36,528 nt of DNA from Candidatus Kuenenia stuttgartensis (GTDB lineage Bacteria > Planctomycetota > Phycisphaerae > Sedimentisphaerales > CAMDDF01), in assembly GCA_945890885.1 (NCBI GenBank), contig CAMDDF010000009.1:1-36528 (forward strand). Direction: 5' to 3'. The notes under the pieces were generated by a model. That model had not been told where the DNA came from, did not search any database, and saw only the letters and a program-made list of their open reading frames with translations. The translations under genes and the position numbers were made by a program. Shown here in pieces: positions 1 to 36,528 of this stretch (its first letter is position 1; each line of letters opens with the position of its first letter).

Positions 1-29
1 TCAATGTCAAAACCGATATACTTTACCAT
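1..29 (-). CDS. 5' end of an unidentified gene, cut by the window edge
   Basis: Only the first nine codons are visible (MVKYIGFDI). The start is well supported: ATG at 29 is preceded on the minus strand by AGGAGG with ideal spacing. A first beta strand ending in an aspartate after a Y-I-G-F pattern is seen in RuvC-fold transposases of the IS110 type and also in ROK/ASKHA sugar kinases, and nine residues cannot choose between them. It lies downstream of the flagellar operon on the same strand but has its own promoter-like sequence at 111-139, so it is probably a separate unit. Confidence 0.55.
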
Positions 30-30
30 A

Positions 31-132
31 GAGCCTCCTGAAAAATTGTTATTGTGGCGTTTAACGACGACCATGTGCTAAAAGCAGGGCCATCTATACG
101 ATTAGCCCGGATTATAACAAACCGGGAGGCTC
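31..132 (-). repeat. 8-bp inverted repeat that can pair with the left gene's ribosome binding site
   Basis: GAGCCTCC at 31-38 and GGAGGCTC at 125-132 are exact reverse complements about 86 bases apart. In minus-strand RNA the distal arm (132-125) reads GAGCCTCC and can pair with GGAGGCTC (38-31), which contains the Shine-Dalgarno core. Because the distal arm lies upstream of the predicted start of transcription, only read-through RNA would carry both arms. Confidence 0.5.
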
Positions 133-139
133 ATGTTAC
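111..139 (-). promoter_or_regulatory. putative sigma-70 promoter for the left-edge gene
   Basis: On the minus strand GTAACA (139-134) is followed after 17 bases by a perfect TATAAT (116-111). Transcription would start near 104 and give a leader of about 75 bases before the ATG at 29. The -10 lies in the loop of a small CCCGG/CCGGG inverted repeat (106-110 with 122-126). Confidence 0.5.
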
Positions 140-209
140 ATAGCTTATCTGTGGTGTTTTGGAAATGACGTTATCGTGTCGCTTGTGTTCCACGCTTTTA
201 TTATAAACT

Positions 210-935
210 TTATTCCGTTCTTAAGACTGCAATCATTATTTGCGATTGTTCGGTGATGGGGCCGCTGTTTGTAAGCCATACGCCGCCGGGGCCGGCACCC
301 CACGAATAGACAGGCCATTGCAGAGTCGATGGTATTGTCTCGCTTAAAAAATTAGCGACCGCATCAGCCCGCAGAGCAGACAGTATCCACTGGTCTTTGC
401 CGTCGCGTTCCTGATTGGCCATGCCTAGAACATATAGCTTAAGATTTCCGCCGCTGGCATTTTGCTGAAGGTTTGCGGCGAACTGCGTGAGATACTTTTT
501 CGCGTCATCATTGAGAGTTTTCTGGCCCGGTTTGAAAGTGATGGTGGCGGTCGTAAAAGTAGTATTGCGTGCGACAATCTGCGAGGGCAATGTTTTCATC
601 GACTTAGCGATTTTCTGGAACATTCGCTTCCGCTCTTCTTTTTTGGCATCGATGGTTCTTACCGTCGGGTCTTCATCGGGTTTGCGTACGCCGTATTTTT
701 TTCTCTCCTGCTCAAACTCCGGCGAGACTTTTTTGCCAAGAAGCATACCGAGGCCGAAAGAGTTGATGTGTTCCACAAATGCTTTCTTGCCCTCACCGAA
801 AACTTCGGGGCTTTGCTTGTCGGCCATACTCAACAGCAGAACGAAAAATGTCAGCAGCAGCGTTACCATATCCGAAAAGGTAACGATGTATGCAGGCACC
901 GATGGCGGCGCATCCTGTTGAAATTTTTTACTCAA
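210..935 (-). CDS. MotB-like flagellar stator protein (second of two)
   Basis: This 241-residue protein has the MotB layout. A short cytoplasmic N-terminus is followed by one membrane helix (about residues 14-37) carrying the proton/ion-binding aspartate at D22 in the FSDMVTLLLTFF pattern. A linker and a C-terminal OmpA-like peptidoglycan-binding domain follow (about 120-241). The OmpA domain keeps an LSxxRAxxV helix (around 180-195) but the usual GHTD-type strand is degenerate. It starts at TTG 935, overlapping the stop of the upstream MotB-like gene in a TTGA junction, with GGAG about nine bases upstream. It is the last gene of the flagellar operon, and no clear terminator hairpin follows. 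With MotA it would form the ion-driven stator in the inner membrane. Function as stator is inferred from family and context. Confidence 0.85.
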   Translation of the reverse strand: MSKKFQQDAPPSVPAYIVTFSDMVTLLLTFFVLLLSMADKQSPEVFGEGKKAFVEHINSFGLGMLLGKKVSPEFEQERKKYGVRKPDEDPTVRTIDAKKEERKRMFQKIAKSMKTLPSQIVARNTTFTTATITFKPGQKTLNDDAKKYLTQFAANLQQNASGGNLKLYVLGMANQERDGKDQWILSALRADAVANFLSETIPSTLQWPVYSWGAGPGGVWLTNSGPITEQSQIMIAVLRTE

Positions 936-1597
936 TTGTAAATGCTCCGTTCAAGCAGAACGATTTCAAGTTTTCGGGTTGCCCCGACGGATGACGCAGA
1001 AGTTGTGCCGGAGGCGGATATGCTGAACATATCGCTGCTAAGGCCTGTGGTTTTAAAATAATTCAAGACCGCCCACGCTCTTTGCAAACCCATATTGTTG
1101 TCGCCCTTATCTTGCGGGTCGGCTTCGCTGATTACGATTCTGGCGTTGGCTTCTTTTAGAAATACCGCCATATCCTCGAGAATTTTTCTGCCATCAGCTG
1201 AAATGGCACTTCCTTTTCCAAGAAAGATTTTAGCCGATGCGATTATAAAAACTTTACGATTCTGAAAATCTGATTCGTTGTTGCTTTCGTTGAGACTTCC
1301 GGTAGCGTGGATGTCCATCGTAGGTTTTTCGCTGCCTTTTTCAATCTTATCCGCTGGCGTTATCGGGTTCGGCAATGTAAAGGATTCAACGTCCTCTTTT
1401 GGCTGGACACCGATTGAAAACTCACTTTTAAATACGGAGCCGAGTTCGCGAATTTTTTGATTTTGACCAAACGATGAAAAGCTAATGAGCAGAACGAAAA
1501 ACGTCAGCAGCAACGTCATACAATCGCTGAATGTTACCATCCATTCCGGTGCGCCTGCTTCGACTTCCGGTTCTGGCTGTTTCTTTTCACGAGCCAT
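932..1597 (-). CDS. MotB-like flagellar stator protein (first of two)
   Basis: This 221-residue paralogue of the downstream gene has a membrane helix at about 18-40 with the key aspartate D25 in an FSDCMTLLLTFF pattern. A low-complexity linker (about 70-115) and an OmpA-like C-terminal domain (about 115-215) follow. The peptidoglycan-binding signature is again degenerate, with EADPQD where GHTD-type motifs sit and an N-x-x-L-x-x-R-A helix after it. Its ATG overlaps the TAA of motA by one base (TAATG), indicating translational coupling. Two adjacent MotB-like genes behind a single motA suggest a mixed B-subunit dimer or a division of labour between motor and anchor. Which one is the orthodox MotB cannot be told from the sequence alone. 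Confidence 0.85.
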   Translation of the reverse strand: MAREKKQPEPEVEAGAPEWMVTFSDCMTLLLTFFVLLISFSSFGQNQKIRELGSVFKSEFSIGVQPKEDVESFTLPNPITPADKIEKGSEKPTMDIHATGSLNESNNESDFQNRKVFIIASAKIFLGKGSAISADGRKILEDMAVFLKEANARIVISEADPQDKGDNNMGLQRAWAVLNYFKTTGLSSDMFSISASGTTSASSVGATRKLEIVLLERSIYN

Positions 1598-2367
1598 TAA
1601 ATATTCGCCTTGATATTTTCTCTTTTGCTGTGCGATACGAATGACTGCATTTTTTCGCGAACAAGCGTGGGGTTTTCGCCTTGGGCGATTGAGCAGATGC
1701 CCTCGGTTACCATTTCCATCGCGATAGTTTCGCCTTTGGAGTAAATACCGAGTTTGCCGGCGAGCGGTATAAATATAAGGTTCGACATGAAAGCACCGTA
1801 AAAAGTTGTAATCAGCGCAACTGCCATTCCCGCGCCAAGTCCGCTGGGGTCGGATAAGTTTGAAAGCATCTGGACAAGGCCTATCAGCGTTCCTATCATT
1901 CCGAAAGCCGGTGCAGAGGCTCCCATAAATTCGAGGATTTTTTTGCCGTTGGCGTGGCGTTCCTGAAGGTACTGTATCTCAAGCGACATAAGATCGCGAA
2001 TGGTTTCCGCGTCCCGTCCGTCGATAACCATCTGCAAGCCCTTGATGAAAAATTTATCGTGGAGTTTTGGGATTTCCTGCTCAAGGGCAAGAGCGCCGTC
2101 GCGTCTGTTGATAGCGGCGAAGTTGACCATCTTTTGAATCAGCTCCGTGGGAGACGGAACTTTCGAGACTATCGTTTTTTTGATGATTGAAAATATTCCA
2201 AGGAACTGCGGCAGCGAAAAATGTATGAGCGTAGCGCACAGCATTCCGCCGACGGTAATTGCCAGCGATGGAATATCGAAAAACATTTTAGCGCCGACAC
2301 CAGTGGCAATTGTGCCAATGATGACCACCATGCCCAAAGTTACTCCTATTATTGTTGCAATATCCAT
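1597..2367 (-). CDS. motA: flagellar motor stator protein MotA
   Basis: MotA/PomA family, 256 residues, the usual length. Hydrophobic segments lie at about 4-22, 30-52, 150-172 and 180-205, with the large cytoplasmic loop between helices 2 and 3. The loop contains the RRDG...LE stretch (about 88-100) that corresponds to the charged residues contacting FliG. Helix 3 carries the conserved A-P-A-F-G-M-I-G-T proline pattern (about 151-160). It lies between the MotE-like gene (18-base gap) and the first MotB-like gene (one-base overlap). It assembles as the A-subunit ring around the MotB dimer in the inner membrane and conducts ions to turn the rotor. Identification is secure; the coupling ion (H+ or Na+) is not determined. 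Confidence 0.95.
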   Translation of the reverse strand: MDIATIIGVTLGMVVIIGTIATGVGAKMFFDIPSLAITVGGMLCATLIHFSLPQFLGIFSIIKKTIVSKVPSPTELIQKMVNFAAINRRDGALALEQEIPKLHDKFFIKGLQMVIDGRDAETIRDLMSLEIQYLQERHANGKKILEFMGASAPAFGMIGTLIGLVQMLSNLSDPSGLGAGMAVALITTFYGAFMSNLIFIPLAGKLGIYSKGETIAMEMVTEGICSIAQGENPTLVREKMQSFVSHSKRENIKANI

Positions 2368-2385
2368 ATCTTACTCTTTCTCTGT

Positions 2386-3087
2386 TTACTGTTTCTCTGT
2401 TATTTTTTTGAGCTTCTGGCAGAAGTACGCAGAAGTCGAAGGCTCTTTTTCGGCCATCGCCGCAAGCACTTTGGCTTTGGTTCGTTCGTTCATATAGTAA
2501 AGGATTTTTACCGCGTCGTCAGAGCTGGAGATGCTCTTACTTTGAGCCATACTGGTCAGTATCGCCCCTGCGTTGTCAGCATCCATCTTGTCATATGCGG
2601 CAGCTAATGCGGTCAGATTATCTTTTTCGACAGCAGCGATTATGACCATGCTTTTTTGCAGAGCGTCCTGCTCGTTTCTAAGCTTGGTAACGGCAGAGGC
2701 TGCTTCAATTCGGAGCTGATTGAGTTTTTCGGTGTCGCGGTTAATCTCATCCTGCGCCGACTGGAGCCTTTGTTCCTGCACAGTAAGGTTTGCAAGTTTC
2801 TGGTCATAATCCTGTATTTTGCTGCGAATCTCGTACGTCAGAGCCTTGAGCTGATTTTCTGTCATAGTTTTTCTCATGCTCTCCTCAGATTCAGGATTTT
2901 CTGAGACAGCGGGCGTTTTGAGATTGAGCGGATCAGTTGGGGTTTGCTGCTGAGCTGCTGCTTCGGCAGGGGTTATCGCTTGCTGCTGACCCTCGGCAGG
3001 TTTTTTGGTAATCCACGCAAAAGCAAATGTTCCGCAGAAACTTATTAACCCGAAAACCAGCGTTATTATTATGATTTTTTTATTCAC
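2386..3087 (-). CDS. MotE-like/MgtE-N domain flagellar membrane protein
   Basis: This 233-residue protein has one N-terminal membrane helix (about 5-27), a Q/A/P-rich stretch (30-65), and a heptad-rich coiled coil (about 75-150). The C-terminal helical domain (about 160-225) contains a pattern of A-x-x-Y-x-x-M-x-x-x-x-A followed by A-V-K-I-L-Y-Y-M-N and A-x-V-L-A-A-M. This resembles the MgtE intracellular N domain found in MotE and FlbB-type flagellar proteins. It starts at GTG 3087 with AGGAG eight bases upstream. It sits between fliJ and motA, where MotE-like chaperones or FliG-like adaptors occur in other bacteria. By homology it would act in the periplasm to stabilise the stator, but the assignment is family-level only. 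Confidence 0.7.
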   Translation of the reverse strand: MNKKIIIITLVFGLISFCGTFAFAWITKKPAEGQQQAITPAEAAAQQQTPTDPLNLKTPAVSENPESEESMRKTMTENQLKALTYEIRSKIQDYDQKLANLTVQEQRLQSAQDEINRDTEKLNQLRIEAASAVTKLRNEQDALQKSMVIIAAVEKDNLTALAAAYDKMDADNAGAILTSMAQSKSISSSDDAVKILYYMNERTKAKVLAAMAEKEPSTSAYFCQKLKKITEKQ

Positions 3088-3127
3088 AAATCTATCTCCT
3101 GATTTGATGATTTAATATTTTCAAAAT

Positions 3128-3598
3128 TTATACTGTTAAACTGATCTGTTGTTGCGAGAGTATATTCTGGGCAAACCTTGATGTTGATGCTTCGTTCATC
3201 TCGTTTTGCTCTTTCTTTTCTTCTTCTGTTATGAAATTGATTTTTGCCTCTTCGCGTAATTTTTCCAGTCCTTGCCTAAACTGTCTGATTTTTAGGACCT
3301 CTGCCATTTTTTCTTTATGCTGAGACTGGAGGTCGGTTTGTTTTGTCTCAAGATTTTTTATTATTTCATTATTTCTTGCCGAGCTTGCGATAAACATCGC
3401 CTGCCTGACCAATCTTGTATCCGGCCTTTCTTTTGACAAGCTATCGAGCATATCCTTTAATATATTTTTCTGCATCATCAGCTCAGTCTTTACCGCTGAA
3501 ATCTTTTCTGTGATTTCAAAAAGCTCTACTTTTTTAAGCTGTTCCTGCTTTGCTCTGATATCGAGCAGCCGCTGTAATTTCCATTTAAACTGTTTCAT
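3128..3598 (-). CDS. fliJ: flagellar export protein FliJ
   Basis: The 156-residue product is charged and almost entirely helical. It starts K-x-F-x-W-K-L-Q-R-L-L-D-I-R, the typical FliJ opening, and continues as a long two-helix coiled coil. FliJ is the central stalk of the type III export ATPase and contacts FliI and the export gate protein FlhA. Its ATG overlaps the fliI stop codon (ATGA), so the two are translationally coupled. FliJ sequences are poorly conserved, so position directly after fliI is important evidence. Confidence 0.88.
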   Translation of the reverse strand: MKQFKWKLQRLLDIRAKQEQLKKVELFEITEKISAVKTELMMQKNILKDMLDSLSKERPDTRLVRQAMFIASSARNNEIIKNLETKQTDLQSQHKEKMAEVLKIRQFRQGLEKLREEAKINFITEEEKKEQNEMNEASTSRFAQNILSQQQISLTV

Positions 3599-5028
3599 TT
3601 CTTCCTAACACCAGCGACGGGAGCGGCTGAGACGGGATTTAATAATTCGTCCCATTTCTTAGCAATTGCAATCATCTTGTTGACGGTTTCCGGAAAATTG
3701 CTTTTGTTTCTGACGGGCTGAACAAGAAAATCATAAATATTTTCGATTAACATTATAGCTCCATCAATTCGCCGATTGCTTCCCTTCGAAAATGCTCCGA
3801 TGTTTATCAAATCTTCAGCATCGAGATATGTTGCATATATATCGCGAAATTTCAAAGCGGCAGCTTTATGCTTTTCGTCAGTAACGGCTGGCATCAATCT
3901 GCTTATGCTCGCTAAAACATCGACAGCAGGAAAATGTCCGCGATTAGCAAGTTTGCGTGATAAAACTATATGGCCGTCTAAAAGACTTCTAGCGCTATCG
4001 GCGACTGGGTCGGACATATCGTCATTTTCAACCAGCACTGTAAGCAGGCCTGTGATGCTTCCTTTTTCGGAACAGCCAAGCCGTTCAAGCAGCCGAGGCA
4101 TAAGAGCAAATACGCTGGGGCAATAACCTTTTGCGGCAGGCGGTTCGCCCGCGGCCAGTCCTATCTCGCGTTGAGCCTGTGCAAAACGTGTAAGCGAATC
4201 CATCATAAACAGGACGGTCTTGCCTTTGTCGCGGAAATACTCTGCGATTGTTACCGCAAGGAACGCTGCCTTTACTCTTTGAATAGGCGGCGAATCCGAT
4301 GTGGCGACTATGACTACGCTGCGTGCCAATCCTTCTTTGCCGAGGTCTCCTTCGAGGAACTCACGCACTTCTCTGCCGCGTTCTCCAATGAGCGCGACGA
4401 TGTTGACATCTGCCTGGCTGGAATTTGCGATATCGCCAAGGAGTACGCTTTTGCCGACTCCGCTGCCTGCGAAGATGCCGACACGCTGACCCTGTCCGCA
4501 GGTTAGTAGTCCATCTATGGAACGGATGCCAAGCGATAATGGCTTGGATATTTTTTCTCTGCTCATTGCTGGCGGACTGCCAGAGTCCAGCGGCCTTTTT
4601 TCGGTTCCTACTAATGGGCCTTTGTTGTCGATTGGTTGGCCAAGGCCGTTGATTACCCGGCCGAGTGCGTTTTCGCTGAGATATATGCATCGTGGTGTCG
4701 ATTGGGTTGTTACCGAATCGCCCGGCGAGATGCCTTCGATGTGTTCGAGCGGCAGAAGTATCAGTTTACCTTCATTGAAGCCTACAACTTCGGCAAGGGC
4801 GCGTTTTCCATCGCGGATATGGATACAGCAAAGTTCGCCAAGGCCGACCTTTGGCCCGCTGGATTCAACGGTCAGGCCTGAAACACGGATTATCGAGCCG
4901 CTGCAATTATGCAAATTGACTTTTTTTAAGACAGAGTGAAATTCGTCAAAGTCAATCAGCTTGCCCGTTCGGCTGGGTGAGATGCTTTGCGTTATATTAT
5001 TTTCTTCCGTTGTTTTGCAGGTTATCAT
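3595..5028 (-). CDS. fliI: flagellum-specific export ATPase FliI
   Basis: 477 residues, slightly longer than usual because of an N-terminal extension. The P-loop GSGVGKS is at 188-194. The Walker B region (VLFMMDSLTRFAQAQREIG) and the P-P-A-A-K-G-Y-x-P-S-V-F segment typical of flagellar and type III secretion ATPases follow it. It is related to the F1 beta subunit and powers unfolding and export of rod, hook and filament proteins at the base of the flagellum with FliH and FliJ. The gene starts three bases after the fliH stop codon with only a weak ribosome binding site, which suggests coupling to fliH translation. Confidence 0.97.
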   Translation of the reverse strand: MITCKTTEENNITQSISPSRTGKLIDFDEFHSVLKKVNLHNCSGSIIRVSGLTVESSGPKVGLGELCCIHIRDGKRALAEVVGFNEGKLILLPLEHIEGISPGDSVTTQSTPRCIYLSENALGRVINGLGQPIDNKGPLVGTEKRPLDSGSPPAMSREKISKPLSLGIRSIDGLLTCGQGQRVGIFAGSGVGKSVLLGDIANSSQADVNIVALIGERGREVREFLEGDLGKEGLARSVVIVATSDSPPIQRVKAAFLAVTIAEYFRDKGKTVLFMMDSLTRFAQAQREIGLAAGEPPAAKGYCPSVFALMPRLLERLGCSEKGSITGLLTVLVENDDMSDPVADSARSLLDGHIVLSRKLANRGHFPAVDVLASISRLMPAVTDEKHKAAALKFRDIYATYLDAEDLINIGAFSKGSNRRIDGAIMLIENIYDFLVQPVRNKSNFPETVNKMIAIAKKWDELLNPVSAAPVAGVRKK

Positions 5029-5031
5029 ATA

Positions 5032-5577
5032 TTACACAGCTATTTTAAGAGCTTTGCTTATTTCTTCAAGATGGCCATTGATTAACGATTTTATTATTCC
5101 TTTTGGGCTTTCGACCATACATTCAGCATGGCCGATGTTTGAATCAGCAACAAACCTTGCGCCATCAAATATATCCGCGGTGCCCGTTTTTTGAGCTTCC
5201 TGAAACAATGCCAAATCCTCTGGATTCAAACGTATGGTCAAATTATTACGAGCCGGTGCATTTTCGATTGCCTCTTTTATGATCGATTCGAGTTTATAAT
5301 CTCTTTCGGCAATTTTCTGCATTAGCACCTTTCGGGCAATTTCTACCGAAAGACGGGCGATTTCCTCTTTGTGGCCTGCGAAAACATCATTGCAGTATTC
5401 ATCGAGTTTTGCGATAATGCCTTGAAGTTTGCCGCAAAGGCTGTCGTACAAATCTTTCTGTGCATTGGTTTGCTCCATTAGTTGAGCCTGCGGCGAATCC
5501 GCACCGGCAACAACGCCAGCCATGATTTTCACCGAGGCTATCGGATTAGGAAGACTGATGGTACAAACATTTTGCAT
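5032..5577 (-). CDS. fliH: flagellar assembly protein FliH
   Basis: 181-residue protein between fliG and fliI. The middle (about 45-110) is helical and charged, and the C-terminal half contains the pattern R-L-N-P-E-D-L-A-L-F (about 120-132) typical of FliH/YscL/HrpE. FliH dimers bind FliI, restrain its ATPase activity and dock it on the C ring. FliH is poorly conserved, so gene order strengthens the call. The initiation codon is ATG 5577, eleven bases after fliG ends, without a strong ribosome binding site. Confidence 0.88.
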   Translation of the reverse strand: MQNVCTISLPNPIASVKIMAGVVAGADSPQAQLMEQTNAQKDLYDSLCGKLQGIIAKLDEYCNDVFAGHKEEIARLSVEIARKVLMQKIAERDYKLESIIKEAIENAPARNNLTIRLNPEDLALFQEAQKTGTADIFDGARFVADSNIGHAECMVESPKGIIKSLINGHLEEISKALKIAV

Positions 5578-5588
5578 ATCGTTTTATT

Positions 5589-6590
5589 TCATTGTTCTAC
5601 AAAGTTAAGCTCGCCTTTTTCGTTTATGCCTCGTAAGACATTGACGATTTCTTCGCGGGCGGATTCGATGTCCTCTTTTTTCGGCGAAGACATAAGCGAA
5701 GTTTCCTCCTCTATCGCAGCGGCGGCTCGTTCGGAAATATTAGCCTTAATTTTCTTCACGAAAACATCGTCTGCCTTTATCAATGCCTTGGCAAGCTGTT
5801 GCGAATCAACTTCACGCAGGGCAGTCTGCAAAGACCTGTCAGCGACTAACGGCAAATCTTCCCAGAGTATCATCAGCTCGGCGACATTTTGACCCATCTC
5901 GCTGTCTTTTTCGCGTATGCTGCTAAGGAGTCCATCGCGGATTTCCTTAGTAAGATTTCTGAGCATCACCGCAACCTTTCGCAGCGACTGTGTTTGATTT
6001 ACAACACCACCGCCAGAAGCAGCGGCAGCAGAGGCTTCTTCAAGTCTTTGACAAACCATCTGAGCAATTCGCATCTTCGCTTCGATGTTGATTGGCTCGG
6101 AAGCTGTCATTCTTGTAACGGCACCCGAACGAACAGTTTCACTTAGAAGCCCAAGCACCTCGGAACTTTTCTTTGATGTAAGTTCCGACAGCACAACCGC
6201 GATAGCTTGCGGATGTTCCTTTTCCAAAACCATTGCTAATTTTTGAGAATCAGCGGAACGGATAGATATGAACGGGTCGCGTTTGTAAAGCAGCTTGCCG
6301 ATTTGAGTCTGTATATGCAAAGCCTTTTCAGTGCCTACGGTGCTTTTGAGCATTGAACTTAGAAAGCCCTTTACCTGAAAACCTTCTTTGACCTTGAGCT
6401 GATTGCAGAACTGGTATGTGACTTCGAAGCTGTTTTGTGTGTCGCACAAACCCGAAGCGTCCATATACGCAACCTCCACAGCCAATTCCTGCACCACTTC
6501 GGAATCAACACCCTTGAGCAATTCCGCTGCTGTGGCTGGGTCGAGACTCATCAATAACATAGCCGCTTTTTGTCTTCCGTTGAGTACCAA
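5589..6590 (-). CDS. fliG: flagellar motor switch protein FliG
   Basis: FliG couples stator force to the C ring. The N-terminal domain starts with N-G-R-Q-K-A-A-M-L-L-M-S-L (the family opening). The C-terminal torque domain (about 225-325) contains W-E-D-L-P-L-V-x-D-R-S-L-Q and the R-E-V-D-S-Q-Q-L-A motif with alternating charges. I choose TTG at 6590 as the start. It lies four bases beyond the fliF stop codon and has AAAGGAG with ideal spacing, whereas the longer reading from TTG 6614 would overlap fliF by 20 bases and has no ribosome binding site. This gives 333 residues, the normal FliG size. It binds the C-terminal tail of FliF, encoded just upstream. Confidence 0.95.
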   Translation of the reverse strand: MVLNGRQKAAMLLMSLDPATAAELLKGVDSEVVQELAVEVAYMDASGLCDTQNSFEVTYQFCNQLKVKEGFQVKGFLSSMLKSTVGTEKALHIQTQIGKLLYKRDPFISIRSADSQKLAMVLEKEHPQAIAVVLSELTSKKSSEVLGLLSETVRSGAVTRMTASEPINIEAKMRIAQMVCQRLEEASAAAASGGGVVNQTQSLRKVAVMLRNLTKEIRDGLLSSIREKDSEMGQNVAELMILWEDLPLVADRSLQTALREVDSQQLAKALIKADDVFVKKIKANISERAAAAIEEETSLMSSPKKEDIESAREEIVNVLRGINEKGELNFVEQ

Positions 6591-6594
6591 TGAA

Positions 6595-8109
6595 CTAACT
6601 CCTTTTATCTTCAAGCCAGCTTGAGAACAATTGTTTTACCTGCTCAGGATTATTCTGCAAAGAGGACACTATTTTTTTTCGCAATGCCGCAGGGTCGAAA
6701 TTCTCTGTACCGGCAAGAGCCATATTATTAGCGGAATCCACCTGAATCATTCCTGTTGCTGATGAAGCGGCGGCCTTATTTTTGGCTCCAGTGAACATCT
6801 TCAGAACCAGCAAAGCACAAACAGCCATTATGCCAAGGGAAGCCTGGCCTGCAATTTTCGCATAATCAAGCCCGCCGGATTCTTCAGCTTCAGCCGTTGC
6901 ATCGACAGGCTTATTGAATTTGACGTTGACAACTTTCAGTCCGCCTTCTGCCAACTTTGTGCCGACAGCACGTTTGATGATTTCCTCTACCTCGCTTATA
7001 TCCATTATCATTGCGGTGCTGGCTGGGGCGGCTTTGGTTTTGTCATCCGTTTCGCTTGCTGCGACTTCGGCTGGCGACAAATCGACAAAGGCCGCGACGG
7101 TGAGCGATTTTATTTCGCCTGCAAGTTCCACCGTCTGCTCAACGGTTTTGGGAACAGAATATTCGGTAAGAATAGTTTCATTCTTTTTTGTGCTTCCAGC
7201 GCCTTCTTCAGAGTTGCGTGCACCGGTTTCGGATTCGCTTGAAATCTCTTCTTTTTTAGGAACCCTTTTACCTTCGTCATAAATTTCTTTTGCGACGTTG
7301 CTGCTGGTCATATCTATTTCTGCACTTATCCGCACCATTGCCCTGCCTGGGCCGAGTACCGCTGCGAGCATGTCTTCAACTTTTTTGCCGAGGTTCTGTT
7401 CGACGCGTTCCCTGTAATCAGCGACGTTGCCTGCTCCGCCTGCCATTGCATCATCCGATGTATTCGAGAGAAGCTGGCCCTGGCTGTCAACGATTGTTAC
7501 GTTTTCCGATTTGAGTCCTTCGATACTGCCTGCGACCATGTGTGCTATCGCCGCGATATTCGATGGGCTTAATTTATAGCCTGGCTTTATTCGCAGTACG
7601 ACAGATGCGCTGGTCTGCTCTCTTTGCGAGCTGAAAAGCGCGTGTTCCGGTTTTACAATGTGAACACGAACATTTGTAACGCCGTCTATCATTTGTATGC
7701 TTTTGGCGATTTCATCCTGAAGGGCGCGCTTTAGATTTACATTCTGCACAAACGGGCTTATGCCGATTTTTTCATCATCAAATATTCCGTAGCCCTTTTG
7801 GCCATTCGACGGCAATCCCTCTTTTGCCATATCCAGACGAAGCTGAGTTATGCTTTCTTTCGGGACGTAAATTGTCGTGCCACCAGCGCCTAATTTGTAA
7901 ATAATATTTTTCTCGCTGATTTTGTCCGTGATTTTTGCGGCTTCCTCGACTTCAATGCCTGAATACAAAACGCCCATATCGGGCCTTTGTACCCAGTACG
8001 TCAACGTCATACAGGCGATGCCAGCGGCAATGACAACAGCCATCAGCAACGCTCGCTGAACTATACTTACATTCTGCCATACTGCTGCAATTTTTTGAAG
8101 AAAACTCAT
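6595..8109 (-). CDS. fliF: flagellar MS-ring protein FliF
   Basis: 504 residues with the FliF plan. A first membrane helix lies at about 20-40, followed by the secretin-like YscJ/FliF ring-building domain (about 45-220: GxGGTTIYVP, GIFDD, VQNVNLKRALQDEIAKSI). A long periplasmic region with a variable charged segment (about 275-310) follows, then a second membrane helix near 420-440. The C-terminal tail ends in N-P-E-Q-V-K-Q-L-F-S-S-W-L, the FliG-binding segment. It forms the MS ring in the inner membrane on which the switch and export apparatus assemble. It follows fliE by about 40 bases. Confidence 0.97.
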   Translation of the reverse strand: MSFLQKIAAVWQNVSIVQRALLMAVVIAAGIACMTLTYWVQRPDMGVLYSGIEVEEAAKITDKISEKNIIYKLGAGGTTIYVPKESITQLRLDMAKEGLPSNGQKGYGIFDDEKIGISPFVQNVNLKRALQDEIAKSIQMIDGVTNVRVHIVKPEHALFSSQREQTSASVVLRIKPGYKLSPSNIAAIAHMVAGSIEGLKSENVTIVDSQGQLLSNTSDDAMAGGAGNVADYRERVEQNLGKKVEDMLAAVLGPGRAMVRISAEIDMTSSNVAKEIYDEGKRVPKKEEISSESETGARNSEEGAGSTKKNETILTEYSVPKTVEQTVELAGEIKSLTVAAFVDLSPAEVAASETDDKTKAAPASTAMIMDISEVEEIIKRAVGTKLAEGGLKVVNVKFNKPVDATAEAEESGGLDYAKIAGQASLGIMAVCALLVLKMFTGAKNKAAASSATGMIQVDSANNMALAGTENFDPAALRKKIVSSLQNNPEQVKQLFSSWLEDKRS

Positions 8110-8150
8110 TAAATCATTCCGTTAATTCTTTTCAGTTGGTGTATTAGAGT

Positions 8151-8462
8151 TCAAATCGGCATGTTCATTGTCTGCTTGTAGGCTTCGATAAGTTTGTCCC
8201 TTACGCCAACAAGGAGTTTAAAGCTCATATCAGCTTTGGCGACTTGTGCGACTACCGATGTGATGTCCTCGTTCTTGCCGCTGAGCAAATCCTTTATCGA
8301 AACTTCCGATGATTGCTGAAGGTCATCGACTTTGGATATTTGGTTTCCAGCGGCTTTGATGCTGTCGGAAAATCCGCCTTTTGTATCTGTCGCTTTAACG
8401 CCGGATATGCCGGATATGCCTGAAACTGAAGATACTGAGCTGATACCATTTACATTCATCAT
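8151..8462 (-). CDS. fliE: flagellar hook-basal body protein FliE
   Basis: 103 residues. The N-terminus is rich in S, G, V and I. The C-terminal half (about 45-103) contains the helical D-L-L-S-G-x-x-E-D-I...V-V-A-Q-V-A-K-A-D-M-S-F-K-L-L-V-x-V-R-D-K-L family pattern ending in Y-K-Q-T-M-N-M-P-I. FliE joins the MS ring to the proximal rod and is needed to open the export channel. ATG 8462 (a second ATG follows at once) has AAGG nine bases upstream. It follows flgC by 11 bases, the classic flgB-flgC-fliE order. Confidence 0.93.
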   Translation of the reverse strand: MMNVNGISSVSSVSGISGISGVKATDTKGGFSDSIKAAGNQISKVDDLQQSSEVSIKDLLSGKNEDITSVVAQVAKADMSFKLLVGVRDKLIEAYKQTMNMPI

Positions 8463-8473
8463 TTTTATTTACC

Positions 8474-8878
8474 TTACCTGAGAAGTTCCAGTGTAGTTTC
8501 TACCATTGTCTGATAACGCTTCAAAACTGCTGTGTTGGCTTCATAAGCTCGTGCGGCAACATTAAGACTCATCATTTCGATAGGTACGTTTACATTTGGC
8601 ATTGATACATAGCCTTGAGCATCCGCATTGGGATGGCCAGGCTTGAGAATCTGCTGAAAATCGCTCATATCCGATGAGAGTTCGTCAAGCTTTACGCCGC
8701 CGATGCCGTCGCCGTCGAGTTTGAATACAGCTTCCTGCCTTCGATAAGGCTGGCCGTTGCCGGTGTCGGTTGTCTGGGCGTTTGCGACGTTGGAGGAAAT
8801 TACATTGATGTTTCGTTCCTGCGCACGAAGCCCGGAAATCGCTATATCGATAGGCCCGAAGTTTGAGTTTACTTCCAT
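8474..8878 (-). CDS. flgC: flagellar basal-body rod protein FlgC
   Basis: 134 residues, normal FlgC length. The N-terminal rod signature is I-A-I-S-G-L-R-A-Q-E-R-N-I-N-V-I-S-S-N-V-A-N-A (about 12-34). The C-terminus has G-Y-V-x-M-P-N-V-N-V-P-I-E-M-M-S-L-N-V-A-A-R-A-Y-E-A-N, the canonical FlgC end with its helical self-assembly segment. It is a proximal rod subunit exported by the flagellar type III system. AAAGG precedes the ATG. It is spaced 26 bases from flgB. Confidence 0.97.
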   Translation of the reverse strand: MEVNSNFGPIDIAISGLRAQERNINVISSNVANAQTTDTGNGQPYRRQEAVFKLDGDGIGGVKLDELSSDMSDFQQILKPGHPNADAQGYVSMPNVNVPIEMMSLNVAARAYEANTAVLKRYQTMVETTLELLR

Positions 8879-8904
8879 CTATATGCCTTTCAAAATACTG
8901 TGAA

Positions 8905-9264
8905 TCATCTTACATTTATCGCTAAATCGATTTGCTGGTACTTTTTCTGGAGCAGACGAATATAAGTCTTGTGGCGAAGCGTGTTTTTGACCATTTCGCC
9001 GACTTCGACTTCCAGAGCCACATCGTTATTTTTTTCATTCAACGGCGTGTTCATCGTCTGATAAATCTCCGGCTCAATATCGTCCATGTTCGTATCGCCC
9101 GGCGATTCCAGCGCCTTGGCCAGCATTTCCTTGAACCCGACATCGACCCTGCGGTAGCCGGGAGTCTGCGCGTTGGCCACGTTGCTGGCTATCGTTTTCT
9201 GGCGCAGGCTTTCGGCGTTTATCCCTGACTGGATAACGTCAAATATATTGTTTATGCTGGACAT
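8905..9264 (-). CDS. flgB: flagellar basal-body rod protein FlgB
   Basis: The product begins M-S-S-I-N-N-I-F-D-V and contains S-L-R-Q-K-T-I-A-S-N-V-A-N-A-Q-T-P-G-Y-R-R, the FlgB rod signature. It ends with a helix, R-H-K-T-Y-I-R-L-L-Q-K-K-Y-Q-Q-I-D-L-A-I. I choose ATG 9264 (119 residues) rather than the longer frame to 9327. GGAG stands eight or nine bases upstream of 9264, and a sigma-54 promoter lies inside the alternative extension, with a predicted transcript start near 9300. FlgB is the most proximal rod protein. It is the first gene of the minus-strand flagellar operon. Confidence 0.95.
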   Translation of the reverse strand: MSSINNIFDVIQSGINAESLRQKTIASNVANAQTPGYRRVDVGFKEMLAKALESPGDTNMDDIEPEIYQTMNTPLNEKNNDVALEVEVGEMVKNTLRHKTYIRLLQKKYQQIDLAINVR

Positions 9265-9310
9265 CGGTACATCTCCAGAATCGTAAAATTCAGTTATACC
9301 GTCTTTCATA

Positions 9311-9326
9311 AGCAATAATTGTGCCA
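9311..9326 (-). promoter_or_regulatory. sigma-54 promoter of the flgB operon
   Basis: Minus strand reads TGGCAC-AATTA-TTGCT (9326 to 9311). The GG and GC doublets are exactly ten bases apart, as sigma-54 requires, and the hexamer TGGCAC matches the -24 consensus. Transcription would start near 9300, giving a leader of about 36 bases that contains the flgB ribosome binding site. Sigma-54 control of rod/hook genes is established in several flagellated groups. Confidence 0.85.
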
Positions 9327-9363
9327 AAAACGCGATAGCATATATTGATGGGCCGTTCGGAAA

Positions 9364-9476
9364 CTGTCGAAACGCCGCTAAAGATTGATAGAAAGCTGTT
9401 AAGAGCGGTTTTGCAAAAAAAACTTTGCGCTGTCGAAGACCTCGGAATGGCCAACACCGACAGGACGCTGTCAGAA
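9364..9476. promoter_or_regulatory. repeated CTGTC boxes between the two sigma-54 promoters
   Basis: CTGTCGAA occurs at 9364-9371 and 9430-9437, and a variant CTGTCAGAA at 9468-9476 forms an inverted repeat GACAG-GACG-CTGTC (9459-9472). The boxes lie about 40-150 bases upstream of the flgB -24 element and about 130-240 upstream of the fliK one, the right range for sites bound by an NtrC-type sigma-54 activator. Binding is inferred. The whole 9265-9634 stretch holds no gene that I can support. Confidence 0.45.
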
Positions 9477-9605
9477 TATTGTACAGACCATCATTTTTTC
9501 TTACACCTGCGATTTTTCTGGAGATACCGATTAAACCCCCGTAAAAGGCAGAAGTCCATTACAAATAAACAGTTATAGTTTTTTATGGACTCCATCGCCG
9601 GCAAT

Positions 9606-9621
9606 TGGCATATCAGTTGCT
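9606..9621 (+). promoter_or_regulatory. probable sigma-54 promoter of fliK
   Basis: TGGCATATCAGTTGCT has GG and GC ten bases apart and TTGCT at the -12 box, so it fits the sigma-54 consensus well (one mismatch in GGCAC). The predicted start of transcription is near 9632, only three bases before the ATG at 9635, so fliK mRNA would be nearly leaderless, or translation begins further in. It faces away from the flgB promoter. Confidence 0.65.
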
Positions 9622-9634
9622 TTAATGGTACAGC

Positions 9635-11263
9635 ATGAAAACAAACGTAGATACAAGTGCCAGCGTAATGTCGGCACTGATTAAGCCTGCCTCGCAAGGC
9701 AAGGCTCGTGCTGGCGGTATGTTCGGCAGCGAAAATAGTTGTATCACATCCGACGCATCCGCGACGGACAGTTCCAAAGCAGCAAAAGCTGGCAAAGCAT
9801 TTGCCGATACTCTCAAGGATAAAATATCTACCAAGGCTGATGACCGCCGAGACAAGCCGGAGCAGGATTCCGATGAAGTTCCAGTCGATGCTGTCGCAAA
9901 TTCGGCGTTGTCAGCCGTTGCCAGCGAAACGCAGCCACAGGTTCAAAACATAACATTCAGCAATCCTGTTGTCGCGGAAGCGGCCGCCCAGACTGTTGAG
10001 CAATTACAATCGCAGCTTACAAGCGAATCCGGTAAGCAGGCAAGCATACCTCAAACGCCAGCAACTATCAATCCGGTCATCAAGCCCGCTGAAGCTAAAA
10101 CGGAATCCGTTTTGCAGATAGTCAGCGAAAACGCCGTTGAGCCTGCGATGATTTCACCTGAAATACCTGAAATAACGGATGGAACTATCCCGGCTATCAG
10201 TTCAGAAGAAAATGCACAGGTTCTAAAAGATGCGTCGCAAGCTGAGAATCCGGCCTTGCCGATTACAAAATCGCCTGCTGTACCGCAAAATACGATACCT
10301 GCTCAGGATTTAGCTGCGAAGCCTGCTATAAATGTTAAAAAAGCCGTTTTTGGTACTGAAAACACGGTTGAAAGCAGCAAACCCGCGAATCCACAAGCAA
10401 GTAATACGGTCAATTCCGCTGTGGAACAGCCTGCACAATCCGCCCCAAAGCTGGTAAGTCCCGCTACGATGGCATACATACAGGAAAACCAGTTTGTCCA
10501 GCAGGAGACAATTACAAATAAAACAAAACCGCAGACATCGGACGGCACTGCATCCACCGAGCCAGTTGCTGAGTCCGACATCGATATCGCGGTTGACGCT
10601 CTGCCGCAGGAACAATCGGCAGGCAAAAATGCACAGCCCCAAACCCAGAACCAGACAACCTTGAATACCGATTCCAATTTCGGCAGTGAAGTATCCGCTC
10701 AGGCAATTGCCAATAATCCCCAGCAGACCGCTGGCAAAGAATTTTCGGTCGCCGCATTAAATACTACGCCTTCTGATATTCATAATACAAATTTCGGCAG
10801 CAGCGTCAGGGAACAGGTCAGCAATTTCATACAAAGCTCTTATCAGCCCGGCGGCCAGCAGCAAATCAGCTTTCGGCTGAATCCTGCTAATCTGGGCAGC
10901 GTCGCGGTTAATTTTCAGGAAAACGCTGAGGGCATTACCGGCACTTTGCACGTGAACCAAGCTCAGACAAAAGATGAAATCCAGCGTGCTATTCCGGAAA
11001 TGATTCGCAACCTCGGCGAAGCGGGCATCCATATTAAGAAACTTGAGGTGGTGCTGACAAATCAGCAATCATACGATAACGCCAAAGACCAATCGTTTAA
11101 TGCCAGCCAAAACGGCAACCCCAGCCAGCAAAATCAGCCAGAATCCGGACAGACCAGCGGCGGCACAAATCAAAATCAATGGAAAACCAATATCGCCAAT
11201 TCCAGCAAATTTGACCAGCAGCAGGGTTATCACACCGATAAATCCATAGATATGCTGGCGTGA
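9635..11263 (+). CDS. fliK: flagellar hook-length control protein FliK
   Basis: 542 residues. The first 370 or so are low-complexity, rich in A, P, Q, T, S and E, as in FliK rulers. The C-terminal domain (about 385-480) shows the Flg_hook pattern: I-S-F-R-L-N-P-A-N-L-G-S-V-A-V-N-F, then T-G-T-L-H-V, and E-M-I-R-N-L-G-E-A-G-I-H-I. A Q/N/S-rich tail follows. FliK is secreted while the hook grows and its C-terminal domain switches the export gate from hook to filament substrates. It is divergent from the flgB operon across a shared sigma-54 control region. No ribosome binding site precedes ATG 9635; a second in-frame ATG is at 9668. Downstream hook genes (flgD, flgE) are not present here: gpmI follows. 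Confidence 0.9.
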   Translation: MKTNVDTSASVMSALIKPASQGKARAGGMFGSENSCITSDASATDSSKAAKAGKAFADTLKDKISTKADDRRDKPEQDSDEVPVDAVANSALSAVASETQPQVQNITFSNPVVAEAAAQTVEQLQSQLTSESGKQASIPQTPATINPVIKPAEAKTESVLQIVSENAVEPAMISPEIPEITDGTIPAISSEENAQVLKDASQAENPALPITKSPAVPQNTIPAQDLAAKPAINVKKAVFGTENTVESSKPANPQASNTVNSAVEQPAQSAPKLVSPATMAYIQENQFVQQETITNKTKPQTSDGTASTEPVAESDIDIAVDALPQEQSAGKNAQPQTQNQTTLNTDSNFGSEVSAQAIANNPQQTAGKEFSVAALNTTPSDIHNTNFGSSVREQVSNFIQSSYQPGGQQQISFRLNPANLGSVAVNFQENAEGITGTLHVNQAQTKDEIQRAIPEMIRNLGEAGIHIKKLEVVLTNQQSYDNAKDQSFNASQNGNPSQQNQPESGQTSGGTNQNQWKTNIANSSKFDQQQGYHTDKSIDMLA

Positions 11264-11285
11264 AAACTCATACCTGATTATGACA

Positions 11286-11314
11286 TTGATTTGTCCGCCA
11301 ATTTGGGGTATTAT
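11286..11314 (+). promoter_or_regulatory. putative sigma-70 promoter of gpmI
   Basis: TTGATT (11286-11291), a 17-base spacer and TATTAT (11309-11314) precede gpmI. The leader would be about 48 bases. It would make gpmI independent of fliK. Confidence 0.45.
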
Positions 11315-11368
11315 TCACTGCTTGGTTGAACATAAAAATAATATTATATCCTTATTACAGGTATTTCG

Positions 11369-12937
11369 ATGACAGACAAGGTCAAACTCAAAAGACGTCC
11401 ATTCGTAATGATAATCCGTGACGGCTGGGGCTTCAACCCCGACCCAAGCCAGGACAAAACCAATGCAATCAAGTGCGCCAAGGTGCCGGTCGATGATATG
11501 CTGATGAGCCAATATCCGCATTGTCTTATCGAAACCAGCGGCGAAGCGGTGGGCTTGCCAGACGGAACTATGGGCAACAGCGAAGTCGGCCATCAAAATA
11601 TCGGAGCAGGCAGAATCGTTTATCAGGAATCCGTCCGCATCACAAAATCCATCCGCGAAGGCGACTTCTTCGAGATCGAGCATTTCAAAAAAGCGATAGC
11701 ACAGGTCAAAGCCAACGGCGGCAAATTACATTTGATGGGCTTATGCAGCGATATCGGCGTACATTCGCTGCTTGGACATCTCTACGGGCTGCTTGAACTT
11801 TGCAAAAGAAATAACGTCAAAAAAGTTTACCTGCACGCATTTACCGACGGCAGAGATTCGCCGCCAACAAGCGGCAAGGGCTACCTTTCGGACATACAAG
11901 CCAAGATGAAAGAAATCGGTGTCGGCGAAATCGCATCGATAATGGGCAGATTCTACGCTATGGATCGCGACCAGAGATGGGACAGAGTTCAAAAAGCTTA
12001 CCAGTGTATGACTGACGGTATCGGCGAAAAAGCATCGGACGCTTTGCAGGCAATGCAGGCAAGCTACGAAAAGGACATCAATGATGAATTCATCGAGCCT
12101 GTAAATATCGTTGACGCATCGGGCAAACCTAAGGCGCTTATCGAAACAGGCGATGCGGTTGTGTTCTTCAATTTCAGAGGCGACAGAACCCGCGAAATCA
12201 CACGGGCATTTGTCGATGATAAATTCGCAGGGTTCCAGCGCAAGATGATTGCGAATCTTTATTATATATGTTTGACACAATACGACGCGACGATACCTGC
12301 GCCGGTGGCGTTTATGAAACTACCTAAGATGAAGAACATCGCAGGCCAATATTGGAGCGAGATGGGCTTGACGCAGTTCCGATGCGCAGAGACCGAAAAA
12401 TATGCTCATATAACATTTTTCTTCAACGATTATACCGAGCAGGCCTTCGATGGCGAAGACAGGCAAATCGTCCAGTCGCCAAAGGTGCGCACTTATGATG
12501 AAAAGCCGGAGATGAGCGCATTTGAAGTTCGTGATGAGATTATGAAGCGGCTCAATAAAAATGAACACGATGTTTATATTATCAATTTCGCCAATCCCGA
12601 TATGGTCGGCCATACAGGCGTGCTTGAAGCGGCAGTTATCGCGGCCCAGACCGTCGATTCCTGTGTCGGCACGATACTCGAAAAAGTTAAACAGCTCGGC
12701 GGTGCGGCGGTAGTGCTTGCTGACCACGGCAACTTCGAGAAGATGTACGATGTCGAAAACCACATGGCGCATACTGCCCATACCATAGGCAAGGTGCCAT
12801 TCATAGTTTTCGATGAGAAGAACAAAGGCCGAAAGCTCCGTGATGGCGGCGCACTTGCGGACGTTGTGCCGACGATGCTCGATCTGATGGAACTTCCCGT
12901 ACCAAAAGAGATGACCGGCAAAAGCCTGCTCGTGTGA
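11369..12937 (+). CDS. gpmI: 2,3-bisphosphoglycerate-independent phosphoglycerate mutase
   Basis: Catalyses interconversion of 3- and 2-phosphoglycerate in glycolysis using two Mn ions and a phosphoserine intermediate. The 522 residues show the alkaline-phosphatase-fold metal site (I-I-R-D-G-W-G at 15-21) and the catalytic serine S71 in M-G-N-S-E-V-G-H. The substrate-binding insertion has H-A-F-T-D-G-R-D-S-P-P, G-R-F-Y-A-M-D-R-D-x-R-W-D and F-F-N-F-R-G-D-R. The second metal region follows near the end (N-P-D-M-V-G-H-T-G and L-A-D-H-G-N-F-E-K-M). It is a full-length, normal gene. Its stop codon abuts that of the convergent UroD-family gene with no bases between them. Confidence 0.97.
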   Translation: MTDKVKLKRRPFVMIIRDGWGFNPDPSQDKTNAIKCAKVPVDDMLMSQYPHCLIETSGEAVGLPDGTMGNSEVGHQNIGAGRIVYQESVRITKSIREGDFFEIEHFKKAIAQVKANGGKLHLMGLCSDIGVHSLLGHLYGLLELCKRNNVKKVYLHAFTDGRDSPPTSGKGYLSDIQAKMKEIGVGEIASIMGRFYAMDRDQRWDRVQKAYQCMTDGIGEKASDALQAMQASYEKDINDEFIEPVNIVDASGKPKALIETGDAVVFFNFRGDRTREITRAFVDDKFAGFQRKMIANLYYICLTQYDATIPAPVAFMKLPKMKNIAGQYWSEMGLTQFRCAETEKYAHITFFFNDYTEQAFDGEDRQIVQSPKVRTYDEKPEMSAFEVRDEIMKRLNKNEHDVYIINFANPDMVGHTGVLEAAVIAAQTVDSCVGTILEKVKQLGGAAVVLADHGNFEKMYDVENHMAHTAHTIGKVPFIVFDEKNKGRKLRDGGALADVVPTMLDLMELPVPKEMTGKSLLV

Positions 12938-14065
12938 TTATGCCCTTTCCCGGACTTTGTCAGTGTCGGGGAAATCGACAACAATGTTTGGCTCGGAATC
13001 TTGATGCCCGAAGCAATCGACGATGCACATAGCTTTTGACATAATCGTTTTGTGACAGCCGCAGACACTTAGCACATCGCATTCTGTGCCGAGAATAAAC
13101 GGATGGCCTGCGCTTTTCATTTTTGCATAAAGCTCCATCGCTGAACGTCTTACGCCTGCAACAGTAATTTCATCATCGGAATAGAATTTCTTCGACGGCA
13201 GATTTCCATAAAGCACGATATCCTTTGGAATAATCGCGGCATCTTCCCATAGCTTTCGCGAACTTCCAAGGCTTAGCATAACAGGATTGAGCGATACAAA
13301 AGCCTTTACCATTTCATCGGTCAACTCGCCGCAGCAATGGAAAATAAGGTCTATGCCGTACTCGTTCATCGCTGACGTTATTCGCTTATAATACTTTAGT
13401 ACCATACGCTCGAATATATCCGAACCGCTGGCCATCTGCTTGGGCGATATATAAACTTTATTAGCGGCAGGCTCTGCAATGAAGAACGCTTTGGCGCCAG
13501 CCTGGGCCTGTGCCTCGAAAGACCGCATAATTATATCGACGGACAACTCCATCAGCGTCTCGACGGTTTTAACTTCGGGGTCTTGTTCAGCGGTTAGTCC
13601 CATACCAGCCATATAAATCGCCGTAATAGGGTCAGCAAGAAGTTTCGTCATAAGCGAGAACGGGCCGATGCTCATACCGACCGGCAGAAGATTCGTATTT
13701 TGCGCAATGAACTGTACCGCATCAACATTGGCTTTTAGTCTCGGGTCGAGCGGGCCGGAAAGACCGGCGCGAATTTTTTCTATCTGCTCATCCGTCGGGC
13801 AGCTTGAGAAATGCCACTGTGGGATATCATTCTCCGAGATACCGCCAAGTGAACGAAGCATCATCGCTTTTTCAAGCATCAAGTCCATAACCGGCATCGC
13901 CAGCGGAGTTTTAAAACGTTTGGCAGCTTCAGCTATAACGTGGCCGAGACGCACGCCATCACGCAGAATATCGTCGTGGTCGTTATATTCCCGAAGAACC
14001 AAATCCGCACCAACCGGAAAGGATAATCTTGCATTTGCCATATTCAGATAAAAATCACGATTCAT
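12938..14065 (-). CDS. uroporphyrinogen decarboxylase-family protein, probable corrinoid methyltransferase (MtaA/CmuA-like)
   Basis: 375 residues with a TIM-barrel UroD fold pattern. Unlike haem UroD it has F-H-C-C-G (H243, C244/C245) and cysteines in T-E-C-D-V (C329) and C-G-C (C335, C337). This H-x-C...C arrangement matches the zinc-thiolate site of methylcobamide:thiol methyltransferases such as MtaA, MtbA and CmuA. It therefore probably moves a methyl group between a corrinoid protein and a thiol or tetrahydrofolate-type acceptor. No corrinoid-binding protein or MtaB/MtmB-like partner lies in the window, so the substrate is unknown. AAAGGA precedes ATG 14065 and a promoter lies at 14110-14138. 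It stands alone on the minus strand between two plus-strand genes. Confidence 0.8.
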   Translation of the reverse strand: MNRDFYLNMANARLSFPVGADLVLREYNDHDDILRDGVRLGHVIAEAAKRFKTPLAMPVMDLMLEKAMMLRSLGGISENDIPQWHFSSCPTDEQIEKIRAGLSGPLDPRLKANVDAVQFIAQNTNLLPVGMSIGPFSLMTKLLADPITAIYMAGMGLTAEQDPEVKTVETLMELSVDIIMRSFEAQAQAGAKAFFIAEPAANKVYISPKQMASGSDIFERMVLKYYKRITSAMNEYGIDLIFHCCGELTDEMVKAFVSLNPVMLSLGSSRKLWEDAAIIPKDIVLYGNLPSKKFYSDDEITVAGVRRSAMELYAKMKSAGHPFILGTECDVLSVCGCHKTIMSKAMCIVDCFGHQDSEPNIVVDFPDTDKVRERA

Positions 14066-14109
14066 AATTTTCCTTTGTTTTTACTAAAATACTCGACCTT
14101 ACACATAAA

Positions 14110-14138
14110 AGCATAGCAACTTCGACTGGCGGACTCAA
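14110..14138 (-). promoter_or_regulatory. putative sigma-70 promoter of the UroD-family gene
   Basis: Minus strand TTGAGT (14138-14133), 17-base spacer, TATGCT (14115-14110). Start of transcription would be near 14103, leaving a leader of about 37 bases with the ribosome binding site AAAGGA. Confidence 0.5.
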
Positions 14139-14236
14139 TAGCTATCCATAGCATTAAACCGCTAATCGATAACAGTTTCCTGCCATATCAGGCTATGGCG
14201 ATTTCCGTAATCTGGAATTTAGGATATTTACATTTC

Positions 14237-14264
14237 TTGACATAGCCAACTTACCGGGTATAAT
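14237..14264 (+). promoter_or_regulatory. sigma-70 promoter of the cyclic-nucleotide-binding protein gene
   Basis: TTGACA (14237-14242), 16-base spacer, TATAAT (14259-14264): both hexamers are perfect matches to consensus. The gene starts 27 bases downstream, with AAGGGGA as the ribosome binding site. It is one of the strongest promoters in the window. Confidence 0.8.
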
Positions 14265-14291
14265 CAGCGTAGGTTTATAAGGGGATTTGCT

Positions 14292-14798
14292 ATGGCGGAT
14301 AATAAAGTTTACGAGCCGTTGCTGGACGTTGAGAATGTCCTTGGGATACTCAGCAAGATATCTATTTTTGCGGGGCTATCTGATAAACAGCTTTACAGAC
14401 TCTTTCGACTGCTCGAAGAGGTCAGCTATCGCAAAGACGAAATAATCTTCTGCCAGGGTGATGTGCCAAGCTACATCTATATTATCAAATCAGGCAGAGT
14501 AAAACGATTCAAGGAAGAAGACCACACCACCCTTGAGCTTATCGTAATAGGCCCAGGGCAAAGTTTCGGCGTTTCGTCAATTATTGGTATTCAGCATCAT
14601 GGGTCAAGTGCGATTGCTGTCGAGAATACGGAACTGATCGTTCTTTCACGAAAAATGCTGATGAGCATTTACGAATCCGATATGGAACTTTTCAGTACGC
14701 TTATCTTCAATATCGCTCGTGAGGTTTGCAGACGGCTGCACAGCAGCGAAGATATTCTGCTGCATTACCTTGCGACGAATAAACCGACTGTTAGCTGA
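14292..14798 (+). CDS. cyclic nucleotide-binding domain protein without DNA-binding domain
   Basis: 168 residues. A Crp-type beta-barrel domain fills about 20-140: I-F-A-G-L-S-D-K-Q-L-Y-R-L, D-E-I-I-F-C-Q-G-D, I-Y-I-I-K-S-G-R-V-K, then G-Q-S-F-G-V-S-S-I-I-G. The phosphate-binding cassette lacks the G-E-(L/I)-A...R-(S/T)-A pattern needed for ordinary cAMP binding; S-S-A-I-A-V-E stands at the arginine position. A C-terminal helix (140-168) ends the protein and there is no helix-turn-helix domain, so it is not a Crp/FNR transcription factor. It may be a stand-alone sensor or scaffold acting through protein contacts. The gene has a near-perfect promoter of its own, suggesting steady high expression. 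Confidence 0.8.
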   Translation: MADNKVYEPLLDVENVLGILSKISIFAGLSDKQLYRLFRLLEEVSYRKDEIIFCQGDVPSYIYIIKSGRVKRFKEEDHTTLELIVIGPGQSFGVSSIIGIQHHGSSAIAVENTELIVLSRKMLMSIYESDMELFSTLIFNIAREVCRRLHSSEDILLHYLATNKPTVS

Positions 14799-14855
14799 TG
14801 CGGTTTTATGGTCAGCTTAAAATTTATGGGATAATTAAATTAAAGGAGCCTAAAA

Positions 14856-15509
14856 ATGAGAAAAACATATCTGATAATTTTGTTGGCGTCTCTTGTTATG
14901 GTTTTTACGACAGGCTGCAAAAAAAAGGCTGACGAACAGAGCCAAAGTGCTGCCGAAGAACAGATGCCGTCGGTGGAAACTGGCGAGCTTAAAACTGCGC
15001 CTGATTTTGCCCTGAAAAATTATGATGGTAATGAAGTAAAACTTTCCGATTACAAAGGCAAGATTGTCGTACTGGAGTGGTTCAACTATGAGTGCCCGTT
15101 CTGCAAATACCATTATGATGATACTACCACAATGATTGATATGGCCAAAAAGTACAGTGCTCATGGCGTGGTGTGGCTGGCAATCAACAGCACTGCACAT
15201 CAGACGACAGAACTGAATCAGGAATTTGCACAGACACATAATATTGCATTTCCAATTCTTGATGACCGCAGCGGAGAAGTGGGGCACAAATATGGTGCAA
15301 CAAATACGCCGCAGATGTTTGTCATAAATAAAGAAGGTAAAATCGCTTATGAAGGGGCTATCGATAATGCTCCGCTGGGCAAGATTTTAGATGACGGCAA
15401 AGAGGAAATAAATTACGTTGCCAATGCTCTGGATGAATTGCTGGCAGGCAAGGAAATCAGCGTCAGCAAAACCAAGCCTTACGGATGCACCGTTAAATAT
15501 GCCCAATAA
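14856..15509 (+). CDS. thioredoxin-fold (redoxin/TlpA-like) lipoprotein
   Basis: 217 residues. A signal peptide with lipobox T-T-G-C places the lipid-modified cysteine at C21. A short Q/E-rich linker is followed by an AhpC/TSA-Redoxin domain (about 45-195) with A-P-D-F-A-L, the active site C80-P-F-C83 in a Y-E-C-P-F-C-K-Y-H motif, and a cis-proline region N-T-P-Q-M-F-V. A third cysteine near the end (C211 in P-Y-G-C-T-V) is characteristic of a subgroup of these lipoproteins and could serve as a resolving residue. It probably acts in the periplasm as a thiol-disulfide oxidoreductase or peroxiredoxin; the partner is unknown. AAAGGAG precedes the start. It ends one base before the convergent lpxB stop. 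Confidence 0.88.
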   Translation: MRKTYLIILLASLVMVFTTGCKKKADEQSQSAAEEQMPSVETGELKTAPDFALKNYDGNEVKLSDYKGKIVVLEWFNYECPFCKYHYDDTTTMIDMAKKYSAHGVVWLAINSTAHQTTELNQEFAQTHNIAFPILDDRSGEVGHKYGATNTPQMFVINKEGKIAYEGAIDNAPLGKILDDGKEEINYVANALDELLAGKEISVSKTKPYGCTVKYAQ

Positions 15510-15510
15510 A

Positions 15511-16647
15511 TCAGGCTACCATTTCGTCTATCAAACGGGCAACTTCAAGCTCGGCGTTTTTCTCTGCCAGCGGCATGGTCAGTGCGATGAGGCTTGTGCT
15601 TAGCTTTTTCATTTCGGCATGGTTGTCGAGCAGTTTGCATGCGGCATCGTAAATCGGCTCAATCGAGTTGAAGTACGGCATAAATTCGGGAACGAGTTTT
15701 TTGCCAGCAAGGATGTTGACCAGCGATAGATGTTTGGTGAGAATGAGCCATCGTCCGATTAGATGCCAGAGAAATTTATTACCCTGATACATTATCGCCA
15801 TCGGGCAGCCTGCCGATGCAACTTCAAGACAAGCCGAGCCGCTGGTTACTAAAGCTAAATCAGAATTTCGCGCCGTGTCGATTACTGTCGCGATTGAATA
15901 CTGGCAATCGAATCCGGGGATTCTTGTGTTCTTAAGAGTGTTCTTTGTTTTTTCGTTAAACGCAACAGCGGTGAATGTGATATTTTTATATTTGCGTTTC
16001 AGCTTCATTGCAATTTTCTGCATCTCCGGCCAGATTGATTCTATCTCGTGCCGCCGTGAGCCGGGAATGAGTGCGATTTTCGCGTTTTTCGCGTTGAAGT
16101 TTTCGTACAACTTGGCGGATAAGCGTATTCTTTCGTATTGGCCCGCAAACAACGGATTGCCGATGAATGTCGCATTTGCGCCCCTGCTGTTGAACCATTG
16201 CTCTTCAAACGGCAAAATGCACGCAAGTTTATCGCAGCATTTTTTGAGTTTTTTGATTCGCCACGGCGCCCACGCCCATAGCTGAGGCGCGACGTAGAAA
16301 AAGGTTTTGATACCGATTTTTTTCGCAAGTTTTGCAACGTGAAAATTAAATGATGGTGAATCGCAGACGATTACAAGCTTGACGGGATTTTCTTTGAGAT
16401 ATTGCTTTATGCGTTTGAATATTTTATAAAAGTACCCGATTTCCGCCAGCGCTTTGTGAAGCATAGCCGCACGCGAGACAGTGTTTTCAAGAAGTAAGCA
16501 GCCTGCCTGTTTCATATTATCTCCGCCGATACCGATAAATTCTATGTCAGGGTTTTGCAATTTTACTGCCTTGATGAGCTTGGCGCAGTGGATGTCGGCA
16601 CTTGCTTCGCAGGCACTGATGAACACTTGTATTTTTTTATCGTCCAT
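15511..16647 (-). CDS. lpxB: lipid-A-disaccharide synthase
   Basis: 378 residues, normal length for LpxB, a GT19 glycosyltransferase. It condenses UDP-2,3-diacylglucosamine and lipid X to the lipid A disaccharide at the inner membrane. Visible signatures are G-I-G-G-D-N-M near 40, P-Q-L-W-A-W around 140, A-L-I-P-G-S-R-R-H-E-I near 200, and V-T-S-G-S-A-C-L-E-V-A in the C-terminal third. The usual N-terminal S-A-G-E-A-S-G-D reads S-A-C-E-A-S-A-D here, two glycine substitutions worth noting. It starts three bases after ptsP ends, so it is co-transcribed. The gene indicates an outer membrane with lipopolysaccharide. Confidence 0.92.
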   Translation of the reverse strand: MDDKKIQVFISACEASADIHCAKLIKAVKLQNPDIEFIGIGGDNMKQAGCLLLENTVSRAAMLHKALAEIGYFYKIFKRIKQYLKENPVKLVIVCDSPSFNFHVAKLAKKIGIKTFFYVAPQLWAWAPWRIKKLKKCCDKLACILPFEEQWFNSRGANATFIGNPLFAGQYERIRLSAKLYENFNAKNAKIALIPGSRRHEIESIWPEMQKIAMKLKRKYKNITFTAVAFNEKTKNTLKNTRIPGFDCQYSIATVIDTARNSDLALVTSGSACLEVASAGCPMAIMYQGNKFLWHLIGRWLILTKHLSLVNILAGKKLVPEFMPYFNSIEPIYDAACKLLDNHAEMKKLSTSLIALTMPLAEKNAELEVARLIDEMVA

Positions 16648-16650
16648 ATA

Positions 16651-18900
16651 TTATATACCGCTTTCGATAATTTGTTTTGTCTGGCTCACTCTGTTGGCAG
16701 CCAGCAGTTTGCCTGCCATCTGTACAGCTTGTTCGCTATCGATTTTTTCGATGTAATCCTGAATCGTCGGCATATATGCCGGGTCAAGGCTGAACGTGGT
16801 TATGCCCATTCCAATCAGCGCCGGGATGTATCTTCTGTAATGTGCCATATCGCCGCAGATTGAAATATTTTTGTTATGTTTGTTTGCGGCAGCAGCGACT
16901 TTGTTTATCGCCCGCAGCACTGCCGGATGATGGGGCAGATAGAACGGCGCCACGTTTTCGTTTGTCCTGTCAACGCCGAGCATAAATTGTATGAAGTCGT
17001 TTGTGCCGATACTGAAGAAGTCCGCCTCTTTGGCGAAGTCATCGATTAAATCGACTACCGCGGGCAGTTCCACCATCATCCCGATTTGCGGGCTGGGGTT
17101 GAACTGCATTTGAGAATTTTTAAGCTGACGGATGCAGTCGTTAAGAATGTCGCGTGCTTCGAGGAATTCATCGAGCGACGATATCATCGGAAACATAATT
17201 CTAAGGTCTGCGTCCTTGCCCGCACGGAGCATCGCTCTTAGCTGCTGCGTGAAGACTTCCTTGTTCTGGAGGCAGAAACGGATACTTCGCATTCCAAGGA
17301 ACGGATTTTGTTCTTTTGTGTTCTGGTAATACGACAGGACTTTGTCGCCGCCGATGTCGAGCGTTCTGAATATCAGCGGCTTGCCTTGCATCAGTTCGAC
17401 AAGCCTGCGATATGTAACATACTGTTCCTGTTCGGATGGAAAATCATTTCGGATAATAAACGGAAATTCCGTTCGATAGAGTCCGACACCCTCGCATTTC
17501 ATTTCGCATGCGAGCTTTGCATCGGTATAAAGATTGACGTTAGCAAACAGCGTTATTTTTTTATTATCTTTCGTGAACGTCTCGGCCCTGACGGTATGTT
17601 TTTGTATATCGAGAATCTGCCGGGCAGAGCTGTGCGTTTTGTATTGCGCCTTTATCTGATCCGATGGGTTTACATATATCGCACCATCATCGGCATCGAG
17701 CAAAACGACGGTGTTGGGAGCGATGTTAAGCAGCTTTTGTTCTGTCGCGATGAGCATCGGAATTCCAAGCGAACGTGCGAGTATCGAAAGATGGCTTGTT
17801 ACGCCGCCGCTGACGAGAATTATGCCTGCGATGTCTTCGCTTGAAAATTTTAAAAGGTCTGACGGAAACAAATCCTGCGCGATAACGATTTTGTTTTTTA
17901 CGGGCGTGATTTCCTCGATGGACGATTCGAGATTTCCGATGATGCGCACTGAGAGGTCTTCGACATCCTGGATTTTTTCCCGCACATATTGATTTGATGT
18001 CGCCGCGAAAATGTCGATGTATTTTTTCGATATGCTCAGCACAGCTTTCGGCGGCTGGGTGCCCGTTTCAATCAGCTTGGCCATAGTGCCGACGAACTCT
18101 TTATCTTTGAGTATCAAAAGGTGCGACGCGAAAATCAGCGAGGCCGCATCGCTCAGTTTTTCCTCTACGCGTTTTTGAAGCTCTTCAAGCTGATTTTCAG
18201 TTTGCTTTATCGCTTTGTGGAAATCATCAATGTTATATTTCTGTTCAAAAGACCTGTTGAGAAGATTTTTGAAAGTTTTGTCTTTGTCAATGACAACCGC
18301 TGGAGCCTGAGCAAAACCTTTTGAAGCGATAGAGGCCTTGAGGCTTTCGATTTTTTCCTCATCCTTATCTGCGTGTTTAGGCTGTGTCTGGCTGTGAATC
18401 GAAATAAGGAATTTTGCGTTTTCTATTATATTGGCCAGCTGGCTTGCAACGGCCTTGCAGGCAACTTCCTGCTCTGCGGTGAATTTCTGTGCGGATATTC
18501 TTTGCAGCGACAAAACACCGATGCGGTTGTGTCCGCGAGCGATAGGTATCGCAAGAAAGTTCTGATATTTTTCTTCTTCGATGCCGGCAAAAGCTTTGAA
18601 GTCCGGATGATTGCTTGCGTCTTCGATGTTGAGCGTTCGCAGCTCCTTGAGAGCTTTACCGACGAGGCCCTGCCCCAACTGAAGCTGAACGGTATTAGCA
18701 GCTTTGGGGTTTAATCCCTGAGTTGCTTTGAGCGTGAGCATTTTTTCGTCTTCATCATAAATGTAAATCGAACAGACATTGCAATGAAGATGCTTTGAAA
18801 CCATCGCCACCGTCTGATGAAGAAAATGCTCGATGCTCATACTGTTCTTGAACAGATGATTAAGCTCGCCGATATCACATATAAGCTGCGTTGGATTCAT
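16651..18900 (-). CDS. ptsP: PEP-protein phosphotransferase with N-terminal GAF domain (PtsP-type enzyme I)
   Basis: 749 residues, the PtsP (EI-Ntr) size. The GAF sensor domain lies at about 20-165, an enzyme I N-terminal domain at about 195-330, and the phosphohistidine domain has the catalytic H370 in G-G-V-T-S-H-L-S. The PEP-binding barrel (about 440-720) contains Y-R-T-E-F-P-F, D-I-G-G-D-K, G-T-N-D-F-I-Q and the acid/base cysteine C682. After C682 the canonical G-E-M-A-G-D reads G-D-M-A-H-Y, an odd local change. The enzyme passes phosphate from PEP to an HPr-type protein; neither HPr nor EIIA-Ntr is nearby. ATGA overlap with the upstream small membrane protein gene indicates translational coupling. 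Confidence 0.92.
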   Translation of the reverse strand: MNPTQLICDIGELNHLFKNSMSIEHFLHQTVAMVSKHLHCNVCSIYIYDEDEKMLTLKATQGLNPKAANTVQLQLGQGLVGKALKELRTLNIEDASNHPDFKAFAGIEEEKYQNFLAIPIARGHNRIGVLSLQRISAQKFTAEQEVACKAVASQLANIIENAKFLISIHSQTQPKHADKDEEKIESLKASIASKGFAQAPAVVIDKDKTFKNLLNRSFEQKYNIDDFHKAIKQTENQLEELQKRVEEKLSDAASLIFASHLLILKDKEFVGTMAKLIETGTQPPKAVLSISKKYIDIFAATSNQYVREKIQDVEDLSVRIIGNLESSIEEITPVKNKIVIAQDLFPSDLLKFSSEDIAGIILVSGGVTSHLSILARSLGIPMLIATEQKLLNIAPNTVVLLDADDGAIYVNPSDQIKAQYKTHSSARQILDIQKHTVRAETFTKDNKKITLFANVNLYTDAKLACEMKCEGVGLYRTEFPFIIRNDFPSEQEQYVTYRRLVELMQGKPLIFRTLDIGGDKVLSYYQNTKEQNPFLGMRSIRFCLQNKEVFTQQLRAMLRAGKDADLRIMFPMISSLDEFLEARDILNDCIRQLKNSQMQFNPSPQIGMMVELPAVVDLIDDFAKEADFFSIGTNDFIQFMLGVDRTNENVAPFYLPHHPAVLRAINKVAAAANKHNKNISICGDMAHYRRYIPALIGMGITTFSLDPAYMPTIQDYIEKIDSEQAVQMAGKLLAANRVSQTKQIIESGI

Positions 18901-19178
18901 TTGGCCTGCATTTCTATTGCTCTAATCATCAAAATACGATTGCGATAATATATCAGCATGTCCGCCATTACCATCAGGCAATTGGCAGCGTAAAGATATA
19001 TCACGCCGTCATAGCTATAAACGATTTTATGCGTGATTCCCGCGACATAGCCCAGCCAGACGATGCAAAGAAATATTATGCTCTTGCCGGCGTTCTGCTT
19101 TGCCCGCCAGCTTTTGACTATCGAAAACGGCCACGCCATTCCAAAGCATATAAGCATTATTATTTCGAATATGCTCAC
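18897..19178 (-). CDS. small membrane protein with PQ-loop/SemiSWEET-like pattern
   Basis: 93 residues with three hydrophobic helices (about 3-22, 32-52, 59-79). The motif A-W-P-F-S-I-V-K-S-W-R-A-K around 14-26 and a G-K-S-I-I-F-L segment resemble single-repeat PQ-loop proteins and the LAB_N domain found beside or fused to lipid A enzymes. No enzymatic residues are evident. It lies five bases after pyrE and overlaps ptsP by four bases, two genes before lpxB. It is a widespread uncharacterised type; a transport or lipid-related role is only inference. Confidence 0.75.
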   Translation of the reverse strand: MSIFEIIMLICFGMAWPFSIVKSWRAKQNAGKSIIFLCIVWLGYVAGITHKIVYSYDGVIYLYAANCLMVMADMLIYYRNRILMIRAIEMQAK

Positions 19179-19183
19179 TTTGC

Positions 19184-19708
19184 TTAGTCCTTTATGCCGA
19201 GGTCTTCTTTAGTGATAATCCTGTCGAATTCAAAGCCTGCCTGTGTGATGTTTTCCTGAGCGCCTTGTCTGCGGTCGATTACTGCGACGATTTTTTTAAC
19301 TTTTGCGCCTGCTTCGGTAATTATCTTGGCAGCTTCGATAACCTGTCCGCCGGTTGTCGCGATGTCTTCCACGACGAGAACAACATCACCTTTGGAAATT
19401 TTGCCTTCGATCATTTTGCTTGTGCCATAATCTTTTTTGCTGTTGCGGACGATGATCCAGTTCTTGCCGGTTTCCATCGCTGTAGCAGCCGCAAGAGCCA
19501 CGCCGCCAAGTTCTGCACCTGCTATAAGCGTAACATCATCGGTAACGTATTTGGCGAACTCTTTGCCGAGAGCCTTGAGAATATCGGGGCATGTCTCGAA
19601 AAGATACTTGTCCATATAGTAGTTGCTTTTTTTGCCGCTGCGAAGAATGAATTCACCTTCGAGATATGCGGTTTCTTTTACTCTGGCGATAAGCTGGGCT
19701 TTGTTCAT
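19184..19708 (-). CDS. pyrE: orotate phosphoribosyltransferase
   Basis: 174 residues. The PRPP-binding signature V-V-E-D-I-A-T-T-G-G (about 110-120) and the flexible catalytic loop region R-N-S-K-K-D-Y-G-T (about 87-95) identify PyrE of the short class. It makes orotidine 5'-phosphate from orotate and PRPP in pyrimidine synthesis. AAGGA precedes ATG 19708. It is placed 21 bases after purB, so a purine and a pyrimidine gene share one transcript. Confidence 0.94.
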   Translation of the reverse strand: MNKAQLIARVKETAYLEGEFILRSGKKSNYYMDKYLFETCPDILKALGKEFAKYVTDDVTLIAGAELGGVALAAATAMETGKNWIIVRNSKKDYGTSKMIEGKISKGDVVLVVEDIATTGGQVIEAAKIITEAGAKVKKIVAVIDRRQGAQENITQAGFEFDRIITKEDLGIKD

Positions 19709-19729
19709 TTTTATTTTCCTTGAATATCG

Positions 19730-21163
19730 TTATACTTTTAATTCAACTTTTTTATTTAGGCTTTGGCGATAATTTTTCCTTATCGGCGAAACGACTTCCT
19801 TTATGAAATCATCGACCTGCTCGGGGCTTCTGCCAACATAAGCTTTGGGTTTTAGCACCGATTTAAAGTCAACGTTTTTAAATGCGGGGTCTGCTTTCAG
19901 CCTTTCGATAAGGTCGTTGCTCTTGCCGTGCTGCTTAACCTGTGCGGCGGCGGCATGAGAGTGTACACGGATTAGTTCGTGAATTTCCTGACGGTTGCCG
20001 CCTTTTTTGACAGCTTCCATCATTATATCTTCGGTTGCCATAAACGGCAGCTCTGATTGTATTCTTGCTTCAATAACCTTTGGATAGACAACAAGGCCGT
20101 TGACGACATTGATGAGGATTTCAAGTATGCCGTCAGTCGCGAGGAACGCCTCAGGTATCACGATTCTACGGTTTGCCGAATCATCAAGCGTTCTTTCGAG
20201 CCATTGTTCCGAAGCTGTCATAACCGGACTGCTCGAAAGTGAAATGACAAATCGTGAAAGTGATGTTGCCCTTTCGCATCTCATCGGGTTGCGTTTATAG
20301 GCCATCGCGCTTGAGCCGACCTGTGATTTTTCAAACGGCTCTTCGATTTCCTTGAGGTTTGCAAGCAGGCGAATATCGTTGCACATCTTGTGCGCCGATT
20401 GCGCAACCGAAGCCAATGCGTTCAGGGCGAGCGTATCAATCTTCCGCTGGTATGTCTGGCCAGTAACAGCAAGCGTTTTTTTGAAGCCGAAAGCTTTTGA
20501 AACTATCTTGTCGAGCTGTTTAACTTTATTGTGATTGCCGTTGAACAGTTTTAAAAATGATGCCTGCGTGCCGGTGGTTCCCTTTATTCCACGGAAAGCT
20601 ATTGTTTCCAGGCGTTGCTGGAGTTCTTCTAAATCCATTGCGAATTCATACGCCCATAATGTGGCGCGTTTGCCGACGGTTGTCAATTGCGCGGGCTGAA
20701 AGTGCGTAAAACCAAGCGTGGGCATTGCACGATATTTTTTTGCGAATTTTGCCAAACCGTCGATTACCGATGCGACTTTGCCCGTGATAATTTCAAGGGC
20801 TTCCTTAATTATGATAAGGTCTGCGTTGTCGCCGATGTCGCAGCTTGTAGCGCCAAGGTGAATAATCGGTGCCGCCTTTGGTGCCGCGTCGCCGAAGGTG
20901 TGAATGTGCGCCATTACATCGTGGCGAAATTTTTTCTCGTAATCAGCAGCTTTTTTAAAGTCGATGTCATCAAGATTTTTGGACATCTCGTCGATTTGCG
21001 ACTGCTTGATATCCAGACCCAGCTTTTTTTCAGCCTTTGCAAGTTCCAGCCAAAGCCGGCGCCATGTACCGAATTTTTTCGATGGGCCAAATAGCTGTGC
21101 CATTTCAGGCGAGGCGTTTCGCTCAACCAGCGGGCTTGAGTAAACATCGATAATTTTTGCCAT
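19730..21163 (-). CDS. purB: adenylosuccinate lyase
   Basis: 477 residues of the fumarase/aspartase superfamily. The family signature [12 protein letters not shown] (about 284-295) contains the catalytic serine loop. H-I-H-T-F-G-D (about 88-94) and T-H-F-Q-P-A-Q (about 155-161) supply active-site histidines. The enzyme releases fumarate in two steps of purine synthesis. I place the start at ATG 21163, with AGAAGGA seven bases upstream, rather than TTG 21169. The C-terminal region matches the bacterial-eukaryotic type with a longer tail. Confidence 0.95.
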
Positions 21164-21175
21164 TTTCAAATCCTT

Positions 21176-22132
21176 CTATATCTGCATTTCATTAATTATA
21201 CTTTCGATTTCAGCGATATCCTGCCGTGATAATGACCAGTCGCCAGCTCTTGCGGTTTCACTTATCTGGCCCGGTTTGCGCGCTCCGACGATGGCGCTGG
21301 TTATTTCCTCCCTGCGCAGTACCCATGCAATTGCAAGCTGAGCGGAAGTTTTGCTATTTCGCTGTGCGATGGGTTTGATTCTTTCGACAAATTCGAGATT
21401 CATGCTGAAAGCAGGCTCGGTAAACAGATTATTTTTCCTTCTATGGTCGTCCGGTGCCAGCGTATCAAGGTGTTCCCTGCTGAATTTGCCGGTGAGAAGT
21501 CCTCTTGCCATCGGGCTGTACGCGACGATGCCGATGTTATTTTTTTTGCAGAACGGCATCAGGTCTTTTTCGATGTCGCGGATAAGCATACTATATGGCG
21601 GCTGAAGGCTTGCGACAGGATGAACCTGCTGGCACTTTTCCATCTGTTCGATACTGAAATTCGAGACACCGGCGAAACGGACTTTGCCGTCTTTGATGAG
21701 CCTTGCGATTTCCCCCCAGCCGTCAACAGCTTCTTCGGTGCTTGAAGGCCAATGAATCTGATAAAGGTCGATAGCGTCTACGCCGAGCCTTTTGAGCGAC
21801 TGTTCGCATTCCTGACGGACGCTTTTGGGATTGAGTCGGGGTATCCGCTCAGTTTTTTCATCCCAGACCAAGCCGCACTTTGTGGCAATTATCGGCTTTT
21901 GGGATAGTCCTTTGATTGCCTTGCCGACAATGATTTCGGAATGGCCATGACCGTAGATCGGTGCGGTGTCAATCCAGTTTATCCCGTTGTCGATTGCTTC
22001 GTTAATTGTGGCGATAGAGTCCTGGTCATCCTGAGGCCCCCAGCCAAATTGCCACGGGCCGCCGATTGCCCATGCTCCAAGGCCAACGGTTGTCAGATTT
22101 AAATCTGAAAATCCCAGTTTTCTCGTTTTCAT
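21176..22132 (-). CDS. aldo/keto reductase
   Basis: 318 residues with the complete catalytic tetrad D55, Y60 (I-Y-G-H-G), K85 (A-T-K-C-G) and H127 (Q-I-H-W-P) on a TIM barrel. The NADPH site near the C-terminus (A-I-V-G-A-R-K-P-G-Q) is also present. Reduces aldehydes or ketones, or works in the reverse direction on sugars; substrate is unknown. AAAGGG precedes the ATG. Sits 12 bases before purB and 57 after the symporter. Confidence 0.92.
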   Translation of the reverse strand: MKTRKLGFSDLNLTTVGLGAWAIGGPWQFGWGPQDDQDSIATINEAIDNGINWIDTAPIYGHGHSEIIVGKAIKGLSQKPIIATKCGLVWDEKTERIPRLNPKSVRQECEQSLKRLGVDAIDLYQIHWPSSTEEAVDGWGEIARLIKDGKVRFAGVSNFSIEQMEKCQQVHPVASLQPPYSMLIRDIEKDLMPFCKKNNIGIVAYSPMARGLLTGKFSREHLDTLAPDDHRRKNNLFTEPAFSMNLEFVERIKPIAQRNSKTSAQLAIAWVLRREEITSAIVGARKPGQISETARAGDWSLSRQDIAEIESIINEMQI

Positions 22133-22188
22133 TGCAAAACCCTTTCAAAATCTGTCAAGCAGGATTTTATCATTGTTTTTATGGATTT

Positions 22189-23652
22189 TCAACGATGGAT
22201 AGTCAAAGATATGTCAACATTTTTGGCAGGAAACAGGTTTGACAGCAAAAACGCTATTATAAAGCTGGTGCCGAAACAAATTGGAAAATTGTAAATCCAG
22301 TGGATTTTGACGAAATAGCTCAGATATACCATCGCCGCCATAGCGATAATCGTGCCGATGACCCATGCGACGAACGAGGCTTTTCTGGTGAGCATCCCCA
22401 GCAGAAATATCGCAAGCACCGGCCCGTTGAACAGGCTGACAAACGTATTCCACGCGATGATTATCGTATCGTGCTTTGAAACCACCCAGGCCATTACGAT
22501 CGTCAGCAAGCCGAAAACCAATGTCAGGATTTTGGCTAATTTGACATAATCAGCATCGCTTGCTTGTTTTTTGCTAAGCGGCTTTACGAAATCATTGATG
22601 ATAACAGTCGAAAGGGAATTTATGCCTGAATCCATACTTGACATCGCGGCGGCAAAAATGGCGGTGATAATCAGCCCCGAAATGCCGTTGGGCAAAACTG
22701 TGATTACATAGTACGGAAGCATTGCATCGGAATTTGCCGGCGGAGTTGTGTGCGTCTGCGAATAATAAGCGAACAAGCCTATGCCGATAAACAGCAGCAG
22801 GGCATTGATAATAACATCGGTGAAAGAATTGAAGATTACCGCTTTTGCAAGCCCTCTGAAACTTTTTACGCTTATTAGCCGCTGAACAGTTATCTGGTCA
22901 ACGCCGTAATCCTGCATAAAAATAAAGAAGAAAGCAAATGCGGCAGATGCGGCGGTCATCTTGAACCAGTCGAATTTTAGTGAGAAAATATCAAATTTGC
23001 CTGCTTGTGAAGCGACCGAAAAAATTTCTGCATAGCCGTTGTTGACGTTGTTTCCCAGCGATATAGCAATCCATACCGCACCAGCACAAAGGATTATAAA
23101 TTGAATCACATCCGTCCATAAAACCGCACGAAGCCCGCCGAGCGTTGTATAAAATGTTGCCAACAGGCCCATCAGAATTATCGAAAACCATAGGTTTATT
23201 CCGGTTGCAACGCTAAGCGCCAATGCAGGAGCATAAACAACTACGCCAAGCCAGCCGAGCCGAGCCAGTATAAATAATGAACTGACCGCATATCTTGCAG
23301 ACTGGCCATATCTGTGGAGGATATATTCATAGCTGGTTGTGATGCCCAGCTTTCGATAGAACGGATAAAATGTAAATATAATCAGCGGCGCAATGACCGG
23401 GCTTAATATAATACCGAAGAAAATGGCGACATTGCTATTATAAGCAAGACTCGGCAGCCCCATAAAAGTCGATGCGCTTGTCAGAGAGGCAAACATACTC
23501 ATAGCCACAACAAGCCATGGCATATTCCTTCCTGCAAGAAAATATTCTTCGGTGGATTTTTGCTTTCCTGCAAAGAACAGGCCTATCATCGCCATCGCCG
23601 ACAGGTACACTATTACTATTACCCAGTTTAATATGCCGAAATTATGACTCAT
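22189..23652 (-). CDS. sodium:solute symporter family transporter
   Basis: 487 residues with about 13 predicted membrane helices of the SSS (SLC5-like, LeuT-fold) family. Recognisable are the N-terminal G-x-x-x-T-x-E-E-Y-F-L-A-G-R-N-M-P-W motif (about 33-47), S-L-T-S-A-S-T-F-M-G-L-P (about 56-67), L-G-G-L-R-A-V-L-W-T-D-V-I-Q (about 170-183) and A-A-A-M-S-S-M-D-S-G-I-N (around 337-348). It imports an organic solute with Na+ across the inner membrane; the substrate (sugar, sialic acid, carboxylate or similar) cannot be read from the sequence. Starts one base after the protease gene ends. Confidence 0.93.
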   Translation of the reverse strand: MSHNFGILNWVIVIVYLSAMAMIGLFFAGKQKSTEEYFLAGRNMPWLVVAMSMFASLTSASTFMGLPSLAYNSNVAIFFGIILSPVIAPLIIFTFYPFYRKLGITTSYEYILHRYGQSARYAVSSLFILARLGWLGVVVYAPALALSVATGINLWFSIILMGLLATFYTTLGGLRAVLWTDVIQFIILCAGAVWIAISLGNNVNNGYAEIFSVASQAGKFDIFSLKFDWFKMTAASAAFAFFFIFMQDYGVDQITVQRLISVKSFRGLAKAVIFNSFTDVIINALLLFIGIGLFAYYSQTHTTPPANSDAMLPYYVITVLPNGISGLIITAIFAAAMSSMDSGINSLSTVIINDFVKPLSKKQASDADYVKLAKILTLVFGLLTIVMAWVVSKHDTIIIAWNTFVSLFNGPVLAIFLLGMLTRKASFVAWVIGTIIAMAAMVYLSYFVKIHWIYNFPICFGTSFIIAFLLSNLFPAKNVDISLTIHR

Positions 23653-23653
23653 A

Positions 23654-24364
23654 TTATCGGTACTCTGCTCCGGGATATAAAAGGTTCAATGATAATGTAA
23701 GTATCGGGCTGAAAATATAGTCAAAAACCGTCCATGCGATAAACAGGCCGAACATTCTCATTGATGGATTTGACATTATTGTGCGGTATTTTTCGAGAAC
23801 CTGACCTTTGAGAAAAAACTCCATTATCGCCCTTCCATCCAATGGCGGAAGAGGTATAAGATTAAAAACAAAAAGCAGAAGGTTCAGCGAAAATAGGATG
23901 CTCACTAAAATCGCCGCACCGTTGGCGATGCCTGATGATGCCGGAGCAACAATGCTTGAAAAGTTTATTCCATCGGGCATGGCAAAAAAGCCGGTAAAGA
24001 TACCAAGATGTATCAATCCAGCGGCAATGAGTACCAGAACAAGATTTCCTGTCGGCCCAGCCAGAGCCATTATAGCGGATTTTTTTGGATTATGATATGC
24101 CCAAATCGGGTCATACGGCGTGCTTGCCCAGCCAAACATCCACCCGCTGAGAGCAAAACTTAGCAACGGAATTATGACCATTCCGAACGGTTCCCGCCTT
24201 ATATGCGGTAAAGGGTCGAGCGTAACCTGGCCGCCGTGATACGCGGTCGGGTCGCCAAGTTTCAGTGCGGCAAATGCGTGCGCTGCTTCGTGAACGGTAG
24301 TTGAGATTATAAACACCACATACCACGCCAGTGCCATCGGAAGCATATCAGAGCCTAACTGCAT
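23654..24364 (-). CDS. site-2 protease family (M50) membrane metalloprotease
   Basis: 236 residues when begun at ATG 24364. This start has GGAG eight bases upstream and lies 16 bases beyond the trxB stop, whereas the longer frame would overlap trxB by 41 bases. The zinc site H25-E-x-x-H29 sits at the end of the first helix and the second motif N168-L-I-P-L-P-P-L-D176-G carries the third ligand, so the active site is complete. About six membrane helices. Members cleave transmembrane segments within the bilayer; no PDZ domain is present, unlike RseP. Substrate unknown. Confidence 0.9.
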   Translation of the reverse strand: MQLGSDMLPMALAWYVVFIISTTVHEAAHAFAALKLGDPTAYHGGQVTLDPLPHIRREPFGMVIIPLLSFALSGWMFGWASTPYDPIWAYHNPKKSAIMALAGPTGNLVLVLIAAGLIHLGIFTGFFAMPDGINFSSIVAPASSGIANGAAILVSILFSLNLLLFVFNLIPLPPLDGRAIMEFFLKGQVLEKYRTIMSNPSMRMFGLFIAWTVFDYIFSPILTLSLNLLYPGAEYR

Positions 24365-24380
24365 TTGAGTTTCTCCATCA

Positions 24381-25382
24381 TTACCTGCCGCCGGGGCCGA
24401 GAACATCAGCAACTGGAGCATTCCACCAGCTTTTATCTCGCAAGTATTGTTTCATCATTATAGCGGTTAATACGCCGTCGCCGACAGCGGTTGCAAGCTG
24501 CATCGCTGCGCCGATTCGGCAGTCGCCAGCAACGAATATTCCGGGCACATTTGTTCGCAAGTATGCATATTCGCATTTAATAAAGCCTGCGTCGCTGAGT
24601 TGTATTTCGGTATTTTTGAGGAAGCCGGTATTGGGAACCATTCCGACAAAGATAAATACTCCATCGCATAGGTATTCTTCTTCCTGATTAGTTTTGACAT
24701 TTTTGAGTTTGGCTCGCTCGACTTTTCCGCTGCCTTCGATTGAAGTTATCACGGTGTCGTATCTGATGTCGAGATTAGAGCCGGGCTTGTTTGCGTAATT
24801 AACGAGTTCCTCGACAAGCACTTTGGTTGCACGGAATTCATCCCGCCTGTGAACGATTGTAACGTGGTCAGCAAATTTCGCCAGATGCAGCGTATCTTCA
24901 ATAGCTGTGTTGCCGCCGCCGACAGTCAAAACCTTTCTGCCCTTGAAGAATGGTGCATCGCATGTGCCGCAATAGCTTACACCTGCTCCTGCGTTTCTGA
25001 ATTCATCTTCGCCGGGTACGCCAAGTTTTCTGTAATCGCTGCCGGGCGTTAGGATGACCACTCTGCTGATGAATTCTTTTTTCGATGTTGATACTTTGAT
25101 GTTTCCATCGGGCAGTTTTTCGATGTTCTTTACTTCTGAGTTGGTCTTGATCTCAGCGCCGAAGTTTGTTGCCTGCGTGAGCATTTTTTGCACAAGGTCA
25201 GGGCCGGAGATGCTTTCATAGCCGGGATAGTTTTCGATTCGGTCGGTAGTGTTGATTTGTCCGCCGGGATAAAATTTTTCGAGTACAACGGTTTTGAAAC
25301 GGTCTCTTGCGCTGTATAGAGCAGCGGCAAGACCAGCTGGTCCGGCACCTATTATAAGGCAATCATAAACATTGTCAGACAT
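24381..25382 (-). CDS. trxB: thioredoxin-disulfide reductase
   Basis: 333 residues. FAD-binding G-A-G-P-A-G at 12-17, the redox-active C138-G-T-C141 (usually CATC) within the NADPH domain, G-G-G-N-T-A near 155-160 for NADPH, and a C-terminal F-V-A-G-D-C-R FAD motif. Transfers electrons from NADPH to thioredoxin in the cytoplasm. AGAGGTG precedes ATG 25382, ten bases after the upstream hypothetical gene. The extra cysteine in G-D-C is common in the family. Confidence 0.95.
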   Translation of the reverse strand: MSDNVYDCLIIGAGPAGLAAALYSARDRFKTVVLEKFYPGGQINTTDRIENYPGYESISGPDLVQKMLTQATNFGAEIKTNSEVKNIEKLPDGNIKVSTSKKEFISRVVILTPGSDYRKLGVPGEDEFRNAGAGVSYCGTCDAPFFKGRKVLTVGGGNTAIEDTLHLAKFADHVTIVHRRDEFRATKVLVEELVNYANKPGSNLDIRYDTVITSIEGSGKVERAKLKNVKTNQEEEYLCDGVFIFVGMVPNTGFLKNTEIQLSDAGFIKCEYAYLRTNVPGIFVAGDCRIGAAMQLATAVGDGVLTAIMMKQYLRDKSWWNAPVADVLGPGGR

Positions 25383-25392
25383 TTTTCACCTC

Positions 25393-26697
25393 TCAAATTC
25401 TTTGTTTGGAATTATAGCTTTGTATAAGTTCATACCACATTGGGAATAATTTTTCAATTTCGCTTTTCTCGGCTGGTTTCGATTCGTAGCCGCTGGAGAG
25501 ATTTATAAGTTTTATCATTGAGCCGTTTGCATCAAGAATAATATGGTTGATGGTCTGCTGATTATCCAGGCTCCTCAGAATTATAACACTGTTCGAGCTG
25601 TTGGGGTCTTGAGGCTGTTTCTCAAATATTGTCGGAACTATTCTGCCTCGGCTGTCGAGGATGTCCAGTATTATTGATTGGCTGTCGCTGTGCTGGAAAG
25701 ATTTGGCGATGATTTGATAAAAATATTCCGGAATAGGAGGCACAGGCAATGATAAAGTTATGGGTTCAGCCAGAGTAAAAGCCTGCAATTGCAGGACAGG
25801 ATGATTGTACAGAATTTCATAAAATTCCTGCCTTGCGTTTTGCTGGTATTCAAATTTACTTTTGATGCTGAACGATTGAAGGTCGGCAGAAAACGTCAGT
25901 TCCTCAACTTTAGTGTTGCCAGCTTCTTGATCATTCATGTATTCAAAGCTGGTTATTGCTGTATTTTCAGCCGCCAGATGCGAAAGTTTTTCAAGGTAAA
26001 ATCCGACAGGTTTTCCTGATGAGTCCATAGTGAGATATTGGCTGTTTTGCCGAACGACGGGTTCAGCAGAGATTCGGTTGGAAAAATCGCTGGAGAAATT
26101 TATGCCTTTGATTAGCTGTGGGTCGTCATTATATGCCAAGCCTTTTTGCAGGGCAGCGAAAATTCTTGAGATAGTCTCGGAACTTTCAAATGATTCTACA
26201 CGGATTTCAAGCTGCCTGGAAAGATTAAGGTTGCCCAGAGCTATGATTCGATACACCCTTTGAGATTGGATAGTTTTTTGCGGGGAAAGGAATCTTTCCA
26301 TGGTTTCAAACTGCACCCAGTGAAATTTTTTGTCGCCCAAGGAAAACTCACCCTTATTGGTGATGCCGAGCCGGCTGAATTTATTGTTGAGGTATTGTTC
26401 CGGAGAATCCTGAAAATTGGCAAGGTGGCAGATGAATGTTGTTGCAGTGGTGGTTTTGCCCGCAATTAATACATAGGATGTATTGTTGTAATTCCATTGG
26501 GAATCACTTTGCCAGGATGGCCCTTGGGGCAGCGACACTGCAAGGCCGGTGCCTGCCAAAGCTATCGGCTTAGAGAGTTCAATTTTCGTCCGCACAGATA
26601 CCAGCATTTTCGCCGCAAGGATGGTAATAAGCAAAAGGGCAAGAAACGCTATCTTGTCTATGCCGGCAAAGTTGAGATTTTTTAAAATATTTTTCAT
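25393..26697 (-). CDS. hypothetical single-pass membrane protein
   Basis: 434 residues that I do not recognise. One membrane helix at about 12-32 is followed by a large, probably extracytoplasmic domain of mixed beta character with few cysteines. The section at about 60-190 alternates hydrophobic strands with a W-V-Q-F-E-T-M-E-R-F-L pattern. The C-terminal half is rich in charged and polar residues with no obvious motif. It is the first gene of a long minus-strand run and ends ten bases before trxB, so the two are very likely co-transcribed. The weak ribosome binding site leaves the ATG at 26697 as the likeliest but unproven start. Confidence 0.75.
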   Translation of the reverse strand: MKNILKNLNFAGIDKIAFLALLLITILAAKMLVSVRTKIELSKPIALAGTGLAVSLPQGPSWQSDSQWNYNNTSYVLIAGKTTTATTFICHLANFQDSPEQYLNNKFSRLGITNKGEFSLGDKKFHWVQFETMERFLSPQKTIQSQRVYRIIALGNLNLSRQLEIRVESFESSETISRIFAALQKGLAYNDDPQLIKGINFSSDFSNRISAEPVVRQNSQYLTMDSSGKPVGFYLEKLSHLAAENTAITSFEYMNDQEAGNTKVEELTFSADLQSFSIKSKFEYQQNARQEFYEILYNHPVLQLQAFTLAEPITLSLPVPPIPEYFYQIIAKSFQHSDSQSIILDILDSRGRIVPTIFEKQPQDPNSSNSVIILRSLDNQQTINHIILDANGSMIKLINLSSGYESKPAEKSEIEKLFPMWYELIQSYNSKQRI

Positions 26698-26840
26698 ATA
26701 ACTGAAATCATTTCATTTGGTTTAAGGATGTTAACTAATCCACAATGGAGAGCATAGGATATAGCTAAATGCTCAAGAATAAAAGTAATAATGCCGAAAA
26801 TTTATTATAGCATTGAAATTATTGGAAAGTTATTTCAGAG

Positions 26841-27629
26841 ATGGGTATGTTTGAGCCGGAAACGCTTAAAAATCAGGGCATAATCAAGGCTCTTTGCCTA
26901 GCAAAGCAGGGGTCAACGGTTCTCAATATGAGCTTTTTATCTGCGGGGAAATGGAAAACCGCTAAAACTTACGTATCTGGGATCGATGACAATGAGGTTA
27001 TGATTAAATCAGACGAGCCTGGGCGTGTATGCTGTTCGGAAATCCTCAAGACAGACCAACCGGTCGGTATTTCATTTGAAATAGAGCATTTTAAGTATAT
27101 TTTTGAGAGCAAAGTGGTCCGTTGTTCCCAAGAAAATGGCTGTACAGTGCTTGAAATTCCAGAAAAAATCGAAAAACTCATGCGTCGAAGCTATTCCAGG
27201 GTACTGGTTCCTGAAAATATGGCGGTGAAAGTTATGTTCTGGCACAGGGGTTATGACGATGAAAAGGGAACTGTGCCGGATGAGGATTTTTGGCAGGGTC
27301 GGCTTTTGAATCTTTCTGCTGGCGGTATGAAAATGAGCATATCAGCGGATAAAAAGTGCCATTTTGAGCCAGGCCAGCTTGTTGGCTTGCAGTTTACCGC
27401 GATGCCTTACGAAAAGCCGGTGCTTTTAGAGGGTCTTGTTATCCATATTCATCCTGCCGAGGATGGCAACGGTGATTTTTTCGAACTTGGCGTAGAGTTT
27501 ATGGGGCTTGAAATAAGCTGGGAAGGCAGAAACAAATTGCGTAGGCTGGTTGAAATAATCGAGCAATACGAGAAAATCAACGGTAAAAACGGCCACACAG
27601 GCAACGGAAAAAAGTCCGCTCAGACATAG
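26841..27629 (+). CDS. PilZ-domain protein (YcgR-like)
   Basis: 262 residues. An N-terminal beta domain (about 20-112) resembles the YcgR flagellar brake. The C-terminal PilZ domain (about 114-245) carries R115-R-S-Y-S-R120 and N157-L-S-A-G-G162, the RxxxR and (D/N)-x-S-x-x-G motifs that bind cyclic di-GMP. All key residues are present, so it is likely a true c-di-GMP receptor. In YcgR-type proteins the complex slows the motor by acting on MotA/FliG, which would fit the flagellar genes in this window, though it is not next to them. Its 3' end overlaps the convergent phhB by ten bases. Confidence 0.88.
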   Translation: MGMFEPETLKNQGIIKALCLAKQGSTVLNMSFLSAGKWKTAKTYVSGIDDNEVMIKSDEPGRVCCSEILKTDQPVGISFEIEHFKYIFESKVVRCSQENGCTVLEIPEKIEKLMRRSYSRVLVPENMAVKVMFWHRGYDDEKGTVPDEDFWQGRLLNLSAGGMKMSISADKKCHFEPGQLVGLQFTAMPYEKPVLLEGLVIHIHPAEDGNGDFFELGVEFMGLEISWEGRNKLRRLVEIIEQYEKINGKNGHTGNGKKSAQT

Positions 27630-27964
27630 AGTTTATCCGCTTTGGCGGCAAAAATGAAGTCGTTTTCGTGTAAACCGCCGATTTTATGTGTCCAAATGGT
27701 CAATCTGACCAGTCCCCATGCAAGAAAAATATCCGGATGGTGGCCTTGATTCTCAGCCAAATCGCCGACTTTATTGACAAAAACAAGGGCTTCCCTGAAA
27801 TTTTTGAATTTAAATGACTTTTCGAGCTTTTTGTCTTCGATGATTTGCCAGCCATCGGGAAGTTGCTGTTTTAACGGTATAATTTGTTCCGGTGCAAGAG
27901 GCGGCACACCGCCTTTGCAGGGAGTACAGACTTTCGAGTCAAGCGAACATCCGCCGTTCTGCAT
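27620..27964 (-). CDS. phhB: pterin-4-alpha-carbinolamine dehydratase
   Basis: 114 residues. The active-site signature E-N-Q-G-H-H-P-D followed by W-G-L-V and W-T-H-K (about 73-98) matches PCD/DCoH, which dehydrates 4a-hydroxytetrahydropterin after aromatic amino acid hydroxylation. The N-terminus includes C-x-x-C in the K-V-C-T-P-C-K-G-G-V-P-P-L pattern seen in many bacterial homologues. No hydroxylase is nearby, so the role may be general pterin recycling. AAGGAG precedes ATG 27964; it follows the amidase by eight bases. Confidence 0.93.
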   Translation of the reverse strand: MQNGGCSLDSKVCTPCKGGVPPLAPEQIIPLKQQLPDGWQIIEDKKLEKSFKFKNFREALVFVNKVGDLAENQGHHPDIFLAWGLVRLTIWTHKIGGLHENDFIFAAKADKLYV

Positions 27965-27972
27965 TTTGCTCC

Positions 27973-28731
27973 TTATTGTAGTTGGCAGACAGCCTCAGCA
28001 ATTGCCTTGGCGATTTTAATCTGATGGGCAGGGTTGTTGAGCCGTTGGGCTTCCTGTTTGTTGGTAAGATAGCCGCATTCGATAAGTACAGCGGGACTTG
28101 AGTGCTGAATAAGTACCTTAAAATCAGCATTTCTTACGCCACGGGGCTTAAAACCCCAGTTTCTAAATGATGCATTTATTTTCATCGCAGCAGTTCTGCT
28201 CTTTTGTGAGGCACTTCTAGCCACATAAACAGATGGCCCGCAGATGCTGAGATCATGAGGGTTTGCGTCAGTGTGGATGGCAATGAACAGGTCTGGTTTG
28301 TACTTTTGGGCAACAGCTGACCTTTCTTCAAGTTCTAAAAATGTGTCGCTTTTTCGTGTCATGATAACTCTTGCGCCACATTTTGTAAGCTGTTTTTCGA
28401 GCTCGCGGGCTATCACAAGATTGAGATATTTTTCCTGCGCGGAAGAGTAACTAGCTTTGGTTGCACCGGGGTCTTTTCCGCCGTGGCCTGGGTCGATTAC
28501 TATAACTTTACCATCGAGTGAATTATTGGATGATGGACTGGTGTATGTTGATGTTTTTGGTTTTGGTGCTGTCGGCGCAGAATTTTTATACATATTCGGC
28601 GTATAAAGCGGCTTGGTCTCAGCAGCAGGGGCAGTTATCTGGGGGGTATAATCTTGGGGTGCGCCGCAACCAATGATGAACATTGCTGAAGATACGAACA
28701 GGGTACATACTAATCTATAGATATTTGTCAC
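27973..28731 (-). CDS. N-acetylmuramoyl-L-alanine amidase (Amidase_3) lipoprotein
   Basis: 252 residues. A signal peptide with lipobox I-I-G-C (C22) predicts a lipid-anchored envelope protein. A P/T/S-rich linker (25-70) leads to the zinc amidase domain (about 73-250): V-I-D-P-G-H-G-G-K-D-P-G with the first zinc histidine, E-L-E-E-R near 152, A-I-H-T-D-A-N with another zinc histidine, and V-L-I-E-C-G-Y-L-T-N with the catalytic glutamate. It cleaves the amide bond between MurNAc and the stem peptide, for example in cell separation. Start codon is GTG 28731, with GGAG five bases upstream. Confidence 0.93.
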   Translation of the reverse strand: MTNIYRLVCTLFVSSAMFIIGCGAPQDYTPQITAPAAETKPLYTPNMYKNSAPTAPKPKTSTYTSPSSNNSLDGKVIVIDPGHGGKDPGATKASYSSAQEKYLNLVIARELEKQLTKCGARVIMTRKSDTFLELEERSAVAQKYKPDLFIAIHTDANPHDLSICGPSVYVARSASQKSRTAAMKINASFRNWGFKPRGVRNADFKVLIQHSSPAVLIECGYLTNKQEAQRLNNPAHQIKIAKAIAEAVCQLQ

Positions 28732-28757
28732 AATTACTCCGATAAAAACTTAAAAAA

Positions 28758-28785
28758 ATTATAGCCGCTTTACATTAATCGGCAA
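28758..28785 (-). promoter_or_regulatory. putative sigma-70 promoter of the amidase-phhB operon
   Basis: Minus strand TTGCCG (28785-28780), 16-base spacer, perfect TATAAT (28763-28758). Transcription would start near 28751, about 20 bases before the GTG. It lies back to back with the Rrf2 promoter without overlap. Confidence 0.55.
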
Positions 28786-28830
28786 TATAACCGAAATTCG
28801 AGAAATATTTTAAATATTTTTAAAAAAGTA

Positions 28831-28859
28831 TTGACATTTTTCGAGAGTAAGACTAAATT
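28831..28859 (+). promoter_or_regulatory. sigma-70 promoter of the Rrf2-hcp operon
   Basis: Perfect TTGACA (28831-28836), 17-base spacer, TAAATT (28854-28859). The AT-rich run 28801-28830 could act as an UP element. The -10 hexamer lies within a perfect inverted repeat, so the promoter should be repressible. Confidence 0.8.
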
Positions 28860-28868
28860 GGTCTTACT
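28846..28868 (+). promoter_or_regulatory. operator: perfect 8-bp inverted repeat over the -10 box
   Basis: AGTAAGAC (28846-28853), seven bases, GTCTTACT (28861-28868). The arms are exact reverse complements, and the inner bases are also largely symmetric (GAC-N7-GTC with central AAATT). The position over the -10 and start region and the adjacency to an Rrf2 gene make it the likely site for autoregulation. Confidence 0.75.
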
Positions 28869-28892
28869 TGGATTATGTAAAGGTTTTGTTTG

Positions 28893-29327
28893 ATGAACTT
28901 TATAAAACAAAATAGTGATTACGCATTGAGAATGATTGTTAATCTTGCCCAGGCTTATCAGCGGGACGAAGTTGTTTCTGCTCATAAGCTGGCGGAGGAA
29001 GAAGAGGTATCTCCTCAATTTACAGCCAAGATATTGCAAAAGCTTGCCAAGGCAGACCTTATCGAATCGTTGATGGGACCAACCGGCGGCTATAAATTGA
29101 AAAGGCATCCTGAAGAAATTTCCATGGCGCAGGTTATTGTTGGGATGCAGGGGCCGGTATGCCTCAATAAATGTTCGCCTGGAATCGCAAGCTGTCCGAG
29201 GCAGCCCAGATGTCCGATTTCCAGAATTGTGTGTGAACTTGAAAGTGATATCGTAAAAAAACTATCTAATATAAGCATCAAAGATATAATTGAAAATAAA
29301 GGAAAGGGGTTTAACGATGGGCGATAA
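28893..29327 (+). CDS. Rrf2-family transcriptional regulator, probable Fe-S sensor
   Basis: 144 residues from ATG 28893. A winged helix at about 8-70 (S-D-Y-A-L-R-M-I-V-N-L-A; V-S-P-Q-F-T-A-K-I-L-Q-K-L; G-P-T-G-G-Y-K-L) is typical of Rrf2. Cysteines C90, C94, C101 and C107 cluster after the wing in C-x3-C-x6-C-x5-C, as in IscR/NsrR proteins that hold a [2Fe-2S] or [4Fe-4S] cluster. Heading an operon with hcp, it most resembles the role of NsrR, the nitric-oxide-sensing repressor of hcp in enterobacteria. Likely it binds the inverted repeat 28846-28868 and is released by NO or redox stress. Its end overlaps the cupin gene by 11 bases. Confidence 0.9.
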   Translation: MNFIKQNSDYALRMIVNLAQAYQRDEVVSAHKLAEEEEVSPQFTAKILQKLAKADLIESLMGPTGGYKLKRHPEEISMAQVIVGMQGPVCLNKCSPGIASCPRQPRCPISRIVCELESDIVKKLSNISIKDIIENKGKGFNDGR

Positions 29328-29658
29328 CATTCTAAGTCAATGCTTTGGCAAGGCGGCCGACCTTTTAAGTCTTGTCGATTACGCCGCAGATGCGGTTGTC
29401 AGTAAAACACTGCTCGACAAGCAAACAGGGACAATAACTTTATTTTCATTCGATGCCGGACAGGGATTGAGTACACACAGTGCCCCTTACGATGCCTCGG
29501 TCTATGTGCTTGACGGCAAGGTCGAGATAACGATAAGCGGAAAGGCAAGCGTAGTGTCCGCGGGTGAATTTATTATAATGCCCGCTAACCAGCCGCACGC
29601 ACTTAAAGCGATAGGAAAATTTAAAATGTTGTTAATAATGATACGGGATAAGAAATAA
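29317..29658 (+). CDS. small cupin-domain protein
   Basis: 113 residues from ATG 29317, which follows AAAGGGG; a longer frame to 29290 lacks a ribosome binding site and lies inside the Rrf2 gene. One cupin barrel: F-D-A-G-Q-G-L-S-T-H-S-A-P-Y-D-A, V-Y-V-L-D-G-K-V-E-I, then G-E-F-I-I-M-P-A-N-Q-P-H-A-L. Only two histidines occupy the metal positions. Metal and substrate are unknown. Translationally coupled to the regulator and followed by hcp 21 bases later, it is probably part of the same stress response. Confidence 0.88.
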   Translation: MGDNILSQCFGKAADLLSLVDYAADAVVSKTLLDKQTGTITLFSFDAGQGLSTHSAPYDASVYVLDGKVEITISGKASVVSAGEFIIMPANQPHALKAIGKFKMLLIMIRDKK

Positions 29659-29679
29659 AAACTTTGAAAGGGATGAAAA

Positions 29680-31269
29680 ATGTCAATGTACTGTTATCAG
29701 TGTGAGCAAACAGCAGGAGGCAAAGGATGCACAAGAGTTGGCGTTTGCGGCAAAGATGAAACCACCGCAAATTTTCAGGATGCCCTTTTGCAAAAAGCCA
29801 GAGAGATTTCTTTCTATGCCAATCGTGCAAGAAAAGCAGGGTTATTGGATAATGCGATTGACAGATTCGTAGTCGAAGCATTGTTTCTTACCGTAACAAA
29901 CGTAAATTTTGATTCCGCAAGGATTCAGGAATTCATCACCAGAGCCGACGCGATAATTGTAAGGGCAAAAAATATCAGCGGCACAACCGATAAATTCACA
30001 GCGGTCAATATTGGTGATGTTCCGTTTATTGAGGCGCAAAAGAGCAAGCTCGGCGAAGATATTACAAGCTTGCAGGAATTGATAACTTACGGATTGAAAG
30101 GTTCGGCGGCTTATGCGGACCACGCGGCGGTGCTTGGTTTTCAGGACGATAGTATTTATGCGTTCTTTCACGAGGCGTTGGATTTTCTCAACGGCAAAGA
30201 TGCTCTGAATGTTGATAAGCTGGTTGGGATGGCGATGAAGTGCGGCGAAGTGAATTTGAAAGTTATGGAGCTGCTCGATAAAGCAAACACCGAAACTTAC
30301 GGCCATCCAGAGCCGACACAGGTGAAAGTATCGCCTGTCAAGGGCAAATGTATTCTCGTATCAGGACATGACTTGAAAGACCTTTATGAGCTTTTGAGGC
30401 AGACAGAGGGATTGGGTATCAATATTTATACACACGGCGAAATGCTGCCGTGCCTTGCGTATCCCGGTTTGAAGAAGTTCAAACACCTTGTCGGTAATTA
30501 CGGCGGAGCGTGGCAGGATCAGGCGAAAGAGTTTGATGCTTTCCCCGGCCCGATTTTGATGACGACAAATTGCATTCAAAAGCCGAAAGACTCATATAAG
30601 GATAGAATTTTCACAACAGGCCTTGTCGGCTGGGCAGGTGTAAAACATATCAGCAGTAAAGATTTCAAGCCAGTGATAGAAGCGGCGGTAATAGCTAAAG
30701 GCTTTAAGGAAGATGCCCCGACAAAAACCATTATGGTTGGTTTCGGACGCAACGCGGTGATGAGTGTCGCCGGTACAGTCATTGATGCAGTCAAAGCTGG
30801 TAAGATTAAACGGTTCTTCCTTGTCGGCGGATGCGACGGCGCAAAGCCCGGCAGGAATTATTATACCGAGCTGGCAGAGCAGATACCCAACGATTGCGTG
30901 ATAATGACCCTGGCGTGCGGCAAGTATCGTTTTAATAAGCTTGAATTTGGCGACATCGGCGGAATTCCAAGACTGCTTGATATCGGCCAGTGCAATGATG
31001 CGTATTCCGCGATACAAATTGCGGTCGCTCTTGCAGGTGCGTTCAAGTGCGGCGTAAATGATTTGCCGCTGAGCATCGTGCTTAGCTGGTATGAGCAGAA
31101 AGCGGTTTGCATATTGCTGACGCTGCTGTATCTTGGAATCCAGAATATGAGAATCGGGCCTTCTTTGCCGGCGTTTGTTTCTCCAGCGGTTTTGAATGTG
31201 CTTGTTGAAAAGTTTAATCTCAAGCCGGTAACCACCGCCAAGGAAGATTTAGCTGCGATGCTTGCTTGA
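29680..31269 (+). CDS. hcp: hybrid cluster protein (hydroxylamine reductase)
   Basis: 529 residues. N-terminal C5-x2-C8-x8-C17-x5-C23 binds the cubane cluster, with the spacing of the anaerobe type rather than the enterobacterial [2Fe-2S] type. The hybrid cluster ligands are all visible in order: G-H-D-L (His), H-G-E-M (Glu), T-N-C (Cys), G-G-C-D-G, A-C-G-K, I-G-Q-C-N-D and W-Y-E-Q-K-A (Glu, Lys). Hcp reduces NO to nitrous oxide, or hydroxylamine to ammonia, at low oxygen, in the cytoplasm. AAAGG lies upstream of the ATG. No hcr reductase follows; the ferredoxin five positions... downstream at 33653 is the likely electron donor in the same operon. Confidence 0.96.
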   Translation: MSMYCYQCEQTAGGKGCTRVGVCGKDETTANFQDALLQKAREISFYANRARKAGLLDNAIDRFVVEALFLTVTNVNFDSARIQEFITRADAIIVRAKNISGTTDKFTAVNIGDVPFIEAQKSKLGEDITSLQELITYGLKGSAAYADHAAVLGFQDDSIYAFFHEALDFLNGKDALNVDKLVGMAMKCGEVNLKVMELLDKANTETYGHPEPTQVKVSPVKGKCILVSGHDLKDLYELLRQTEGLGINIYTHGEMLPCLAYPGLKKFKHLVGNYGGAWQDQAKEFDAFPGPILMTTNCIQKPKDSYKDRIFTTGLVGWAGVKHISSKDFKPVIEAAVIAKGFKEDAPTKTIMVGFGRNAVMSVAGTVIDAVKAGKIKRFFLVGGCDGAKPGRNYYTELAEQIPNDCVIMTLACGKYRFNKLEFGDIGGIPRLLDIGQCNDAYSAIQIAVALAGAFKCGVNDLPLSIVLSWYEQKAVCILLTLLYLGIQNMRIGPSLPAFVSPAVLNVLVEKFNLKPVTTAKEDLAAMLA

Positions 31270-31305
31270 TGAATAATAGTCATGTAGTGTGAGCGGCAAT
31301 TAGTA

Positions 31306-32340
31306 ATGATTACTGAAATAGAAAATTTGTGGCAGCAGGGCAAATTCCTGAAGACAGCTTTTGATGAATATAAAAAGTGTATTGAAGCTGTCTTCGGGCA
31401 TGCCCGTGCGATACTCCAGACCCCACAGGGCATACCGGCAGAATTTCATGTTGAACTTGGCGGCATATCGAACGAATTTTACTCGATAAAGAGGAATTTG
31501 TTTTCGACGCTTTTTCAATCGGTTTATCATCTGATGAAAATTGAAGAACCCCGGCGGCTTTTTTACGGCAAGCTGAATCACCTCTTCAGAATATGGGTAA
31601 CCTCTGCTGACAATCTTCTCGACAATGAGGATAAAATTGTTGTGCCGATGAAAATCGCAGGCTCATCGCGGGTGATGCGTCAGGTCATTTCAATTATGCT
31701 TGCCGATAGAATTTTGAAAAATATTACCGATGAAGCGGTTTTAAACGGTGTTATAACTGAGTACGAATCATCGTTGATAGTGCAGAAATCTTTGCAAATT
31801 CTTTTGCCAAGCGCAGCTGAAGAGGCCTCCGAGGAAGGTGGCATAACTTGCAGGCCTGACGCGGAATACATTTTAAATACGATACACCGGCTCAAAACAG
31901 GTCTTTTGTTTCATATACCTTTTTTAGGGCCTGACAATATCGAGTACGGACTTGATGTAAAAATAGTTGATTCGTGCAGGCAGGGTCTGATGAATTTTGG
32001 ATTGGGCTGCCAGATAATTGATGATATAAGGGATATTGCTAAGGACTATCTGGAGATGAGGCATAATTATGTATTGTCCGGCATATACCAAAGCTATCCA
32101 GTGTATGCAACAAAGCTTGATGAGCTTGAGCCTGCGATGGAAACTTCGTCTAATTTATTTCATTTATTTCCGGAAGTTACATATCCTGCGGCCCAAAAGG
32201 CTATGGACTTACTTGTCGATGGTCTTTCGTCTCTTGGAAATGCAGGGCTTGGAATAGATAAAAAAACGGAAAGGCTTTTCGGCCTTGGAATATTTGAGAC
32301 TTTGGGTGTAGGAGGAATAACTCGATGCCTGAGTGTCTGA
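31306..32340 (+). CDS. class I isoprenoid synthase-like protein
   Basis: 344 residues, all-helical pattern. Two aspartate-rich motifs on opposite halves, D102-N-L-L-D106-N-E and D239-D-I-R-D243, plus K-T-G at 197-199, match the trans-prenyltransferase fold that binds prenyl diphosphate through Mg ions. The first motif is D-x-x-x-D rather than D-D-x-x-D, and the surrounding sequence is divergent from ordinary GGPP/octaprenyl synthases, so product and chain length are not predictable; it may be a terpene cyclase-like enzyme or another head-to-head type. It starts 36 bases after hcp and overlaps the methyltransferase by 16 bases, so both probably act in one pathway. Confidence 0.75.
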   Translation: MITEIENLWQQGKFLKTAFDEYKKCIEAVFGHARAILQTPQGIPAEFHVELGGISNEFYSIKRNLFSTLFQSVYHLMKIEEPRRLFYGKLNHLFRIWVTSADNLLDNEDKIVVPMKIAGSSRVMRQVISIMLADRILKNITDEAVLNGVITEYESSLIVQKSLQILLPSAAEEASEEGGITCRPDAEYILNTIHRLKTGLLFHIPFLGPDNIEYGLDVKIVDSCRQGLMNFGLGCQIIDDIRDIAKDYLEMRHNYVLSGIYQSYPVYATKLDELEPAMETSSNLFHLFPEVTYPAAQKAMDLLVDGLSSLGNAGLGIDKKTERLFGLGIFETLGVGGITRCLSV

Positions 32341-32999
32341 AAAAATATGATTCGGCTCCCACAAAAGGAAGAACGCTTGACTACGCAGCTGGCGTTTACG
32401 ACGTGCTAAGTCCGCTGATGACTTTTGGCCAGGAAAAGAGAATCGGTAAAATAGCGGTGGAACTTTTAGATTTGAAAGGTTGCGAAAAAATTATCGATAT
32501 CGGCTGCGGCACAGGTTCGTTGACAATCGATATGGCTGAAAAACTTTCGCCCGCAAAAGGCGGACAAATTATCGGCATCGATGCGGCTGCAAAAATGATA
32601 GCCCTGGCTCAAAAAAAAGCCTACGGCATTGGGCAGGCTAAATTTTGTATATCTGCCGCAGAACATCTCGAATATTCTGATGAAACATTTGACTGTGCAA
32701 TTTCGACGTTCTTTTTTCATCATATCGACTTTGAGCTTAAATTGCAGGCGTTGAATGAAATCTGGCGAACATTGAAAAATAATGGCAAGGTTGTTATTGT
32801 CGATGTTGATACGCCGACGAATATTTTCGGTAAAATCTGTGCTTGGAGCGGATACGTATTGTTCCAGCAGCAGGAGATAAAAGAAAACATCGAAGGCAAA
32901 TTAAGAGATGCGATTGTCCAAAGCAGATTTGGGCAGTTTGAATTGATTTCATCGCACATGGGATATGTTTCAATATTTGCATTGCAGAAAAAGGCTTGA
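32325..32999 (+). CDS. class I SAM-dependent methyltransferase (MenG/UbiE-like)
   Basis: 224 residues. SAM-binding motif I is I-I-D-I-G-C-G-T-G-S-L at about 56-66, followed by G-I-D-A-A-A-K-M motif II and F-F-F-H-H-I motif near 128-134. The general plan (Y-D-V-L-S-P near the N-terminus and F-D-C-A-I-S) resembles quinone C-methyltransferases and related small-molecule enzymes. GGAGG precedes ATG 32325, inside the end of the prenyl-synthase-like gene. A prenylated compound is a reasonable substrate by context; this is inference. Confidence 0.85.
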   Translation: MPECLKKYDSAPTKGRTLDYAAGVYDVLSPLMTFGQEKRIGKIAVELLDLKGCEKIIDIGCGTGSLTIDMAEKLSPAKGGQIIGIDAAAKMIALAQKKAYGIGQAKFCISAAEHLEYSDETFDCAISTFFFHHIDFELKLQALNEIWRTLKNNGKVVIVDVDTPTNIFGKICAWSGYVLFQQQEIKENIEGKLRDAIVQSRFGQFELISSHMGYVSIFALQKKA

Positions 33000-33000
33000 G

Positions 33001-33636
33001 ATGAAAAAAATTGTAATATCTTTGCTGATGCTTATTTTTATGCTTACTTTAAAAGCAAAGGCCGAAATTTACGCAGACCCCAACGATGATGAAATCGGAT
33101 GCAAAACGGTCGCATATTTTAATGATTTATTTGCAAAATTAGAACAGGCCGCAACGCACGACCCAAATAAAAATAATTACAGGGATATAATGAAACCTGT
33201 CGCTGAAAGTGTTGATGGCTTTTACGGCGGTTCGCTAATAGATCCGAATTTTATAATCATAGAGGTTTATCATAAGAGCCATTTTCTCGCTCGCGGCTAT
33301 GACCTCAAAAAAGTCAAAGAGCTTGCCGAATTTTACAGGAAGATGAAAGAAAACCCATCGCCGCAGTTGAGTGAACCGGGACGCGGAACCCTTTTGCAGC
33401 CCAAATTGATTTCGATACGGTATCCTGTTATTAAAGACGGAAAGTTAAAAAATATTTTATCGATGATGGTCAGAACAGATACTTACATTAAAGCCGTCGG
33501 CCTTGATAAGTGCAGAGCGTATAAAATTATCTGCAATGAAAAGGCCGCAGAGACAAAAGGAAAGTTCATCGGCGACTATAAAACGGTTAAGCTGAAACTT
33601 CCTTCGACCGAATGGATTATTCAATATCAAAAATAA
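33001..33636 (+). CDS. hypothetical exported protein
   Basis: 211 residues from ATG 33001, one base after the methyltransferase stop codon. A clear signal peptide (K-K, hydrophobic 4-17, A-K-A cleavage near 21) predicts export to the periplasm. The mature part begins with a C34-containing helix and includes Y-P-V-I-K-D-G-K-L-K-N-I-L-S-M-M-V-R-T (about 139-158), reminiscent of a Cache/PDC sensor strand pair, but I cannot assign a family. Three cysteines (about 34, 168, 175). It sits between a methyltransferase and a ferredoxin in the hcp operon, so a link to redox or NO stress is likely but unproven. Confidence 0.75.
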   Translation: MKKIVISLLMLIFMLTLKAKAEIYADPNDDEIGCKTVAYFNDLFAKLEQAATHDPNKNNYRDIMKPVAESVDGFYGGSLIDPNFIIIEVYHKSHFLARGYDLKKVKELAEFYRKMKENPSPQLSEPGRGTLLQPKLISIRYPVIKDGKLKNILSMMVRTDTYIKAVGLDKCRAYKIICNEKAAETKGKFIGDYKTVKLKLPSTEWIIQYQK

Positions 33637-33652
33637 ATATGAAAGATAAATT

Positions 33653-34369
33653 ATGGCTATGCGAAATATAATAAAAATTGACGAAGAACGATGCAACGGC
33701 TGCGGCAAATGCGCCAAAGCCTGCGCGGAAGGTGCGATAAAAATCATTCACGGCAAAGCAAGGCTGGTAAGCGAAGTATATTGCGACGGCCTCGGCGCAT
33801 GTATAGGGACTTGTCCGGTCAATGCGATAAAGATTGTCCAGCAGGAAGCGGCAGAATTTGATGAAGAGGCGACAAAAAAACATCTGGAAGAAATAAAAGC
33901 AAAGCCTGCGCCGTCATCTGGTGATTTTATGTGTCCGGGTATGATGGCCAAAAAATTAAAGCCCAAAGAATCTAAAGCAGGTGAAATGATTGACGGCAGC
34001 TCACAGCTTGGACAATGGCCCGTACAGTTGAAACTTGTGTCAGCCAATGCTCCGTATTTTAAGAATGCCGATTTAATGCTTGTTGCCGATTGCGTAGCCT
34101 TTGCGATGGGCGATTTTCATCAGAAGCTTTTAAAAGGTAAAGCAATCGCAATTGCCTGCCCCAAGCTCGATGATACCGGCAGCTACGTCGCGAAAATTGC
34201 CGATATTATAAAGAGCAATAATCTCAAGAGCATTACTGCGGTGCGGATGGAAGTGCCGTGCTGTATGGGTATTGTCATTATGGCACAGAAAGCTCTGGAA
34301 ATTGCAGGGGCGGATTTGCCCTTAAAAGAAATGACCATCTCGCTTGATGGCAGAATAATTGAGGAATAA
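33653..34369 (+). CDS. 4Fe-4S ferredoxin-type protein with seven-cysteine double motif
   Basis: 238 residues. A bicluster ferredoxin domain at the N-terminus has C14-x2-C17-x2-C20-x3-C24 and C44-x5-C50-x3-C54-P. The second motif lacks the middle cysteine (L47), so that site can be ligated only as [3Fe-4S] or needs another donor. The remainder (about 100-238) is an unrecognised domain with M-C-P-G-M, V-A-D-C-V, A-C-P-K-L-D and P-C-C-M-G cysteine sites. Such proteins are frequently encoded near hcp in anaerobes and are likely electron donors to it. Cytoplasmic. Starts 16 bases after the exported protein. Confidence 0.9.
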   Translation: MAMRNIIKIDEERCNGCGKCAKACAEGAIKIIHGKARLVSEVYCDGLGACIGTCPVNAIKIVQQEAAEFDEEATKKHLEEIKAKPAPSSGDFMCPGMMAKKLKPKESKAGEMIDGSSQLGQWPVQLKLVSANAPYFKNADLMLVADCVAFAMGDFHQKLLKGKAIAIACPKLDDTGSYVAKIADIIKSNNLKSITAVRMEVPCCMGIVIMAQKALEIAGADLPLKEMTISLDGRIIEE

Positions 34370-34409
34370 ATTTATTGACCTTTTTCCGACTATGTTCGTA
34401 TGATAAGTG

Positions 34410-35456
34410 ATGAATATGGAATTTGTAAAAAATATATTAGTTGATTTCTGGGCGACAATGGGCGAGATGTCCCCATATTTGCTCTTTGGTTTTCTCGTTG
34501 CTGGCGTGTTGTCGGTTTTTATTTCTCCCGGAATCGTAGAACGGCATCTTGGCGGCAGAGGTTTTTGGCCTGTGTTTAAAGCTTCGATGTTTGGTGTGCC
34601 GTTGCCGTTGTGTTCTTGCGGAGTTATTCCGGTAGCGATGGGTTTGCGGAAGCACAAAGCAAGTAAAGCAGCGACGCTTTCCTTTTTGCTTTCCACGCCG
34701 CAGACTGGCGTTGATAGTATCCTTGTAACATATAGTTTGCTTGGGCCGGTGTTTGCGGTTTTTCGGCCAGTGGTAGCACTGATAACAGGTCTGGTCGGTG
34801 GCGCTGGCGTTGAACTTTTTGCGCACGATGCAATTGCTGGCGGGTCGAATGAGCAGTGTGCCGATGAGTGCTGCAACAATAATAATGAAAAACCTAAAAC
34901 TAACTGGTTGGTTAGAATTTTCCGATTTGGTTTTTACACGCTTCCTGCCGACATTGGCAAGCCTATGCTTATTGGTGTTTTTGTAGCGGCGATTCTGGCG
35001 GCGTTTGTGCCGGACGATTTTTTCGCTGATAAACTGGGGCAGGGGTTTGGGGCTATGTTAGTGATGATGCTTATTGGAATACCGCTTTATGTTTGTGCCA
35101 CAGCATCAGTGCCTATCGCTGCGGTGCTTTTGGCTAAGGGGCTAACGCCAGGAGCAGTGATGGTTTTTCTGATGACGGGTCCTGCGACAAATGCGGTTGC
35201 ATTTGCGACTATATGGAAAACGCTCGGCGGCAGAGTCGCGATAATTTATATCACAACCGTCATCGTTTGTGCGCTTAGTGCAGGCGTTTTCCTTGATTAT
35301 ATTATGGCATACGATTTTACCGCCCAGATGGCGCACCACCACCATGAAATGATGCCTGCGGTTGTTAAAAATATTTCCGCAGTTGTGCTGCTGCTTGTTT
35401 TAGTCTGGCCGATAATAAAAAATTTCAAGAAAAAAAGTCATCACAACAATAGCTAA
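34410..35456 (+). CDS. SO_0444-type permease (Cu/Zn efflux family)
   Basis: 348 residues from ATG 34410 (GTG 34407 or ATG 34416 are alternatives, and no strong ribosome binding site decides). About nine membrane helices with L-P-L-C-S-C-G-V-I-P in the first half and Y-V-C-A-T-A-S-V-P-I-A in the second, the duplicated motif of the permease family that includes SO_0444 metal efflux and ArsP-like proteins. A cytoplasmic loop with C-A-D-E-C-C and a H-H-H-H-E cluster near the C-terminus are candidate metal ligands. It is the last gene of the hcp operon and may export copper or zinc, or an organo-metal species. Substrate not proven. Confidence 0.85.
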   Translation: MNMEFVKNILVDFWATMGEMSPYLLFGFLVAGVLSVFISPGIVERHLGGRGFWPVFKASMFGVPLPLCSCGVIPVAMGLRKHKASKAATLSFLLSTPQTGVDSILVTYSLLGPVFAVFRPVVALITGLVGGAGVELFAHDAIAGGSNEQCADECCNNNNEKPKTNWLVRIFRFGFYTLPADIGKPMLIGVFVAAILAAFVPDDFFADKLGQGFGAMLVMMLIGIPLYVCATASVPIAAVLLAKGLTPGAVMVFLMTGPATNAVAFATIWKTLGGRVAIIYITTVIVCALSAGVFLDYIMAYDFTAQMAHHHHEMMPAVVKNISAVVLLLVLVWPIIKNFKKKSHHNNS

Positions 35457-35668
35457 TGCAGACCAGATGCTTGATATGGTGATATTGAAGGAAGCTGCCA
35501 AACTGTGAAACTTATAAGCCCAGCTTCTCGCAGAAGAACAATAAATCAGATTAACAAGAAGCAGGGCATATCGCCGGTACTCAGTGGGGTACTAAGCGGT
35601 ATATGCATATGGAACGATTACGTGAACTAAAACGTGAGCAATCATTAGATCAGGAGACAGCGGCATGA
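35455..35668 (+). pseudogene. decayed IS3-family transposase fragment
   Basis: Starting at the stop codon of the permease gene, the plus strand reads N-A-D-Q-M-L-D-M-V-I-L-K-E-A-A-K-L-stop (35455-35508), which matches the end of IS3-family OrfA. In another frame K-L-I-S-P-A-S-R-R-R-T-I-N-Q (about 35509-35560) resembles the start of OrfB, and then in a third frame G-T-Q-W-G-T-K-R-Y-M (around 35575-35605) resembles the next OrfB block. The catalytic DDE region is missing. Several frames and short length show a dead remnant. Terminal repeats are not visible. Confidence 0.65.
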
Positions 35669-35673
35669 TGGAA

Positions 35674-35714
35674 GTTTCGGCCTCGTTCGGCCGACGACCC
35701 GAGCGAGACGAAAC
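35674..35714. repeat. GC-rich imperfect hairpin next to the IS remnant
   Basis: GTTTCG (35674-35679) pairs with CGAAAC (35709-35714), CTCG (3582-85 of this line, i.e. 35682-35685) with CGAG (35704-35707) and TCGG (35687-35690) with CCGA (35699-35702). Small internal gaps and an eight-base loop remain. It is clearly richer in G+C than the flanks. It may be an end of the lost element or a structured RNA; no gene supports it. The rest of 35715-35786 shows nothing that I can name. Confidence 0.5.
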
Positions 35715-35786
35715 CGTGATACACCGATCAAATTTAGCAACCACCTTGATGCATTATATAAGTTCTTATTTGATAAGTAGTTATAA

Positions 35787-35859
35787 TACCCCCAAGGGGA
35801 ATCGAACCCCTGTTACCGAGTTGAGAACCCGGCGTCCTAGGCCGCTAGACGATGGGGGC
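35787..35859 (-). tRNA. tRNA-Glu (anticodon CTC)
   Basis: 73 bases, cloverleaf complete: acceptor GCCCCCA with TGGGGGT (first pair G-U), anticodon stem CCGGG/CTCGG with loop TTCTCAA giving anticodon CTC, T arm AGGGG-TTCGATT-CCCCT. No CCA is encoded. It reads GAG codons. The decayed IS3 fragment lies just 3' of it. Confidence 0.95.
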
Positions 35860-35902
35860 GGCTTACAAATACAGCTTTTAAAGTTAGGAACATTCAGTAA
35901 AC

Positions 35903-35929
35903 AGGCACTGATAGACCAAATCAGTGCCT
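35903..35929 (-). terminator. strong hairpin between tRNA-Ser and tRNA-Glu
   Basis: AGGCACTGAT (35903-35912), a seven-base loop and ATCAGTGCCT (35920-35929) form a perfect 10-bp stem just after tRNA-Ser on the minus strand. Only a short GTTT follows, so it may be a weak terminator or a processing site for a shared tRNA transcript. Confidence 0.5.
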
Positions 35930-35937
35930 TGCATAAA

Positions 35938-36022
35938 CGGAGGAGGAGGGATTCGAACCCACGGTACCTTTCAGCACAACGGTTTTCAAGACCGCCGCAA
36001 TCAACCACTCTGCCACTCCTCC
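35938..36022 (-). tRNA. tRNA-Ser (anticodon TGA)
   Basis: 85 bases with the long variable arm of class II tRNAs. Acceptor GGAGGAG/CTCCTCC, discriminator G, anticodon loop CTTGAAA (TGA), T loop TTCGAAT. One U-U mismatch is present in the T stem (GTGGG/CCCTC). CCA is not encoded. Reads UCA codons. Confidence 0.95.
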
Positions 36023-36084
36023 AGATTATTACTAGAATAACCTAAATTTTCTCGAGACTATAAATAATGTCAAAGAACACAAAC

Positions 36085-36111
36085 AAAAAAAGCCGCAAAA
36101 CTTGTTGCGAC
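36085..36111 (-). terminator. Rho-independent terminator after tRNA-Val
   Basis: On the minus strand GTCGCAA (36111-36105), six-base loop and TTGCGGC (36098-36092) form a 7-bp stem followed immediately by seven T residues (36091-36085). It lies about 110 bases downstream of tRNA-Val, so that tRNA is its own transcription unit. Confidence 0.75.
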
Positions 36112-36221
36112 AAATTTTAGCATACCTTACACAAAACAGGCCAATCTTGCAAGGAAATAACGTTTAAAATCCATTGGCCGACCTTGATAATCTGCCGGAA
36201 AGTCAGGCCAAAAAGCAAAAA

Positions 36222-36295
36222 TGGGCGATACAGGACTTGAACCTGTGACCCCTAGCTTGTCGAGCTAGTGCTCTAGCCAACTGAGCTAATCGCCC
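36222..36295 (-). tRNA. tRNA-Val (anticodon GAC)
   Basis: 74 bases. Acceptor GGGCGAT/ATCGCCC, D arm GCTC...GAGC, anticodon stem CTAGC/GCTAG with loop TCGACAA (anticodon GAC), T arm ACAGG-TTCAAGT-CCTGT, discriminator A, no CCA. Base 33, before the anticodon, is C instead of the near-universal U. The rest of the cloverleaf is intact. Confidence 0.9.
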
Positions 36296-36323
36296 TAAAT
36301 GACATAAGTCATTAGAAAGAAAG

Positions 36324-36352
36324 CATATACACTAAAAAGAACTATTTGTCAA
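36324..36352 (-). promoter_or_regulatory. sigma-70 promoter of tRNA-Val
   Basis: Minus strand TTGACA (36352-36347), exactly 17 bases, TATATG (36329-36324). The start of transcription would be near 36317, about 22 bases before the mature tRNA. The remaining sequence to 36528 has no gene that I can support. Confidence 0.75.
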
Positions 36353-36379
36353 GAGCAAAACTATGCTCAAAAAGTACTG

Positions 36380-36400
36380 CCAGCGTCAATCCAGCGTCAA
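36380..36400. repeat. tandem repeat CCAGCGTCAA
   Basis: Two exact 10-base copies (36380-36389 and 36391-36400) separated by one T. A further pair, GATTTGAAGT, recurs at 36421-36430 and 36453-36462. They lie upstream of the tRNA-Val promoter; function is unknown. Confidence 0.5.
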
Positions 36401-36528
36401 ACTCATTTGTGCTTTTGGTAGATTTGAAGTGGTTTTTACTTGGAATAAACCTGATTTGAAGTAGAGTTTTATTGATCGAAATTTCACTGCTGGAACTACT
36501 AAATCATTAAATCATCTAATACCTGTCG

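Follow-up and report, generated by a model that had tools for sequence, protein, structure and literature searches.

A comparative study of 2005 named HcpR as the regulator of hcp in strict anaerobes and NsrR as that in facultative anaerobes (PMC1274295). HcpR is a member of the CRP/FNR family with the motifs TGTGA-N6-TCACA, TTGAC-N4-GTCAA and GTAAC-N4-GTTAC (PMC1274295). NsrR, described from S. coelicolor and enterobacteria, has the Rrf2 fold, three cysteines, an N-terminal aspartate with an arginine partner and a recognition-helix lysine; its operator is 23 bp long, and hcp is among its targets in enterobacteria (PMC5411485, PMC9338935, PMC1274295). In the S. coelicolor protein the aspartate is the fourth cluster ligand and the arginine its salt-bridge partner (PMC5411485). 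For IscR of E. coli, the type-1 motif is ATASYYGACTRWWWYAGTCRRSTAT (PMC3899308); Glu43 of this protein contacts bases 7 and 8, and the E43A change permits binding of apo-IscR to type-1 sites (PMC5411485). A limited search of the literature returned no earlier account of an Rrf2 operator at hcp in Planctomycetes.

The locus considered here lies in a stretch of 36,528 nucleotides, analysed at its full length and called the window, in which genes for an Rrf2-family regulator, a small cupin protein and a hybrid cluster protein follow the promoter TTGACA-N17-TAAATT (Table 1). The -10 element falls inside an inverted repeat at 28846-28868, which reads AGTAAGACTAAATTGGTCTTACT and can be written as AGTAAGAC-TAAATTG-GTCTTACT, with two perfect 8-base arms and 7 bases between them; taken as 11-1-11, it pairs at 10 of 11 positions, with a single T/G break. 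The repeat ends 24 bp ahead of the operon, whose first ATG is at 28893, and the transcription start is predicted near 28866, at the 3' end of the repeat. The initial annotation had described a perfect inverted repeat covering the -10 of a TTGACA promoter, and this description holds: the arms are exact, 28854-28859 lies within the repeat and the spacer is 17 nt. Taken alone, the repeat lacks significance and is no evidence of function: shuffles give a mean of 7.3 perfect inverted repeats of 8 bp with loops of 0-12, and the window has eight.

Table 1. Coordinates of the promoter, the putative operator and the genes of the hcp operon
Feature	Position	Strand	Basis or remark
-35 element TTGACA	28831..28836	+	sequence; geometry kept in relatives
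Putative operator, AGTAAGAC-N7-GTCTTACT	28846..28868	+	sequence, conservation
Conserved 19-bp core TARGACTAWWTTAGTCYTA of putative operator	28848-28866	+	
-10 element TAAATT, within putative operator	28854..28859	+	sequence; conserved geometry
AAAGG, likely ribosome-binding site of Rrf2 gene	28879..28883	+	sequence
Rrf2-family regulator, 144 aa, NsrR-like ligand set D9, C94, C101, C107	28893..29327	+	
Small cupin protein	29317..29658	+	start overlaps Rrf2 gene end
hcp, hybrid cluster protein (hydroxylamine reductase family)	29680..31269	+	PF03063 561 bits, NF003658 802 bits

The adjacent regulator gave only an Rrf2 match in Pfam, and none to the CRP/FNR family; like HcpR, which regulates hcp in anaerobes, it would be a dedicated local regulator of hcp, but its protein family and its motif are unrelated to those of HcpR. 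The Rrf2 winged-helix domain scored above its cut-offs (PF02082, 108 bits against 30; TIGR00738, 104.8 against 73.3). Five cysteines are present in the C-terminal part (C90, C94, C101, C107 and C114), of which C94, C101 and C107 are conserved among orthologues and C90 and C114 are not; the initial annotation had counted four clustered cysteines. Among 61 orthologues the invariant residues include M1, D9, Y10, R13, K46, Q49, C94, C101 and C107. Through alignment with E. coli NsrR and IscR, it was found that D9, R13, K46 and the three cysteines correspond to Asp8, Arg12, Lys45 and the three cysteines of NsrR, K46 being aligned with its recognition-helix lysine, whereas the cysteine spacing of X6-X5 is unlike that of NsrR. 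Where IscR has Glu43, Gln44 and His107, other residues stand in the regulator: Cys or Ala at the first place, Lys at the second and, in most cases, Arg or Ser at the third.

No NsrR or IscR profile model scored the window's protein above its cut-off. The NsrR model NF008240, which was built on enterobacterial-type NsrR, gave 49.3 bits against a cut-off of 182, and its best E-value among the 61 members was 1.1e-15, far below the cut-off. Curated IscR models reached 75.1 bits against 207.55. Models of IscR and of the SUF regulator outscore NsrR, each under its own cut-off, and the best E-values of the 61 members agree. In structural comparison, an AlphaFold model of the regulator (mean pLDDT 88.9) matched RsrR, IscR, CymR and NsrR structures in Foldseek, with RsrR the closest, and the TM-score against the NsrR-DNA complex 7b0c was 0.78 both ways. 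RsrR also has an acidic residue near the same N-terminal place; a difference lies in the three invariant cysteines of the present clade.

The putative operator shares its 23-bp length with that of NsrR, but departs at 9 of the 14 defined positions from the consensus gATGyAT-N5-ATrCATc (PMC1274295). Its core resembles that of the IscR type-1 site: GACTRWWWYAGTC is found at the same symmetry with 12 of 13 core positions, while outside the core one of 12 positions matches. Upstream of iscR itself, the E. coli sequence is GACTAAATCAGTC. The two bases beside the core are YY in IscR type-1 sites and AR in the operator described here; if these are equated with IscR bases 7 and 8, protein and operator would differ from IscR at matching places. 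The Rrf2 fold and the predicted autorepression over the promoter are common to both systems, whereas the target here is hcp and not isc. As read from sequence, the system would be an NsrR-like hcp autorepressor with an operator core of IscR type-1 form.

Conservation was evaluated for the same order, Sedimentisphaerales-type Planctomycetota, with 78 genomes. Of these, 76 had a match to the regulator and 65 an orthologue, called by our own cut at a best E-value of 5e-20 or lower, leaving 13 without. The initial annotation had stated that absence of the motif from homologous operons would refute its proposal. Upstream regions of homologous regulators were compared (n=68, some from paralogues), and TARGACTAWWTTAGTCYTA was found at up to four mismatches in 64, so that the proposal withstood this check. 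Across these 64 loci, T1, G4, T7, T12 and A19 of the 19-mer are invariant, and in 60 a hexamer with at least four matches to TTGACA stands 16-18 nt before the central TAWWTT; over all 64, the best-scoring spacer is 17 in 46 loci, 16 in 14 and 18 in 4. In a set of 80 named loci, which overlaps the 68, the site was within four mismatches in 75, compared with 16 of 1600 shuffled upstream regions (1%); for the named genomes a single-sequence search gave nothing, and an alignment search recovered the loci.

The site also follows the regulator. Of the 65 genomes that have an orthologue, 46 carry a site with at most one mismatch, whereas the 13 genomes that lack one carry no such site (Fisher p = 1.6e-6, with no correction for relatedness). 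A sample of 392 genomes of the phylum contained such a site in just 10, eight of which belong to this order. Changes in both arms with the dyad retained were seen at L052 (TGAGACTATTATAGTCTCA) and L214 (TAGGGTCAAATCAGCCCTA), and the dyad is retained in part at L013 (TAAGGCTATGTTAACCCTA). At L008 and L009, whose regulators rank among the closest orthologues, the corresponding place holds only a degenerate site, which at L008 reads TCGGACCAATAAACTCTCA, with six mismatches by eye. One genome (G045) encodes three regulator paralogues, each behind its own palindrome, those of L013 and L052 given above and TAAGACTATATTAGTCTTA at L064; the third has an additional promoter-like site 417 bp upstream. 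Regulator and operator (0, 1 and 2 mismatches) also occur at L207, L225 and L233, labelled Aminicenantes, Spirochaetales and Omnitrophota, which are either mislabelled MAGs or cases of gene transfer.

Whole-genome searches usually returned one site per genome, and a wide regulon was rejected on this ground. In the genome of the window (2.14 Mb, 152 contigs), the motif at up to three mismatches gives this single match, and the weaker sites inspected are poor matches inside reading frames. The two hits in other parts of the phylum, at L128 and L129, overlap or adjoin GC-rich reading frames, have no -35 and are probably due to chance. One genome (G003) has a second site, TAAGACTAAAATAGTCTAA with TTGACT-N17-TAAAAT, before a flavodiiron protein gene that sits just upstream of its rrf2-hcp operon. 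This flavodiiron protein may reduce O2 besides NO, and the second site hints at removal of NO or O2 as a common task, short of a general regulon. In a control with about 50 upstream regions of flavodiiron genes from the same order, the site was found in G003 alone, the others requiring 5-9 mismatches; the flavodiiron protein was therefore discarded as a general target, the site being absent from all these others, that of the window's own genome included. No copy of the operator was found before the second Rrf2 gene of the own genome (L074:3659-4153). In its product the recognition helix retains a Glu-Gln of IscR type, and the gene precedes genes that resemble, by eye, cysteine synthase and other genes of cysteine or NAD synthesis.

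The palindrome is very probably the operator of the Rrf2 repressor encoded 24 bp downstream, in agreement with the probable Rrf2 operator proposed initially, since the site is conserved in place at orthologous operons and tracks the presence of a regulator that is an Rrf2 protein with a predicted Fe-S ligand set. The likely explanation for the locus, in our judgement, is an autoregulated NsrR-like Fe-S repressor that would obstruct RNA polymerase as long as its cluster has not reacted, NO being the most likely reactant. As a dimer with the cluster bound, the regulator would occupy 28846-28868, over the -10 and the start site, and so exclude RNA polymerase from the rrf2-cupin-hcp promoter; the placement of the operator over the -10 in this geometry argues for repression by promoter occlusion. 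Because the regulator gene is the first of the operon, control would be autogenous, with the regulator repressing its own gene as well. The cluster would be held by three cysteines of one subunit and Asp9 of the other, as in S. coelicolor NsrR. Reaction of this cluster, most likely with nitric oxide, would release the dimer from the DNA and allow Hcp to be made. Nitric oxide is the most plausible signal because of the NsrR ligand set and of Hcp as the product, and the lifting of repression by the cluster reaction is proposed by analogy with NsrR and IscR. Binding, direction of control, cluster type and the NO signal are what we infer in this scheme.

The main rival retains the same operator and repressor and takes iron, O2, oxidants or general cluster damage as the signal, as for IscR or RsrR, with hcp answering cluster damage or redox stress and not NO as such. 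It draws on the IscR type-1-like operator core and on the higher scores of the IscR and SUF-regulator models, which, together with the degenerate sites at L008 and L009 and with the Cys/Ala at the Glu43 position, also weigh against the explanation preferred above; the only extra target, the flavodiiron protein, would suit O2 as well as NO. We consider it unlikely, however, given that the three IscR residues are lost while the Asp, Arg and Lys set of NsrR is invariant, and that the conserved target is hcp and not isc or suf genes. Far less probable is a regulator that binds the site and yet stays bound, or activates, when its cluster changes, the site then being no simple repression site. The Cys/Ala at the Glu43 position, compared with the E43A form of apo-IscR, suggests that the apo regulator might still bind the operator, but the -10 is covered in nearly all loci, where activation by a simple dimer is hardly possible.

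An origin of the repeat by chance, or its action as a hairpin-type RNA element, with the conserved part being merely the promoter, would agree with the equal frequency of such repeats in the window and in shuffles. This reading is extremely improbable and was rejected on conservation: the arms outside the -10 are conserved across the related loci (64 of 68), with symmetric double changes in some, and most of a hairpin would stay untranscribed because the predicted start is near the end of the repeat.

Under the preferred reading, an autoregulated NsrR-like repressor, an order of mostly uncultured Planctomycetota would use a local Rrf2 protein with its own operator for hcp, within a set of genes that counter stress of the nitric-oxide type. 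There is roughly an even chance that these proteins form a distinct Rrf2 sensor lineage in Sedimentisphaerales-type Planctomycetota, with NsrR cluster ligands and an IscR type-1 core, serving one autoregulated hcp-cupin operon and with DNA specificity shifted at the bases read by Glu43. Over 60 natural pairs of protein and operator, among them paralogues with altered yet symmetric sites, furnish a data set for how the Rrf2 recognition helix reads DNA, and the operator motif can be used in annotating these genomes.

Several neighbouring features were also recorded. The small cupin gene is found in most related loci. On the other side of the promoter, the divergent gene at 27973-28731 (-) resembles, by eye, an N-acetylmuramoyl-L-alanine amidase gene. 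Behind hcp, 31306-32999 encodes a 344-aa protein and then a UbiE-like methyltransferase; the former gave no match in Pfam or NCBIfam, and its DxxxD-like motifs recall, by eye, isoprenoid synthases. Both are likewise found downstream of hcp at L042, with about 72% identity, where the regulators are merely 38% identical. At 33653-35456 a 4Fe-4S ferredoxin-like protein adjoins an SO_0444-type Cu/Zn efflux permease (NF033936, over the cut-off), and near the end of the window, 35903-35929 holds a perfect inverted repeat of 9-10 bp, AGGCACTGAT...ATCAGTGCCT, which exceeds that of the hcp promoter in length.
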